Positions 1-64,000 of a stretch of 64,000 nucleotides of DNA are shown in pieces. Position 1 is the stretch's first letter. Each line of letters starts with the position of its first letter. The position numbers were made by a program, and so were the translations under genes. The stretch covers positions 434,001 to 498,000 of the forward strand of contig NZ_AYTO01000034.1 of assembly GCF_000507145.1 (NCBI RefSeq), given 5' to 3'. Below the pieces are notes generated by a model. The model saw only the letters and a program-made list of their open reading frames with translations. It searched no databases and was not told where the DNA came from. The DNA is from Bacillus tequilensis KCTC 13622. GTDB lineage: Bacteria; Bacillota; Bacilli; Bacillales; Bacillaceae.

Positions 1-272
1 CATTTGAAGGCAGAGACATTTTGACAAAAGTGAATGAGCTGATCGAAAGCGGCATTGTCGTCGTGATCACAACTCAATGTCTGGAAGAAGGGGAAGACAT
101 GAGCATTTACGAGGTCGGCCGCAGAGTCAACCAAGATTTAATTATCCGATCCAGAAATATGAACACAGAAGCGATTGTGCCAAAATTGATGTGGGCACTC
201 GGCCAGTCTTCGGATCTTCCTGTCGTCAAGAGAATTATGGAAACACCGATCGCTGATGACGTTGTCCTTTAA
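1..272 (+). CDS. ansA: L-asparaginase AnsA, C-terminal part
   Basis: This is the last 90 or so codons of a gene whose start lies before the window; the frame is open from base 3 to the TAA at 270-272. The tail contains [19 protein letters not shown], typical of the C-terminal domain of cytoplasmic type I asparaginases, which hydrolyse L-asparagine to aspartate and ammonia. The gene lies 45 bases before aspartase ansB on the same strand, which is the ansAB operon order of B. subtilis. Together the two enzymes take asparagine to fumarate. The identification rests on this tail plus synteny. Confidence 0.9.
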
Positions 273-317
273 AATATCAGAAACGATGACCAACAAAGAG
301 AAAGTAGGTTAATGATT

Positions 318-1745
318 ATGTTAAACGGCCAAAAAGAATACCGCGTGGAAAAAGACTTCCTCGGAGAAAAACAAATTGAAGCAGATGTTTATTACGGAAT
401 TCAGACGCTCCGTGCTTCTGAAAACTTTCCAATTACGGGATACAAGATCCATGAAGAAATGATTAACGCGCTGGCGATTGTAAAAAAAGCTGCGGCTCTT
501 GCCAACATGGACGTGAAACGGCTGTATGAAGGAATTGGCCAAGCTATCGTACAAGCCGCTGACGAGATTTTGGAAGGCAAATGGCATGATCAGTTTATCG
601 TCGATCCGATTCAGGGCGGTGCCGGAACTTCTATGAACATGAATGCGAATGAGGTTATCGGAAACCGGGCGCTTGAAATCATGGGTCATAAAAAGGGAGA
701 TTACATCCATTTAAGTCCAAACACACATGTGAATATGTCACAGTCGACAAACGATGTGTTCCCGACTGCGATTCATATTTCCACATTGAATCTTTTGGAA
801 AAACTGCTGAAGACAATGGAAGACATGCATAGTGTGTTCCAACAAAAAGCACAGGAATTTGATTCAGTTATCAAAATGGGACGGACACACCTTCAAGACG
901 CTGTTCCGATTCGTCTCGGCCAGGAGTTCGAAGCGTACAGCCGTGTTCTTGAGCGTGATATCAAACGGATCAAACAATCACGCCAGCACCTGTATGAAGT
1001 CAATATGGGCGCAACCGCTGTCGGTACAGGCCTAAACGCAGATCCTGAATATATCAAACAGGTTGTAAAGCACCTTGCAGATATTAGCGGTCTTCCGCTT
1101 GTCGGCGCAGATCATCTTGTTGATGCCACACAAAACACAGATGCCTATACAGAGGTATCAGCAGCATTAAAAGTCTGCATGATGAACATGTCGAAGATCG
1201 CCAACGATCTCCGTTTAATGGCATCAGGCCCGCGCGCCGGACTTGCGGAAATATCTCTGCCTGCCCGCCAGCCGGGATCATCCATTATGCCGGGGAAAGT
1301 CAATCCGGTTATGGCGGAGCTGATCAACCAAATTGCGTTCCAGGTTATTGGAAACGACAATACAATCTGTCTTGCTTCAGAAGCCGGCCAGCTTGAATTG
1401 AACGTTATGGAGCCAGTGCTTGTTTTCAACTTGCTTCAATCCATCAGCATCATGAACAATGGCTTCCGTTCGTTCACTGACAATTGCCTTAAAGGCATTG
1501 AAGCCAACGAAAAACGCTTGAAGCAATACGTGGAAAAAAGCGCAGGCGTAATTACCGCTGTCAATCCGCATCTTGGATATGAAGCGGCTGCACGAATCGC
1601 CCGGGAAGCGATTATGACAGGCCAATCAGTCCGTGATCTTTGCCTGCAGCATGATGTGCTGACAGAAGAAGAGTTGGATATTATTTTGAATCCATTTGAA
1701 ATGACAAAACCTGGGATTGCTGGGAAAGAACTATTAGAAAAATAA
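318..1745 (+). CDS. ansB: Aspartate ammonia-lyase (aspartase) AnsB
   Basis: This 475-residue enzyme deaminates L-aspartate to fumarate and ammonia. It belongs to the fumarase/aspartase superfamily, and the signature GSSIMPGKVNP is present at about residue 318, with TSMNMNANEVI and HPH-type substrate-loop sequences earlier. Two in-frame ATGs lie close together (312 and 318). I chose 318 because the ribosome site AAAGTAGG ends only 3 bases before the first but about 9 before the second. It is the second gene of the ansAB operon and is closed by a strong hairpin terminator. Confidence 0.97.
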   Translation: MLNGQKEYRVEKDFLGEKQIEADVYYGIQTLRASENFPITGYKIHEEMINALAIVKKAAALANMDVKRLYEGIGQAIVQAADEILEGKWHDQFIVDPIQGGAGTSMNMNANEVIGNRALEIMGHKKGDYIHLSPNTHVNMSQSTNDVFPTAIHISTLNLLEKLLKTMEDMHSVFQQKAQEFDSVIKMGRTHLQDAVPIRLGQEFEAYSRVLERDIKRIKQSRQHLYEVNMGATAVGTGLNADPEYIKQVVKHLADISGLPLVGADHLVDATQNTDAYTEVSAALKVCMMNMSKIANDLRLMASGPRAGLAEISLPARQPGSSIMPGKVNPVMAELINQIAFQVIGNDNTICLASEAGQLELNVMEPVLVFNLLQSISIMNNGFRSFTDNCLKGIEANEKRLKQYVEKSAGVITAVNPHLGYEAAARIAREAIMTGQSVRDLCLQHDVLTEEELDIILNPFEMTKPGIAGKELLEK

Positions 1746-1760
1746 AATTTGAACAAAAAT

Positions 1761-1804
1761 ACAGCTTATTCATCTCCGAATAGTCGGGTGAATAAGCTGT
1801 TTAC
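1761..1804 (+). terminator. Rho-independent terminator of ansAB
   Basis: A 12-bp perfect stem ACAGCTTATTCA (1761-1772) pairs with 1789-1800 and is followed by TTTAC. The end of this structure overlaps the -35 of the mleN promoter. Confidence 0.85.
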
Positions 1805-1828
1805 AACATAGGGATGAGAAAGTATAGT
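1800..1828 (+). promoter_or_regulatory. Predicted sigma-A promoter of mleN-mleA
   Basis: TTTACA (1800-1805), a 17-base spacer and TATAGT (1823-1828) match sigma-A consensus at 5 of 6 positions in each box. Transcription would start near 1835. Confidence 0.65.
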
Positions 1829-1848
1829 ATACGTGTTGCACTATTTAT

Positions 1849-1863
1849 TGAAAGCGTTTTAGC
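1849..1863 (+). promoter_or_regulatory. Possible cre (CcpA) site downstream of mleN promoter
   Basis: TGAAAGCGTTTTAGC closely resembles the catabolite-responsive element consensus TGWAANCGNTNWCA, with the usually conserved C near the end replaced. Placed at about +15 to +29 from the predicted start, it could act as a CcpA roadblock so malate-lactate exchange is off on glucose. This is inferred from sequence only. Confidence 0.4.
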
Positions 1864-1887
1864 TTTTTACATGAAGGGGGACTTCTT

Positions 1888-3294
1888 TTGAAGGATGTAA
1901 GATTGCCAACACTATTCGAAATTATTATTGTACTAGGATCATTTTTAGCACTTGTCATGTCGTTTACAGTCTTTTTAGACTTGCCGATACAGCTTGCGCT
2001 CTTCATTTCCTGGTTTATTGCTATGATTCTCGGAATCAGACTCGGTTATTCTTATAAAGATATGCAAAATGCGATTCTGTATGGAATATCAAATGGGCTT
2101 GAAGCCGTTCTGATTCTCGTTTCAGTCGGGGCGCTCATTGGGACATGGATCGCCGGAGGCGTTGTGCCGACACTGATTTATTACGGATTAGAATTTATTC
2201 ACCCTAGTATCTTTTTACTGGCAACATTGATTATTTGTTCTATTATGTCTGTGGCAACAGGAACGTCATGGGGAACAGTCGGAACTGCCGGCATCGCCAT
2301 GATCGCAATTGGAGAAGGTTTAGGTATCCCGCTTCCTCTCGTAGCAGGAGCTATTCTTTCAGGCGCTTATTTCGGGGACAAGCTTTCTCCTTTGTCTGAC
2401 AGTACAGTTCTGGCTTCCTCACTATCCAAAGTCGATGTATTAGACCACGTGAGAGCAATGCTTTATTTATCAATACCTGCATATGTGATTACGGCCATTT
2501 TATTTACTATTACCGGCTTTATGTATGGCGGAAAAAATATTGATCTTGATAAAGTTGAATTCTTAAAATCTTCTTTGCAAAATACGTTTGACATCCATAT
2601 TTGGATGCTGATCCCGGCTGTAGTGGTCATTGTCTTATTGGCGATGAGAAAGCCGTCTATGCCGGTTATCGTGATCGGTGCTTTACTCGGCGCAATCTGG
2701 GCTGCTGTTTTCCAAGGCATGAATATTGCGGATGCGATTGCTACAGCGTACAATGGATTTTCTATTAAAACAGATGTTGAATTTTTGAATGGCCTGTTAA
2801 ACCGCGGCGGGATTGTCGGAATGCTCAGTTCCCTTGTCGTGATTATCTTTGGTCTTGGTTTTGGCGGTTTGCTTGAGAAACTCGGCGTGCTGAAAGTCAT
2901 CGTCTCACTATTTGAAAAGAAATTAACATCTGCCGGCAATGTCACTTTATCTACGCTGATTGTAGCGTTTTTAGCAAACATCTTCGGCTGCGCGATGTAT
3001 GTATCTCTTATTTTGACTCCGAAAATTATGGAAGACAGCTATGATCGCCTGCATCTGGACCGAAGAGTGCTATCACGTAACTCGGAGGTCGGGGGAACAT
3101 TAACTTCAGGTATGGTTCCTTGGTCTGATAACGGGATTTACATGGCGGGAATCCTCGGGGTTTCTACCTTCTCTTATTTGCCGTTTATGTGGCTTAGTTT
3201 TGTTGCAATAGGTCTTGCCATTATCTATGGTTATACAGGAAAGTGTATATGGTACACGAAAAACAATACAGTCAAAGCCGAAAAACTAGGCTAA
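1888..3294 (+). CDS. mleN: Malate-2H+/Na+-lactate antiporter MleN
   Basis: A 468-residue polytopic membrane protein of the NhaC antiporter family, with around a dozen hydrophobic segments. The conserved patch with GTSWGTVGTAG and GAYFGDKLSPLSDSTVL (about residues 129-175) is characteristic of NhaC members. In B. subtilis this protein exchanges extracellular malate and protons for intracellular sodium and lactate, saving proton-motive force at low malate. Translation starts at TTG 1888 behind AAGGGGGA. The gene lies 17 bases upstream of malic enzyme mleA, so uptake and decarboxylation of malate are co-expressed. Confidence 0.95.
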   Translation: MKDVRLPTLFEIIIVLGSFLALVMSFTVFLDLPIQLALFISWFIAMILGIRLGYSYKDMQNAILYGISNGLEAVLILVSVGALIGTWIAGGVVPTLIYYGLEFIHPSIFLLATLIICSIMSVATGTSWGTVGTAGIAMIAIGEGLGIPLPLVAGAILSGAYFGDKLSPLSDSTVLASSLSKVDVLDHVRAMLYLSIPAYVITAILFTITGFMYGGKNIDLDKVEFLKSSLQNTFDIHIWMLIPAVVVIVLLAMRKPSMPVIVIGALLGAIWAAVFQGMNIADAIATAYNGFSIKTDVEFLNGLLNRGGIVGMLSSLVVIIFGLGFGGLLEKLGVLKVIVSLFEKKLTSAGNVTLSTLIVAFLANIFGCAMYVSLILTPKIMEDSYDRLHLDRRVLSRNSEVGGTLTSGMVPWSDNGIYMAGILGVSTFSYLPFMWLSFVAIGLAIIYGYTGKCIWYTKNNTVKAEKLG

Positions 3295-3311
3295 TAGGGG
3301 AGGGTCACTGA

Positions 3312-4631
3312 ATGATAGCGAAACACATGATTCGGACACTGATGATCGAAACGCCGTCGGTTCCCGGAAATCTTGGAAGGGTTGCTACGGCAATCGGTCT
3401 TCTGGGCGGGGATATTGGTGAAGTGGAGACGGTAAAAGTCGGCCCCAATTACACAATGCGGAATATTACCGTTCAAGTGGAGAATGAAGAACAGCTTCAG
3501 GAAGTGATCACGGCCGTACAGGATCTTGGAGAAGGGATCAGGCTTCACACCGTATCCGATGAAGTCCTGTCCGCACATGAAGGCGGAAAAATCCAAATGA
3601 AAAGCAAAATGCCGATCCACTCGCTTGCAGAGCTTGGGCGTGTCTATACACCAGGTGTTGCAGACGTATGCAGGCTGATCGAAAAAGAACCAGAAAAAGC
3701 GTCTATTTATACAACGATCAGCAATTCTGTTGCGATTGTAACGGATGGAACGGCAATTCTCGGTCTTGGGAATATCGGCTCCGTGGCAGGCATGCCTGTC
3801 ATGGAAGGAAAGGCTGCTCTGTTTGATCAGCTGGCGGGTATCAGCGGCATTCCGATATTGCTTGATACGAGTGATCCTGAAGAAATCATCAAAACGGTAA
3901 AGCATATTTCTCCGGGTTTTAACGGCATCCTGCTTGAAGATATCGGCTCGCCGCATTGCTTCGAAATCGAAGACCGCCTAAAAGAGGAGCTGAACATCCC
4001 TGTTATGCACGATGATCAGCATGGTACTGCTGTTGTGACGCTGGCAGCTGCGATCTCGGCATGCAAGAGTGCGGGGGTTGATCTGAAGGAAGCGAAAGTG
4101 GGGCAAATCGGTTTGGGCGCAGCAGGTGTTGCTATTTGCCGGATGTTTATGGCCTACGGTGTGAAAGCTGTGTACGGAACAGACAAATCAGAGGCAGCCA
4201 TGGACCGTCTTGAACAATACGGCGGACAGGCAGTAGCCAGCATCGAGGAGCTCATGGAATCTTGTGACATTGTCATTGCCACAACGGGCGTTCCAGGTTT
4301 AATTAAACCGGCGTTTGTACGTTCCGGCCATGTGATTTTGGCTTTATCGAATCCGAAGCCTGAAATCGAGCCGGAGGCTGCGCTGCAGGCCGGCGCAGCA
4401 TATGCAGCTGACGGACGTTCTGTTAATAATGTGCTTGGCTTCCCGGGTATTTTCAGAGGAGCGCTCAACGCAAAAAGCAAGGAGATCAATCATGATATGC
4501 TTGTCGCAGCAGCTGAGGCTATCGCAGCCTGTACAAAACAAGGCGATGTAGTTCCTCAGCCGCTTGATTCGAAAGTTCATCATGAGGTAGCAGCTGCGGT
4601 CGAGCACGCGGCTCTTAATCCAGTGAAATAA
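3312..4631 (+). CDS. mleA: NAD-dependent malic enzyme MleA
   Basis: A 439-residue oxidative decarboxylase converting malate to pyruvate. An ACT-type domain occupies roughly residues 5-85, an arrangement typical of the short Bacillus malic enzymes. The catalytic domain follows, with [37 protein letters not shown] and the dinucleotide-binding motif [13 protein letters not shown] at about residue 256. The ribosome site GGGGAGGGTCACTGA fits the ATG. It forms a unit with mleN that imports and then oxidises malate. Cofactor preference (NAD) is taken from knowledge of the B. subtilis enzyme, not visible directly. Confidence 0.95.
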
Positions 4632-4642
4632 ATCTGCGTAAA

Positions 4643-4677
4643 AACAGCACCTGACATAAACAGGTGCTGTTTTTTCT
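4643..4677 (+). terminator. Rho-independent terminator of mleNA
   Basis: AACAGCACCTG pairs with CAGGTGCTGTT across an ACATAAA loop and is followed by six T residues. Confidence 0.9.
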
Positions 4678-4697
4678 CATCGTATGATGATTTTTGC

Positions 4698-4703
4698 TAT
4701 AAT
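4698..4703 (+). promoter_or_regulatory. Extended -10 element for yqkK
   Basis: TGCTATAAT gives an exact TATAAT preceded by the TGn extension; no good -35 is visible at 17 bases. It lies 30 bases before the yqkK start. Confidence 0.5.
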
Positions 4704-4733
4704 GGCTGTGAATCATTAAAGGGAGTGATCAGC

Positions 4734-4949
4734 ATGGCGAAGAGCCGAGCGAAAAAGAAGCGGGAACATCTGTTGAGAAACGGCGGGCGTGACGTTTTAT
4801 TATCAAGAGGAAGTTCACCATCTTTCAGCACACATGAAAGAAAGACAAAAAGCAAAAAAGAGATTTTGAATAAAAGAAATGGTAAGAATCCTTATGATCA
4901 TACGGCATTTGATGATAAGGATTTTTTTGTGCCCGCAAAAGCCGCCTAG
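4734..4949 (+). CDS. yqkK: Small basic protein YqkK
   Basis: A 71-residue, lysine- and arginine-rich soluble protein without signal peptide or membrane segment; its function is unknown. The ATG at 4734 is preferred over the in-frame GTG at 4725 because the ribosome site AAAGGGAGTG overlaps the latter and sits about 8 bases before the former. It is monocistronic between mleA and spoIIM. The start MAKSRAKKKREHLLRNGGRD resembles small nucleic-acid or ribosome-associated basic proteins, but this is only compositional. Confidence 0.85.
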   Translation: MAKSRAKKKREHLLRNGGRDVLLSRGSSPSFSTHERKTKSKKEILNKRNGKNPYDHTAFDDKDFFVPAKAA

Positions 4950-4980
4950 TATCTTTCTCTATCGTTTCTTTTTGAAAAAG

Positions 4981-5009
4981 GGCATGTTTTTCCGTTTCTT
5001 TCATACAAT
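4981..5009 (+). promoter_or_regulatory. Predicted sigma-E promoter of spoIIM
   Basis: CATACAAT (5002-5009) is an exact sigma-E -10 core, with GCATGTTT about 14 bases upstream resembling the -35. SpoIIM is known to be a mother-cell sigma-E product. Confidence 0.65.
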
Positions 5010-5049
5010 CTATTAAATCAAATCACTAGATCGTGCGGGAGGAAACGGT

Positions 5050-5694
5050 ATGCGAAAAATCTCTTATAAGGACATGTTTCTCGGACATGTCAAAGATCAT
5101 CTCTCTCTTTATATATTTGTCTCAGTGCTGTTTTTCATGGGTGTCATCTTTGGGGCGATTATTGTCAACAGCATGACCATCAGCCAGAAAGAAGATTTAT
5201 ATTACTACTTAAGCCGATTTTTCGGACAGCTTTCGGATGGAAAACAAGCAAGTGCATCTGATATGTTTGGGCAAAGCATCTTCCATAACGCAAAATATTT
5301 AGGGCTGATGTGGATATTGGGCATTTCCGTCATCGGGATGCCGATTATTTTTATCATGATCTTTCTGAAAGGCATCGTCGTCGGCTTTACTGTCGGGTTC
5401 CTTGTCAATCAGATGGGCATCAGCGGTTTTTTCTTATCCTTTGTCTCCGTTTTGCCGCAAAATGTGCTGCTGATTCCGGCATATCTCATTATGGGTACGT
5501 GTGCGATCGCATTTTCTTTAAAACTAATCAGGCAGCTGTTCGTGAAACGCAGCCTGCATGACGCGCCGATTCAGTGGTTCGGGCGGTATGCTTTCGTGCT
5601 TCTGGTCATCCTGTTTTTAGCGCTGATCTCCTCTCTTTTTGAAGCATATTTATCTCCGGCTTTAATGGAAAAGCTTACATCGAGACTTTTTTAA
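5050..5694 (+). CDS. spoIIM: Stage II sporulation protein M
   Basis: A 214-residue integral membrane protein with about five hydrophobic segments (near 20-42, 85-105, 110-130, 140-160 and 175-200), matching the SpoIIM/DUF95 family. In the mother cell it forms the DMP complex with SpoIID and SpoIIP, which degrades septal peptidoglycan and drives engulfment of the forespore. The start follows GGGAGGAAACGGT, and a sigma-E type promoter lies about 40 bases upstream. It is a single gene between yqkK and fur. Confidence 0.95.
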
Positions 5695-5730
5695 AATCAT
5701 TATTAAAAGGAAATCGTTTTATTTATCAGT

Positions 5731-5745
5731 TTATAATAATTATAG
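5731..5745 (+). promoter_or_regulatory. PerR box upstream of fur
   Basis: TTATAATAATTATAG matches the PerR operator TTATAATNATTATAA at 14 of 15 positions and abuts the fur -35 at 5746. Repression of fur by PerR is established in B. subtilis. Confidence 0.8.
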
Positions 5746-5774
5746 TTGGAACTATGCGCGTATTTTGTTATAAT
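5746..5774 (+). promoter_or_regulatory. Sigma-A promoter of fur
   Basis: TTGGAA (5746-5751), 17-base spacer, TATAAT (5769-5774). It immediately follows the PerR box. Confidence 0.75.
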
Positions 5775-5806
5775 GAGTCATGGAATGCGGCGTAGGAGGG
5801 AAAGAC

Positions 5807-6256
5807 ATGGAAAACCGTATCGATCGAATTAAGAAACAGCTGCACTCATCCAGCTACAAACTTACGCCTCAGCGTGAAGCGACAGTAAGAGTGCTGCTTG
5901 AAAACGAAGAAGACCATTTAAGCGCAGAAGATGTATACCTCCTCGTAAAAGAGAAATCTCCTGAGATCGGTCTCGCTACAGTATACCGTACGCTTGAATT
6001 ATTAACTGAATTAAAAGTCGTTGATAAAATTAACTTTGGAGACGGCGTGTCCCGTTACGACCTTCGGAAAGAGGGCGCAGCTCACTTTCATCACCACTTG
6101 GTGTGCATGGAGTGCGGAGCCGTTGATGAAATTGAAGAAGATTTGCTTGAAGACGTGGAAGAAATCATTGAACGTGATTGGAAATTTAAGATTAAAGATC
6201 ATAGATTGACATTTCACGGCATTTGCCACCGCTGTAACGGAAAAGAAACTGAATAG
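5807..6256 (+). CDS. fur: Ferric uptake regulator Fur
   Basis: A 149-residue metal-dependent repressor. The N-terminal winged helix (about 1-85) includes KLTPQREATVRVLL and GLATVYRTLELL. The C-terminal dimerisation domain carries the histidine-rich metal site HFHHHLVCMECG and a second pair of cysteines in CHRC, which together form the structural zinc site. With Fe2+ it represses siderophore and iron-uptake genes. I start at ATG 5807 behind TAGGAGGG; the longer frame from 5780 has no ribosome site. The PerR box upstream links iron regulation to peroxide stress. Confidence 0.97.
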   Translation: MENRIDRIKKQLHSSSYKLTPQREATVRVLLENEEDHLSAEDVYLLVKEKSPEIGLATVYRTLELLTELKVVDKINFGDGVSRYDLRKEGAAHFHHHLVCMECGAVDEIEEDLLEDVEEIIERDWKFKIKDHRLTFHGICHRCNGKETE

Positions 6257-6271
6257 ACGGTGCCGAGCGCG

Positions 6272-6301
6272 AACCTTTTCTCATGGGGAAAGGGTTTTTT
6301 G
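6272..6301 (+). terminator. Rho-independent terminator of fur
   Basis: AACCTTTTC pairs with GGAAAGGGTT (some G-T pairs) followed by six T residues. Confidence 0.75.
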
Positions 6302-6380
6302 CTGTTTCTATGTATAAAACCTTTCTGATTTGGCATATGGTTTAAATAACTGGAACCATAGGGAAAGGATCGATTAGGAC

Positions 6381-6608
6381 ATGGGAAGATTCCTAAAAAC
6401 AGCTCTTGATGCATTGAAAGTTTTCATCCTGTTTACCGGTTTTACCGCTTTGTTCTATTATGCTATGATATGGGTGAATCAAGAGTATGAAAACTATCAT
6501 CGGTACGATAAACCGGAAGGCTCCGCTGTAAAAGTTGTTGAAATGGACCAGAATGAAAAAGGCGGATGGTTCGACCGGTTAATCTTTTTTTACCAAAACG
6601 GGGAGTAG
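6381..6608 (+). CDS. yqzK: Small membrane protein YqzK
   Basis: A 75-residue protein with one transmembrane segment (about 12-32) and a short charged C-terminal region; it belongs to a conserved Bacillus family (DUF4227) of unknown function. The ribosome site GATTAGGAC fits the ATG. The stop codon lies 7 bases before the xerD start, so the two are probably translated from one message. Repeated linkage with xerD in bacilli is known, but no role follows from it. Confidence 0.85.
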
Positions 6609-6615
6609 ATCAAGA

Positions 6616-7506
6616 GTGAAAGATCAAATAAAGGATTTCATCCACTACGTTGTTGTAGAGAGAGGGCTTTCCCAAAACACGGTGGTATCCTATGAACGTG
6701 ACTTGAAAAGCTATTCTCTCTATTTAACAGAAACCCTTCACGTTACGAATTGGAATCACGTAACTCGCATACATATAATCCAATATTTAAAGCACTTGAA
6801 GGACTCTGGGAAATCCGGCAAAACATCAGCGCGGCATTTGGCATCCATTCGCTCTTTTCACCAATTTCTCCTCAGGGAAAAAATAACGGACAAGGACCCT
6901 TCTGTTCATATCGAAACACAAAAAACTGAACGGGCGCTTCCGAAGGTGCTCGCACTCAATGAGGTCGAGCGATTATTGGACACGCCTAAACTGACAAGCC
7001 CTTTTGGCTATCGGGATAAAGCGATGCTGGAGCTGCTTTATGCGACAGGCATACGAGTCAGTGAAATGATTGAATTGACAACAGCTGATGTTCATTTGTC
7101 CATGGGTTTTGTCCGCTGCTTCGGGAAAGGAAGAAAAGAACGGATTGTGCCAATCGGTGAAGCCGCCGCTTCCGCCATTGAAGAATATATCACAAAAGCC
7201 AGGGGGAAACTGCTGAAGAATAATGTGTCTGACGCTCTCTTTTTAAATCATCACGGCAAACAGATCAGCCGTCAGGGTTTTTGGAAGAACCTGAAGAAAA
7301 TTGCGCTGGAAGCCGGGATCAAAAAAGAGCTGACCCCGCATACGCTCAGGCATTCCTTTGCAACTCATCTGCTTGAGAATGGGGCGGATTTAAGAGCGGT
7401 GCAGGAAATGCTCGGTCATGCGGATATATCCACAACGCAAATCTATACGCATGTGACGAAAACAAGGCTGAAGGATGTGTACAAGCAGTTTCATCCGCGG
7501 GCCTAG
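6616..7506 (+). CDS. xerD: Site-specific tyrosine recombinase XerD (RipX)
   Basis: A 296-residue chromosome dimer resolution recombinase that acts with CodV (XerC) at the dif site near the terminus. The N-terminal SAM-like core-binding domain spans about 1-95 and the catalytic domain about 105-290. All catalytic residues are present: R147, K171, H242, R245, H268 and the nucleophile Y277 in TQIYTHV. Translation begins at GTG 6616 after GGGGAGTAGATC. Length and residues match housekeeping XerD rather than a phage integrase, and no element boundaries surround it. Confidence 0.96.
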
Positions 7507-7529
7507 CCGCAGGGGGTGCGGCTTTTTTG
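7505..7529 (+). terminator. Rho-independent terminator of xerD
   Basis: AGCCGCA pairs with TGCGGCT across GGGG, followed by T6; the stem begins within the xerD stop codon. Confidence 0.85.
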
Positions 7530-7605
7530 TTTAGAAAGGCAGAAAATAATGAAGTTTCTCATTATTTCCAAATGCATTGTCAACGGGAATGAAAACGATT
7601 TATAC

Positions 7606-7635
7606 TTGAGTTGTCAGACCTCTTAGCGATACAAT
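7606..7635 (+). promoter_or_regulatory. Possible sigma-A promoter of drm-punA
   Basis: TTGAGT (7606-7611) and TACAAT (7630-7635) are separated by 18 bases, 30 bases before the drm start. Confidence 0.5.
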
Positions 7636-7665
7636 AGACGTATAGAAAAAAAGGAGGCTTTCAAG

Positions 7666-8850
7666 ATGCCTGCATACAAATATAATCGTGTGTTTTTAAT
7701 TGTAATGGATTCAGTCGGAATCGGCGAAGCGCCGGATGCCGCTGACTTTAATGACGAAGGCGCTAATACGCTCGGACATATAGCCGAGCATATGAATGGA
7801 TTACATATGCCGAATATGGCAAAACTCGGCCTTGGTCTCATCGAGGATATTAAAGGTGTAGAAAAAACGGAACAACCGCTTGCATATTATGGGAAAATGC
7901 AAGAGGCGTCAAACGGCAAAGATACAATGACCGGCCATTGGGAAATCATGGGCTTATACATTGATAAACCGTTTAAAGTGTTTCCAGAGGGTTTTCCTGA
8001 TGAATTGCTTCAGGAACTGGAAAAGAGATCCGGACGCAAAATTATCGGAAACAAGCCGGCTTCCGGCACAGCGATCTTGGACGAGCTTGGCCAAGAGCAC
8101 ATGGAGACGGGAGCTTTAATTGTATACACATCTGCTGACTCTGTGCTGCAAATTGCCGCTCACGAAGAGGTTGTGCCGCTTGAGGAGCTGTACCGTATTT
8201 GTGAAACGGCGAGAGAGCTGACGCTTGATCCGAAATATATGGTTGGCCGCATTATCGCACGGCCGTTCGTCGGAGAGCCGGGACAATTCAAACGGACGCC
8301 AAACCGCCATGATTATGCGCTGAAGCCGTTTGACCGAACTGTCATGAATGAATTGAAAGACAGCGGCTTAGATGTGATCTCAATCGGTAAGATCTCTGAT
8401 ATTTACGACGGAGAAGGCATTACTTCTTCACGGAGGACGGTTTCCAATATGGACGGAATGGACAAGGTGATTGATACGCTGGGTGAAGACTTTACGGGTT
8501 TGAGCTTTGCGAACCTTGTTGATTTTGACGCTTTATTCGGACACCGCCGTGACCCGGAAGGCTACGGACGCGCGCTTGAAGAATTCGATGCGCGGCTTCC
8601 GGAAGTATTTGAGAAAATGAAAGAAGACGATCTGTTACTCATTACAGCCGACCACGGCAATGATCCGATTCATCATGGAACCGACCATACACGCGAGTAC
8701 GTGCCGATCCTCGCTTACAGCAAAAAACATAAGAAAGCGCAAATGCTGCCGCTTGCAGATACATTTGCCGATATCGGCGCAACAATCGCTGATAATTTCC
8801 AGACGAATCAACCGAAATACGGGAAAAGCTTTTTATCTTTATTACAATAG
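7666..8850 (+). CDS. drm: Phosphopentomutase Drm (DeoB)
   Basis: A 394-residue manganese enzyme of the alkaline-phosphatase superfamily that interconverts (deoxy)ribose 1-phosphate and 5-phosphate. Visible motifs are [12 protein letters not shown] with a metal-binding aspartate near the N terminus, [13 protein letters not shown] around the phosphorylatable threonine (about residue 87), and C-terminal metal ligands in ITADHGNDP and DHTREYVP. It starts at ATG 7666 behind AAGGAGGC. The purine nucleoside phosphorylase punA follows 12 bases later, so the operon converts purine nucleosides to bases and usable pentose phosphate. Confidence 0.97.
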
Positions 8851-8862
8851 GGGGACTGTTTC

Positions 8863-9678
8863 TTGAAAGACAGAATCGAACGCGCAGCCGCTTTTATTAA
8901 GCAAAACCTGCCGGAATCTCCGAAGATCGGCCTTATTTTAGGCTCAGGTCTTGGCATTTTGGCGGACGAAATCGAGAATCCGGTAAAGCTGAAATATGAA
9001 GACATACCTGAATTCCCCGTATCTACTGTTGAAGGCCATGCGGGACAGCTTGTGCTTGGCACACTTGAAGGAGTTTCCGTTATTGCGATGCAGGGCCGTT
9101 TTCATTTTTATGAAGGCTATTCAATGGAGAAGGTCACTTTCCCTGTACGCGTGATGAAAGCGCTTGGCGTGGAAGCGTTGATCGTCACAAATGCCGCTGG
9201 CGGTGTCAATACTGAATTCCGTGCGGGTGACTTAATGATCATTACCGATCATATCAACTTTATGGGAACTAACCCTTTAATCGGGCCAAACGAAGCCAAG
9301 TTTGGCGCCAGATTTCCAGATATGTCTCAAGCCTATGACAAAGACCTTTCCAGCCTGGCTGAAAAGGTTGCGAAAGACCTTAACATTCCAATTCAAAAAG
9401 GCGTGTATACCGCTGTGACAGGGCCTTCTTACGAAACACCGGCTGAAGTCCGTTTCTTAAGAACGATGGGCTCTGACGCAGTCGGCATGTCTACTGTACC
9501 GGAAGTCATTGTAGCGAATCATGCGGGAATGCGGGTCCTTGGCATTTCCTGCATCTCTAACGCGGCAGCCGGAATTCTGGATCAGCCTCTAAGTCATGAT
9601 GAAGTAATGGAAGTGACCGAAAAGGTAAAAGCAGGATTCTTGCAGCTTGTTAAAGCGGTCGTCGCTCAGTACGAATAA
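8863..9678 (+). CDS. punA: Purine nucleoside phosphorylase PunA
   Basis: A 271-residue trimeric-type (family 2) phosphorylase that splits guanosine and inosine, and their deoxy forms, into base and (deoxy)ribose 1-phosphate. The signature runs through VEGHAGQLVLG, MQGRFHFYEGY and VTNAAGGVN; the base-binding region shows GPSYETPAEV and GMSTVPE with conserved Asn in ISCISNAAAG. It starts with TTG 8863 after ATAGGGGGAC. Being downstream of drm, it feeds pentose 1-phosphate directly to that mutase. Confidence 0.97.
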   Translation: MKDRIERAAAFIKQNLPESPKIGLILGSGLGILADEIENPVKLKYEDIPEFPVSTVEGHAGQLVLGTLEGVSVIAMQGRFHFYEGYSMEKVTFPVRVMKALGVEALIVTNAAGGVNTEFRAGDLMIITDHINFMGTNPLIGPNEAKFGARFPDMSQAYDKDLSSLAEKVAKDLNIPIQKGVYTAVTGPSYETPAEVRFLRTMGSDAVGMSTVPEVIVANHAGMRVLGISCISNAAAGILDQPLSHDEVMEVTEKVKAGFLQLVKAVVAQYE

Positions 9679-9701
9679 AAATTGAATGAATGCAAGATCA
9701 A

Positions 9702-9739
9702 AAGACAGCTGTGTCTGATATGACGCAGCTGTCTTTTTT
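9702..9739 (+). terminator. Rho-independent terminator of drm-punA
   Basis: AAGACAGCTG pairs with CAGCTGTCTT around a 14-base loop and ends in T6. Confidence 0.85.
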
Positions 9740-9777
9740 ATGCCCAAAAAAGATACGAAACATTTTCCATCAGTGGC

Positions 9778-9806
9778 GTATAAAACCATCTCGCTTGGAA
9801 AAAATA
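9778..9806 (+). promoter_or_regulatory. Predicted sigma-F (or sigma-G) promoter of dacF
   Basis: GTATA (9778-9782) and GGAAAAAATA (9797-9806), spaced by 14 bases, fit the forespore consensus GywTA and GGnnAnAnTw. dacF-spoIIA readthrough from a sigma-F promoter is established. Confidence 0.65.
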
Positions 9807-9836
9807 AAAAAGATTATGAAATGGAGGGCTTTTGAG

Positions 9837-11006
9837 ATGAAACGTCTTTTATCCACTTTGTTGATTGGTATCATGCTGCTTACATTTGCACCGTCTGCAT
9901 TTGCAAAACAAGACGGAAAACGTACATCGGAGCTTGCTCATGAAGCGAAGTCTGCGGTGCTGATAGAACGTGACACAGGAAAAGTGCTTTACAACAAAAA
10001 CAGCAATGAGAGACTGGCGCCTGCAAGCATGACGAAAATCATGACGATGCTTTTAATTATGGAAGCTTTAGATGAAGGCAAAATCAAAATGAGTGATAAG
10101 GTTCGTACAAGCGAGCATGCTGCTTCAATGGGCGGCTCACAGATTTTCCTTGAGCCCGGAGAGGAAATGACTGTAAAAGAAATGCTGAAAGGCATCGCAA
10201 TCGCATCGGGAAATGATGCTTCCGTAGCGATGGCTGAATTCATTTCCGGCTCTGAAGAAGAATTTGTGAAGAAAATGAACAAAAAAGCAAAAGAGCTGGG
10301 TTTGAAAAACACATCCTTCAAAAATCCGACCGGACTGACTGAGGAAGGGCATTACAGTTCTGCATATGACATGGCTATCATGGCTAAGGAATTATTGAAG
10401 TACGAATCAATCACGAAGTTTACCGGCACATATGAAGATTATCTTCGTGAAAATACAGATAAAAAGTTTTGGCTGGTGAATACGAATCGGCTGATCAAGT
10501 TTTATCCTGGCGTAGACGGTGTAAAAACAGGCTATACAGGTGAAGCGAAATATTGTCTGACAGCTTCGGCTAAAAAAGGAAACATGCGGGCCATTGCGGT
10601 TGTATTCGGAGCGAGCACGCCTAAAGAACGAAATGCACAAGTGACAAAGATGCTTGATTTCGCCTTTAGTCAATATGAAACGCATCCTTTATATAAACGA
10701 AATGAAATAGTAGCAAAAATAAAGGTCAAAAAAGGCAAACAAAAATTTGTTGAACTCACTACATCTGAGCCGATTTCAATCTTGACGAAAAAAGGCGAGG
10801 ATATGAACAATGTGAAAAAAGAAATTAAAATGAAAGACAATGTAAGCGCTCCGATTCAAAAAGGCCAAGAGCTTGGCACGCTCATTTTAAAAAAGGACGG
10901 AGAAGTACTCGCTGAAAGTCCTGTTGCTGCGAAAGATGATATGAAGAAAGCCGGGTTTATCACATTCTTGAAGCGGACGATGGGAGACTGGACAAAATTT
11001 AAGTAA
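9837..11006 (+). CDS. dacF: Forespore D-alanyl-D-alanine carboxypeptidase DacF
   Basis: A 389-residue penicillin-binding protein (PBP5 type) that trims stem peptides and so controls cross-linking of spore peptidoglycan. An N-terminal signal peptide ends around AFA-KQ (residue 23). The serine DD-peptidase motifs are complete: S64-MTK, S124-GN and K230-TG. A C-terminal beta domain follows from about 290. I start at ATG 9837 after ATGGAGGG; the longer upstream frame runs through the punA terminator. The gene precedes spoIIAA by about 95 bases, and its forespore promoter allows a second round of spoIIA expression. Confidence 0.95.
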   Translation: MKRLLSTLLIGIMLLTFAPSAFAKQDGKRTSELAHEAKSAVLIERDTGKVLYNKNSNERLAPASMTKIMTMLLIMEALDEGKIKMSDKVRTSEHAASMGGSQIFLEPGEEMTVKEMLKGIAIASGNDASVAMAEFISGSEEEFVKKMNKKAKELGLKNTSFKNPTGLTEEGHYSSAYDMAIMAKELLKYESITKFTGTYEDYLRENTDKKFWLVNTNRLIKFYPGVDGVKTGYTGEAKYCLTASAKKGNMRAIAVVFGASTPKERNAQVTKMLDFAFSQYETHPLYKRNEIVAKIKVKKGKQKFVELTTSEPISILTKKGEDMNNVKKEIKMKDNVSAPIQKGQELGTLILKKDGEVLAESPVAAKDDMKKAGFITFLKRTMGDWTKFK

Positions 11007-11038
11007 TTATGCCGAATGCCCACTAGTTTTGTCACGGT

Positions 11039-11068
11039 GAAGGAATTCATTCCGTCGAAATCGAAACA
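11039..11068 (+). promoter_or_regulatory. Sigma-H promoter of the spoIIA operon
   Basis: GAAGGAATT (11039-11047) matches the sigma-H -35 RnAGGAwww exactly; 12 bases later ATCGAAACA approximates the -10 RnnGAATww. CGTCGAA within the spacer resembles a Spo0A box. Sigma-H plus Spo0A control of spoIIA is established. Confidence 0.75.
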
Positions 11069-11101
11069 CTCATTATCCGATCATATCAAGGAGGAATGAG
11101 C

Positions 11102-11455
11102 ATGAGCCTTGGAATTGACATGCATGTCAAAGAATCTGTGCTTTGTATTCGATTAACAGGCGAACTCGATCACCATACGGCAGAAACCCTGAAGCAAAAC
11201 GTGACCCAATCATTAGAAAAGGATGATATCCGCCATATCGTGCTGAACTTGGAGGACCTTTCCTTTATGGACAGCTCGGGGCTTGGCGTTATTTTAGGAA
11301 GATACAAGCAAATTAAGCAAATTGGCGGGGAAATGGTCGTTTGCGCCATCTCTCCTGCGGTGAAGCGGCTGTTTGATATGTCGGGTCTGTTTAAAATCAT
11401 CCGATTTGAACAATCTGAGCAGCAGGCGCTGCTGACACTGGGGGTGGCATCATGA
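11102..11455 (+). CDS. spoIIAA: Anti-anti-sigma-F factor SpoIIAA
   Basis: A 117-residue STAS-domain protein. Unphosphorylated SpoIIAA displaces sigma-F from SpoIIAB in the forespore; SpoIIAB phosphorylates it on serine 58 (MDSSGLG, D57-S58-S59), and SpoIIE removes the phosphate. I start at the ATG at 11102, spaced correctly after AAGGAGG, not the in-frame ATG at 11096 that nearly abuts it. Its TGA overlaps the spoIIAB ATG (ATGA), giving translational coupling and matched stoichiometry. Confidence 0.98.
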
Positions 11456-11892
11456 AAAACGAAATGCACCTTGAATTTTCTGCCCTCAGCCAAAATGAAT
11501 CATTTGCCCGTGTGACAGTTGCTTCATTTATAGCTCAGCTGGACCCGACAATGGATGAACTGACCGAAATCAAGACAGTTGTGTCAGAGGCTGTCACGAA
11601 TGCTATTATCCACGGATATGAAGAGAACTGCGACGGAAAGGTTTACATTTCAGTGACGCTGGAAGATCATGTCGTATATATGACCATTCGTGATGAAGGC
11701 AGGGGCATTACAGATCTCGAAGAAGCCCGTCAGCCCTTATTCACGACGAAGCCTGAGCTTGAGCGCTCTGGAATGGGCTTTACCATTATGGAGAATTTCA
11801 TGGATGATGTCAGCATCGACTCATCGCCTGAGATGGGAACGACGATTCGCTTAACAAAGCACTTATCAAAAAGCAAAGCGCTTTGTAATTAA
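11452..11892 (+). CDS. spoIIAB: Anti-sigma-F factor and serine kinase SpoIIAB
   Basis: A 146-residue GHKL-type ATPase that binds and inhibits sigma-F and phosphorylates SpoIIAA. The N box is [14 protein letters not shown] (N50 region), the G1 box is RDEGRGI, and the G2-like lid contains [13 protein letters not shown]. Cytoplasmic, no membrane segment. It is the middle gene of the spoIIA operon, overlapping spoIIAA by four bases and followed by sigF after 11 bases. Confidence 0.98.
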
Positions 11893-11903
11893 GGAGATTT
11901 GTT

Positions 11904-12671
11904 ATGGATGTGGAGGTTAAGAAAAACGGCAAGAACGCTCAGCTGAAGGATCATGAAGTAAAGGAATTAATCAAACAAAGCCAAAATGGCGACCAGCAGG
12001 CAAGAGACCTCCTCATAGAAAAAAACATGCGTCTTGTTTGGTCTGTCGTACAGCGGTTTTTAAACAGAGGATACGAGCCTGACGATCTCTTCCAGATCGG
12101 CTGCATCGGGCTGTTAAAATCTGTTGACAAATTTGATTTATCCTATGATGTGCGCTTTTCAACGTATGCAGTGCCGATGATTATCGGTGAAATCCAGCGT
12201 TTTATCCGAGATGACGGGACCGTAAAGGTGTCAAGGTCATTAAAAGAGCTCGGAAACAAAATCCGTCGCGCGAAGGATGAACTTTCAAAAACACTGGGCA
12301 GAGTGCCGACGGTGCAGGAGATCGCCGACCATTTGGAGATTGAGGCAGAAGATGTCGTACTCGCCCAAGAGGCGGTAAGGGCTCCGTCATCGATTCACGA
12401 AACTGTTTATGAGAATGACGGAGATCCGATTACCCTTCTTGATCAAATTGCTGACAACTCGGAAGAAAAATGGTTTGACAAGATTGCGCTGAAAGAAGCG
12501 ATCAGCGATTTGGAGGAAAGAGAAAAACTAATCGTCTATCTCAGGTATTATAAAGACCAGACGCAGTCCGAGGTGGCTGAGCGGCTTGGGATCTCTCAAG
12601 TTCAGGTTTCGAGGCTTGAAAAGAAAATATTAAAACAGATCAAGGTTCAAATGGATCATACGGATAGCTAG
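11904..12671 (+). CDS. sigF: RNA polymerase sigma-F factor
   Basis: A 255-residue sigma factor of the sigma-B/F/G subfamily, the first forespore-specific sigma. Region 2 includes RLVWSVVQRFLNRGYEPDDL and the -10 recognition helix (YDVRFSTYAVPMIIGEIQRF); region 3 is around 100-150, and region 4 has the helix-turn-helix QSEVAERLGISQVQVSRLEK near the C terminus. Activity depends on release from SpoIIAB after asymmetric septation. The ribosome site TAAGGAGAT fits ATG 11904. Confidence 0.98.
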   Translation: MDVEVKKNGKNAQLKDHEVKELIKQSQNGDQQARDLLIEKNMRLVWSVVQRFLNRGYEPDDLFQIGCIGLLKSVDKFDLSYDVRFSTYAVPMIIGEIQRFIRDDGTVKVSRSLKELGNKIRRAKDELSKTLGRVPTVQEIADHLEIEAEDVVLAQEAVRAPSSIHETVYENDGDPITLLDQIADNSEEKWFDKIALKEAISDLEEREKLIVYLRYYKDQTQSEVAERLGISQVQVSRLEKKILKQIKVQMDHTDS

Positions 12672-12697
12672 TCTGCGATGCAGGCTGGCTTTTTTTG
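12666..12697 (+). terminator. Rho-independent terminator of spoIIA
   Basis: AGCTAGTCTGC pairs with GCAGGCTGGCT (G-T pairs) across a GAT loop, followed by T7; the stem overlaps the sigF stop codon. Confidence 0.85.
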
Positions 12698-12737
12698 TGC
12701 GTGAAAGCGTGGTAATTTATGGTCTTTTCAAGCGGAT

Positions 12738-12766
12738 GAATGAGAACAACATCGAACCACATACTA
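12738..12766 (+). promoter_or_regulatory. Predicted sigma-G promoter of spoVA
   Basis: GAATGA (12738-12743) and CATACTA (12760-12766) with a 16-base spacer match sigma-G consensus (GhATR, CATnnTA). Sigma-G control of spoVA is established. Confidence 0.75.
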
Positions 12767-12798
12767 CATATATAACCACCGAAAGATGGTGATCAATG

Positions 12799-13419
12799 AT
12801 GGAACGACGTATATTTATCCGACTTCGCCACCGGGTGCTGGCTCATCCGGGGGATATCATCACAGTTGGAGATGCCGCACAAATTGAAGGACAGCTTCAG
12901 CTGAAAAACAAACTTTCAGCTATGCCGCTTTACCAGGTGAGCGAAAAAGATAAAAATATCGTAATTTTGGATATCATACAAGTCCTCAAAGCCATTCATT
13001 TACAGGATCCGACACTTGATGTTCAAACGGTAGGCGGAGCAGAAACCATTGTTGAAATTCAGTACCGGAAACGGCAATTATCAACAGTTCTGTTTGTCGG
13101 TGTTTGGCTGCTTTTGTTTATCGGATCGTGTCTGGCTATCATGAACTTTCATGAAGATGTAAGCATGAGAGATGTTCATATCGCACTGTATGAAATCATA
13201 ACCGGAGAGAAGAATGACTATCCATATTTGCTCCAAATCCCATACAGCATCGGTTTGGGACTGGGAATGATCGTGTTTTTTAACCACATATTTAAAAAAC
13301 GTCTTAATGAAGAGCCCAGCCCGCTGGAGGTCGAGATGTTTAACTATCAGCTCGATCTCGATCAATATGTGGCCATGCATGAGAATCGAGAAACATTAAA
13401 GGACCTGCATGATCGTTAG
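12799..13419 (+). CDS. spoVAA: Stage V sporulation protein SpoVAA
   Basis: A 206-residue first product of the spoVA operon. The N-terminal half is soluble and basic; two hydrophobic segments occur near 95-115 and 145-165. SpoVA proteins form the inner-membrane machinery that loads Ca-dipicolinate into the forespore and releases it on germination. Two consecutive ATGs occur at 12796 and 12799; I use the second because of its spacing from GGTGATC, but either is possible. The 3' end overlaps spoVAB. Confidence 0.95.
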
Positions 13420-13834
13420 TGTATTGTTCATTATTTTTGTCGGGCTCGGCGGAGGCATCACGGTGGGGGCGGGCTTCGTTGCTTTTTTAACCGTAATGGG
13501 AATCATTCCGCGGCTGATGCAGCTCACCAAAACGATGAGATTTGTTCAGGCTTATGAAGCGGCTGTTATACTAGGCGCGGTTTGCGGGGGATGGGAGACG
13601 CTCCATATGCACCATCTTTTTTTGACAAAATGGATTGCCGTGCCGGTCGGGCTGTTGGCAGGTTTGTTTGTCGGGATGCTTGCGGCCGCTCTTACAGAGG
13701 TTTTGAATGTGCTGCCGATTTTAGCAAAACGAATCGGGCTCAGAAGTAAAATTATTATTCTGTTGATGGCCATCGTGATTGGGAAAATCGCGGGATCTTT
13801 ATTTCACTGGCTGTATTTTATTGATCATTCATAG
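13409..13834 (+). CDS. spoVAB: Stage V sporulation protein SpoVAB
   Basis: A 141-residue hydrophobic protein with four predicted membrane segments and a glycine-rich first segment ([17 protein letters not shown]). It is part of the SpoVA dipicolinate channel complex. The ATG lies 11 bases inside the end of spoVAA, indicating coupled translation; spoVAC follows 13 bases later. Its individual role is not defined. Confidence 0.95.
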
Positions 13835-13847
13835 GGAGGCTTTTAAG

Positions 13848-14300
13848 ATGACAAACATAAAAGAAAACTACAAATCAAAAGTGAAAACATATCAGCCTAA
13901 GCCGCCTTACGTCTGGAACTGTGTAAAAGCTTTTCTGGTAGGCGGTCTGATCTGCGCGATCGGGCAAGGTCTGCAAAATTTTTATATCCATTTCTTTAAT
14001 TTTAATGAAAAAACAGCGGGAAATCCGACTGCGGCAACATTGATATTAATTTCAGCTTTGCTTACCGGATTCGGCATCTATGACAGAATCGGACAGTTTG
14101 CAGGAGCCGGTTCAGCCGTACCGGTCACAGGTTTTGCCAACAGTATGGCCAGTGCTGCTCTTGAATATAAAAGCGAAGGGTTAGTGCTCGGAGTAGCGAC
14201 AAACATGTTTAAACTGGCGGGGAATGTCATTGTTTTCGGTGTTGTGGCCGCGTATATTGTCGGAATGATACGGTTTGCTTTTGAGAAACTGATGTCATAG
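13848..14300 (+). CDS. spoVAC: Stage V sporulation protein SpoVAC
   Basis: A 150-residue integral membrane protein with four hydrophobic segments, a basic N-terminal tail of about 35 residues and the family motif GFGIYDRIGQFAGAGSAVPV. In B. subtilis SpoVAC behaves as a mechanosensitive channel for dipicolinate release. It is related in sequence to SpoVAEB downstream, which repeats the same motif. ATG 13848 follows AGGGAGGC; the longer frame from 13779 overlaps spoVAB without a ribosome site. Confidence 0.96.
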   Translation: MTNIKENYKSKVKTYQPKPPYVWNCVKAFLVGGLICAIGQGLQNFYIHFFNFNEKTAGNPTAATLILISALLTGFGIYDRIGQFAGAGSAVPVTGFANSMASAALEYKSEGLVLGVATNMFKLAGNVIVFGVVAAYIVGMIRFAFEKLMS

Positions 14301-14312
14301 GAGGAGAAGAAA

Positions 14313-15329
14313 ATGAAATTAACAGGAAAGCAAACCTGGGTGTTTGAACATCCCTTATTTGTCAACTCAGCGGGAACGGCAGCGGGTCCAAAGGAAAAAG
14401 ACGGACCGCTCGGGTCTTTATATGATAAAACCTACGACGATATGCACTGTAATCAAAAAAGCTGGGAAATGGCTGAACGCCAGCTGATGGAAGATGCGAT
14501 TACGTCAGCGCTTCAAAAAAATAATCTGACAAAAGATGATATTGATCTATTGCTGGCAGGTGACTTGCTGAATCAAAACGTGACCGCCAATTATGTGGCA
14601 AGACACTTGAAAATTCCGTTTCTTTGTATGTTTGGCGCCTGTTCAACATCAATGGAAACAGTGGCTGTCGCATCGGCCTTGGTTGACGGCGGGTTTGCCA
14701 AAAGGGCCCTCGCTGCTACCAGCAGTCATAATGCCACAGCGGAAAGGCAGTTTCGCTATCCCACAGAATATGGAGGCCAAAAACCGGACACTGCCACCTC
14801 TACTGTAACCGGAAGCGGTGCAGTTGTCATCAGTCAGACACCGGGTGATATCCAAATCACAAGCGCGACAGTCGGAAAGGTTTCTGACTTGGGGATAACA
14901 GATCCGTTTGATATGGGATCGGCCATGGCTCCGGCTGCAGCTGATACGATTAAACAGCATTTTAAAGATCTCAACCGGACAGCGGATGACTATGATCTTA
15001 TCCTGACAGGTGACCTGTCAGGCGTCGGCTCTCCCATCGTAAAAGATATCTTAAAGGAAGATGGCTATCCGGTCGGCACAAAGCATGATGATTGCGGTCT
15101 TCTGATTTACACTCCGGATCAGCAGGTCTTTGCCGGAGGGAGCGGCTGCGCTTGTTCAGCGGTTGTCACCTACTCTCACATTTTTAAGCAGCTGAGAGAA
15201 GGGAACTTAAACCGTGTATTTGTCGTGGCAACCGGGGCGCTGTTAAGCCCGACGATGATCCAGCAAAAAGAAACCATCCCAACCATCGCCCATGGGGTTG
15301 TATTTGAGCGTGCAGGAGGTGCATCTTAA
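14313..15329 (+). CDS. spoVAD: Stage V sporulation protein SpoVAD
   Basis: A 338-residue soluble, membrane-associated protein with a thiolase-like fold. [19 protein letters not shown] includes the cysteine at the position equivalent to ketosynthase active sites, and [15 protein letters not shown] lies near the C terminus. SpoVAD binds dipicolinic acid directly and is required for its uptake into the forespore. It follows spoVAC by 12 bases behind AGGAGGAG, and spoVAEB begins one base after its stop. Confidence 0.96.
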
Positions 15330-15330
15330 C

Positions 15331-15681
15331 ATGGACTACCTTTTGGCTTTTGTATGCGGCGGGGCCATTTGTATTGTCGGCCAGCTGCTTTTGGACATTT
15401 TTAAGTTGACGCCAGCCCACGTCATGACAACCTTTGTAGTGATTGGCGCGATCTTAGATGGATTTGGCATTTACGATAAATTTATTGAATTTGCCGGAGG
15501 AGGAGCCACCGTTCCGATCGTCAGCTTCGGCCATAGCCTTCTCCACGGTGCCATGCACCAGGCTCACATACACGGATTTATCGGAATCGGCATGGGGATT
15601 TTTGAGCTGACCTCCGCAGGTATTTCAGCAGCCATTCTCTTCGCTTTTATCGTAGCTGTTATTTTCAAACCGAAAGGATAA
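15331..15681 (+). CDS. spoVAEB: Stage V sporulation protein SpoVAEB
   Basis: A 116-residue membrane protein with four hydrophobic segments, paralogous to SpoVAC: both contain a GFGIYD(R/K)-I-FAG-GA-VP core. Here the motif is [22 protein letters not shown] 15331 follows GCAGGAGGTGC within the end of spoVAD. It is a separate gene from the soluble spoVAEA that follows, in accord with the corrected B. subtilis annotation. Confidence 0.93.
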
Positions 15682-15688
15682 TGCCGAC

Positions 15689-16300
15689 ATGACGACAAAA
15701 CGCAAGGTCATACTGGTAACAGACGGGGATGTGTACGCCGCTAAAACAATTGAATACGCCGCAAGCAAGGTGGGCGGGCGATGTATTTCACAATCAAAAG
15801 GAAATCCTTCCATCCGCAGCGGCACGGAGCTTGTCAAGCTGATCACCTCAACTCCGTATGATCCTGTATTTGTCATGTTTGACGACTCCGGCCTGCAAGG
15901 AGAAGGTCCGGGAGAAACCGCTTTGATCTATGTCGCCACCCATCCGTCAATTGAAGTGCTCGGAGTGATTGCAGTTGCGTCAAAAACCCATCAGGCTGAA
16001 TGGACCAGAGTTGACGTAAGCATTGACCGCAATGGAGACATAACTGAATACGGCGTGGATAAAGTCGGTGAAAGAGAATTTGATGAACACAGAATGAGCG
16101 GAGATACAGTCTATTGCCTTGATAAACTTGATCTCCCGCTTATTGTCGGCATCGGGGATATCGGCAAAATGGGCAGAAAAGACGATATTTCAAAAGGATC
16201 GCCGATCACGATGAAAGCGGTCGAGTTTATTTTAGAAAGGAGCGGATATCATGCCGGATCACAAGGAAGAAAAAATTCGGGTTTATCGGAATCCAGCTAA
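15689..16300 (+). CDS. spoVAEA: Stage V sporulation protein SpoVAEA
   Basis: A 203-residue soluble protein with no membrane segment. The N terminus [19 protein letters not shown] and a central GLQGEGPGE loop are characteristic of this SpoVAE/AEA family. In spores it is associated with the SpoVA channel at the outer face of the inner membrane. It starts 8 bases after spoVAEB and its last 50 bases overlap the spoVAF start, so all spoVA genes are tightly coupled. Confidence 0.93.
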
Positions 16301-17732
16301 AAATGAAGCGTACTTCAAAAATCGCGTCGGGATGGGGACAAGCTATGATGTAGGGGTTCGAAAGCTCACCATTTTAGACCAAGAAATTCAGCTTTACTAC
16401 TTAAATGGATTATGCGATACGGCCTATATCATTCATTTAATGAGAGAGCTTGTGGCCATTAACAATCGGAAAGAAGATCCTGATGAACTGGTCGATATCG
16501 TCGAAAACAGGCTGTTAAACGCCCAGGTCGAAAAAGTAAAAACCTTGGATGAAACGACTGACCAAGTTCTGTCTGGGCTGGTCGCGGTCATTGTTGAAGG
16601 CGCAGGCTTCGCATTTATTATTGATGTCAGAAGCTATCCGGGCAGAAATCCGGAAGAACCCGATACAGAAAAGGTGGTCAGAGGGGCCAGAGACGGTTTT
16701 GTTGAAAATATCGTCGTCAATACGGCTCTTCTCAGAAGGCGGATCAGAGACGAACGACTTCGCGTCAAGATGACAAAGGTAGGCGAGCGGTCAAAAACGG
16801 ATCTGAGTATTTGTTATATAGAAGATATTGCAGATCCGGATCTGGTTGACATCGTGGAAAAAGAAATCGCTGCCATTGATGTCGATGGATTAACAATGGC
16901 TGACAAAACAGTCGAAGAATTTATCATTAAACAAGGCTACAACCCGTATCCTCTCGTCCGCTATACAGAAAGGCCGGATGTGGCTGCTAATCATGTGCTT
17001 GAAGGCCATGTCATTATTATGGTTGATACATCGCCAAGTGTGATTATCACCCCGACGACTTTGTTTCACCATGTTCAGCATGCCGAGGAATACAGACAGG
17101 CGCCTTCAGTCGGCACTTTTTTAAGATGGGTAAGATTTTTCGGCATCATTGCTTCCACTTTACTTCTCCCGATCTGGTTTCTATTTGTTCTTCAACCGGA
17201 CCTGCTGCCCGAGAATATGAAATTTATCGGTTTAAATAAAGATACACATATCCCGATCATTCTGCAGATTTTCTTAGCTGACTTAGGGATTGAGTTTCTC
17301 AGAATGGCGGCCATTCACACACCGACCGCTTTATCGACAGCAATGGGACTCATTGCCGCTGTTCTGATCGGCCAGATCGCCATTCAAGTCGGCCTGTTTT
17401 CGCCAGAGGTGATTTTGTACGTCTCACTTGCAGCAATTGGAACCTTTACGACGCCTAGTTATGAATTAAGCTTGGCTAACAAGATGGGCCGTCTTGCTAT
17501 TATGGTACTTGTTGCCTTATTTCATATAAAAGGGCTCGTAATCGGATTAACATTGCTGATTATCGCCATGGCAAGCATCAAATCCCTCCGTACACCGTAC
17601 TTATGGCCGATGATTCCCTTTAACGGCAAGGCGCTGTGGCAGGTGCTGGTCCGCACAGCGAAGCCTGGCGCAAAAGTAAGGCCTAGTATCGTTCACCCTA
17701 GAAATCGCTTAAGACAGCCTACCAATTCATAA
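16251..17732 (+). CDS. spoVAF: Spore germination-type protein SpoVAF
   Basis: A 493-residue protein of the GerA/SpoVAF family (germinant-receptor A subunit fold). A large soluble N-terminal domain (about 1-285) precedes four or five membrane segments between 290 and 445. Motifs include [21 protein letters not shown], split across residues 125-145, and [13 protein letters not shown]. It is the last spoVA gene and is thought to form a complex that amplifies germination signalling. The start overlaps spoVAEA by 50 bases behind GAAAGGAGCGG. Confidence 0.95.
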
Positions 17733-17780
17733 TCGCATTGAAACTGACTGAAGAGTATGATAATGTATGTCTTAATTATG

Positions 17781-17810
17781 AAAGGACAGTCTCTAAAACT
17801 GTCCTTTCAT
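17781..17810 (+). terminator. Weak hairpin after spoVA operon
   Basis: AAAGGACAGT pairs with ACTGTCCTTT across CTCTAAA, but only CATCC follows, so the T tract is limited to TTT within the stem. Termination may be partial and lysA partly co-transcribed with spoVA. Confidence 0.6.
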
Positions 17811-17837
17811 CCATAAGCGGAGAAAGAGGGAATGACA

Positions 17838-19157
17838 TTGTTCTTACATGGCACAAGCAGGCAAAATCAACATGGGCATTTAGAAATCGGAGGTGTGGAT
17901 GCTCTCTATTTAGCGGAAAAATATGGCACACCTCTTTACGTATATGATGTAGCTTTAATACGTGAGCGTGCTAAAAGCTTTAAGCAGGCATTTATGACTG
18001 CAGGCCTGAGAGCACAGGTGGCATATGCGAGCAAAGCATTCTCATCAGTCGCGATGATTCAGCTTGCTGAGGAGGAGGGGCTTTCTTTAGATGTTGTGTC
18101 AGGGGGAGAGCTTTATACAGCTGTTGCGGCAGGCTTTCCGGCAGAACGCATTCACTTTCATGGGAATAACAAGAGCAGGGAAGAACTGCGCATGGCGCTT
18201 GAGCACCGCATCGGCTGCATTGTGGTGGATAATTTCTATGAAATTTCCCTGTTGGAAAACTTATGCAAAGAAACGGGACACTCTATTGATGTTCTTCTTC
18301 GGATCACACCAGGGGTAGAAGCGCATACGCATGACTACATTACAACCGGTCAGGAAGATTCAAAGTTTGGTTTCGACCTTCATAACGGACAAACTGAACG
18401 GGCGATTGAGCAAGTATTACAATCAGAGCATATTCAGCTGCTCGGTGTCCATTGCCATATTGGCTCGCAAATTTTTGATACGGCCGGATTCGTGTTAGCG
18501 GCGGAAAAAATCTTCAAAAAACTGGACGAGTGGAGAGCGTCATACTCGTTTGTATCCAAGGTATTGAATCTTGGAGGGGGGTTCGGCATCCGTTATACGG
18601 AAGATGATGAACCGCTTCATGCTACTGAATACGTTGAAAAAATTATTGAAGCTGTGAAAGAAAATGCTGCCCGTTACGGTTTTGCCATTCCGGAAATTTG
18701 GATCGAACCGGGCCGTTCTCTCGTGGGAGACGCAGGCACAACTCTTTATACGGTCGGCTCTCAAAAAGAGGTGCCGGGTGTCCGCCAATATGTGGCTGTA
18801 GACGGAGGCATGAATGATAATATTCGTCCCGCGCTTTATCAGGCTAAATATGAAGCTGCAACAGCCAATCGTATCGGAGAAGCGCATGATAATACGGTAT
18901 CGATTGCCGGAAAATGCTGTGAAAGCGGTGATATGCTGATTTGGGATATTGACCTGCCGGAAGTAAAAGAAGGTGATCTTCTTGCCGTTTTTTGTACAGG
19001 CGCATACGGATACAGCATGGCCAACAATTACAATCGAATCCCGAGACCTGCCGTTGTATTTGTAGAAAATGGCGAGGATCACTTAGTCGTAAAGCGAGAA
19101 ACATACGAAGATATTGTAAAACTTGATCTGCCTTTTAAAACGGGTGTAAAGCAATAA
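17838..19157 (+). CDS. lysA: Diaminopimelate decarboxylase LysA
   Basis: A 439-residue PLP enzyme of fold type III that decarboxylates meso-diaminopimelate to L-lysine, the last step of lysine synthesis. The PLP lysine lies in VAYASKAFSS (K66), with HCHIGSQI, LNLGGGFGI, EPGRSLVGDAG and the catalytic CCESGD later. I place the start at TTG 17838 because the ribosome site AGAGGGA ends two bases before the upstream in-frame ATG at 17832. The gene directly follows the spoVA operon; diaminopimelate is needed for both cortex and lysine. Confidence 0.96.
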   Translation: MFLHGTSRQNQHGHLEIGGVDALYLAEKYGTPLYVYDVALIRERAKSFKQAFMTAGLRAQVAYASKAFSSVAMIQLAEEEGLSLDVVSGGELYTAVAAGFPAERIHFHGNNKSREELRMALEHRIGCIVVDNFYEISLLENLCKETGHSIDVLLRITPGVEAHTHDYITTGQEDSKFGFDLHNGQTERAIEQVLQSEHIQLLGVHCHIGSQIFDTAGFVLAAEKIFKKLDEWRASYSFVSKVLNLGGGFGIRYTEDDEPLHATEYVEKIIEAVKENAARYGFAIPEIWIEPGRSLVGDAGTTLYTVGSQKEVPGVRQYVAVDGGMNDNIRPALYQAKYEAATANRIGEAHDNTVSIAGKCCESGDMLIWDIDLPEVKEGDLLAVFCTGAYGYSMANNYNRIPRPAVVFVENGEDHLVVKRETYEDIVKLDLPFKTGVKQ

Positions 19158-19159
19158 AG

Positions 19160-19187
19160 AAAGCGCCGATTTCTCGGCGCTTTTTCT
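19160..19187. terminator. Bidirectional terminator between lysA and ypuA
   Basis: AAAGCGCCGA pairs with TCGGCGCTTT across TTTC, with T runs on both sides, serving convergent lysA and ypuA. Confidence 0.85.
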
Positions 19188-20059
19188 TATTTAAATATAG
19201 AAACGATCGCGTTCCAGATGGATACGAAGAAATCAATCACTTTTTGGATGAAGTTTTTGCCATCATCGGATTCTATGAATTTCGTAATCTTATCTTTCGC
19301 TTTATCAAGCTGGTCGCTGACCTGTCCCCAGTCAATGTGAGCGTTTTTCATCTTATTGAATAGGGAGACAAGCTGATCTTTTTGGCTGTCTGTAAGTGTA
19401 ACGTTTAGATCAGAAGCTGCATCGTCCACTTGTTTTTCAATGTCAGCCTTATTGTCAGGCACTCCGTTTTTAGCAAATTTTTCTTTGATTTTTGCAATGA
19501 GAGCTGCCGCATTTTCGTTACCGATTTTGTCCCCAAGCTCTGATGTCGTGACAAGCTCTTGGTTGGCTACTTGCTTCACATCTTCCGAGATTGCTTCGTC
19601 AGACGAAACCTCATACGCCTTAATCAATCCGGTTAAAGCAGCAGTCCCGGAGACCTCAAACGGTGCTGTAACATACACCTTCGCATCTTTAACACCGGCT
19701 GTCATCAGCGCATTCAGGTACATTTCATCTGTAATGCCGCTGATATTATGTGTCTCAACATTCAGTCCGGAGCCTTTTTTGGCAATCGTTATCGACGATG
19801 AAGAAATCGCTCTTGATCCGATTTGAGCGTTCGATATATATTTTCCTAAATATTCATGTTCTTCCTTATTGGTCACAGTTACCGTTGTTGCATTGTCAGG
19901 GACATTCATTTCATCAAGCACTTTTTGTTTATCAGATTCTGATAAATCTGCACCAAGTGTTACAATGACATCTCCAACTGCGGCATCCGCGAGACTGACT
20001 TTCGGAACCGTCAGCAGCAAAACGGCCGCTGCCAGCATTCCAATCCATATTTTTTTCAA
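19187..20059 (-). CDS. ypuA: Secreted DUF1002 protein YpuA
   Basis: A 290-residue exported protein with a signal peptide ending near SLADA (about residue 25). The rest is a conserved DUF1002 region with GADLSESDKQKVLDEMNV near the N terminus and helical C-terminal segments; the last 20 residues are amphipathic. No biochemical function is known. It starts with TTG on the minus strand behind AAGGAGGT. An ECF-type promoter with TGAAAC and CGTC sits upstream, in keeping with the known sigma-M regulon and a cell-envelope stress role. Confidence 0.92.
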   Translation of the reverse strand: MKKIWIGMLAAAVLLLTVPKVSLADAAVGDVIVTLGADLSESDKQKVLDEMNVPDNATTVTVTNKEEHEYLGKYISNAQIGSRAISSSSITIAKKGSGLNVETHNISGITDEMYLNALMTAGVKDAKVYVTAPFEVSGTAALTGLIKAYEVSSDEAISEDVKQVANQELVTTSELGDKIGNENAAALIAKIKEKFAKNGVPDNKADIEKQVDDAASDLNVTLTDSQKDQLVSLFNKMKNAHIDWGQVSDQLDKAKDKITKFIESDDGKNFIQKVIDFFVSIWNAIVSIFK

Positions 20060-20151
20060 AGCAGTTTGACCTCCTTCAATTTCACAAGCAGCTGGATAGA
20101 GCTGCTTTGCGAGGACCTGAATCGTGATGGAAATACAGCTCCGTTAGGTTA

Positions 20152-20178
20152 GACGGAGATAAAGTGATCCGGGTTTCA
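20152..20178 (-). promoter_or_regulatory. ECF (sigma-M type) promoter of ypuA
   Basis: On the minus strand TGAAAC (20178-20173) is followed after 17 bases by CGTC (20155-20152), the sigma-M/sigma-X consensus. Confidence 0.7.
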
Positions 20179-20225
20179 TTTTTATTTTTTGTAAAGCCGG
20201 GAGATTCGTTTTCCCCTGAAAGGTG

Positions 20226-20234
20226 TGGTATAAT
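20226..20234 (+). promoter_or_regulatory. Extended -10 of ppiB promoter
   Basis: TGGTATAAT is an exact TATAAT with the TGn extension. The -35 region (TTCGTT) is weak. Confidence 0.55.
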
Positions 20235-20315
20235 AGCCGCGACAAGGAGAGGCAGGCTATAACCTATCATACATAATCTCCTTTGAAAATTAAAATAAAG
20301 AAAGTAGGCATACAA

Positions 20316-20747
20316 TTGAAAACAGGTTACTTTTTATTAGAAGACGGCAACAAAATTGAATTTGAACTTTACCCTGAAGCTGCACCGGGTACTGTCGCAA
20401 ACTTTGAAAAGCTTGCGAACGAAGGCTTTTATAACGGCCTTACATTCCACCGAGTGATTCCAGGCTTCGTCAGCCAAGGCGGATGCCCGCATGGAACTGG
20501 CACAGGCGGTCCGGGATACACAATCAAATGTGAAACAGAAGGAAACCCTCATACACATGAAGCGGGTTCTCTTTCGATGGCACATGCTGGAAAAGACACA
20601 GGCGGCAGCCAATTTTTCATAGTCCATGAGCCGCAGCCACATTTGAACGGTGTTCACACTGTGTTCGGTAAAGTAACAAGCGGATTAGAGTTCGCAAAAA
20701 ATATGTCTAACGGTGACGTCATGAAAGAAGTTCGTGTAGAAGGCTAA
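20316..20747 (+). CDS. ppiB: Peptidyl-prolyl cis-trans isomerase PpiB (cyclophilin)
   Basis: A 143-residue cytoplasmic cyclophilin that speeds proline isomerisation during protein folding. The active-site signature is [13 protein letters not shown] (catalytic Arg about residue 43), followed by the loop with [14 protein letters not shown] and the [11 protein letters not shown] segment. Start codon TTG at 20316 follows AAAGTAGG; the in-frame TTG at 20283 has no site and would add an unrelated 11-residue tail. Monocistronic with its own terminator. Confidence 0.95.
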
Positions 20748-20757
20748 TAGGCAGGCA

Positions 20758-20792
20758 GAAGGCTTCCTCGTATCGGGGGGCCTTTTTTATTT
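20758..20792 (+). terminator. Rho-independent terminator of ppiB
   Basis: AAGGCTTCC pairs with GGGGGGCCTT (imperfect) around TCGTATC, followed by T6. Confidence 0.75.
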
Positions 20793-20805
20793 AGCAAAAA
20801 TGTTC

Positions 20806-20838
20806 AATAAAAAAACCGCCCGAGTATGGATGGCGGTT
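20806..20838 (-). terminator. Minus-strand terminator after the GerPF-like gene
   Basis: AACCGCC (20814-20820) pairs with GGCGGTT (20832-20838); on the minus strand the hairpin is followed by T7, so it ends transcription arriving from 20908. Confidence 0.75.
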
Positions 20839-20907
20839 GGCAAACCAGTCGTTTAGTTAGTGGTAAGTAGGGTGACATCTTAAGTGGTCTCTCCTGTAAT
20901 GAATAGA

Positions 20908-21120
20908 CTAAAATGTTTTGGTCACGTTCTGATCCGTAAATTGATGATTAATCATTTTAGCCTTGCTTATAAAGTTATTTTCAAAGACAATTCCTGTGTT
21001 TAAACCTCCGGAACCATACACCGATTTGGACAAAGTTAATGGCCTGATCATAAATGCGCCGCCTACGTTTACTACGCCGTTCCCGGAAATGTTGTTTATA
21101 TTAATAGGATAATCAATCAT
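20908..21120 (-). CDS. ypzD: GerPF/GerPA-like spore germination protein
   Basis: A 70-residue protein whose N-terminal half follows the GerPA/GerPF family pattern: ININNISGNGVVNVGGAFMI and then a KSVYGSGGLNTG segment, compared with the family G-I-x-N-x-x-x-G-V-x-x-GD-x-F-x-I. GerP proteins are small coat components that let germinants reach the receptors. The C-terminal 25 residues are unlike GerPF. The start ATG at 21118-21120 follows AAAGGAGAC on the minus strand. I assign ypzD from remembered position and family, so the symbol is less certain than the family. Confidence 0.75.
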   Translation of the reverse strand: MIDYPININNISGNGVVNVGGAFMIRPLTLSKSVYGSGGLNTGIVFENNFISKAKMINHQFTDQNVTKTF

Positions 21121-21189
21121 ACTATCAAGTCTCCTTTCATCGTATTCTATTTTTTATATGTATTACTGCTAGAGTCAATCAGCATAAAC

Positions 21190-21614
21190 TTATTGGCAAA
21201 AATATTTTAAAGACGGCTGTTTTAATTGATTTATAAAAAATTGCTCAAGAAGAGCTTTCTTTAAAAACTTTCCTAGCTGTGCTTTAAATACGCTGAATGC
21301 GGCAACTGCTTTTCTGGCAAATATAATAGGATCACCCTTCGTTGACTCAAGGTGCATAACCATTGTCCGCGGCTCTTCGATCACCAATAGTTATGCGATG
21401 CTGTATCGGTGATGTTCCGATTGCGAACTGCTTCTCCTAAGTTAAATACTCTGTCGTGGGCGACCTCAAACGAGAAAAATTGGAGCATGAACAAAGGAGA
21501 TGAGGCAGGCACTCTCTTAATATGAAATGTTGAACCGAATAAACATCTGACTCTGGGACCGCCCAACAATTTAGCAAACTCCCTGCACGTATCTTTTGTT
21601 TCTTCGCATTTCAT
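21190..21614 (-). pseudogene. Broken DUF1259 (LppY/LpqO-like) gene remnant
   Basis: Two overlapping minus-strand frames make one damaged gene. The first (21614-21381) contains CREFAKLLGG, SPLFMLQFFSFE and NLGEAV and ends TASHNYW-stop. The second (from 21387) continues with IEEPRTMVMHLES and FARKAVAAF. Together they follow the DUF1259 plan (QFFSFE, LNLGETV, TALHNHWL, EEPRLMY-H-ES, FARK). A one-base loss right after the Trp codon at about 21384 explains the frame change, and about ten residues normally present between NLGE and TALHNHW are missing. DUF1259 has no established function; this copy is likely inactive. Confidence 0.7.
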
Positions 21615-21786
21615 CCTGTTTTGCCTTCTCTTTCATAGGCAGTTTATGTCAAAAAAGAATGTCTGTCTGAAGGGACGAGTATAGGAAGGAAACAGCCCTT
21701 TTGTCTCCGTTTGAGAGCGTGGTGTGCTGATTATAAAAAAAGCGGATAGGGAATAATAAGAAAATAAAAAATTCAAGGAGAGTCTC

Positions 21787-22473
21787 ATGCATGTTTTAAC
21801 GAGTTTGCTCGAACAGTATGGATATATCGTCTTGTTCATTGCCTTGATGTTAGAGCTTATTGCTGTACCCGGGCCGGGGGAATTTCTGATGGGCTATGCC
21901 GGTGTTCTTGTGTTTCAAGGGAAGTTAAACTGGATGTTAAGCATATTAGCGGCTGGATTGGGAAGCTGTGCGGGAGTGAGCATTTCGTATTGGATCGGAT
22001 ACACACTTGGCCCCGCTACAGTGCAAAAATATGGAGAACGAATTCATTTTGGAAAGGACAGGCTGGAAAAAACATCACGCTGGTTTAAGCATTACGGTAA
22101 TAAATTATTGCTCATTGCTTATTTTCTACCAGGCGTGCGCCATATTGCCGGCTATGCTGCAGGCATCACGCGAATCCCTTATAGACTGTATGCCATCTAT
22201 GCGTATTGCGGTGCTTTTCTGTGGGCAGGCACGTTTATTTCCCTTGGAAAGCTACTCGGACCAGAGTGGGAGCAGTTTCATGCCTCAATCAAAAAGTATT
22301 TATTAATCGGGAGCTTGTTTGCTATCATTGTGTTTCTTCTGTTTTATCTGATCAAGACCCAAAAAAGCAAGGTCAGAGAGTTGATGATAGCGGGATTGGT
22401 GAAGGGGGCAAGACAATTTCACACCCTACGCCGTTTAAGGCTGCTGATCGTGTTCACAGCGTTATTTTTTTGA
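21787..22473 (+). CDS. DedA-family membrane protein (N-terminal half of a split DedA-PAP2 gene)
   Basis: A 228-residue DedA/SNARE-associated family protein with about five hydrophobic segments. The family signature is clear in VPGPGEFLMGYAG and in YFLPGVRHIAGYAAG (about residues 115-129). DedA proteins act in recycling of undecaprenyl phosphate and other membrane lipids. The ATG follows CAAGGAGAG. The final 12 residues (LRLLIVFTALFF) enter a hydrophobic segment that stops at TGA 22471-22473, directly after T7; in the -1 frame the same segment continues into a PAP2 domain. The frame therefore looks like the front half of a fusion protein. I do not recognise this as one of the standard 168 genes. 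Confidence 0.8.
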   Translation: MHVLTSLLEQYGYIVLFIALMLELIAVPGPGEFLMGYAGVLVFQGKLNWMLSILAAGLGSCAGVSISYWIGYTLGPATVQKYGERIHFGKDRLEKTSRWFKHYGNKLLLIAYFLPGVRHIAGYAAGITRIPYRLYAIYAYCGAFLWAGTFISLGKLLGPEWEQFHASIKKYLLIGSLFAIIVFLLFYLIKTQKSKVRELMIAGLVKGARQFHTLRRLRLLIVFTALFF

Positions 22474-22480
22474 TTTTTTT
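22465..22480 (+). other. T7-GA-T7 slippery junction
   Basis: Seven T residues (22465-22471), GA, then seven T residues (22474-22480). In the DedA frame it reads TTA TTT TTT TGA; a -1 slip gives TTT TTG ATT TTT TTG and enters the PAP2 frame. Confidence 0.85.
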
Positions 22481-23096
22481 GCTGGTAATGGGAAGTTTAG
22501 TTGAAAATTACATCAATGATGAATTTAAGCCGTTTGACACGATCGTTACACTCGTGGTGACAGTTCTTTTTAACTCACAGTGGAAGTATGGGATGGAAGT
22601 ATTCGGGGCTTTTGCGTCGAGAGATGTTCTATTAGCCGTTATGGTTGTCACTTTTCTATGGATAGTATTCAAAGGGCAAGACCGTAAAATCGAACTCTCT
22701 TTCTTATTTTTCTTAGTCATTGGCGGAGAGCTCTATGAAGAGGGAATCAGACGGCTCTTTCATTCCCTTCATCCTGTTCACGCGCCTTTGGCAAGTCATG
22801 CATTATATTCATTTCCAAGTGAACAAACGTTAACGGCATTTGTCATTTTTGGTTTCTGTGCTTATCTTTTTGTTCGGCATTCACATAAGGCGCGTCTGCA
22901 AGCTGTTGCATTTTTCTTGTTTATGATCGTTTTATTTCTCATAGGGCTGAGCCGTGTGTATTTTAATGAGCAGTATCCGAGTGATGTTGCTGCCGGGTAC
23001 GCCTTCGGCGGTGTTTGGCTGAGTTTGAACGTTTTGGTCATGGAACTCTTCCGTTTCTCCAGAAGATTTAGCAAGCTGAGAAATGAATCAAATTAG
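22470..23096 (+). pseudogene. PAP2-like phosphatase domain in -1 frame of the DedA gene
   Basis: About 208 residues with six hydrophobic segments and the overall PAP2 (phosphatidic acid phosphatase type 2) pattern. The motif regions read SFPSEQTLTAF and GLSRVYFNEQYPSDVAAG where active enzymes have PSGH and SR-x5-H-x3-D, so both catalytic histidines are glutamine (codons at 22824 and 22971). No ribosome site or sensible start codon exists in this frame; it joins the DedA frame at 22465-22480. It could be made only by -1 slippage, or it is the rear of a frameshifted fusion gene. The coordinate 22470 marks the junction, not a proven start. Confidence 0.65.
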
Positions 23097-23213
23097 CATA
23101 TAAAGTACCGGTGAAAAAAGAAGCAAACTTTAAAATTGGTCAATTGATCATAAATGGAATTTTGTAGCAAAATAAATTGATAAAAAAGAAACATTTTGAG
23201 AAGGAGCTGCGAT

Positions 23214-23414
23214 TTGACGAATAGTAAAGGCTGTATAAAATGCGGCAGCACTGAAGCGGGCCAAAAAGAAATAGCTACAACCGGCACGGGATTGTCGAAG
23301 TTGCAGCATAACCGTTTTCTAGTCGTGTACTGTAAAAATTGTGGGTATTCCGAGTTTTATAATAAAGAGTCCTCAACTGCCGGCAATGTATTGGATTTGT
23401 TTTTTGGAGGCTGA
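23214..23414 (+). CDS. Small zinc-ribbon protein
   Basis: A 66-residue protein with two CxxC knuckles, CIKCGS near the N terminus and YCKNCGY near residue 45, which predict a nucleic-acid-binding or structural zinc ribbon. TTG 23214 is the likely start because GAAGGAG (23199-23205) precedes it; the longer frame from 23196 runs through that ribosome site. The next gene starts 3 bases after its stop. A homologous short zinc-ribbon protein (possibly ypzJ) exists near this place in B. subtilis, but I am not certain of the name. Function unknown. Confidence 0.7.
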   Translation: MTNSKGCIKCGSTEAGQKEIATTGTGLSKLQHNRFLVVYCKNCGYSEFYNKESSTAGNVLDLFFGG

Positions 23415-23417
23415 TCC

Positions 23418-23867
23418 ATGATTTCGAACTTCGATGATTTTAAACATATAATGAAAGCAAAACGGGATGCTGGCTATGTCACCTGTGAAATAGGCTGCCG
23501 CAAACATTCCAGTAACCTTCATGAAGTGAATCGTTTCGTTAAGCACCATGGGTATCATGGACTTGAAGATCAATGGAATGCAGTAAATGAACAGACCGCC
23601 CGTAACCTCATGACCTATATACTATCTAAAGATTTAGCATACGAGAGCTCTCTTTCTTCTGAGCCCATCGCTTTTGAATGATGCGATTATTTCTTTCATT
23701 GCTTTTCGGATGATCCTATGTATTATACAAACGCTGATGTTGATGTTCAGTCCGGTGATGTTAGATTAAGCAGCTGGAGTCCTATTACCCAAGCGACATT
23801 TGATGAAGGGCTGGTTGTGATCGACAAGAAAAAGATAGGCATGTTTTGGGTGGAAGATGAAGATTAA
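23418..23867 (+). pseudogene. Gene interrupted by in-frame TGA (possibly ypuD)
   Basis: An ATG at 23418 behind TTTTGGAGG opens an 87-codon frame ending at TGA 23679-23681. The same frame then continues without another stop for 61 codons to TAA 23865-23867, with a coherent acidic C-terminal segment (MYYTNADVDV through KIGMFWVEDED). A single nonsense codon therefore seems to split a protein of about 149 residues. It may correspond to ypuD, which sits here in strain 168; I cannot confirm the intact sequence. Cysteines and histidines (CEIGCRKHSS) are present in the first half. Function unknown. Confidence 0.55.
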
Positions 23868-23961
23868 CCCAGACTGTAAAGCACTTCAATGGTCCTGATG
23901 GGATTTCTTTTCGATTCGTGATAACATAAATTGAAGATTGTTGTTTATTGGAGGAAATCAG

Positions 23962-24513
23962 TTGAAAGCAGAAAATCATTCAAAGAAAAAAACAATAGTA
24001 GAATGGACAAAAGCAATTGTGATTGCTGGCGTTCTCGTTTTGCTCATCCGTCATTTTATTTTTTCGCCGTATATCGTTGATGGTGAGTCCATGGAGCCTA
24101 CTCTGCATAACCGTGAGAGGGTCTTTGTCAATATGACTGTCAAATACATCGGCGAGTTTGATAGAGGAGACATCATCGTATTAAACGGAGATGATGTTCA
24201 CTATGTCAAGCGTATTATCGGCCTGCCCGGAGATACAGTTGAGGTGAAAAGCGACCAGCTTTATATCAACGGGAAAAAGGTAGCTGAGCCTTATTTAGCT
24301 GCTTACAAAAAGATAGCGAATCAGAATGGTGAACATTTGACCGATGATTTCGGGCCGGTGAAAGTGCCTGATGACAAATATTTTGTGATGGGCGATAACC
24401 GGCAGAAATCAATGGACAGCCGCAACGGCCTTGGTCTCTTCACGAAAAAACAAATTGCGGGCACGTCAAAGTTTGTCTTCTTCCCATTTAACGAAATGCG
24501 CAAAACAAATTAG
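23962..24513 (+). CDS. sipS: Type I signal peptidase SipS
   Basis: A 183-residue membrane-anchored Ser-Lys peptidase that removes signal peptides from secreted proteins. One N-terminal transmembrane segment (about 16-34) is followed by the catalytic box DGESMEPTL with S43, then YVKRIIGLPGD with K83, and the C-terminal MGDNRQKSMDSR box. The TTG at 23962 is preferred, with GGAGG eight bases before; the frame from 23938 adds residues without a site. The first third seems less like the 168 protein than the remainder, by memory only. Confidence 0.93.
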   Translation: MKAENHSKKKTIVEWTKAIVIAGVLVLLIRHFIFSPYIVDGESMEPTLHNRERVFVNMTVKYIGEFDRGDIIVLNGDDVHYVKRIIGLPGDTVEVKSDQLYINGKKVAEPYLAAYKKIANQNGEHLTDDFGPVKVPDDKYFVMGDNRQKSMDSRNGLGLFTKKQIAGTSKFVFFPFNEMRKTN

Positions 24514-24519
24514 AATCAT

Positions 24520-24551
24520 GCAGCTTCCTGAACAGGAGGCTGCTTTTTTTA
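24520..24551 (+). terminator. Rho-independent terminator of sipS
   Basis: GCAGCTTCCT pairs with AGGAGGCTGC around GAAC, followed by T7. Confidence 0.85.
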
Positions 24552-24752
24552 TTTGTTTTTTTCGTTCATCCCCCAAAAACAGAACATAAATTCGTATAAC
24601 TATAGAAAAGAAATTTTTGCAGAAATGTGAAACATATTCCCGTAATGCATCGTTATATTAATAATTTACGAGAATTAACGGTTTTTTATTCATGAAAAAA
24701 AGGAATAACTCATATGAATGAAAATACATTCATATTGGCTGGAGGTTTAAAT

Positions 24753-25097
24753 ATGGGAAGAATAAAAACCAAGATTACCATTCTGTTAGTGCTTTTGCTT
24801 TTACTTGCAGGCGGTTATATGTACATAAATGATCTTGAACTGAAGGATGTTCCGACAGCAATTGGACAAACCTTGTCCTCGGAAGAAGAGGAATACACCA
24901 TTCAGGAATATAAAGTGACGGAAATTGACGGCTCAGAGTATCACGGAGAAGCGGAAAACGGCACAAAAATCATCTTCAACGGAAAAAATTTAAATCAGGA
25001 TTTGTCTGATATAAAAGAAGGCGACAAGATTAAGGCATACTTCAGCAAATCAAAGCGGATCGATGGATTAATCAAGGTTGCAAAAGTAAATGATTAA
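24753..25097 (+). CDS. Small exported or membrane-anchored protein before ribD
   Basis: A 114-residue protein with one N-terminal hydrophobic segment (about 9-26) and a soluble acidic remainder. The region 50-110 (IQEYKVTEIDGSEYHGEAEN to KIKAYFSKSKRIDG) looks like a small beta-rich domain of the kind found in DUF3221-like exported proteins. ATG 24753 follows GGAGGTTT closely, so it is preferred over 24714. Position suggests ypzC of B. subtilis; I leave the symbol blank as I am not sure. Function unknown. Confidence 0.75.
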   Translation: MGRIKTKITILLVLLLLLAGGYMYINDLELKDVPTAIGQTLSSEEEEYTIQEYKVTEIDGSEYHGEAENGTKIIFNGKNLNQDLSDIKEGDKIKAYFSKSKRIDGLIKVAKVND

Positions 25098-25099
25098 CG

Positions 25100-25133
25100 G
25101 AACATCACCTTTCGGATCGAAGGGTGATGTTTT
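25100..25133 (+). terminator. Rho-independent terminator before the rib operon
   Basis: AACATCACCTTTCG pairs with CGAAGGGTGATGTT across GAT, followed by TTGCTTTT. Confidence 0.8.
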
Positions 25134-25161
25134 GCTTTTCTCAAATTGTGAGTTTATTTCA

Positions 25162-25190
25162 TTGCACACTTCAAAAAGGATCGCTATAAT
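25162..25190 (+). promoter_or_regulatory. Sigma-A promoter of the riboflavin operon
   Basis: TTGCAC (25162-25167), 17-base spacer, exact TATAAT (25185-25190), about 30 bases before the aptamer. Confidence 0.8.
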
Positions 25191-25220
25191 AGCCAATAAG
25201 GACAAATGAATAAAGATTGT

Positions 25221-25361
25221 ATCCTTCGGGGCAGGGTGGAAATCCCGACCGGCGGTAGTAAAGCGAATGTGCTTTAGAGCCCGTGACCCGTGTGCATAAG
25301 CGCGCGGTGGATTCAGTTTTAAGCTGAAGCCGACAGTGAAAGTCTGGATGGGAGAAGGATG
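25221..25361 (+). promoter_or_regulatory. FMN riboswitch (RFN element) of ribDEAHT
   Basis: The conserved RFN blocks are all present: ATCCTTCGGGGCAGGGTG, AATCCCGACCGGCGGTA, a GCCCGTGACCC segment, GAAGCCGACAGTGAAAGTC and the closing GGATGGGAGAAGGAT that pairs with the first block. With FMN bound, the downstream terminator forms and riboflavin synthesis is switched off. The 395-base gap between 25097 and 25493 is fully accounted for by terminator, promoter, aptamer and attenuator. Confidence 0.96.
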
Positions 25362-25422
25362 ATGAGCCGCTATGCAAATGTTCAAAAATGCATAGTGTTA
25401 TTTCCTATTGCATAAAATGCCT

Positions 25423-25459
25423 AAAGCCCCGGATTTTTTATTAAATTCGGGGCTTTTTT
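25423..25459 (+). terminator. Riboswitch-controlled attenuator upstream of ribD
   Basis: AAAGCCCCG (25423-25431) pairs with CGGGGCTTT, followed by T6; it is the expression platform of the RFN element. Confidence 0.9.
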
Positions 25460-25492
25460 GACGGTAAATAACATAAGAGGGGAGGGAAATAA

Positions 25493-26578
<1,086 letters not shown>

Positions 26579-26588
26579 GATGGTGACC

Positions 26589-27236
26589 ATGTTTACAGGA
26601 ATAATTGAAGAAACAGGCACAATCGAATCCATGAAAAAAGCAGGGCATTCCATGGCCTTAACGATTACATGTTCAAAGATTCTAGAAGATGTTCATCTTG
26701 GCGACAGCATTGCAGTAAACGGCATTTGCCTGACAGTCACTGATTTCACAAAAAATCAATTTACAGTAGATGTGATGCCTGAGACAGTCAAAGCGACGTC
26801 ACTGAATGATTTATCAAAAGGAAGCAAAGTAAATCTGGAAAGAGCGATGGCGGCAAACGGCCGTTTTGGAGGCCATTTCGTCTCAGGTCATGTCGACGGA
26901 ACTGCGGAAATCACCCGAATAGAAGAGAAAAGCAACGCTGTTTACTATGATTTAAAGATGGAGCCGTCTTTAACAAAAACATTGGTTTTAAAGGGATCCA
27001 TCACCGTGGACGGCGTCAGTTTAACCATATTTGGCCTGACAGAAGATACAGTGACCATTTCTTTAATACCGCATACGATCAGCGAAACAATTTTTTCTGA
27101 AAAAACGATCGGCTCTAAAGTGAATATCGAATGCGATATGATCGGAAAATATATGTATCGCTTTTTGCATAAAGCCAATGAAAATAAGACCCAACAAAAC
27201 ATTACAGAAGCCTTCTTAAGCGAAAACGGCTTTTAG
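26589..27236 (+). CDS. ribE: Riboflavin synthase alpha chain RibE
   Basis: A 215-residue enzyme that dismutates two lumazine molecules to riboflavin and the uracil precursor. It consists of two lumazine-binding repeats: repeat 1 begins [10 protein letters not shown] with [11 protein letters not shown], and repeat 2 has FVSGHVDG and [14 protein letters not shown] 26589 follows AGGATGGTG; the longer frame from 26580 overlaps this site. It lies 10 bases after ribD and 14 before ribBA. The product nests inside the RibH capsid in bacilli. Confidence 0.97.
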
Positions 27237-27250
27237 AGAGGAAGATTTGC

Positions 27251-28447
27251 ATGTTTCATCCGATAGAAGAAGCACTAGACGCTTTAAAAAAAGGCGAAGT
27301 CATTATCGTTGTAGATGATGAAGACAGAGAAAATGAAGGAGACTTTGTGGCTCTAGCCGAGCATGCATCGCCGGAAGTCATTAACTTTATGGCGACACAC
27401 GGAAGAGGACTGATTTGCACGCCGCTTAGTGAGGAGATCGCAGACAGGCTTGATCTTCACCCTATGGTTGAGCATAATACAGATTCTCACCATACTGCCT
27501 TTACGGTAAGTATTGACCATCGTAAAACGAAAACGGGCATCAGCGCCCAAGAAAGATCTTTTACCGTTCAGGCATTGCTGGACAGCAAATCCGTCCCATC
27601 TGATTTTCAGCGTCCGGGACACATTTTTCCGCTGATTGCGAAAAAAGGAGGTGTCCTGAAAAGAGCGGGCCATACAGAAGCCGCTGTTGATCTTGCTGAA
27701 GCTTGCGGGTCTCAAGGAGCCGGCGTCATTTGTGAAATTATGAATGAAGACGGAACGATGGCGAGAGTGCCTGAGCTCATTGAAATTGCGAAAAAACATC
27801 AATTAAAAATGATCACCATTAAAGATTTAATTCAATACCGTTACAACCTAACAACACTTGTCGAGCGTGAAGTCGACATTACGCTGCCCACTGATTTTGG
27901 CACATTTAAAGTTTACGGATACACAAATGAGGTAGATGGTAAAGAACATGTCGCATTTGTGATGGGGGATGTGCCGTTCGGAGAAGAACCGGTATTGGTC
28001 CGGGTGCATTCAGAATGTCTCACAGGTGACGTGTTTGCATCTCATCGCTGTGACTGCGGCCCGCAGCTGCATGCTGCGCTGACACAAATTGCAGCAGAAG
28101 GCCGCGGAGTGCTCTTGTACCTGCGCCAAGAAGGCCGGGGAATCGGTTTAATCAATAAATTAAAAGCTTATAAGCTTCAGGAACAAGGCTATGATACCGT
28201 AGAAGCCAACGAGGCGCTCGGGTTCTTGCCTGACCTTCGCAACTATGGCATCGGCGCACAAATGTTACGTGACCTCGGTGTGCGGAATATGAAGCTTTTG
28301 ACGAATAATCCGCGCAAAATCGCCGGCCTTGAAGGCTATGGACTCAGTATTTCAGAACGAGTGCCGCTTCAAATGGAGGCGAAAGAGCACAATAAAAAAT
28401 ATTTGCAAACCAAAATGAACAAGCTAGGTCATTTGCTTCATTTCTAA
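27251..28447 (+). CDS. ribBA: Bifunctional DHBP synthase / GTP cyclohydrolase II RibBA
   Basis: A 398-residue fusion. The N-terminal half (about 1-200) is 3,4-dihydroxy-2-butanone 4-phosphate synthase, with [22 protein letters not shown] and [11 protein letters not shown]. The C-terminal half (about 205-398) is GTP cyclohydrolase II with the zinc ligands in [20 protein letters not shown] and the active-site loop RQEGRGIGL. Together they supply both branches of riboflavin synthesis from ribulose 5-phosphate and GTP. ATG follows AGAGAGGAAG. Confidence 0.97.
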
Positions 28448-28479
28448 ACACAAATATCACAAAAAAGGATGGGAATCAT

Positions 28480-28944
28480 ATGAATATCATACAAGGAAAT
28501 TTAGTTGGTACAGGTCTTAAAATCGGAATCGTAGTAGGAAGATTTAATGATTTTATTACAAGCAAACTGCTGAGCGGTGCAGAAGATGCGCTGCTCAGAC
28601 ACGGCGTAGACACAAATGATATCGATGTGGCTTGGGTTCCAGGCGCATTTGAAATTCCGTTTGCTGCGAAAAAAATGGCGGAAACAAAAAAATATGATGC
28701 TATTATCACATTAGGCACTGTCATCAGAGGCGCGACGACACACTACGATTATGTCTGCAACGAAGCTGCAAAAGGCATTGCGCAAGCAGCAAACACTACT
28801 GGCGTGCCTGTCATCTTTGGAATTGTGACAACTGAAAACATCGAACAGGCAATCGAGCGTGCCGGCACAAAAGCGGGCAACAAAGGTGTAGATTGTGCTG
28901 TTTCTGCCATAGAAATGGCAAATCTAAACCGGTCATTTGAATAA
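28480..28944 (+). CDS. ribH: 6,7-dimethyl-8-ribityllumazine synthase RibH
   Basis: A 154-residue lumazine synthase that forms icosahedral capsids and condenses DHBP with the pyrimidine precursor. Signature segments are [19 protein letters not shown], and [14 protein letters not shown] with the catalytic histidine near residue 88. ATG 28480 follows AAAAAGGATGG. It is the fourth gene of the rib operon. Confidence 0.97.
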
Positions 28945-29023
28945 TTTGCTGAAAACAGTTTAAAAATATGGCGAAAATGATATAATGTGAGAAAACGGAT
29001 CACCTATTCGTATCCGTTATTAG

Positions 29024-29430
<407 letters not shown>

Positions 29431-29431
<1 letters not shown>

Positions 29432-29463
29432 ACAGAGGCTGTGATCAGCCTCTGTTTTTTTTT
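29431..29463. terminator. Bidirectional terminator between ribT and ypuF
   Basis: AACAGAGGCTG pairs with CAGCCTCTGTT across TGAT, with T9 on the plus side; it overlaps the end of convergent ypuF. Confidence 0.85.
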
Positions 29464-29969
29464 CTCCGTTCTATTTCTTTTTCGCGTTCCAGAATGACAT
29501 CAGTCCGATCCCGCAAACGGTGTTTGTCGATCAGAAATGTGTCGGTGAGTGTGCTTGGCTGTCCCCATGTGTACTCTTTTTTCTTGCATTCGAAGCGGCA
29601 TGCTTCCTCGAGCTTCTCATCTTTGATCGGCAGCATAACGCTTCGATAGGAAGAGCCCATTACGATTTGTTCATAAACCGACTGCATAAGCTCGAGCAAA
29701 CGGCCATGATCAAGCCCCAAGCCTTCGACCGCTTGTTTTTCTGTTTGAAGAATCCGGATGCTGTTCGCCATCAGTCTGTTTGCCCCGGCCATATTTTGCC
29801 TTCTGTGATGATACAATGCAACCGCAAGCTGAATAAAGCCGACCCAATGGCGTTTTCGTTTCTTTGGCGGATCTTCTTTCCAATATTCTTCTAATATTTC
29901 ATGGCATTCAAAATAATCCCGTGTCGCGTGAAATTCAACGAGATAATCAATATAAGCTTTCGGATACAA
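29445..29969 (-). CDS. ypuF: DUF309 protein YpuF
   Basis: A 174-residue soluble protein. The N-terminal helical DUF309 domain carries the family motif FHATRDYFECHEILEEYWK and then GFIQLAVALYHHRRQN (about residues 12-60). The C-terminal third is charged and variable. Function is unknown; the histidine/glutamate pattern suggests a ligand or metal site. It begins with TTG 29969 on the minus strand behind AAAGGAGGAAG, and is convergent with ribT and divergent from scpA. Confidence 0.88.
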   Translation of the reverse strand: MYPKAYIDYLVEFHATRDYFECHEILEEYWKEDPPKKRKRHWVGFIQLAVALYHHRRQNMAGANRLMANSIRILQTEKQAVEGLGLDHGRLLELMQSVYEQIVMGSSYRSVMLPIKDEKLEEACRFECKKKEYTWGQPSTLTDTFLIDKHRLRDRTDVILEREKEIERRKKNRG

Positions 29970-30177
29970 GGTGCTTCCTCCTTTAATCTGCCTTTAGTGT
30001 AACACAGGAAGGTTAAAAGGAAAAAAGAACGCTGAGCGCCGGTTGCTTCTTTGTGTCAGCACAACAAGGGGAAATCACCGATAACACTGTTTCCTCTCAT
30101 CTCTATTGTTATGAACGGATGCCTTTGTTGTTTTGAATATTCTGTACAAATTGCTTGAAACGGGAAATGAAATAGTA

Positions 30178-30207
30178 TTGGACGAGAGCTTTTTGGTGGC
30201 TTATACT
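30178..30207 (+). promoter_or_regulatory. Predicted sigma-A promoter of scpAB
   Basis: TTGGAC (30178-30183), 18-base spacer, TATACT (30202-30207). The 292-base gap from ypuF otherwise shows no gene. Confidence 0.6.
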
Positions 30208-30261
30208 AAAGGGTAGCCAGTTTATCCGGCAATGAGAGTGATACTTGAAAATGGTGAGATG

Positions 30262-31017
30262 ATGGAAGAATATCAAGTGAAAATTGATACGTTTGAGGGC
30301 CCATTGGACCTGCTGCTTCATTTAATCAATCGTCTTGAAATTGACATATATGATATACCTGTGGCGAAGATCACTGAACAATATTTATTATATGTACATA
30401 CGATGCGTGTGCTTGAGCTCGATATTGCCAGCGAGTATTTGGTCATGGCTGCCACGCTGCTCAGCATAAAAAGCAGAATGCTGCTCCCGAAGCAAGACGA
30501 GGAGCTTTTTGAAGATGAATTACTTGAAGAAGAAGATCCGCGGGAAGAACTGATTGAAAAGCTGATTGAGTATAGAAAATATAAAGATGCGGCGAAGGAT
30601 TTAAAAGAACGGGAAGAAGAAAGACAAAAATCGTTCACGAAACCGCCGAGTGATTTGAGCGAATTTGCAAAAGAAGTAAAACAGTCTGAGCAAAAGCTCT
30701 CTGTCACTGTTTATGATATGATCGGGGCTTTTCAAAAAGTGCTGAAACGCAAAAAAATAACTAGACCGATGGAAACAACAATTACCAGACAGGAAATACC
30801 AATTGAAGACAGAATGAACGAAATTGTGCACAGCCTGAAATCAAGAGGAACGAGAATCAACTTTATGGATCTGTTTCCCTATGAGCAAAAAGACCATTTG
30901 GTTGTCACGTTTTTAGCCGTTCTCGAGCTGATGAAAAATCAGCTGGTTCTCATTGAACAGGAGCACAATTTCTCAGATATTTACATTACGGGGAGTGAAT
31001 CCATTCATGGGGCTTGA
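30262..31017 (+). CDS. scpA: Segregation and condensation protein ScpA
   Basis: A 251-residue kleisin that bridges the heads of the SMC dimer in the condensin complex. The N-terminal domain ([20 protein letters not shown]) contacts the SMC neck, an acidic linker ([18 protein letters not shown]) follows at about 78-97, and the C-terminal winged helix binds the SMC head. ATGs occur at 30259 and 30262 just behind GGTGAG; I use the second for its slightly better spacing, though a weak ribosome site leaves this open. It overlaps scpB by 11 bases. Confidence 0.94.
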
Positions 31018-31600
31018 TATCGTGAATTGGAAAGCTATAGTGGAGGCCCTTCTTTATGCGGCAGGCGATGAAGGGCTCACAAAAAAGCAGCTGTTAACAG
31101 TGCTGGAGATCGAAGAACCTGAACTAAACACCATCATGGCCGAGGTGGCGGAAGAATACCGCGGGGATACAAGAGGCATTGAACTGATTGAATATGCAGA
31201 TACGTATATGCTTTCTACCAAAAAAGACTTTGCGCCGTACTTGAAAAAACTGATTGAAGTGCCGTCAAAGGGCCTTTCTCAAGCATCTTTAGAAGTGCTG
31301 GCCATTGTTTCATATAAACAGCCGATTACAAGAGCAGAAATTGAAGAAATCAGAGGCGTGAAATCAGAGCGGATTTTACACAGCCTCGTCGCGAAGGCGC
31401 TATTGTGTGAAGTCGGTCGGGCTGACGGTCCGGGCCGAGCTATTTTATACGGCACAACACCGACTTTTCTTGAGCAATTCGGACTGAAAACGCTGGACGA
31501 GCTTCCGCCGCTGCCTGAAAATGCGGAAGAAGACGTCCTTCAAGAAGAAGCAGATTTATTTTTTGAAAACTTTAACCAAACCTTCGAAGATATAAAATAG
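31007..31600 (+). CDS. scpB: Segregation and condensation protein ScpB
   Basis: A 197-residue dimer partner of ScpA made of two winged-helix domains (about 1-85 and 90-165). The signature [20 protein letters not shown] and [18 protein letters not shown] is present. The C-terminal tail is acidic. With Smc and ScpA it organises and separates origins. ATG 31007 lies inside the end of scpA behind GGGGAGTG; the longer frame from 30953 is within scpA coding sequence. Confidence 0.96.
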
Positions 31601-31654
31601 AAGTTTAATGAATCGCGCTTTTTCATCATCATAAGATATAAGGAATAAGCTATC

Positions 31655-32194
31655 ATGAAAGAAGCAAAATGTGAGAAACAAAGACATGAGAGGAAGATAC
31701 CAAGCGAAATGGGACATTCGATTGTGCGAGCGCAGACTCAAAAAACAGGCGAATTCTTATCAATGGTTGTCAATACCGTTAACGATTACTTAAATCAAAC
31801 GACCCTGGAATCCTTACAGGCTGAATTGCCTATTGAGAAAGGATACTGCTGTGATGTACTGAGCACTCTGCGAAGAATAACAGTAGTTTGTGAAGGAGGC
31901 GCAGAAGCGTGCCGCCGTCTCCTCATGCAGGAGCCTTTTCAGGACGCCAGAGCGGAAAAAACACTTTACAATGTGTATCACCAATGCATTGAAGAGTTCT
32001 TTATGCCGAAAAAAGACACGTGGTGTGAAAATAGCCGGGCGTCTTATACGGGAGTCAGCGCAATTGAGTTTTACCATACTGTTCCTGCGTCGCTTGAGCA
32101 ATTATTATTGCCGCTGAGCGCAGCCTTTCTGAAGATGAGGGAAGAGCTGGCTCATTACGAAGCGTCCGGATCAAACATGGCGTCAATCAGATAA
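31655..32194 (+). CDS. ypuI: Conserved protein YpuI
   Basis: A 179-residue soluble protein of a Bacillus-restricted family (DUF3907). It has no signal or membrane segment; a patch rich in cysteine (KGYCCDVLSTLRR, CEGGAEACRR) lies near 60-90. Function unknown. It follows scpB by 54 bases behind AAGGAAT and is closed by a terminator before dacB, so it may be read as a third gene of the scp message. Confidence 0.85.
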   Translation: MKEAKCEKQRHERKIPSEMGHSIVRAQTQKTGEFLSMVVNTVNDYLNQTTLESLQAELPIEKGYCCDVLSTLRRITVVCEGGAEACRRLLMQEPFQDARAEKTLYNVYHQCIEEFFMPKKDTWCENSRASYTGVSAIEFYHTVPASLEQLLLPLSAAFLKMREELAHYEASGSNMASIR

Positions 32195-32199
32195 CCTTT

Positions 32200-32228
32200 A
32201 CTCTCCCTTTTCAGGGGGAGTTTTTTTA
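32200..32228 (+). terminator. Rho-independent terminator after ypuI
   Basis: ACTCTCCC pairs with GGGGGAGT (G-T included) across TTTTCA, followed by T7. Confidence 0.8.
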
Positions 32229-32258
32229 TGTTTGATGCGTGCAGATCAATAATTGTTA

Positions 32259-32287
32259 TTCATAACTGGTGGACATGCGCATAAACT
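32259..32287 (+). promoter_or_regulatory. Predicted sigma-E promoter of dacB-spmAB
   Basis: TTCATAAC (32259-32266) and CATAAACT (32280-32287) resemble the sigma-E -35 and -10 with a 13-14 base spacer. Sigma-E control of dacB is established. Confidence 0.6.
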
Positions 32288-32318
32288 TGTACAAACCACC
32301 ACAAGGACGTGAGCAAAC

Positions 32319-33467
32319 ATGCGCAATTTCAAAAAAGCAGTCTTCATGGTCATGATTTTTTTTCTATTTGCAAATGTAAATGTGAACGCAGCACATGCGG
32401 CTATAGATGTTAGTGCGAAAAGCGCGATCGTGATTGACGGAGCGTCAGGCAGAGTGTTATTTGCCAAGGATGAGCATGCAAAAAGGCGGATTGCAAGCAT
32501 CACAAAAATCATGACAGCCGTACTCGCCATTGAATCCGGCAAAATGGATGAAACGGTGACGGTTTCGGCAAATGCTGTCAAAACAGAAGGCTCTGCCATT
32601 TATTTAACAGAAGGGCAAAAAGTGAAATTAAAAGATCTTGTGTATGGCCTGATGCTGAGATCAGGAAACGACTCCGCTGTAGCAATTGCCGAGCATGTCG
32701 GGGGCAGCCTCGATGGCTTTGTTTATATGATGAATCAAAAAGCGGAGCAGCTTGGCATGGAGAATACCCGTTTTCAAAACCCGCACGGCTTGGACGACCA
32801 TGAAAACCATTATTCAACAGCTTATGACATGGCCATTTTAACGAAATACGCTATGAAGCTGAAAGAGTATCAAAAGATTTCCGGCACAAAAATATACAAA
32901 GCAGAAACGATGGAAAGTGTCTGGAAAAACAAAAATAAACTGCTGACCATGCTTTATCCATACAGCACAGGAGGGAAAACAGGCTATACAAAACTTGCAA
33001 AACGGACATTGGTTTCAACAGCTTCAAAAGACGGCATTGATCTTATTGCCGTCACAATAAATGACCCTGACGATTGGGATGACCATATGAATATGTTTAA
33101 CTATGTATTTGATCATTATCAAACTTATTTAATCGCAAAAAAAGGGGATATTCCAAAGCTGAAAGGCACATTTTATGAATCGAAGGCTTTTATTAACAGA
33201 GATGTCACCTATTTGCTAACCGAAGAGGAAAAGGAAGACGTCAAAATTAAAACCACGCTGCTTAAACCGAAAAAAGCATGGGAAAAAGACGTCTCGAAGA
33301 TTCCCGACATCGTAGGACACATGAACATCATGTTCAACAATGTAATGATCGCAAAAGTGCCGATCTATTATGAAAACGAACGACACCCAAAACCGAAAAA
33401 ACAATTTTTTGAAACGTTTAAATCAATCTTTCTGAATGCGGCTGGCGGGGCAAAATGGTCAATATAA
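32319..33467 (+). CDS. dacB: Mother-cell D-alanyl-D-alanine carboxypeptidase DacB (PBP5*)
   Basis: A 382-residue penicillin-binding protein that trims cortex peptidoglycan during sporulation and lowers cross-linking, which is needed for core dehydration. A signal peptide ends near AAHA (about residue 27). Catalytic motifs are S60-ITK, S115-GN and K220-TG. A C-terminal extension follows. ATG 32319 lies after AAGGACGTGAG. It overlaps spmA by 13 bases, giving the known dacB-spmA-spmB operon. Confidence 0.96.
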
Positions 33468-34045
33468 TTTGGGTCTGCTTAACTGTGATTGGACTTGTTT
33501 TTGCGATGTGCAATGGAACGCTGCAAGATGTAAATGAAGCTGTATTTAAAGGGGCAAAAGAAGCTGTTACGATTTCATTCGGACTGATGAGCGTGCTTGT
33601 TTTCTGGCTTGGTTTAATGAAAATAGCCGAGCAGTCAGGGCTTTTGGATATTTTCAGCCGGATGTGCAGACCCTTTATATCTAAGCTGTTCCCTGATATA
33701 CCACCGGATCATCCGGCGATGGGCTACATTTTATCTAATCTTATGGCGAACTTCTTCGGCCTCGGAAATGCGGCAACTCCGCTTGGCATAAAAGCAATGG
33801 AGCAAATGAAAAAGCTGAATGGAAACCGATCGGAAGCAAGCCGGTCGATGATTACTTTTTTAGCTGTCAATACGTCCTGCATCACGCTCATTCCGACAAC
33901 GGTGATCGCTGTTCGAATGGCCTATTCCTCCAAAACGCCTACAGATATCGTCGGACCAAGCATTTTAGCGACACTCATTTCTGGAATCGGCGCTATTATC
34001 ATTGACCGGTATTTTTATTACCGCCGCAAAAAGAAGGGAAGGTGA
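33455..34045 (+). CDS. spmA: Spore maturation protein SpmA
   Basis: A 196-residue membrane protein with five hydrophobic segments and a nucleoside-recognition (GATE) domain: [17 protein letters not shown] and [17 protein letters not shown] are typical. With SpmB and DacB it is required for full spore core dehydration. The ATG is embedded in the end of dacB, suggesting coupled translation. Transport substrate unknown. Confidence 0.95.
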
Positions 34046-34049
34046 GCGG

Positions 34050-34586
34050 GTGGAAATCATCAATTGGCTGTCTTTAGCCATGATTCCGATCATTATTGCC
34101 GGAATTCTTCTTTATGGAACAATCAAAAAGGTTCCCACATATGAATCGTTTGTCGAAGGCGGAAAAGAAGGGATAGAAATCGCCTTTTCCATTATCCCCT
34201 ACTTAGTCGGAATGCTTGTCGCCATAACGGTTTTCAGATCATCGGGTGCGCTTGATTTTATCATGGACCATTTAAAGCCGGTTTTCGCCGCTGTAGGCAT
34301 CCCCGCTGAAGTGGTTCCGCTTGCACTGATCCGTCCGATCTCCGGGACGGCCGCACTCGGCATGACGACAGATTTAATTGCATTATACGGGCCGGATTCC
34401 TTTATCGGCAGGCTGGCTTCTGTCATGCAGGGATCAACAGATACAACGCTTTACGTACTGACTGTGTATTTCGGAGCGGTCGGCATTAAAAAAATGGGTG
34501 ATGCATTAAAGGTGGGACTTCTTGCTGATTTTATCGGCGTAGTTGCATCTATCATCATCGTTACGTTATTATTTGGGAGCGCCTGA
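34050..34586 (+). CDS. spmB: Spore maturation protein SpmB
   Basis: A 178-residue membrane protein of the same GATE family as SpmA, with GGKEGIEIAFSIIPYLVGML and RPISGTAALGMTTDL. GTG 34050 follows GGGAAGGTGAG, four bases after spmA stops; the frame from 34002 lies within spmA. Acts with SpmA and DacB in the mother cell. The stop codon region is also the left arm of the operon terminator. Confidence 0.95.
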   Translation: MEIINWLSLAMIPIIIAGILLYGTIKKVPTYESFVEGGKEGIEIAFSIIPYLVGMLVAITVFRSSGALDFIMDHLKPVFAAVGIPAEVVPLALIRPISGTAALGMTTDLIALYGPDSFIGRLASVMQGSTDTTLYVLTVYFGAVGIKKMGDALKVGLLADFIGVVASIIIVTLLFGSA

Positions 34587-34601
34587 AAAAGGCGCTTTTT
34601 T
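34578..34601 (+). terminator. Rho-independent terminator of dacB-spmAB
   Basis: AGCGCC pairs with GGCGCT around TGAAAAA, followed by T6; it overlaps the end of spmB. Confidence 0.8.
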
Positions 34602-34676
34602 GGATTTGGCATAGGAATTTGAAAAAGCTTGTTTGTTCAGGTTGAAAAAAGTAAGATAATACTTGAGGTGAAAGAC

Positions 34677-35411
34677 ATGGAAAGACTGCAAAAAGTAATT
34701 GCTCATGCCGGTGTTGCATCGCGCAGAAAGGCAGAAGAGCTGATTAAAGAAGGAAAAGTAAGGGTGAACGGCAAAGTAGTAACAGAGCTTGGTGTAAAGG
34801 TCACCGGTTCTGATCAGATTGAGGTAAACGGATTAAAGGTGGAACGCGAAGAGCCGGTTTACTTTCTCTTATATAAGCCAAGAGGCGTTATTTCCGCAGC
34901 GCAAGATGATAAAGGACGTAAAGTCGTGACGGACTTTTTTCAAAATATTCCGCAGCGCATTTACCCGATTGGGCGTCTGGACTATGATACGAGCGGTCTT
35001 TTGCTTTTAACCAATGACGGTGAGTTTGCCAATAAGCTGATGCACCCTAAGTATGAAATAGACAAAACATACGTAGCAAAGGTGAAAGGCATTCCGCCTA
35101 AAGAACTGCTCAGAAAGCTGGAGCGCGGCATTAGGCTGGAGGAAGGCAAAACGGCGCCTGCTAAAGCGAAGCTGCTGTCTCTGGATAAGAGAAAGCAAAC
35201 AAGTATTATTCAGCTTACGATTCATGAAGGACGCAACAGACAGGTGCGCCGCATGTTCGAAGCGATCGGGCACGAGGTCATCAAGCTGAAGCGTGAAGAA
35301 TACGCGTTTTTGAACCTGAGAGGCCTGCACACGGGAGATGCCAGAGAGCTTACGCCGCATGAAGTGAAAAGACTCAGAGCACTGGCGGAACACGGTAAAA
35401 ACGCTTTCTAA
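34677..35411 (+). CDS. rluB: 23S rRNA pseudouridine synthase RluB
   Basis: A 244-residue RsuA-family pseudouridine synthase. An S4 RNA-binding domain (about 1-60, VIAHAGVASRRKAEELI) precedes the catalytic domain with PIGRLDYDTSGLLLLTNDG, where the Asp in RLD is catalytic, and EGRNRQVRRMFEAIGH. It modifies helix 89-93 region uridines of 23S rRNA in its family. ATG 34677 follows TTGAGGTG; the earlier frame start at 34629 lacks a site. A sigma-A-like -10 GATAAT lies at 34655. Confidence 0.94.
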   Translation: MERLQKVIAHAGVASRRKAEELIKEGKVRVNGKVVTELGVKVTGSDQIEVNGLKVEREEPVYFLLYKPRGVISAAQDDKGRKVVTDFFQNIPQRIYPIGRLDYDTSGLLLLTNDGEFANKLMHPKYEIDKTYVAKVKGIPPKELLRKLERGIRLEEGKTAPAKAKLLSLDKRKQTSIIQLTIHEGRNRQVRRMFEAIGHEVIKLKREEYAFLNLRGLHTGDARELTPHEVKRLRALAEHGKNAF

Positions 35412-35412
35412 A

Positions 35413-35467
35413 TTTCACATAACCTTCAAAAAGTACGAAATGTGAAATGAATGTGAAATGATATAAT
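35413..35467 (+). promoter_or_regulatory. resA operon promoter with PhoP-box-like repeats
   Basis: TATAAT (35462-35467) has no recognisable -35. Upstream are TTCACA (35414-35419) and TTCAAA (35425-35430) five bases apart on the plus strand, and two further TTCACA copies five bases apart on the minus strand (35457-35452 and 35446-35441). This 6+5+6 spacing is the PhoP-box pattern. PhoP activation of resABCDE is established; assignment of these sites is inference. Confidence 0.6.
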
Positions 35468-35505
35468 TGAATGGATCTGCAATAGGGGGAAGGGGGCAGT
35501 GGACA

Positions 35506-36045
35506 ATGAAGAAAAAAAGGCGTTTATTCATTCGGACCGGCATCCTTCTCGTTTTAATCTGCGCACTTGGCTATACCGTTTACAATGCTGTATTTGCCGG
35601 CAAAGAGAGTATATCCGAAGGGTCCGCCGCACCGAATTTTGTTCTGGAGGATACGAATGGGAAACGTATCGAACTCAGTGACTTAAAAGGAAAAGGTGTT
35701 TTTTTGAATTTCTGGGGAACATGGTGTGAACCGTGCAAAAAAGAATTTCCTTATATGGCGAACCAATATAAGCATTTTAAAGACCAAGGCGTTGAAGTTG
35801 TCGCAGTAAATGTTGGGGAGTCAAAGATAGCAGTACATAATTTTATGAAATCCTACGGAGTCAATTTCCCGGTTGTTCTGGATACCGATCGTCAAGTGCT
35901 TGATGCTTATGACGTATCTCTGCTTCCGGCAACCTTTCTCATCGATCCGGAAGGAAAAGTTGTCAAGGTGGTGACCGGCACTATGACTGAAAGCATGATA
36001 CACGATTATATGAATCTGATAAAACCCGGAGAGACTTCGGGATGA
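35506..36045 (+). CDS. resA: Thiol-disulfide oxidoreductase ResA
   Basis: A 179-residue membrane-anchored thioredoxin-fold protein facing outside. One N-terminal transmembrane segment (about 10-30) precedes the domain with the active site [12 protein letters not shown] (C74, C77). It reduces the heme-binding cysteines of apocytochrome c, working with ResB and ResC. ATG 35506 is set after AAGGGGGCAG. Its TGA overlaps the resB start. Confidence 0.96.
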
Positions 36046-37670
36046 AGCAAGTCAAATGCGAATGCGGACATGTAAACCCGGTCGGAACCGTTCTATGTGA
36101 ATCATGCGGAAGAGCGCTCCAGGAAACTCAGCCGCCGCTTGCTGATATGAGATATGACGGAAGCGCGAGACGTTCTCAAACCTATAATAAGACAATCATT
36201 GATAAAGTTTGGAATTTCTTTTCTTCGGTCAAGGTGGGCATATGGCTTATCGTCATCACCCTTGCCGCATCAGCGTTCGGCACCATTTTCCCCCAAGAAG
36301 CCTATTTGCCGCCGGGCGCACAGGCTGATACTTATTACAAAGAGCAGTACGGCACGTTCGGACAGCTTTATTATTTGCTGGGATTTCATCATTTATATGG
36401 TTCCTGGTGGTATTTGCTGCTCATAGCCTCGATTGGCATTTCACTCGTGATTTGCAGCCTCGACCGGGTCATTCCGTTATATAGGGCATTAAAAAATCAA
36501 GGTGTCAGAAGGAGCCCTGCTTTTTTAAGAAGGCAGCGCTTGTTCAGTGAAACCGGTACGATACTGAACGGGGAAGCAAAAGAAAAGATTGTTGTGCTCT
36601 TAAAGAAAAAGCATTATAGAGTCAGAGAAAAAGAGGGAAGCATTCTTGCGGAGAAAGGGCGATTTTCCCGCTGGGGACCATATGTCAACCACATTGGGTT
36701 GATTATCTTTCTGATCGGTGCGATGCTGAGATTTGTGCCTGGCATGTACGTCGATGAGACGCTTTGGGTCAGAGAAGGCGAAATCGCCGCAATTCCGGGA
36801 ACAGACGGAACATATTATTTGAAAAACAATCAATTCAGCGTAGAGACCTATAACAGCAAAACGGAAAAAAAGGTATTTGCAGATGCCATTGACAGAGTCG
36901 GGGACGGAAGAGTGGCAAAGAACTTTCAAACAGATGCCGTACTCTACAAGAGAGAAGGAAAAATCGTTTATGGCGAGAAGCCGAAGCTGAAAAAAGTAAC
37001 AGAAGAGGACATCCGTGTCAATCAGCCGCTGCGTTTTGATTCTTTTTCCGTTTACCAGGTGGATTATAAAGAGAATCAGCTTGATCAAATGGTGTTTCAG
37101 CTGATCGATAAAAAAACAAAAAAATCCTTTGGGAGCTTAAAGATCAACCTTCTGGATCCAGATTCGGTTTATGATCTTGGTAACGGTTACAAAGTTGAAA
37201 TCGCCAGCTATCTGCCAGACTTCTATTTTAATCAGGACGGAGAGCCGAGCACGAAAACAAAGGTCCCTAACAATCCGGCTTTTGTCTTTAATATCATAAC
37301 ACCCGACAAACCGAAGGGTGAAAAAAGCTTTGTCGCCATTCAAGAAACAATCGAAGGTTCCGGCAGCAATAAATACAAGCTGAAATTTGACCATGTCGAA
37401 ACGAAAAACATTACCGGACTCACAGTCAGAAAGGATCTGACGCTCTGGGTGCTTGCCGTCGGCGGAGCCATTTTTATGATCGGTGTCATTCAGGGTATGT
37501 ACTGGCAGCACCGAAGAATCTGGCTTCATTCACAGGACGGCGCTGTCTTAGTGGCAGGGCATACAAATAAAAACTGGTATGGCCTAAAGAAGGATCTAAC
37601 CTTTGTATTGGCTGATTCCGGTCTGACTGAACCAGAGGACCAAAAAGAATTAATGAAAACACAGAAATAG
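36042..37670 (+). CDS. resB: Cytochrome c biogenesis protein ResB
   Basis: A 542-residue integral membrane protein of the system II heme-ligation complex. An N-terminal zinc-ribbon-like segment ([18 protein letters not shown], residues 5-22) is followed by membrane segments near 65-85, 125-145 and 220-240, a large external domain (250-455) and a last segment near 465-485. It works with ResC to deliver and attach heme. The start overlaps resA by four bases (ATGA). Confidence 0.95.
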
Positions 37671-37689
37671 GCGAAGAGGGAGTGATGTC

Positions 37690-38865
37690 ATGGCAGAGCT
37701 GAGCGGAAATTTTCTTTATGCGGCCTTTCTTGTGTATTTAATCGCTGTCCCGATTTTTGGCGGGGCCATACGCGGAAATAAAGATAAAAAGGGCAAGCCA
37801 AACCGGTGGGCCAATATCGGGATCACCCTATCTATTGTTGGTTTTCTCTGCCACCTGGGATATTTCATCACGAGGTGGGCTGTCAGCGGCCATGCGCCTG
37901 TCAGCAATATGTTTGAATTCACCACCGCCTTTGGCATGATGCTTGTTTTGGCGTTTATTATTCTATATTTTATCTACAGATTGCCTTCATTAGGCCTGTT
38001 CACGCTGTCAATCGCTTTATTGCTGATTGCTTACGCAAGCATGTTTCCGACGGATATATCGCCCTTAATTCCATCGCTGCAAAGCAATTGGCTGTATATT
38101 CACGTTACAACAGCCGCGCTTGGGCAAGCTATACTTGCTATCAGCTTTGTCGCCGGTGTTATCTTTCTTTTGAAGCATGTAGACCAGACCAAACCTAGCA
38201 AAAAAACGTTCTGGCTTGAAGGGATTATGTTTATCCTGGTCACAACCGTCGCCTTTATTGCGATCACATCTGCATTTCGTCTCGCAGGCTATGAAGCAGA
38301 GTTTAACTGGGTGGATAAAAATAAAGAAAAAAGCGTGATGGTGTATGAAATGCCTGCGCTTGTCGGCCCGCATGAGGGAGAGCTTTTGACCGAAGGAAGA
38401 ATGGAGCCGCTTGCTGAGCTTCCCGCTCTTTTCTCAGGCAGAAAGGTGAACACTGTCATTTGGTCATTTGGAGCAGGTCTTGTTTTGTACGGGGCCCTTC
38501 GTCTGATCATCAGAAAAAGAATCAGCGCTCTATTCCATCCGCTGGTGAAAAACGTCAATCTTGATCTGGTGGATGAGGTTGGGTACAGGGCCGTATCCAT
38601 CGGGTTTCCGATCTTTACGCTCGGCGCGCTGATCTTTGCGATGATTTGGGCTCAGCTCGCGTGGACCAGGTTTTGGGGCTGGGACCCTAAGGAAGTATGG
38701 GCGCTGATCACGTTTTTGTTTTATGCCGCTTACTTGCATTTAAGACTGTCAAGAGGCTGGCACGGTGAGAAGTCAGCATGGCTGGCCGTAATCGGTTTTG
38801 CTATTATTATGTTTAATTTAATATTCGTAAATCTTGTGCTTGCCGGACTTCATTCTTATGCATAG
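37690..38865 (+). CDS. resC: Cytochrome c biogenesis protein ResC
   Basis: A 391-residue polytopic heme handling protein of the CcmC/CcsA family. The tryptophan-rich heme-binding motif [13 protein letters not shown] occurs at about residue 334, with conserved histidines near the ends of flanking membrane segments ([15 protein letters not shown] and [15 protein letters not shown]). With ResB it exports heme for c-type cytochromes. ATG 37690 follows GAGGGAGTG, 19 bases after resB. Confidence 0.95.
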
Positions 38866-38945
38866 TCCTTTGAAAGCGACACAGTTCTCAAACTTTCTCA
38901 TGATTTGATAAAATGAAAGTAACAGAAGGAAAGCAGGGGGAAAAC

Positions 38946-39668
38946 ATGGACCAAACGAACGAAACAAAAATATTAGTAGTTGATGACGAAGCCAGAATTC
39001 GCCGCCTTTTAAGAATGTATCTTGAACGTGAAAATTATGTCATAGACGAAGCGGAAAATGGTGATGAAGCCATTGCCAAAGGGCTTGAAGCCAATTATGA
39101 CTTGATTTTGCTTGATCTGATGATGCCGGGGACAGACGGAATTGAAGTGTGCCGGCAAGTTCGAGAAAAAAAAGCGACGCCAATCATCATGCTGACTGCA
39201 AAAGGAGAAGAAGCAAACCGGGTGCAGGGGTTTGAAGCGGGAACAGACGATTATATTGTCAAGCCGTTCAGCCCGAGAGAAGTTGTGCTGCGGGTAAAGG
39301 CTCTTTTGAGAAGAGCATCTCAAACCTCTTATTTCAATGCCAATACACCGACGAAAAATGTGCTCGTGTTTTCACATCTGTCCATTGACCATGATGCCCA
39401 CCGCGTAACGGCTGACGGAACTGAAGTAAGCCTGACGCCGAAAGAGTATGAGCTTCTTCACTTCTTAGCGAAAACACCAGACAAAGTATATGATCGGGAA
39501 AAGCTTCTGAAAGAAGTGTGGCAGTATGAGTTTTTTGGTGATCTGCGGACAGTGGACACTCACGTCAAACGTTTGAGAGAGAAGCTGAACAAGGTATCAC
39601 CGGAAGCTGCGAAGAAAATAGTCACCGTATGGGGTGTAGGCTATAAATTTGAGGTAGGCGCTGAATGA
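38946..39668 (+). CDS. resD: Redox response regulator ResD
   Basis: A 240-residue OmpR/PhoB-type response regulator. The receiver domain (1-120) has the phospho-acceptor D57 in [10 protein letters not shown], with acidic pocket VVDDE and switch residues in [10 protein letters not shown] and K-P-F. The winged-helix DNA-binding domain is at about 140-238. It activates genes for aerobic and anaerobic respiration, including nitrate and nitrite use. ATG 38946 follows AGCAGGGGG. A separate promoter in the 80-base gap after resC (GATAAAAT near 38907) is plausible. Confidence 0.97.
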
Positions 39669-41434
39669 AATTTTGGAAAAGCGTAGTAGGCAAGCTGTGG
39701 TTTACGATCCTTTCACTCGTCTTGATCGTATTGTTCATTTTAACGGTTCTTTTGCTGGAATTCATTGAAAATTACCATGTGGAAGAAGCTGAGAATGATT
39801 TAACACAGCTTGCGAATAAAGTTGCTGTCATCATAGAAGATCACGAGGACCAGGCACTGGCAAGATCAATCACATGGGAACTTGCTGATAACTTAACAAG
39901 CATTGCCATCATTCAGAATGAGAAAAAATACTGGTATTCTCCGAATGATAAAAATCGCCTGTCGTCCATTACAGTTGAGCAAATACAGCATGACAAAGAC
40001 TTGAATAAAGCTCTTCAAGAACATAAAAAAGTAAGCAAACGTACGGTGCTGAGCGATACGGACACGGATAATGAACGTCTGATTGTAGGTGTCCCGTATG
40101 AGAAAGACGGAAAGAAAGGCATGGTCTTTTTATCTCAGTCTTTGCTTGCCGTTAAAGATACAACAAAACATACAACCCGCTATATTTATCTGGCCGCGGG
40201 GATTGCGATTGTGCTGACCACGTTTTTCGCTTTCTTTTTATCAAGCAGGGTCACGTACCCGCTTCGAAAAATGAGAGAAGGCGCACAGGATTTGGCGAAG
40301 GGCAAGTTCGATACAAAAATTCCGATTTTAACCCAGGATGAAATTGGTGAACTGGCAACCGCTTTTAATCAAATGGGGCGGCAGCTTAATTTTCATATTA
40401 ATGCGCTCAATCAAGAAAAAGAGCAGCTCTCTAATATTTTGAGCAGTATGGCCGACGGGGTCATCACCATTAATATTGACGGTACGATCCTTGTGACAAA
40501 CCCTCCGGCTGAACGCTTTCTTCAGGCATGGTATTATGAACAGAACATGAATATCAAAGAAGGCGATAACCTGCCGCCTGAAGCAAAAGAGCTGTTCCAA
40601 AACGCTGTTAGCACTGAAAAAGAACAAATGATTGAAATGACGCTGCAAGGGAGATCATGGGTGCTCTTGATGTCGCCGCTTTATGCGGAATCTCATGTCA
40701 GAGGAGCAGTTGCCGTGCTGCGCGACATGACTGAAGAACGCCGCCTTGATAAGCTGCGGGAGGATTTTATTGCAAATGTCAGCCATGAGCTGAGAACACC
40801 AATCTCCATGCTTCAGGGATATAGTGAAGCAATTGTTGATGACATTGCAAGCTCTGAAGAAGACCGGAAAGAAATTGCGCAAATCATTTATGACGAATCC
40901 CTGCGAATGGGCCGCTTAGTCAATGACTTGCTTGATTTAGCCCGAATGGAATCAGGTCATACAGGCTTGCATTATGAAAAAATCAATGTCAATGAATTTT
41001 TAGAGAAAATCATTCGGAAATTTTCCGGTGTTGCGAGAGAAAAACATATTGCTTTACATCAAGATATTTCTCTCACAGAAGAGGAATTTATGTTTGATGC
41101 AGACAAGATGGAGCAGGTATTTACCAATTTGATCGATAACGCGCTGCGGCATACTTCATCCGGCGGGAGTGTTTCCATTGCAGTCCATTCTGTGAAGGAT
41201 GGATTGAAAATTGATATCAAAGACTCTGGATCAGGTATACCGGAAGAAGATCTGCCGTTTATCTTTGAACGTTTTTATAAGGCAGATAAAGCGCGGACAA
41301 GAGGCAGAGCAGGAACCGGGCTTGGGCTGGCTATTGTTAAAAATATTGTGGAAGCGCACAACGGAACAATTACAGTGCACAGCCGAATCGATAAAGGAAC
41401 GACATTTACATTTTATATTCCGACAAAACGATAA
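39665..41434 (+). CDS. resE: Redox sensor histidine kinase ResE
   Basis: A 589-residue sensor kinase partnered with ResD. Order of parts: transmembrane 11-32, external loop 33-171, transmembrane 172-193, HAMP 194-246, PAS 254-355, HisKA with H374 in [10 protein letters not shown], and the ATPase domain with N box [15 protein letters not shown] and [12 protein letters not shown]. The HAMP/PAS part is the signal-receiving area for oxygen limitation and nitric oxide in B. subtilis. The start overlaps resD by four bases. Confidence 0.97.
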
Positions 41435-41474
41435 AATGGAGTCTGAATTTGCCGAAGAATCTTGTTCCATAAGA

Positions 41475-41507
41475 AACACCCGCTCAATTGAGCGGGTGTT
41501 TTTTTAA
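41475..41507 (+). terminator. Rho-independent terminator of res operon
   Basis: A 26-base perfect palindrome, AACACCCGCTCAA and its complement (41475-41500), followed by T5. Confidence 0.9.
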
Positions 41508-41587
41508 AAAGCCAATATTAATAAAATTTAAGAATATGTTAATATAAATTCCCTTCCAAATTCCAGTTTATCGTAATATAGTTGTAA

Positions 41588-41614
41588 TGTAACTTTTCAA
41601 GCTACTCATACGAC
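41588..41614 (+). promoter_or_regulatory. Sigma-X autoregulatory promoter of sigX
   Basis: TGTAAC (41588-41593) and CGAC (41611-41614) with a 17-base spacer fit the sigma-X consensus. Autoregulation of sigX is established. Confidence 0.75.
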
Positions 41615-41639
41615 AAAAAAGTGAACGGAGGGGTTTCAA

Positions 41640-42224
41640 ATGGAAGAAACCTTTCAATTATTATATGATACATATCATCAAGATTTGTACCAATTTTTAT
41701 TTTATATGGTAAAGGATAAAAGCCAGGCAGAAGATCTTCTTCAAGAGGTTTATATCCGTGTATTAAATTCTTATCATACGTTTGAAGGAAGAAGCAGTGA
41801 AAAAACATGGCTTTTGTCGATCGCGCGCCATGTTGCGATTGACTGGTTCCGTAAACAGCAGACGATCAGACAGCGTATACTCGGCACATTTGATTGGGAC
41901 ACACAGGATGTCAGAGATCAGGAATTGCTTCCGGACGAACTTGCGGTTCAACATGAAAATGTCCGGGAAATTTATGCTGCGCTTGACCAATGCACGATTG
42001 ATCAAAGAGCTGTGATTATCTTGCGGTTTATTCAGGGATATTCAATTCAGGAAACAGCCAATGCTCTGCGCTTCTCGGAAAGCAAGGTGAAAACGACCCA
42101 ACACAGGGGACTCAAAGTACTTCGGAAACATATGGAGCTTTTGAGGGAGGAGCTAATGGATGATGAAGTCAGAATGGAACGAAGAACAGATAAAGGAGTT
42201 GTTAAATCAACTTCCGGCAGTTAA
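41640..42224 (+). CDS. sigX: ECF RNA polymerase sigma factor SigX
   Basis: A 194-residue extracytoplasmic-function sigma factor with region 2 (DLYQFLFYMVKDKSQAEDLL, then SEKTWLLSIARHVAIDWFR) and region 4 (IDQRAVIILRFIQGYSIQE). It directs genes altering cell-surface charge, such as dltA and pssA, and cationic peptide resistance. The ribosome site GGAGGGG precedes ATG 41640. Its last 65 bases overlap rsiX, tying synthesis to that of its inhibitor. Confidence 0.97.
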   Translation: MEETFQLLYDTYHQDLYQFLFYMVKDKSQAEDLLQEVYIRVLNSYHTFEGRSSEKTWLLSIARHVAIDWFRKQQTIRQRILGTFDWDTQDVRDQELLPDELAVQHENVREIYAALDQCTIDQRAVIILRFIQGYSIQETANALRFSESKVKTTQHRGLKVLRKHMELLREELMDDEVRMERRTDKGVVKSTSGS

Positions 42225-43266
42225 AGACCATCGTTCGCCTCAGGATATTTACAAGCGGCTGACGATGGCAAGTAGCAAAAAAAAGCCCGCTGTCAGGTGG
42301 ATTGGCCCCGCGTGCGCCGCTGCAATTGCGGTTTATATCGCCTTCATTATTTCTCCTCATTTCCTTGATCAGACACAACCTCAACAAAAAGAAGCGTCCC
42401 AAGAGAACGCTGTAACAAACGCTGAGACAGCAGACAGCCCAAAAGCTGCATCATCTCTGGATCAGACTTCGTTTGTTGTTCCTGAAAAGGAACGGAACAA
42501 TTACGTCACTGTTGCGATTGCTGATGCTGAAACATCCGCCATTATACCCATCAGCATCAAAAAAACAAACGCAGACCAAACGATACAGGATATGCTGTCA
42601 GAAAGCAGTGAATTGGGGATCATTAATCATGCTATTACGATTCCGTCCTTCATAGATGAAGTAGAGGTAAAGGAAAAACCAAAGCAGAAGGAATTAAGTG
42701 TACGAGTTCATCAGCTCATTACGGCTTTTTCTGTAAAAGATGATACACTGTTAAAAAAACTGCTGAAAGAATCTTTAGAATGGAGTCCTTTTGAAAAAAT
42801 AACATTTTTATCTGATGAAAATGAGAGCGGCGTTCGTATTGGCTCATATGGCACTTCTACTGAAATTTCGATTCCCAAACAGTCAAAAAGAGCCTTCTAT
42901 TTATACCAAAATAAAGAAGGACAAGACCTTCTCGTTCCGTCAGAAAAAACATTTCATACAGTAAAAGAAGCCATTAAGAATATGGAATCGAGCAATCAAA
43001 AAGGTATAGCACCTCTTATTAAAACGGGTGCTGTCCAATCTGTAACGAAGAAACAGAAACACTTATATATCCGCTTCTCAAAAGACTCAGAAGTTGAGGA
43101 TTCTATTGCCGGTATCTTAATGCTGGAGGGCCTTCTTTTAACAGCAAAAGAGTTTGGCTTTACAGAAGTGACCTTTACGGAAACCAGAACAAAAAAAATC
43201 GGCAGATATGACGTATCAGATGCAATTCCGGTACCGTCTGCCCCAAATCCGATCACTTTAAACTAA
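42160..43266 (+). CDS. rsiX: Anti-sigma-X factor RsiX
   Basis: A 368-residue single-pass membrane protein. The cytoplasmic N-terminal domain (about 1-45) binds SigX; the transmembrane segment is near 46-65 (GPACAAAIAVYIAFII), and a large external domain with a GerMN-like C-terminal part (LIKTGAVQSVTKKQKHLYIR) follows. ATG 42160 is the first of two adjacent ATGs behind GAGGGAGGAGC. The long external region may sense the envelope state. Confidence 0.95.
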   Translation: MMKSEWNEEQIKELLNQLPAVKDHRSPQDIYKRLTMASSKKKPAVRWIGPACAAAIAVYIAFIISPHFLDQTQPQQKEASQENAVTNAETADSPKAASSLDQTSFVVPEKERNNYVTVAIADAETSAIIPISIKKTNADQTIQDMLSESSELGIINHAITIPSFIDEVEVKEKPKQKELSVRVHQLITAFSVKDDTLLKKLLKESLEWSPFEKITFLSDENESGVRIGSYGTSTEISIPKQSKRAFYLYQNKEGQDLLVPSEKTFHTVKEAIKNMESSNQKGIAPLIKTGAVQSVTKKQKHLYIRFSKDSEVEDSIAGILMLEGLLLTAKEFGFTEVTFTETRTKKIGRYDVSDAIPVPSAPNPITLN

Positions 43267-43293
43267 AAAGGGCCCTCTGAGGCTCTTTTTTAG
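43266..43293 (+). terminator. Rho-independent terminator of sigX-rsiX
   Basis: AAAAGGGCC pairs with GGCTCTTTT (imperfect) across CTCTGA, ending in T6. Confidence 0.75.
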
Positions 43294-43314
43294 TTGCTTT
43301 TCGTATTATAAAAA

Positions 43315-43343
43315 TTTTCAAAAAAAAGTGACGCGTGTATAAT
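43315..43343 (+). promoter_or_regulatory. Predicted sigma-A promoter of aroC
   Basis: TTTTCA (43315-43320), 17-base spacer, TATAAT (43338-43343). Confidence 0.55.
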
Positions 43344-43377
43344 AAAACAAGGTAACGATTGAAAGGATTTGAGACGA

Positions 43378-44145
43378 GTGAACGTACTAACAATCAAAGG
43401 AGTTTCCATCGGTGAAGGGATGCCGAAAATCATTGTTCCGCTGATGGGAAAAACAGAAAAACAAATTTTGAACGAAGCAAAAACCGTAAAAACATTAAAC
43501 CCTGACATTGTCGAGTGGCGAGTCGACGTATTTGAAAAAGCAAATGACAGAGAAGCCGTCACAAAGATGATTTTTGAGCTTCGGGAGTCTTTAGCGGACA
43601 AGCCGTTTTTGTTTACATTCAGAACGCATAAAGAAGGCGGCAGGATGGAAATGGACGAAAGCTCTTATATTGCTTTGCTTGAAGCGGCAGTCCAAACAAA
43701 AGGCATCGATCTTATTGACATTGAATTATTTACAGGAGATGCAAATGTGGAAGCGTTAGTGTCGCTGGCGGAAAAAAACAATGTCTATGTGGTGATGTCA
43801 AATCATGATTTTGAGAAAACACCAGCGAAAGATGAAATTCTTTTGAGACTTCGGAAAATGCAGAATTTAGGGGCGCATATTCCCAAAATAGCTGTCATGC
43901 CGAATGATACAGGAGATCTCTTAACACTGCTTGATGCGACGTATACAATGAAAACAAAATATGCAGACCGTCCAATCATTACGATGTCAATGGCTGCAAC
44001 AGGGCTGGTCAGCAGGCTGAGCGGTGAGGTTTTTGGATCAGCTTGTACGTTCGGCGCGGGAGAAGAGGCATCGGCCCCCGGTCAAATACCTGTTTCTGAG
44101 CTGAGAAATGTCTTAGAGGTTTTGCACAAAAACACACGAAAATAG
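43378..44145 (+). CDS. aroC: Type I 3-dehydroquinate dehydratase AroC
   Basis: A 255-residue (beta/alpha)8 enzyme that dehydrates 3-dehydroquinate to 3-dehydroshikimate through a Schiff base in the shikimate route. Seen here are EWRVDVFEK, SNHDFEKTP with the catalytic His near residue 143, PKIAVMPND with the Schiff-base Lys near 170, and SMAATGLVSRLSGEVFGS. I start at GTG 43378, ten bases after AAAGGA. The neighbouring serA is convergent. Confidence 0.95.
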   Translation: MNVLTIKGVSIGEGMPKIIVPLMGKTEKQILNEAKTVKTLNPDIVEWRVDVFEKANDREAVTKMIFELRESLADKPFLFTFRTHKEGGRMEMDESSYIALLEAAVQTKGIDLIDIELFTGDANVEALVSLAEKNNVYVVMSNHDFEKTPAKDEILLRLRKMQNLGAHIPKIAVMPNDTGDLLTLLDATYTMKTKYADRPIITMSMAATGLVSRLSGEVFGSACTFGAGEEASAPGQIPVSELRNVLEVLHKNTRK

Positions 44146-44152
44146 AACAATA

Positions 44153-44187
44153 AAAAAACTCAAGCTTATAAAGCTTGAGTTTTTTTG
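44153..44187. terminator. Bidirectional terminator between aroC and serA
   Basis: AAAAAACTCAAGCTT pairs with AAGCTTGAGTTTTTT across ATA, with T and A runs on each side. Confidence 0.9.
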
Positions 44188-44190
44188 AGG

Positions 44191-45768
44191 TTAGGGAAGA
44201 TCAATGAGCTTTACAGACACAATATCAGGTATATCTGTTAGTTCTTTCACAATTTTATCTTCAAGATGTCTGTCAAAGGAAAGCATCATGATGGCTTCTC
44301 CGCCTTTTTCTTTACGGCCAACCTGCATGGTTGCAATGTTAATATCGTTATCACCGAGAATACGTCCAACTCGGCCGATGACACCCGTTGTATCCTGATG
44401 CTGGATATATACCAAGTGACCCGTCGGATAAAAATCGATATTAAAACCGTTGATCTCGACAATGCGCTCGCCGAAATGAGGAATATACGTAGCCGTTACA
44501 GTAAAGGTGCTGCGGTCTCCTGTCACTTTTACGCTGATGCAGTTATCGTATCCAGATTCAGAAGAGGAAATTTTTTCACTGAAGCTGATGCCGCGTTCTT
44601 TCGCGACACCTCCCGCATTGACCTCGTTAACAGTTGAGTCAACGCGCGGTTTTAAAAAGCCTGACAGAAGGCTTTTTGTAATGAACGATGTTTCAAGTTT
44701 GGCAATGGTGCCTTCGTATTGAATGGCAACATCCTGTACCGGCTCTTTCATGCATTGTGATACCAGGCTGCCGATTTTCCCTGCGATTTGATGGTAAGGT
44801 TTAATTTTAGCGAATTCATCTTTTGTCATGGCAGGAAGGTTGATAGCTGACATCACAGGAAGACCTTTTGCGAACTGCAGAACTTCTTCTGACACTTGGG
44901 CTGCGACATTTAACTGAGCTTCTTTAGTCGATGCCCCGAGGTGAGGAGTGGCAATGACTAATGGATGATCAACGAGTTTATTGTCAACTGGCGGTTCAAC
45001 TTCAAAAACGTCAAGCGCCGCTCCGGCAACATGCCCGCTGTCCAAAGCTTCGAGAAGCGCTGCTTCATCGATAATACCGCCTCGCGCACAGTTAATTAAG
45101 CGAACGCCTTTTTTCGTTTTTGCAATCGTTTCTTTATTTAATAAGCCCTTTGTTTCTTTTGTTAAAGGCGTGTGAACGGTAATGATATCCGCGCTTTCAA
45201 GCACTTCTTCAAATGTACGGCTGTTTACGCCGATTTTTTTCGCTCTTTCTTCAGTTAAGAACGGATCGAAAACGTGAACAGTCATACCAAACGCTCGCGC
45301 ACGCTGTGCAATTTCGCTTCCGATTCGGCCTAATCCGACAATCCCAAGCGTTTTTCCGTAAAGCTCTGAACCGACGTAAGCTGTGCGGTTCCACTCTCTG
45401 GATTTCACTGAGATATTAGCCTGAGGGATGTGTCTCATTAAAGAAGAGATCATCGCAAATGTATGCTCAGCTGTCGAAATGGTGTTGCCGTTTGGAGCGT
45501 TAATCACAATTACCCCGTGTTTAGTCGCCTCGTCAATATCGATATTATCTACACCGACACCCGCTCTTCCGACAATTTTTAAAGAAGTCATTTTTTTGAA
45601 AAGATCTTCTGTTACTTTTGTTGCGCTTCGCACCAAAAGAGCATCAAAAGTATGTAATTCATCTTCTGCATCTGCTGCGTTTTTTTGAACGATTTCAATA
45701 AAGTCTGATTCAATTAGTGGCTGCAAGCCGTCGTTGCTCATTTTGTCTGAGACCAATACTCGAAACAT
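44191..45768 (-). CDS. serA: D-3-phosphoglycerate dehydrogenase SerA
   Basis: A 525-residue NAD enzyme starting serine synthesis from 3-phosphoglycerate. The catalytic and nucleotide-binding domain (1-310) shows GRAGVGVDNID, GLGRIGSEIAQRA, NCARGGIIDEAAL (Arg) and TPHLGAST (His). An intervening ASB domain (about 320-445) and a C-terminal ACT domain (about 453-525, GVIGRVGRILGDNDINIATM) make it the long, type 1 form. The ATG follows TTAGGAGGAAA on the minus strand. Confidence 0.97.
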   Translation of the reverse strand: MFRVLVSDKMSNDGLQPLIESDFIEIVQKNAADAEDELHTFDALLVRSATKVTEDLFKKMTSLKIVGRAGVGVDNIDIDEATKHGVIVINAPNGNTISTAEHTFAMISSLMRHIPQANISVKSREWNRTAYVGSELYGKTLGIVGLGRIGSEIAQRARAFGMTVHVFDPFLTEERAKKIGVNSRTFEEVLESADIITVHTPLTKETKGLLNKETIAKTKKGVRLINCARGGIIDEAALLEALDSGHVAGAALDVFEVEPPVDNKLVDHPLVIATPHLGASTKEAQLNVAAQVSEEVLQFAKGLPVMSAINLPAMTKDEFAKIKPYHQIAGKIGSLVSQCMKEPVQDVAIQYEGTIAKLETSFITKSLLSGFLKPRVDSTVNEVNAGGVAKERGISFSEKISSSESGYDNCISVKVTGDRSTFTVTATYIPHFGERIVEINGFNIDFYPTGHLVYIQHQDTTGVIGRVGRILGDNDINIATMQVGRKEKGGEAIMMLSFDRHLEDKIVKELTDIPDIVSVKLIDLP

Positions 45769-45807
45769 CGTTGATTTCCTCCTAAATTGGCAAACTAAAT
45801 ATCTGAT

Positions 45808-45836
45808 AATTTAACATATTCTCAATAGAGTGTCAA
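45808..45836 (-). promoter_or_regulatory. Sigma-A promoter of serA
   Basis: On the minus strand TTGACA (45836-45831) is exact, with a 17-base spacer and TAAATT (45813-45808). Confidence 0.75.
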
Positions 45837-45926
45837 TGTGTATTGACGCAGTAAAGGATAAAAGAAAGCCTGAAAATCAATATTCTTACGACTTTATGGG
45901 ATTATATATAATTTGAAGCAATTCTC

Positions 45927-45955
45927 TATACAGCCAACCAGTTATCGTTTATAAT
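45927..45955 (+). promoter_or_regulatory. Predicted sigma-A promoter of ribU
   Basis: TATACA (45927-45932), 17-base spacer, TATAAT (45950-45955), 20 bases before the FMN aptamer. Confidence 0.6.
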
Positions 45956-45974
45956 GAAACTAAATTCATAGATC

Positions 45975-46103
45975 AATCTTCGGGGCAGGGTGAAATTCCC
46001 TACCGGCGGTGATGAGCCGATGGCTCTAAGCCCGCGAGCTGTTTTTACAGCAGGATTCGGTGAGATTCCGGAGCCGACAGTACAGTCTGGATGGGAGAAG
46101 ATG
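45975..46103 (+). promoter_or_regulatory. FMN riboswitch (RFN element) of ribU
   Basis: Second RFN aptamer: AATCTTCGGGGCAGGGTG, ATTCCCTACCGGCGGTGAT, GCCCGCGAGC, GGAGCCGACAGTACAGTCT and GGATGGGAGAAGAT. It differs from the ribD aptamer in the variable stems but keeps the conserved blocks. The 490-base gap between serA and ribU is filled by the two promoters, this aptamer and two downstream hairpins. Confidence 0.95.
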
Positions 46104-46163
46104 GAGGTTCATAAGCGTTTTGAAATTGGATTTTCAAACGTTTCTTTGCCTAGCCTAATTTTC

Positions 46164-46198
46164 AAAACCCCGCTTTTATACATGAAGCGGTTTTTTTA
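46164..46198 (+). terminator. Terminator-like hairpin in ribU leader
   Basis: CCGCTT (46170-46175) pairs with AAGCGG (46185-46190) and AAA with TTT around a two-base bulge; T7 follows. It is a candidate attenuator for the aptamer. Confidence 0.65.
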
Positions 46199-46215
46199 TT
46201 GGCTGGAAAAGAACC

Positions 46216-46250
46216 TTTCCGTTTTCGAGTAAGATATGATCGAAAAGGAG
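46216..46250 (+). promoter_or_regulatory. Hairpin masking the ribU ribosome site
   Basis: TTTTCGA (46222-46228) pairs with TCGAAAA (46240-46246), and CC (46219-46220) with GG of the Shine-Dalgarno AAAAGGAG. This would hide the ribosome site and fits reported translational control of ribU by FMN. Confidence 0.5.
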
Positions 46251-46258
46251 AGAGTGAA

Positions 46259-46831
46259 GTGAAAGTAAAAAAATTAGTTGTGATTAGTATGCTGAGCAGT
46301 ATTGCATTTGTTTTGATGCTGTTAAATTTTCCGTTTCCGGGTCTTCCGGATTATTTAAAAATTGATTTTAGCGACGTGCCCGCTATTATTGCCATTTTGA
46401 TTTACGGGCCATTAGCTGGTATTGCTGTAGAAGCGATAAAAAATGTTCTTCAATATATCATTCAGGGAAGCATGGCCGGAGTTCCTGTAGGGCAATTGGC
46501 GAATTTCATCGCAGGATCACTCTTTATATTGCCGACCGCTTTCTTATTTAAAAAGCTCAACTCAGCAAAGGGATTAGCTGTCAGTCTGCTTCTGGGAACT
46601 GCAGCGATGACGGTCTTGATGAGTATTTTAAATTATGTTCTGATTCTTCCCGCCTACACATGGTTTTTACATTCACCGGCATTATCAGACAGCGCGCTGA
46701 AAACTGCGGTTGTCGCTGGTATTCTGCCGTTTAACATGATAAAAGGCATCATCATTACGGTTGTATTCTCACTTATTTTTATCAAGCTTAAGCCGTGGAT
46801 TGAGCAGCAGCGAAGCGCGCAAATCCATTAA
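46259..46831 (+). CDS. ribU: Riboflavin transporter RibU (FmnP), ECF S component
   Basis: A 190-residue integral membrane protein with six hydrophobic segments, the substrate-binding S component of an energy-coupling-factor transporter. The conserved N-terminal region LNFPFPGLPDYLKIDFSDVPAI and the segment EAIKNVLQYIIQG are typical of RibU. It imports riboflavin, using the shared EcfA/EcfT module. GTG 46259 follows AAAAGGAGAGA. Expression is controlled by the FMN riboswitch upstream. Confidence 0.96.
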   Translation: MKVKKLVVISMLSSIAFVLMLLNFPFPGLPDYLKIDFSDVPAIIAILIYGPLAGIAVEAIKNVLQYIIQGSMAGVPVGQLANFIAGSLFILPTAFLFKKLNSAKGLAVSLLLGTAAMTVLMSILNYVLILPAYTWFLHSPALSDSALKTAVVAGILPFNMIKGIIITVVFSLIFIKLKPWIEQQRSAQIH

Positions 46832-46833
46832 AT

Positions 46834-46864
46834 AAAAAAGCTCCCGCAGGGGAGCTTTTTTTGT
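46834..46864. terminator. Bidirectional terminator between ribU and fer
   Basis: AAAAGCTCCC pairs with GGGAGCTTTT around GCAG, with A and T runs on both flanks. Confidence 0.88.
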
Positions 46865-46869
46865 TGCTT

Positions 46870-47175
<306 letters not shown>

Positions 47176-47374
47176 TCAATTTAACACCTATTCCTCTTAC
47201 TTATTGTAATGATGTTCTTGCCACATTTCAACAGAAAAATGATTGAGAATGCTTATCACATAAGGGGTTATCTACATAACATCCCCCTTAATGATGACAT
47301 TAAACGTCGATTTCTGTTTAAAATCTGTTAAAATAAAAAGAGCAAATCAACGATTTTTGTCAGGAAGAATGTGG

Positions 47375-48434
47375 GTGAATAGGTTGTCATTAAATTATTT
47401 CGATATTATGGCTCTCGATTGCCTTTGCAAAATAAATGGAGAACGTTCGGGAAGCGCTGTTTTTCACCTATTCAAAGGCAAAAGATCGTCACAAACCATT
47501 CAAGATGCCGGCTTATTTCAGCTTGCAAAATACTTTGGAATGGCAGCACAATGTTCAAGAAGCGATATTTCAGCGTCGCTCAAAAAGCTTGAACAGCATT
47601 CATATCTCAATCCGACGTCTGAAACAGATACGTACAAAGTAACAGCCAGCGGCAGAGCCGCTTTGAAGCATGCTTTCAGTGAGCGGCCTTGGCCCGTCCA
47701 TTGTCACGGCGCTTATTATCAGCAGGCTGCCGGCGTGCTCTGGAAAAGGCTTTCACTGCTTGTGCAGGTCTTATCTCATAAACTGCGGGGGAGCCGGCAG
47801 TATTTCCCTGTTACAAAGGATCATAAAACACTTCACTGGGTAAAGAAGTACCTGTCCCGGCATTCGGATCATATAGAGATGGCAAGGAGCCTTTTTGTCA
47901 TGCTGGAGTCCCATTTGTATAAGATTGATGACAAAGCAGCGCAAATTTTTGTCTACTCCTTAACCTCGCATGACAGGATCGGTTATACGAGCAGGCAGCT
48001 TGCTGATACGCTGAAAGATGATGAGTGGTATGTGTACATCATGTTTTGGGCTTCGGTCCATTATTTTATTCAATCTCTCCCGGAGTGTGAAGATGCTTTG
48101 TTAAAGGATCTCCTCTCTGATGTGCATGTAGATAATGCCCTCACAGAGTCAACGAGGAAAACTTGGCAGATGATTAAACGAGGGATTCCGATACATCGAA
48201 TTGCTGAAATCAGAAAGCTGAAAACAGCGACGATCGAAGACCATATTGTTGAGATTTCTCTCCATGAGCCTGCGTTTATGATTAACGACTATGTATCAGC
48301 GGAAGAGCAGCTCCAAATCGCAGAGTTTGCCAAACGGATGAGAACGAACAAAATCAAACAAATTCGCGACGGGCTGGAGCAGCAGTTCAGCTACTTTCAA
48401 ATCAGACTGGCATTGACAAAGCAGGTGCAGCAAT

Positions 48435-48442
<8 letters not shown>
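47375..48442 (+). CDS. ypbB: Helix-turn-helix protein YpbB
   Basis: A soluble protein of about 355 residues, conserved next to recS. Its C-terminal 90 residues (RGIPIHRIAEIRKLKTATIE) form a helix-turn-helix of the HTH_40 type often attached to RecQ helicases. I choose GTG 47375, seven bases from GGAAG; ATG 47369 and TTG 47384 are alternatives. The gene overlaps recS by eight bases, so in effect it may supply the C-terminal domain that RecS lacks. Confidence 0.88.
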
Positions 48443-49925
<1,483 letters not shown>

Positions 49926-49951
49926 AACAGCAAAAGGATTTCATTCAGCAT

Positions 49952-50554
49952 ATGTCTGACCGTGATATGCTGACGCAGTTATACTTGACGCAGTTTATCG
50001 TCATCATCGTAGCAGCTGGAGCGGGATTGTTCTTTTTTGAGGGTGTAAGAGACGTACTAAAGCTCTGGGATATTCGCGATATGCGAATCATATGGTATGG
50101 TGTTTCTCTTTCGGTTATTGTTATTTTAGCTGATCTGGCAGTGATGAAATGGTGCCCGCCTCATTTATATAATGACGGCGGAATTAATAAAAAAATATTC
50201 AGTAAGAGGTCAATCCCTCATATTATATTTTTAACGCTTCTGATTGCTTTCGCGGAAGAAATGTTATTCAGGGGAGTGCTGCAGACACATATCGGTTTAT
50301 GGGCGGCCAGCCTAATATTTGCCGTTCTTCATTTTCGGTATTTGTCAAAATGGCTGTTGTTTATCATGGTGACAGCAATCAGCTTTTTGCTCGGTCTGAT
50401 ATATGAATGGACCGGTAATTTATTTGTTCCGGTGACGGCGCATTTTATCATTGATGCCGTGTTTGCCTGTCAGATTCGTTTTGAACATGTGAGGAGGGAT
50501 ATACATGACGAACATGTCAAGAGTAGAGAGAAGAAAAGCCCAAAATCTTTATGA
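49952..50554 (+). CDS. ypbD: CPBP-family membrane protease YpbD
   Basis: A 200-residue membrane protein of the CAAX protease/bacteriocin-immunity (Abi) family. The glutamate-glutamate motif AEEMLFRG (about 108), HF in VLHFRYL and the third motif VTAHFIIDAV are all present, so it is probably an active intramembrane protease. Its substrate is unknown. ATG 49952 lies 13 bases from AAAGGA; an upstream CTG at 49922, overlapping the recS stop, is an alternative start that would add ten residues. The 3' end overlaps ypbE. Confidence 0.85.
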   Translation: MSDRDMLTQLYLTQFIVIIVAAGAGLFFFEGVRDVLKLWDIRDMRIIWYGVSLSVIVILADLAVMKWCPPHLYNDGGINKKIFSKRSIPHIIFLTLLIAFAEEMLFRGVLQTHIGLWAASLIFAVLHFRYLSKWLLFIMVTAISFLLGLIYEWTGNLFVPVTAHFIIDAVFACQIRFEHVRRDIHDEHVKSREKKSPKSL

Positions 50555-51233
50555 AGATCAAAACGCTGCATCGGCGGAAGATTATTTCGATGATGATGGA
50601 GAAAGCCTTCCGACGAGACAATCTGTGAAAAATCAAAGAGAACAGAAAAAAAAGCAAGGCAAAACAAAAACGCCATTATTCACTGTCCTGGCTGTATTAT
50701 TTGTATTTGTGCCGGTTATTGTTTTAGTCACCTTGTTTTATCTAAAAAGCCACCCGGATAATCATGATGATTATGAAGATGTGTTTTATGACAGCAGCCA
50801 AAGCAAATATGAGATTTTGCCCAAATCAGAGGACAAAAAAGATACAGCAGACACGGACAAAAACACCAAAGAGACCGCATTGCAAAAAGAGTCAAAAAAA
50901 AAGTCTGAAGATGCTAAGGCAAAAGGGCCTGCAAACACTACAACTGATAAGAAACAGCCTGCTGTAGCGGAAAAAGAAGACTCAGTAAATCAGGAGGAAG
51001 CAGCCGCCGCGGCTGCTTCCTCTTCCCAAGAACAGCAGCCGGCTGAGCCGGTTCAACCTGAGCCGAAACGCGTTGTCAAACACACTGTGCAAAAGAAAGA
51101 AACATTGTATCGCATTTCTATGAAATATTATAAAAGCCGAGTGGGGGAGGAAAAAATCCGCGCGTATAATCATTTGAATGGGAATGATGTTTACACCGGA
51201 CAAGTTTTGGACATCCCCTTAATGGATGAGTAG
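50505..51233 (+). CDS. ypbE: LysM-domain membrane protein YpbE
   Basis: A 242-residue bitopic protein: a charged cytoplasmic part (1-58), one transmembrane segment (about 60-82), a long polar linker rich in Lys, Glu, Gln and Ala (90-185) and a C-terminal LysM domain (about 190-238, KHTVQKKETLYRISMKYYK). It should sit in the membrane with the LysM touching peptidoglycan. ATG 50505 follows GTGAGGAGG inside ypbD. The alanine/serine tract near 167-175 is coded by simple GCC/GCT repeats. Confidence 0.9.
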   Translation: MTNMSRVERRKAQNLYEDQNAASAEDYFDDDGESLPTRQSVKNQREQKKKQGKTKTPLFTVLAVLFVFVPVIVLVTLFYLKSHPDNHDDYEDVFYDSSQSKYEILPKSEDKKDTADTDKNTKETALQKESKKKSEDAKAKGPANTTTDKKQPAVAEKEDSVNQEEAAAAAASSSQEQQPAEPVQPEPKRVVKHTVQKKETLYRISMKYYKSRVGEEKIRAYNHLNGNDVYTGQVLDIPLMDE

Positions 51234-51294
51234 GGCATTTTTTTTATTTTACGCTCATATATTGTAGCAATGAAATGGACAAGGTGTGAAGCGT

Positions 51295-51738
51295 ATGGAA
51301 TCCCTATGGAATCAGCTGGATCGGTTTACAGATGCGCCGACCAAACAGATGCTGCAAGCGCTGGTGAAACGAAAACAAAAATTTGAAAATTATGCGGCGC
51401 AATGCCGCAGGTGGCGATGGACTTCCCTCATTTGTTTGGGCTTATTTTGTCTTATGATCATGATCAAAAGCCCGGCGCCTCGGCTCGTTCTTCAAGAGAT
51501 GCTGAGCCATACCTTTTATTTATTTTGGATGATGGCAACCGCTTTTGCATACTGCACTTCATATTATTTTAAGAAAAAGGAAGAAAAAGCTGAGGGTGAT
51601 TTCCATAAACTGAGATGTGAAATTATTCAGAAAAGCACTGATCTTTGGCCGCAGCCGGATAAATGGAAGGCGAGAGAGTCTGTTTTTCACATGATGAAGC
51701 ACAAATATGACATCAATCTATATTTTGAAAGTAAATAA
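51295..51738 (+). CDS. ypbF: DUF2663 membrane protein YpbF
   Basis: A 147-residue protein with two membrane segments (about 46-62 and 75-95) flanked by basic stretches, belonging to the DUF2663 family limited to bacilli. Function unknown. ATG 51295 follows AAGGTGTG; the in-frame GTG at 51286 lies within that ribosome site. It ends at a hairpin terminator. Confidence 0.87.
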   Translation: MESLWNQLDRFTDAPTKQMLQALVKRKQKFENYAAQCRRWRWTSLICLGLFCLMIMIKSPAPRLVLQEMLSHTFYLFWMMATAFAYCTSYYFKKKEEKAEGDFHKLRCEIIQKSTDLWPQPDKWKARESVFHMMKHKYDINLYFESK

Positions 51739-51742
51739 ATTC

Positions 51743-51778
51743 GGACGTTTTCTCAAACGATAGAAACGTCTTTTTTTA
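51743..51778 (+). terminator. Rho-independent terminator after ypbF
   Basis: GACGTTTTC (51744-51752) pairs with GAAACGTC (51763-51770), followed by T7. Confidence 0.8.
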
Positions 51779-51824
51779 TTGTCCGTCTTATTGATAAGTT
51801 CTAAAAAAAGAATGGAGAGTTTTT

Positions 51825-52604
51825 ATGAAGCTATCAGTGAAAATTGCCGGTGTGCTGACTGTTGCGGCAGCGGCAATGACGGCAAAAATGTATTCAACTG
51901 CAAAAGGCAACCATTTAAAAACACATACGTTTCCTTTATCAAAAATGAAGGGCAAGCCGCCTCTTACCATTTTTTTTATTTCGGACATTCACAAACGTCT
52001 TATCGATCAAGACCTTTTGGAAAAAGCGAGAAGCCAAGCCCCTCACTTGGTTATCATCGGCGGTGATTTAGCTGAGGGCGGAGTGCCCAGTGCGAGAATC
52101 GAGGAAAACATCAAAAGGCTCGCTGATTTCGGGGTTCCAGTTGTATTTGTGTGGGGGAATAATGACTATGAAGTCAGGCAGCGTAAGCTTTATTCCATAT
52201 TTAAAGCGCACGGCGTCATCTCTTTAAGGAATGAGTCAGTTCCGTTTTCGTACAACGGAAATACGGTTTCAATCGCTGGGGTTGATGATATCAGAATGGA
52301 GATGGATCATTATGAGGAAGCCATTAAAGAACTCGACAAAAGCCAGCTGAATATTCTGGTTTGCCATAACCCTGAGATTCACGAACAAATCGATGAAGCT
52401 GACGGCATTGATGCGATATTCAGCGGACACACCCACGGCGGTCAGATCAGGTTTGGGAAAATTGGTCCGTATGAACTTGGGAAAACAGGCATTGTTAAAA
52501 ATGCAGCGTATCTCATCAGCAATGGATATGGCACGACAAAAGTGCCTCTTCGTTTAGGCGCTGAACCGGAAACACATATTGTGACTCTTTGCGCGCCAGA
52601 GTAA
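51825..52604 (+). CDS. ypbG: Metallophosphoesterase YpbG
   Basis: A 259-residue calcineurin-like phosphoesterase with an N-terminal hydrophobic segment (about 5-22) that anchors or exports it. The metal motifs run FISDIHKR (D-x-H), GGDLAEGG, WGNNDYE, a CHNPE and SGHTHGGQ. Family members with this architecture include lipid A precursor and cyclic-nucleotide phosphohydrolases; the substrate here is unknown. ATG 51825 follows AATGGAGAG. Confidence 0.9.
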   Translation: MKLSVKIAGVLTVAAAAMTAKMYSTAKGNHLKTHTFPLSKMKGKPPLTIFFISDIHKRLIDQDLLEKARSQAPHLVIIGGDLAEGGVPSARIEENIKRLADFGVPVVFVWGNNDYEVRQRKLYSIFKAHGVISLRNESVPFSYNGNTVSIAGVDDIRMEMDHYEEAIKELDKSQLNILVCHNPEIHEQIDEADGIDAIFSGHTHGGQIRFGKIGPYELGKTGIVKNAAYLISNGYGTTKVPLRLGAEPETHIVTLCAPE

Positions 52605-52762
52605 CTTTTCAAAAGCAAAAATCCATAAGGCAATAAAAATTGCATTGTGCTTGTCTTACTTGTGAAGTCAGTGTAAACTGATAACAATTAAGAACCTATG
52701 ACTCATCATCTCATATAATGTGTTATATGATTTGTGTGCAAGTAGAGGCAGGAGGGAACGTT

Positions 52763-53347
52763 ATGCGGCTTGAGCGTCTGAATTATAATAAGATCAAAAT
52801 CTTTTTAACCCTCGATGATTTGACAGACCGAGGATTGACAAAAGAAGACCTCTGGAAGGACTCATTTAAAGTCCACCAGTTATTTAAAGATATGATGAAT
52901 GAAGCGAACACAGAGCTCGGCTTTGAAGCGAATGGACCGATTGCAGTGGAAGTGTATTCTCTCCAAGCACAAGGGATGGTTGTGATCGTAACAAAGAATC
53001 AAGACGCCGATTCAGAAGAAGATGAGTATGATGATGATTACATCGAAATGCAAGTCAAGCTTGATGAAAGTGCGGACATCATTTATCAATTCCATTCCTT
53101 TGAAGATATCATTCAGCTTTCAGAAAGCTTACAGCGAATCGGTATCACTGGGGGAACTGTCTACCACTATAACGGACAGTACTTTTTAAGCCTTGAAGAC
53201 CTGGGGTCACATACGGCTGAGGGAGTTGTGGCGGTTCTGGCTGAATACGGCAATCCGACAACTTTAACGATTTATCGCTTGCAAGAGTATGGTAAGCTCA
53301 TTATGGACGGTAATGCCGTTGAGACGATACAGACTCATTTTTCATAA
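52763..53347 (+). CDS. mecB: Adaptor protein MecB (YpbH)
   Basis: A 194-residue paralogue of MecA, the adaptor that hands ComK and other substrates to ClpC. The N-terminal domain (about 1-80) includes IFLTLDDLTDRGLTKEDLW; an acidic linker (DADSEEDEYDDDY, about 88-100) and the C-terminal ClpC-binding domain (110-194) follow. ATG 52763 follows CAGGAGGGAAC; the frame from 52718 extends upstream without a site. Confidence 0.93.
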   Translation: MRLERLNYNKIKIFLTLDDLTDRGLTKEDLWKDSFKVHQLFKDMMNEANTELGFEANGPIAVEVYSLQAQGMVVIVTKNQDADSEEDEYDDDYIEMQVKLDESADIIYQFHSFEDIIQLSESLQRIGITGGTVYHYNGQYFLSLEDLGSHTAEGVVAVLAEYGNPTTLTIYRLQEYGKLIMDGNAVETIQTHFS

Positions 53348-53356
53348 GGATGCAAC

Positions 53357-53388
53357 GGAAAACTGCTGATTTCACAGCAGTTTTTTTT
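53357..53388 (+). terminator. Rho-independent terminator of mecB
   Basis: AAAACTGCTG pairs with CAGCAGTTTT around ATTTCA and is followed by T4 to T8. Confidence 0.88.
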
Positions 53389-53504
53389 CGTTAAAAAACA
53401 TGGAAAAACATAGCGTTTATTCTATGCACAGATCATATGAAGGTGTATACTATTCTCTGAAAGGGAGCATGTGAGAAACAGAAGATTCTAGGAGGTTAAC
53501 TCAA

Positions 53505-54779
53505 ATGGCAGCCGATCGAAACACCGGTCATACAGAAGAGGACAAACTTGATGTATTAAAATCAACCCAAACCGTGATACATAAGGCTCTGGAAAAATTG
53601 GGATATCCAGAAGAAGTGTACGAATTGTTAAAGGAGCCAATGAGATTATTAACGGTAAAAATACCTGTTCGTATGGACGACGGTTCAGTAAAGATTTTTA
53701 CAGGTTATCGTGCGCAGCACAATGACTCTGTCGGTCCGACGAAAGGCGGGATCCGTTTTCACCCGAACGTAACAGAAAAAGAGGTGAAGGCGCTTTCTAT
53801 TTGGATGAGTTTAAAATGCGGCATAATTGATCTTCCATATGGCGGTGGTAAAGGCGGAATTGTTTGTGATCCAAGGGATATGTCGTTTAGAGAGCTGGAG
53901 CGTCTGAGCAGAGGATATGTCAGAGCAATCAGCCAAATTGTCGGCCCGACGAAAGACGTGCCGGCGCCGGATGTATTTACAAACTCACAAATCATGGCAT
54001 GGATGATGGATGAGTATTCAAGAATTGATGAATTTAATTCGCCTGGATTTATTACAGGAAAACCGCTCGTGCTTGGCGGTTCTCACGGAAGAGAATCTGC
54101 GACGGCAAAAGGTGTCACTATCTGTATTAAAGAAGCGGCTAAGAAAAAAGGCATCGATATTCATGGTGCGCGTGTCGTAGTCCAAGGCTTTGGAAACGCG
54201 GGAAGCTATTTGGCGAAATTTATGCATGATGCGGGAGCGAAGGTTGTCGGCATCTCGGATGCGTATGGCGGACTTTATGATCCGGAAGGCCTCGATATCG
54301 ATTACTTACTTGACCGCCGCGACAGCTTCGGTACTGTAACAAAGCTTTTCAACGATACCATTACGAACCAAGAGCTATTGGAACTGGATTGTGATATCCT
54401 TGTTCCAGCTGCGATTGAAAATCAAATTACAGAAGAAAATGCCCATAATATACGAGCTAAAATTGTCGTTGAAGCGGCAAACGGCCCAACAACGCTTGAA
54501 GGAACGAAAATTCTTTCAGATCGGGACATTTTACTTGTTCCAGACGTTCTGGCAAGTGCCGGCGGCGTAACAGTTTCATATTTTGAATGGGTTCAGAATA
54601 ACCAAGGCTTCTATTGGAGTGAAGAAGAAGTAGAAGAAAAATTGGAAAAAATGATGGTCAAATCATTTAACAACATTTATGAGATGGCTAACAACCGAAG
54701 AATTGACATGAGACTCGCTGCTTATATGGTCGGCGTTCGCAAAATGGCTGAAGCTTCGCGTTTTAGAGGCTGGATATAA
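53505..54779 (+). CDS. gudB: NAD-specific glutamate dehydrogenase GudB (intact form)
   Basis: A 424-residue glutamate dehydrogenase that oxidises glutamate to 2-oxoglutarate and ammonia. Visible are the active-site lysine region GGIRFHP with SLKCGIIDLPYGGGKGGI, PAPDVFTNSQIMAWM, and the Rossmann motif VVQGFGNAGSYL. At codons 94-96 the sequence GTGAAGGCG (Val-Lys-Ala) occurs once. In strain 168 a 9-bp direct repeat here adds three residues and inactivates the enzyme (427 residues), so this copy should be active. The start follows TAGGAGGTTAAC. Confidence 0.97.
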   Translation: MAADRNTGHTEEDKLDVLKSTQTVIHKALEKLGYPEEVYELLKEPMRLLTVKIPVRMDDGSVKIFTGYRAQHNDSVGPTKGGIRFHPNVTEKEVKALSIWMSLKCGIIDLPYGGGKGGIVCDPRDMSFRELERLSRGYVRAISQIVGPTKDVPAPDVFTNSQIMAWMMDEYSRIDEFNSPGFITGKPLVLGGSHGRESATAKGVTICIKEAAKKKGIDIHGARVVVQGFGNAGSYLAKFMHDAGAKVVGISDAYGGLYDPEGLDIDYLLDRRDSFGTVTKLFNDTITNQELLELDCDILVPAAIENQITEENAHNIRAKIVVEAANGPTTLEGTKILSDRDILLVPDVLASAGGVTVSYFEWVQNNQGFYWSEEEVEEKLEKMMVKSFNNIYEMANNRRIDMRLAAYMVGVRKMAEASRFRGWI

Positions 54780-54800
54780 GTTGATGATTTGCATAAAAAT

Positions 54801-54836
54801 AAAAAATCTCCTATGATAAAATAGGAGATTTTTTTA
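54801..54836 (+). terminator. Rho-independent terminator of gudB
   Basis: AAAATCTCCTA pairs with TAGGAGATTTT across TGATAAAA, followed by T3. Confidence 0.88.
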
Positions 54837-54888
54837 TTCGGAAATAGAAAAATATGAATTGAAATGCCAATCGCAGGAGTTGACGGAA

Positions 54889-55863
54889 ATGATTCAAGAA
54901 AAAGCAATAATTATAGGCGGAGGGCCTTGCGGACTATCTGCTGCCATTCACTTAAAACAAATTGGCATTGATGCCCTCGTCATCGAAAAAGGAAATGTCG
55001 TTAACAGCATTTACAATTATCCGACGCATCAAACCTTTTTCAGCTCAAGTGAAAAGCTTGAAATCGGAGACGTGGCATTTATTACGGAAAACAGAAAGCC
55101 TGTCAGAATTCAGGCGTTGTCGTATTACCGGGAAGTCGTCAAACGGAAAAACATCCGTGTAAATGCGTTTGAAATGGTGCGAAAAGTGACAAAGACGGAA
55201 AACAATACATTTGTTATAGAGACATCAAAAGGGACTTATACGGCGCCTTATTGCATTATTGCCACAGGCTACTATGATCATCCAAACTATATGAACGTAC
55301 CCGGTGAGAATTTGCCGAAAGTATTTCATTATTTTAAAGAAGGCCACCCGTATTTTGATAAAGATGTCGCAGTCATCGGCGGGAAAAATTCAAGCGTAGA
55401 CGCTGCACTTGAACTCGTGAAATCTGGCGCGCGCGTCACAGTTTTATACAGGGGCAATGAGTATTCGTCAAGCATTAAGCCGTGGATTTTGCCTGAATTT
55501 GAATCGCTCGTCAGAAATGGTACAATCCGTATGGAGTTTGGTGCCTGTGTCGAAAAAATCACCGAAGACGAAGTTGTCTTCCGCTCCGGTGAGAAGGAAC
55601 TCATTACGATTAAAAATGATTTTGTATTTGCCATGACTGGCTATCATCCCGACCATCAATTTCTTGAAAAAATGGGTGTTGAAATTGATAAAGAAACAGG
55701 ACGTCCATTTTTCAATGAAGAAACGATGGAAACAAACGTTGAAGGTATTTTTATTGCCGGGGTCATTGCTGCAGGGAACAACGCAAATGAAATATTTATT
55801 GAAAACGGCAGATTTCACGGGGGACATATCGCTGCAGAAATCGCAAAAAGAGAAAAACAGTAG
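54889..55863 (+). CDS. ypdA: Bacillithiol disulfide reductase YpdA (Bdr)
   Basis: A 324-residue FAD- and NADPH-dependent pyridine nucleotide-disulfide oxidoreductase. The FAD motif is IIGGGPCGLSAAIHL with a cysteine (C14) next to the dinucleotide fold; the second dinucleotide motif is VIGGKNSSVDAALEL. No CxxC redox pair is present, consistent with YpdA-type enzymes that use the single Cys. It reduces oxidised bacillithiol. ATG 54889 follows CAGGAGTT. Confidence 0.92.
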   Translation: MIQEKAIIIGGGPCGLSAAIHLKQIGIDALVIEKGNVVNSIYNYPTHQTFFSSSEKLEIGDVAFITENRKPVRIQALSYYREVVKRKNIRVNAFEMVRKVTKTENNTFVIETSKGTYTAPYCIIATGYYDHPNYMNVPGENLPKVFHYFKEGHPYFDKDVAVIGGKNSSVDAALELVKSGARVTVLYRGNEYSSSIKPWILPEFESLVRNGTIRMEFGACVEKITEDEVVFRSGEKELITIKNDFVFAMTGYHPDHQFLEKMGVEIDKETGRPFFNEETMETNVEGIFIAGVIAAGNNANEIFIENGRFHGGHIAAEIAKREKQ

Positions 55864-55870
55864 AGATGGG

Positions 55871-55901
55871 GGAGCATATGATGAATTCGTATGCTCTTTT
55901 T
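55871..55901 (+). terminator. Rho-independent terminator of ypdA
   Basis: GAGCATA pairs with TATGCTC (55872-55896) followed by T5. Confidence 0.8.
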
Positions 55902-55982
55902 GTTTTTTTATTTCAGACAGATGTAAAATTGTAAGCAACATGGTAGGATAGACTTAGGAATATAAAGGAAAGAGGTTGCCTG

Positions 55983-56639
55983 ATGTTTGCAATCATCTCT
56001 GCAGGAATTGCTCCCGGCATCGCGCTGTTAAGTTACTTTTATTTAAAAGATCAGTATGATAATGAACCTGTACATATGGTGCTTCGGTCGTTTTTTCTAG
56101 GGGTTGTTCTTGTATTTCCCATCATGTTTATCCAATACGTGCTTGAAAAAGAGAATGTGGGAGGCGGAAGCTTTTTCGTTTCTTTTCTATCTTCAGGATT
56201 TTTGGAGGAATCACTAAAATGGTTTATTCTGATGGTCAGTGTATACCCGCACGCCCACTTTGATGAGCATTATGATGGGATTGTATACGGGGCAAGTGTT
56301 TCGCTCGGTTTTGCAACCCTCGAAAATATTCTTTACTTAATTGGCCACGGTGTGGAGCATGCGTTTGTCAGGGCGCTCCTGCCTGTTTCATGCCATGCCT
56401 TAATAGGCGTTATTATGGGATTTTACCTTGGGAAAGCCCGTTTTTCCGCTGAGAAGGCGCGTGTGAAGTGGCTTATTCTTTCTTTAGCTGTCCCGTCTCT
56501 GTTGCATGGATCGTATGATTTTATCCTGATGGCACTGAGTAATTGGATTTATTATATGTTTCCATTTATGTTATTTTTATGGTGGTTTGGTTTGCGCAAA
56601 GCGAAAAAAGCCCGTTCCGTCAATATGATGCAAGTATAG
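55983..56639 (+). CDS. prsW: Intramembrane protease PrsW
   Basis: A 218-residue polytopic membrane protease that makes the first (site-1) cut of anti-sigma-W factor RsiW. Motif 1 FLEESLKWF holds the catalytic glutamates (near 75-76), with [12 protein letters not shown] and [12 protein letters not shown] further along, matching the PrsW family. Membrane segments number about seven. ATG 55983 follows AAAGAGGTTGCC. It responds to antimicrobial peptides and envelope stress in B. subtilis. Confidence 0.95.
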
Positions 56640-56640
56640 A

Positions 56641-56670
56641 AGCCGCACAGAAACCGTGCGGCTTTTTTTG
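56641..56670 (+). terminator. Rho-independent terminator of prsW
   Basis: AGCCGCAC pairs with GTGCGGCT across AGAAACC, followed by T6. Confidence 0.88.
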
Positions 56671-56722
56671 TGCTGTTTTATCAATAGTGATTTTGTGTTT
56701 TGAGGGATAACAAGGAAAGTGT

Positions 56723-56751
56723 GTATAAAAATAACCTCGTGACAGAAAATA
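56723..56751 (+). promoter_or_regulatory. Possible forespore (sigma-G) promoter of sleB-ypeB
   Basis: GTATA (56723-56727) with CAGAAAATA (56743-56751) after 15 bases roughly fits sigma-F/G patterns. Sigma-G expression of sleB is established; the site is tentative. Confidence 0.4.
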
Positions 56752-56791
56752 CGATTACACTTAAAAAATTTGCTGTAGGAGGCTTGAAAAG

Positions 56792-57748
56792 ATGAAGTCC
56801 AAAGGATCGATTATGGCATGTTTCATCCTTTTTTCCTTTATAATAACGACGTTTATCAATACTGAAACCATCTCTGCCTTTTCGAATCAGGTCATTCAAA
56901 GAGGGGCAACGGGAGACGATGTGGTCGAGCTCCAGGCGCGTCTTCAATACAATGGATATTATAACGGAAAAATTGACGGGGTTTATGGATGGGGAACGTA
57001 CTGGGCAGTTCGAAATTTTCAGGATCAATTCGGGCTAAAAGAGATTGACGGCCTTGTTGGGGCTAAAACAAAGCAAACCTTAATATGTAAATCTAAATAT
57101 TATCGTGAATATGTTATGGAACAACTCAATAAAGGAAACACATTCACGCATTACGGGAAAATTCCGCTCAAGTATCAGACGAAACCATCAAAAGCAGCAA
57201 CACAAAAAGCAAGGCAGCAAGCAGAAGCGCGTCAGAAACAGCCAGCGGAAAAAATAGCGCAGCAGCCTAAAGCGAATCAACAGCAAAACAATAAACAGCA
57301 AAACAATCAAAAACAAAACAATCAACAGCAAAACAATACACCTGCAAAAACAAGAAAGCAGGATGCGGTCGCTGCTAACATGCCTGGCGGATTTTCCAAC
57401 AACGATATCAGGCTGCTTTCACAAGCGGTTTATGGCGAAGCGCGAGGCGAGCCGTATGAAGGGCAGGTCGCCATTGCAGCAGTCATTTTGAACCGAATGA
57501 ACAGCCCGTTATTTCCGAATTCTGTGGCGGGGGTTATTTTTGAGCCGCTTGCCTTCACAGCAGTAGCAGACGGGCAAATTTACATGCAGCCGAATGCAAC
57601 GGCCAGAAAAGCAGTGCTGGATGCGATCAATGGCTGGGATCCATCAGAGGAAGCGCTGTACTACTTTAACCCGGATACGGCTACAAGTCCGTGGATTTGG
57701 GGGCGCCCGCAGATTAAAAGAATTGGTAAACACATTTTCTGTGAGTAG
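56792..57748 (+). CDS. sleB: Spore cortex-lytic transglycosylase SleB
   Basis: A 318-residue spore enzyme that cuts muramic-delta-lactam cortex during germination. A signal peptide (about 1-30) precedes a peptidoglycan-binding domain (about 37-95, RGATGDDVVELQARLQYNGY) and, after a low-complexity linker, the Hydrolase_2 catalytic domain (205-318) with QAVYGEARGEPYEGQVA (catalytic Glu). The linker contains four 15-bp repeats (Q/N rich) at 57278-57337 and the protein is about 13 residues longer than the 305 I recall for 168. ypeB follows after 37 bases. Confidence 0.96.
   Translation: MKSKGSIMACFILFSFIITTFINTETISAFSNQVIQRGATGDDVVELQARLQYNGYYNGKIDGVYGWGTYWAVRNFQDQFGLKEIDGLVGAKTKQTLICKSKYYREYVMEQLNKGNTFTHYGKIPLKYQTKPSKAATQKARQQAEARQKQPAEKIAQQPKANQQQNNKQQNNQKQNNQQQNNTPAKTRKQDAVAANMPGGFSNNDIRLLSQAVYGEARGEPYEGQVAIAAVILNRMNSPLFPNSVAGVIFEPLAFTAVADGQIYMQPNATARKAVLDAINGWDPSEEALYYFNPDTATSPWIWGRPQIKRIGKHIFCE
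57278..57337 (+). repeat. 15-bp tandem repeat in sleB linker (4 units)
   Basis: Units start at 57278, 57293, 57308 and 57323; the first and last are identical (CAACAGCAAAACAAT) and the inner two differ by one to three bases. It is in frame and codes for Q-Q-N-N/K-Q-N-N type repeats. Confidence 0.9.
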
Positions 57749-57785
57749 CAGAAATAATGAGAAAGCATAAAAAGAGGTGTGATAA

Positions 57786-59138
57786 ATGATCAGAGGAATT
57801 TTAATTGCCGTGCTTGGTATTGCAATTGTCGGTACAGGCTACTGGGGATACAAAGAACACCAGGAAAAAGACGCAGTTCTTCTTCATGCTGAAAATAACT
57901 ATCAGCGGGCGTTTCATGAGCTTACCTTTCAGATGGATCAGCTTCATGACAAAATTGGAACAACACTTGCAATGAACAGCCAAAAATCACTGTCGCCTGC
58001 ATTGATCGATGTGTGGAGGCTTACATCTGAAGCACATAACAGTGTCAGTCAGCTTCCGCTAACATTAATGCCGTTTAATAAAACGGAAGAGCTATTATCA
58101 AAGATCGGCGATTTCAGCTATAAAACATCTGTCAGAGACTTGGACCAAAAGCCGCTTGATCAAAAAGAATATACATCACTGAATAAGCTATATCAGCAGT
58201 CCGAAGATATCCAAAATGAATTGCGTCATGTTCAGCACCTTGTCATGAGCAAAAACCTTCGATGGATGGACGTAGAGATGGCGCTGGCTTCTGACGAAAA
58301 ACAAAGTGATAATACAATTATCAACAGCTTTAAAACGGTCGAAAAAAATGTCGGTGCATTCTCCACCGGAACTGATCTAGGCCCAAGCTTCACCAGCACG
58401 AAAAAAGAAGAAAAGGGCTTCAGCCACCTGAAAGGAAAACAAATTTCCGAACAAGAAGCAAAACAAATTGCTGAGCGCTTTGCCCCAGATGATAATTATT
58501 CAATTAAAGTGGTAAAGAGCGGAAAAAAAACAAATCGTGACGTATACAGCATCAGCATGAAAGACCCAGACCATAACGCAGCGATTTATATGGATATTAC
58601 GAAAAAGGGCGGGCATCCGGTATATTTAATTCAAAACAGAGAAGTGAAAGATCAGAAAATCAGTCTGAATGACGGATCGAACCGCGCACTTGCCTTTTTA
58701 AAGAAAAACGGTTTTGAAACAGATGATTTGGAAATTGATGAAAGTGCCCAATATGATAAAATCGGCGTATTTTCATATGTTCCTGTTGAAAACAAAATCC
58801 GGATGTACCCGGAGGCAATCCGCATGAAAGTGGCCTTGGATGACGGTGAGGTTGTCGGCTTTTCAGCAAGAGACTTCCTAACATCCCACAGAAAAAGAGA
58901 TATATCTAAGCCGGCTATTACAGAAGCGCAAGCGAAATCTAAATTAAATAAAAATGTACAAGTGAGAGAAACAAGGCTCGCTTTGATTACAAATGAACTT
59001 GGCCAAGAAGTGCTGTGCTATGAGATGCTCGGAACAATTGAAAATGATACATTTAGAATGTATATAAATGCTAATGATGGTTCGGAGGAAAAGGTTGAAA
59101 AACTAAAAAACGCCGAACCTGTATATAAAGACCTATAA
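57786..59138 (+). CDS. ypeB: Spore germination protein YpeB
   Basis: A 450-residue protein needed for SleB localisation and stability in the spore; the two proteins depend on each other. An N-terminal signal or anchor segment (about 3-22) is followed by a helical region (25-175) and repeated PepSY/YpeB domains (about 215-445), seen in ISEQEAKQIAERF and ITEAQAKSKL. ATG 57786 follows AAAGAGGTGTG. It acts on the outside of the inner spore membrane. Confidence 0.95.
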   Translation: MIRGILIAVLGIAIVGTGYWGYKEHQEKDAVLLHAENNYQRAFHELTFQMDQLHDKIGTTLAMNSQKSLSPALIDVWRLTSEAHNSVSQLPLTLMPFNKTEELLSKIGDFSYKTSVRDLDQKPLDQKEYTSLNKLYQQSEDIQNELRHVQHLVMSKNLRWMDVEMALASDEKQSDNTIINSFKTVEKNVGAFSTGTDLGPSFTSTKKEEKGFSHLKGKQISEQEAKQIAERFAPDDNYSIKVVKSGKKTNRDVYSISMKDPDHNAAIYMDITKKGGHPVYLIQNREVKDQKISLNDGSNRALAFLKKNGFETDDLEIDESAQYDKIGVFSYVPVENKIRMYPEAIRMKVALDDGEVVGFSARDFLTSHRKRDISKPAITEAQAKSKLNKNVQVRETRLALITNELGQEVLCYEMLGTIENDTFRMYINANDGSEEKVEKLKNAEPVYKDL

Positions 59139-59145
59139 AAACAGG

Positions 59146-59178
59146 AGGAAAGGACTAAATGTCTTTTCCTTTTTTTCA
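59146..59178 (+). terminator. Rho-independent terminator of sleB-ypeB
   Basis: AGGAAAGGAC (59146-59155) pairs with GTCTTTTCCT (59161-59170) with one G-T, followed by T6. Confidence 0.8.
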
Positions 59179-59229
59179 TTACGTGCTTTAATAAAAAAGT
59201 GAGTATTTGAATACGAAAGAGTGAAGTCA

Positions 59230-59886
59230 ATGATAGAAATTGGAGAAAATGTAATTTTAGAATATATAGAAGAAAATGAATTGAAAAAAGCAAAGAGCAA
59301 GGCAGTCAGCGTCGAAAACGATGAGCTTTTGATCGCGTATCCTGTCGATATTGTTACAGGACGAACGGTGATTTTACATAACGATATGGAAGTAACAGTG
59401 GAGTTTGTGGGCAAAGACGAAGTTCCTTACCGCTTTACAAGCCGTATAAAAGGCAAAGTGAAGGGCAAACTTCAAATGATTTGTCTAGAAGTGCCTCCCC
59501 GTGAAAAAATGAAACGAATCCAGCGCCGCCAGTATGTAAGAACTGATGCAGTATTGGATGTTCATATTCAGCCGGCAAATACAAAAGAGTTTCGCACGCT
59601 TTCCTATAATATCAGCGCAGGCGGCATCGCCGTGATTTTAGCTGAAGGCCAGTCTTTTCAATCCGGTGAATCATTGCGTCTCATCATCAATCTTTCTGCT
59701 GAAGAGGAACGCACACGCGAAATAGAAACAGAATCGGTTGTCAGACGAATCTTTGACGACCCCAAATCAGGAAAACGTAAAATGACGCTAGAGTATACGG
59801 CGATCTCAGCAAGTGACCAGCAGTTTTTGCTTCAATATTGCATCCGGCGCCAATTAAATAAGAGAAGAAAGGCCCGGATGGAATAA
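59230..59886 (+). CDS. ypfA: c-di-GMP-binding PilZ protein YpfA (MotI/DgrA)
   Basis: A 218-residue two-domain protein: an N-terminal YcgR-like flagellar brake domain (about 1-90) and a C-terminal PilZ domain (95-215). The PilZ binding motif is complete, RIQRRQYVR (RxxxR) and, further along, NISAGGI (D/NxSxxG). In B. subtilis it binds c-di-GMP and then disengages the flagellar motor via MotA. ATG 59230 is preferred over the GTG at 59221. ypfB follows 44 bases later. Confidence 0.93.
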   Translation: MIEIGENVILEYIEENELKKAKSKAVSVENDELLIAYPVDIVTGRTVILHNDMEVTVEFVGKDEVPYRFTSRIKGKVKGKLQMICLEVPPREKMKRIQRRQYVRTDAVLDVHIQPANTKEFRTLSYNISAGGIAVILAEGQSFQSGESLRLIINLSAEEERTREIETESVVRRIFDDPKSGKRKMTLEYTAISASDQQFLLQYCIRRQLNKRRKARME

Positions 59887-59930
59887 ACATCGGCAAACAC
59901 TTCCATACTATTTATGATGGAGGTGCTCCG

Positions 59931-60107
59931 ATGAAAACATTTGAACGGCTGCTTGTTAAAATATTATTCATTCAGGCCATCATTTTACTTGGTGTCCAGG
60001 TTCTTTTTCACTATCAGCATATTGAACCTTATGTATCAAAAGTGATTCAATATGAAGGGGTGGATAAAATGGAAGAGAGCAACAGGATTGAAACCTTCAA
60101 ACATTAA
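59931..60107 (+). CDS. ypfB: Small membrane protein YpfB
   Basis: A 58-residue protein with one hydrophobic segment (about 9-27) and a charged C-terminal tail (DUF5359). Function unknown. The ribosome site TGGAGGTG lies eight bases before ATG 59931 and is strong, supporting translation. It sits between ypfA and cmk in the same direction and may be cotranscribed with either. Confidence 0.85.
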   Translation: MKTFERLLVKILFIQAIILLGVQVLFHYQHIEPYVSKVIQYEGVDKMEESNRIETFKH

Positions 60108-60185
60108 TTATTCATCAATTTTTCACCCTTTTTCATAAAGTTCATGATACAATCCATAGAGGAGAAAAGAGCAAGGAGAGGAATT

Positions 60186-60860
60186 ATGGAAAAGAAATTA
60201 TCGATTGCAATCGACGGCCCGGCAGCTGCGGGGAAAAGCACCGTTGCTAAAATTGTGGCTGAGAAAAAATCGTACATATATATTGATACGGGAGCAATGT
60301 ATCGGGCAATCACGTACGCAGCCTTACAAGAAACCGTTGATCTGACAAATGAAGAAAAACTGGCTGAACTGCTTAAGCGGACAAACATTGAACTGATTAC
60401 AACAAAAGAAGGACAAAAAGTGCTCGTTAACGGTGCTGATGTGACTGAAGCGATCAGAACAGATGAAGTCAGCAACCAAGTTTCAATTGCGGCCAAGCAC
60501 AGAAGCGTCAGAGAAGAAATGGTGAAACGCCAGCAGCAGCTTGGGGAAAAAGGCGGTGTCGTCATGGACGGGCGTGACATCGGAACTCACGTGCTTCCGA
60601 ATGCAGAAGTGAAGATTTTTCTTTTGGCATCTGTTGAAGAGAGAGCGAAACGCCGTTATGAAGAAAACGTCAAAAAAGGCTACGACGTCAACTATGAAAC
60701 ATTGATCGAGGAAATTGCAAGAAGAGACAAGCTTGATTCAGAACGAGAAGTATCACCGCTTCGTAAAGCAGAAGATGCTCTTGAGATCGACACGACGTCC
60801 CTTTCCATTCAAGAGGTGGCTGATAAAATCCTCGAGGCAGTGGAGCAAAAGTCCCGCTGA
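60186..60860 (+). CDS. cmk: Cytidylate kinase Cmk
   Basis: A 224-residue nucleoside monophosphate kinase converting CMP and dCMP to their diphosphates. The P-loop is GPAAAGKST (residues 11-19), followed by DTGAMYRA and [15 protein letters not shown], which bind CMP, and the lid [11 protein letters not shown] 60186 follows AAGGAGAGGAA; the frame from 60144 has no ribosome site. It is followed by ypfD in the usual Firmicute order. Confidence 0.97.
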
Positions 60861-60965
60861 TTAGACGAATGCCACTTTTTTTGAATTTTTCAACGAAGAA
60901 AGAATGTTATTGCTTGACAAACCTGTCCTTTTATTAGAAGTTAATACTAATAAAACTTTTTATTG

Positions 60966-60999
60966 ATCATTCAAAAAACTCTTTTGGATGATTCTTTAA
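60966..60999 (+). terminator. Hairpin in the cmk-ypfD gap
   Basis: ATCATTCAAAA (60966-60976) pairs with TTTTGGATGAT (60982-60992), followed by TCTTTAAT. It could end the cmk message or attenuate ypfD. The T tract is broken. Confidence 0.4.
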
Positions 61000-61091
61000 T
61001 ACATATTCGGCTAAAAAGCGGACAGTTTAATGTTCAGCTTTCAAACCGTTTTAATTAAGCTGTGTAGGTTTGGACCAAGGAGGTTATTCAA

Positions 61092-62240
61092 ATGACAGAG
61101 GAAATGAATCAAATTGATGTTCAAGTACCAGAGGTTGGAGATGTAGTGAAAGGGATTGTGACAAAGGTAGAAGACAAGCATGTGGATGTTGAAATTATCA
61201 ATGTCAAACAGTCCGGCATTATTCCAATCAGTGAATTATCAAGTCTTCATGTAGAGAAAGCATCGGATGTTGTAAAAGTAGACGACGAGCTTGACCTGAA
61301 AGTAACAAAAGTGGAAGACGATGCTTTGATTTTATCTAAACGTGCTGTTGATGCAGACCGCGCTTGGGAAGACCTTGAGAAAAAATTTGAAACAAAAGAA
61401 GTGTTTGAAGCTGAAGTGAAAGATGTCGTGAAAGGCGGCCTTGTCGTTGATATCGGCGTTCGCGGTTTTATTCCGGCATCACTTGTCGAAGCGCATTTCG
61501 TTGAAGATTTTACTGACTATAAAGGAAAAACACTGTCTCTGCTCGTTGTAGAGCTTGACCGTGACAAAAACCGCGTAATCCTTTCACATCGTGCAGTTGT
61601 TGAAAGTGAACAAGCGAATAAAAAACAAGAACTTCTTCAGTCTCTTGAAGCTGGAAGTGTGCTTGATGGCAAAGTGCAGCGCCTGACTGATTTTGGTGCG
61701 TTTGTTGATATCGGCGGTATCGACGGACTTGTACACATTTCACAGCTTTCCCACTCTCATGTGGAAAAGCCGTCAGATGTTGTTGAAGAGGGACAAGAAG
61801 TAAAAGTGAAAGTGTTATCGGTTGACCGTGATAATGAACGTATCTCTTTATCGATCAAAGATACACTGCCTGGACCGTGGAGCCAAATCGGCGAGAAAGT
61901 GAAATCGGGTGATGTGCTTGAAGGAACAGTGCAGCGTCTCGTTAGCTTCGGTGCTTTTGTAGAAATCCTTCCGGGTGTTGAAGGTCTCGTTCATATTTCT
62001 CAAATTTCCAATAAACACATCGGCACGCCGCATGAAGTCCTTGAAGAAGGGCAGACCGTAAAAGTGAAGGTTCTTGATGTGAATGAAAATGAGGAACGCA
62101 TCTCATTAAGCATGCGTGAACTTGAAGAAGCACCTAAAGCCGATCAGGAGGATTACCGTCAATATCAGGCGAAAGAAGAAACTAGCACTGGCTTCCAGCT
62201 TGGAGATCTGATCGGAGATAAGCTGAATAAACTAAAATAA
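61092..62240 (+). CDS. ypfD: S1-domain RNA-binding protein YpfD (ribosomal S1 homologue)
   Basis: A 382-residue protein with four S1/OB-fold RNA-binding repeats at about 13-83, 101-166, 187-255 and 272-341. Repeats 3 and 4 read [19 protein letters not shown] and [20 protein letters not shown]. Unlike E. coli S1, with six repeats, it is not essential and only loosely ribosome-associated in low-GC Gram-positives. ATG follows CAAGGAGGTTAT. It is preceded by a leader of 231 bases with a hairpin. Confidence 0.95.
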
Positions 62241-63302
<1,062 letters not shown>

Positions 63303-63306
63303 ATAA

Positions 63307-63341
63307 AAAAGCCCAAAACCATATGAGTTTTGGGCTTTTTG
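63307..63341. terminator. Bidirectional terminator between fni and ypzI
   Basis: AAAAGCCCAAAAC pairs with GTTTTGGGCTTTT around CATATGA, with A and T runs on both sides. Confidence 0.9.
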
Positions 63342-63345
63342 TGTA

Positions 63346-63477
63346 TTAAGATTTCCGCTTTTTGAACCTTCCGTTTTGTTCAAGGCTTGTCGCACCGTCA
63401 TAGTGAATGGATTGATCGCGATCTGATTCGACTCTGCGTGAAGCTTTGAGTTTTTTCTCCTGCCTGTCTTTTCCCAT
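63346..63477 (-). CDS. ypzI: Small basic protein YpzI
   Basis: A 43-residue charged protein (starts MGKDRQEKKLKASRRVESDR, ends RFKKRKS) on the minus strand. The ATG at 63475-63477 follows AAAGGAG with good spacing, and codon use looks real. It is convergent with fni and shares its terminator. The name ypzI is given from memory of this locus; function unknown, though the composition resembles small spore or nucleic-acid-associated peptides. Confidence 0.75.
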   Translation of the reverse strand: MGKDRQEKKLKASRRVESDRDQSIHYDGATSLEQNGRFKKRKS

Positions 63478-63554
63478 GATCATGCTCCTTTATGTGAGAT
63501 GGATTGTTTAAAAAATAAGCTTAGGCTCCATACTGGGGGTATGGAGGAAGCGAA

Positions 63555-64000
63555 ATGGAACAATTTTATTACTATTGGTCAATGTGGTTTCTATGGGTTC
63601 TGACAACCTTTATTTTTGAAAAAACGAAAAGACGATTTGCCGTCTCTGTCTTTATTTTGACTAATATCATTCTAAGCATACATGACATTCCTTTATATTT
63701 TTCCCTGAATGCTGCTTTTTTGATGTTTTTCATCTTCGTGTGTGTCTATGCCGGGTATTTAGGGATGTATCGTTTTCGATATCTCATGGTCTTTCTGACG
63801 CTTGTTGGCGGGTATGCGTTTGTCTATCTGTTTGCATTATATGATCCGGTTTGGTTCATCATAAAACCTGAGTGGGCTGCCGTTATATTATTAGCGCTTT
63901 TGACCGCCTCGGTGGAAAGGGATTTCGAGAAGCAGCTTGCCTTATTTGTCCTAGGGATGTGCCAAGGCGAACTGGTGTATTCAATTGTGATTCAGAAGTT
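63555..64000 (+). CDS. yphA: Membrane protein YphA, 5' part
   Basis: An open frame of 148 codons from ATG 63555, running off the window. It starts MEQFYYYWSMWFLWVLTTFI and has about four hydrophobic segments, so it is a polytopic membrane protein. The ribosome site GGAGGAAGCGAA fits the ATG. By position after fni and ypzI it should be yphA of B. subtilis; no function is known and the C terminus is absent. Confidence 0.75.
   Translation, partial: MEQFYYYWSMWFLWVLTTFIFEKTKRRFAVSVFILTNIILSIHDIPLYFSLNAAFLMFFIFVCVYAGYLGMYRFRYLMVFLTLVGGYAFVYLFALYDPVWFIIKPEWAAVILLALLTASVERDFEKQLALFVLGMCQGELVYSIVIQK

What the first reader, a model, noticed from the sequence alone, without database searches (positions are those of the whole stretch)
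22440..22500. DedA and PAP2 domains meet at a T7 slippery tract directly before a stop
The DedA frame ends TTA TTT TTT TGA; a -1 slip on T7 reads through into a complete six-segment PAP2-like domain that has no ribosome site of its own. The stop sits exactly at the domain join, and a second T7 follows after GA. One extra T would give one continuous protein of about 436 residues. This suggests a fused DedA-PAP2 lipid-handling protein whose C-terminal half is switched by slippage (phase variation, transcriptional slippage or programmed -1 frameshifting), or a recent frameshift mutation. The sequence shows the geometry; function is inference.
Basis: partly seen in the sequence, partly recalled or inferred. 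Interest (0 to 1): 0.75.

Follow-up and report, generated by a model that had tools for sequence, protein, structure and literature searches.

The report
Frameshifted DedA-PAP2 membrane gene, recently broken
A Bacillus gene that relatives carry as one long membrane protein is broken in two here by a one-base frame offset at a run of seven T's, most likely an ordinary recent mutation in a gene that near relatives have also lost, although a little read-through by slippage cannot be ruled out.

Summary
The geometry is real. A DedA (VTT) frame, 21787-22473, stops at TGA on a T7 run. A PAP2-like frame, to 23096, follows out of register by one base, without a visible ribosome site.

The halves are one gene: in 77 of 79 loci found through the PAP2-like part both domains share one frame, and the other two are cut by contig starts. 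Nothing marks the tract as a built-in switch. The three nearest relatives have only T4-T5 there, 13 of 94 intact relatives have T7-T8 and are unbroken, and no canonical heptamer or downstream fold was found. 45 of 360 ORFs of this genome carry T7 or longer.

The gene was under purifying selection until recently (dN/dS 0.12 and 0.19 against a remnant in a B. subtilis-type genome). That remnant is decayed by its own deletions, and nine other near relatives lack the gene at this locus. Best reading: a recent frameshift in a dispensable gene. Low-level slippage or strain-level phase variation stays possible, because no second strain or reads were available.

Side finding: the fused PAP2-like domain lacks both catalytic histidines in 89 of 94 relatives, so it is probably no phosphatase.

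The parts
21775..21780 (+). AAGGAG ribosome-binding site of the DedA frame
   Evidence: sequence; duplex energy -8.3 kcal/mol for the region upstream of the ATG
21787..22473 (+). DedA (VTT) frame, 228 aa, ends at TGA
   Evidence: Pfam VTT E 6.2e-20; 58% identical to the DedA part of the intact fused protein of B. nakamurai
22465..22471 (+). T7 run into the stop; place of the frame offset
   Evidence: one of the two longest runs in the gene
22470..22473 (+). TTGA: the TGA stop overlaps a TTG in the PAP2 frame (possible but unsupported re-initiation)
   Evidence: no Shine-Dalgarno upstream
22474..22480 (+). second T7 run, downstream of the stop
22488..23096 (+). PAP2-like half, open to TAG 23094-23096, in another frame than DedA; the catalytic His positions are Gln (PSEQ, SRx5Q)
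   Evidence: Pfam PAP2 E 1.7e-13; 57-58% identical to B. nakamurai; motif columns; profile aligns with PgpB 5jki
21208..23111 (.). segment absent at this locus in nine near relatives; in four of them homology stops at 21203-21207 and resumes at 23112-23121
   Evidence: stretches printed

Best explanation
This is one ancestral gene for a fused membrane protein: an N-terminal DedA (Und-P flippase type) domain and a C-terminal PAP2-fold domain that has lost its catalytic histidines. In this genome it was recently split by a one-base frame offset in one of its two longest homopolymers. The main product is a DedA protein that ends inside the first helix of the PAP2 fold and may still work; the PAP2-like half is not translated, or only in traces from slipped transcripts. 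Shown: the geometry, the fused ancestry, past purifying selection, decay or absence of the gene in near relatives, and the low rate of broken ORFs in the assembly. Inferred: that the change is fixed, that no useful amount of full-length protein is made, and that the protein acted in recycling the undecaprenyl-phosphate carrier.
For: Fused in one frame in 77 of 79 loci found by a scan with the PAP2-like part, the other two cut by contig starts, and in 30 of 30 best matches, a set chosen for full length. All 94 distinct proteins have exactly six residues between the columns where the two window pieces end and begin. In 397 genomes of the order 60 matches span both domains, 55 without any stop; the other five list one stop, but their loci were open across both domains. 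14 further DedA matches were examined: none is followed by a PAP2-like piece in another frame. Against the remnant in G036, dN/dS is 0.12 (0.06-0.23) for the PAP2 part and 0.19 (0.08-0.41) for the DedA part, with dS 0.33 and 0.51 against 0.30-0.67 for six flanking genes: common inheritance and past constraint. That remnant has a ~578-base deletion over the join and four smaller deletions. 9 of 10 near relatives lack the gene at this locus; the tree puts gene-lacking G005 beside G000 and gene-lacking G014 beside G036. Assembly: 2 of 308 comparable ORFs disrupted in 400 kb. The tract is not conserved: T4-T5 in the three nearest relatives. No downstream fold (z +1.1; 176 of 200 shuffles at least as stable).
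Against: Apart from the one offset the gene is intact: both frames are open, so there is no second lesion to prove decay. T7 is the shortest T run at which E. coli RNA polymerase gave detectable slippage in a reporter study (about 5% of control for T7; PMC6260861 section 19), so some full-length protein could be made. Stand-alone DedA matches that reach model positions 230-250 without a PAP2-like piece nearby exist in relatives (L303, L304, L305, L307), so a DedA-only product of this length is not absurd and a two-product scheme is conceivable. Only one genome per species was available. The neutral expectation is weak: a PAP2 frame free of constraint would still lack stops in 5-28% of simulations at 0.05-0.125 substitutions per site. 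Whether the patchy presence reflects repeated loss or several gains is not settled.
Confidence: 0.75

Rival explanations
1. Switch by slippage: the T7 tract varies in length between cells (phase variation), or RNA polymerase slips on it, so that the cell makes mostly DedA-only protein and some full-length protein.
For: T7 is at the threshold for E. coli RNAP slippage (PMC6260861); T7/T8 switching is reported for C. coli flhA and 8/9-base switching for B. subtilis swrA (PMC2831843 passages). Everything but the frame is intact, selection acted until recently, and DedA-only proteins of similar length exist in relatives.
Against: The tract is not conserved: T4-T5 in the three nearest relatives; 13 of 94 intact relatives have T7-T8 in this segment and are not split. 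No split copy among 79, 30 and 14 examined loci (two of the 79 cut by contig starts). T7 or longer occurs in 45 of 360 ORFs. The stop lies inside a predicted helix. Selection against slippery A/T runs is evident at nine bases in a large share of genomes (PMC1088944 passages).
Confidence: 0.12
2. Assembly or sequencing error: the real gene is unbroken.
For: The genome is a draft of 50 contigs and homopolymers are the classic place for such errors. The gene is otherwise intact and was under selection.
Against: Only 2 of 308 comparable G036 ORFs are disrupted in 400 kb of this contig (one of them a 122-aa ORF of doubtful reality with an extra T in a T run), although 169 of 360 ORFs have runs of 7 or more. 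Homopolymers are not generally misread here.
Confidence: 0.08
3. Split but working gene pair: the overlapping TTGA lets ribosomes that stop after DedA re-initiate and make the PAP2-like half separately.
For: A TTG in the PAP2 frame overlaps the TGA (22470-22473), a usual geometry of translational coupling.
Against: No Shine-Dalgarno (-4.6 kcal/mol against a random median of -3.7), though a start in the riboflavin genes scored no better. No relative examined has the domains as two adjacent frames. The break is inside a predicted helix.
Confidence: 0.03
4. Programmed -1 ribosomal frameshifting at the T7.
For: P-site UUU can re-pair with UUU one base back when TGA is in the A site (sequence).
Against: The in-phase heptamer A UUU UUU is not of the X XXY YYZ type, there is no downstream fold, and the tract is not conserved in the three nearest relatives.
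Confidence: 0.02

Closest known systems
DedA-PAP2 fusion proteins (COG0586 subfamily fusions; P. aeruginosa PA4011)
   Same: N-terminal VTT/DedA domain and C-terminal PAP2-like domain in one protein; such fusions are noted in PMC10127716 (passages) and PMC12893004 (passages).
   Different: The window copy is split by a frame offset. The relatives studied here mostly lack the catalytic histidines; I did not check this for PA4011.
PgpB/YodM of B. subtilis (PDB 5jki), PAP2 phosphatase
   Different: PSGH and SRx5H of 5jki are PSEQ and SRx5Q in the window; 0 of 94 fused relatives carry either full motif, against 26 of 26 other PAP2 frames of the genus held as loci.
B. subtilis swrA and C. coli flhA, phase variation at homopolymers
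   Same: A short A or T run decides whether the frame stays open.
   Different: Those are reported to vary at measured rates (PMC2831843 passages); here no variation has been seen and the tract is not conserved.
Singleton frameshifted genes of the GeneTack survey (PMC3711429)
   Same: One genome, homologues unbroken; that paper calls such cases likely indel mutations or sequencing errors (passages).
   Different: Nothing notable.

Membership tests
DedA (VTT) family | VTT domain over most of the N-terminal half | tested here: met
   Pfam PF09335 E 6.2e-20, residues 30-155; 59 of 59 relatives scanned match
DedA (VTT) family | undecaprenyl-phosphate flippase activity | not testable with these tools
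   proposed for other DedA proteins (PMC10127716, PMC12826051 passages); the UptA equivalog models match below their cut-offs (114.6 of 250 bits and 83.8 of 300)
PAP2 phosphatase | PAP2 fold | tested here: met
PAP2 phosphatase | catalytic histidines in PSGH and SRx5H | tested here: not met
   window has PSEQ and SRx5Q; both His absent in 89 of 94 relatives, full motifs in 0 of 94; control 26 of 26 other PAP2 frames have both. Motif definition recalled, positions checked on 5jki
homopolymer phase-variable gene | tract length varies between cells or strains | not tested
   one genome per species held; no reads
homopolymer phase-variable gene | tract kept in related copies | tested here: not met
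   T4-T5 in the three nearest relatives
programmed -1 ribosomal frameshifting | X XXY YYZ heptamer in phase, stimulatory fold, conserved site | tested here: not met
   A UUU UUU in phase (heptamer rule recalled); z +1.1; not conserved
transcriptional slippage | T run long enough to slip | tested here: inconclusive
   T7 is the shortest T run slipping detectably in E. coli (PMC6260861); selection against runs is evident at nine bases in many genomes (PMC1088944)
pseudogene | intact architecture in relatives and a disabling lesion here | tested here: met
pseudogene | relaxed selection after the lesion | tested here: inconclusive
   no conspecific copy; dN/dS against the G036 remnant reflects mostly the time before the breaks

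The most novel reading that the evidence does not exclude
The C-terminal half is not a phosphatase but a histidine-less PAP2-fold module that senses or presents the lipid carrier to the attached DedA flippase, in some relatives next to an ECF sigma/anti-sigma pair; and in this species slippage at T7 decides what share of the flippase carries that module.
Probability: 0.07. Interest if true: 0.65.

Novelty: new member of a known kind. Interest (0 to 1): 0.3.

Why it matters
As it stands it is an early snapshot of gene loss: an otherwise intact fused membrane gene just broken in one species, already a remnant in a related lineage and absent in others. If slippage were shown, it would be a switch on the recycling of the cell-wall lipid carrier. 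The more lasting lead is the family: DedA proteins fused to a PAP2 fold without catalytic histidines, which argues against the simple idea that the fusion dephosphorylates the carrier before flipping it (an idea offered in PMC10127716, passage seen).

Tried and rejected
Separate genes in relatives: not found. Recent import of the gene by G000 alone: not supported, since dS against G036 is like that of the flanks. A viral carrier: one scan of viral contigs with the PAP2 piece found no relative. A plasmid copy: the only plasmid record matched, pGMrib of B. subtilis (CP045673), shows the same remnant as G036, with identical alignment figures. Stimulatory RNA fold, Rfam element, terminator: no fold; the only Rfam match in 20700-25500 is the FMN riboswitch at 25218-25363; no terminator-like site and 5 promoter-like sites against 3.1 expected in 21500-23260. 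The first disruption filter flagged 31 of 326 and 24 of 319 ORFs, many by stops close to the ORF start; it was replaced by the measure. A first motif control caught only 8 of 26 loci because of strand; redid all 26. Papers: no paper on histidine loss in DedA-PAP2 fusions or on their link to ECF sigma factors turned up in the listings of searches (one found nothing); this is no proof of absence. A search for names of the B. subtilis remnant ORFs gave nothing used.

Full report
WHAT IS THERE. The DedA frame runs from ATG 21787 (AAGGAG at 21775-21780) to TGA 22471-22473, 228 residues. It ends TTA TTT TTT TGA over a T7 run at 22465-22471; a second T7 follows at 22474-22480. The next frame, out of register by one base, is open through a PAP2-like domain to TAG 23094-23096. 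Pfam gives VTT (E 6.2e-20) and PAP2 (E 1.7e-13). Possible starts on the PAP2 side pair with the ribosome no better than random positions do; one start among the riboflavin genes (26580) scored just as low, so this alone proves little. The second T7 lies after the stop, so slippage there could not bypass it.

ONE GENE ELSEWHERE. In the family, 3 of 80 genomes have a full-length open frame: G016, G002, G073. In 397 genomes of the order, 91 have a match to the fused-protein profile at E 1e-40 or better. 60 listed matches span both domains; 55 of these list no stop and five list one. Those five loci were open across both domains; I did not locate the listed stop. A scan of named genomes with the PAP2-like part gave 142 relatives, of which the best 80 (79 loci) were kept, led by Scopulibacillus daqui (61%), B. 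nakamurai (58%) and Cytobacillus citreus (58%). In 77 of these 79 both domains share one frame; L169 and L180 are cut by contig starts. The same holds for 30 of 30 loci, but these were its best full-length matches. The two sets overlap in part; 94 proteins were distinct. In all 94 exactly six residues lie between the columns where the window's DedA piece ends and its PAP2 piece begins. As a check on that choice I fetched 14 of the DedA-type matches that do not reach the PAP2 end: none has a PAP2-like piece downstream in another frame. Three had a PAP2-like match otherwise placed: on the other strand (L306), upstream and weak (L309), or the tail of a neighbouring fused gene (L311).

In favour of slippage: E. 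coli RNA polymerase gave no detectable slippage below seven T's, and about 5% of control signal at T7 (PMC6260861, section 19 read). T8-to-T7 and T7-to-T8 changes in C. coli flhA are quoted at 3e-4 and 7e-6 (PMC2831843 passages). A trace of full-length product is therefore plausible without any design. Also, DedA matches that reach model positions 230-250 without a PAP2-like piece occur in relatives (L303, L304, L305, L307, open frames of 245-260 residues), so the truncated DedA may well work on its own.

HISTORY OF THE LOCUS. Among ten near relatives (87.1-93.5% identical over flanking genes), one (G036, of the length of B. subtilis 168, recalled) has a remnant at the same place: a deletion of about 578 bases over the join and deletions of 12, 2, 1 and 1 bases. 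The other nine lack the gene at this locus; in four (G005, G034, G037, G011) homology stops at 21203-21207 and resumes at 23112-23121. In the tree of seven flanking genes G000 pairs with gene-lacking G005 (support 0.996) and G036 with gene-lacking G014 (0.963). Repeated loss fits; several gains are not excluded. Between window and remnant, dN/dS is 0.12 (PAP2 part, 160 codons) and 0.19 (DedA part, 75 codons), bootstrap ranges 0.06-0.23 and 0.08-0.41; six flanking genes range from 0.01 to 0.14, and their dS (0.30-0.67) is like that of the gene (0.33 and 0.51). Codons with gaps were dropped (2 in the PAP2 and 6 in the DedA part). Of 14 amino-acid differences in the PAP2 part the family favours the window residue in 8 and the remnant's in 6; in the DedA part 9 and 4 with one tie. 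So both lineages seem to have kept the protein working for most of the time since they parted, and both breaks look recent. A neutral frame of this length would escape stops in 5-28% of simulations, so the open frame alone is weak evidence.

ASSEMBLY. Of 308 comparable G036 ORFs, 2 are disrupted in 400 kb of G000; in the reverse test 2 of 304. Neither of the two in G000 is a clear gene break: one is 0.79 open, just under the cut-off of 0.8, and one is a 122-aa ORF with an extra T in a T run. The assembly does not misread homopolymers in general; this single place remains unverified.

THE PAP2-LIKE DOMAIN. PgpB (5jki) has SFPSGH and SRVYLGVHFVTD where the profile of four fused proteins has PSEQ and no His. 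The second-motif His column holds Q in 59, E in 17 and H in 4 of 94; the third-motif column Q in 60, E in 23 and H in 1. Both are absent in 89 of 94, and neither full motif occurs in any of 94. All 26 other PAP2 frames of the genus held as loci carry both. The domain is therefore probably not a phosphatase, although the aspartate of the third motif is kept in 79 of 94. In 20 of 79 loci an ECF sigma factor and a protein of about 277 residues lie nearby, often directly downstream, with a zf-HC2 anti-sigma in 19 of them, pointing to envelope stress in those species. The window copy has no such neighbours; the nearest ECF-like match in the window is at 41643-42152.

VERDICT. A real frame offset in a known kind of fused gene, most likely a recent mutation that cuts off its C-terminal half, in a gene that near relatives lack or have let decay. 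DedA alone may still be made. The slippage reading is possible but unsupported; reads and further strains would settle it.

Noticed in passing
window 22488-23096 and loci L134-L242: The PAP2-like domain fused to DedA lacks both catalytic histidines (window: PSEQ, SRx5Q) in 89 of 94 relatives: a likely pseudo-phosphatase family.
   Followed up: partly
L138, L140, L144, L148, L149, L156, L158 and others (20 of 79 loci): The fused gene lies near an ECF sigma factor, mostly with a zf-HC2 anti-sigma, and a conserved protein of about 277 aa without a Pfam match (three copies scanned); L138 and L144 also have a second DedA gene there.
   Followed up: partly
L107 2810-4266: In G073 two ORFs that look like a response regulator and a sensor kinase follow the fused DedA-PAP2 gene directly (by look); a response-regulator match lies in 9 of 79 other loci.
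   Followed up: no
L303 579-1166, L304 1724-2314, L305 2715-3305, L307 2577-3164: DedA genes that extend past the domain into the stretch before the PAP2 fold but have no PAP2-like piece nearby: natural DedA-only forms or old truncations.
   Followed up: partly
L037 1500-2560 (G036) and L035 (CP045673, pGMrib): A B. subtilis-type genome and a riboflavin plasmid of a B. subtilis strain share the same decayed remnant of this gene, with identical alignment figures.
   Followed up: partly
window 25218-25363: FMN riboswitch ahead of the riboflavin genes.
   Followed up: no
window 20908-21120, minus strand: Small ORF of 70 aa that looks like a GerPF-type spore protein (name recalled, not searched).
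   Followed up: no
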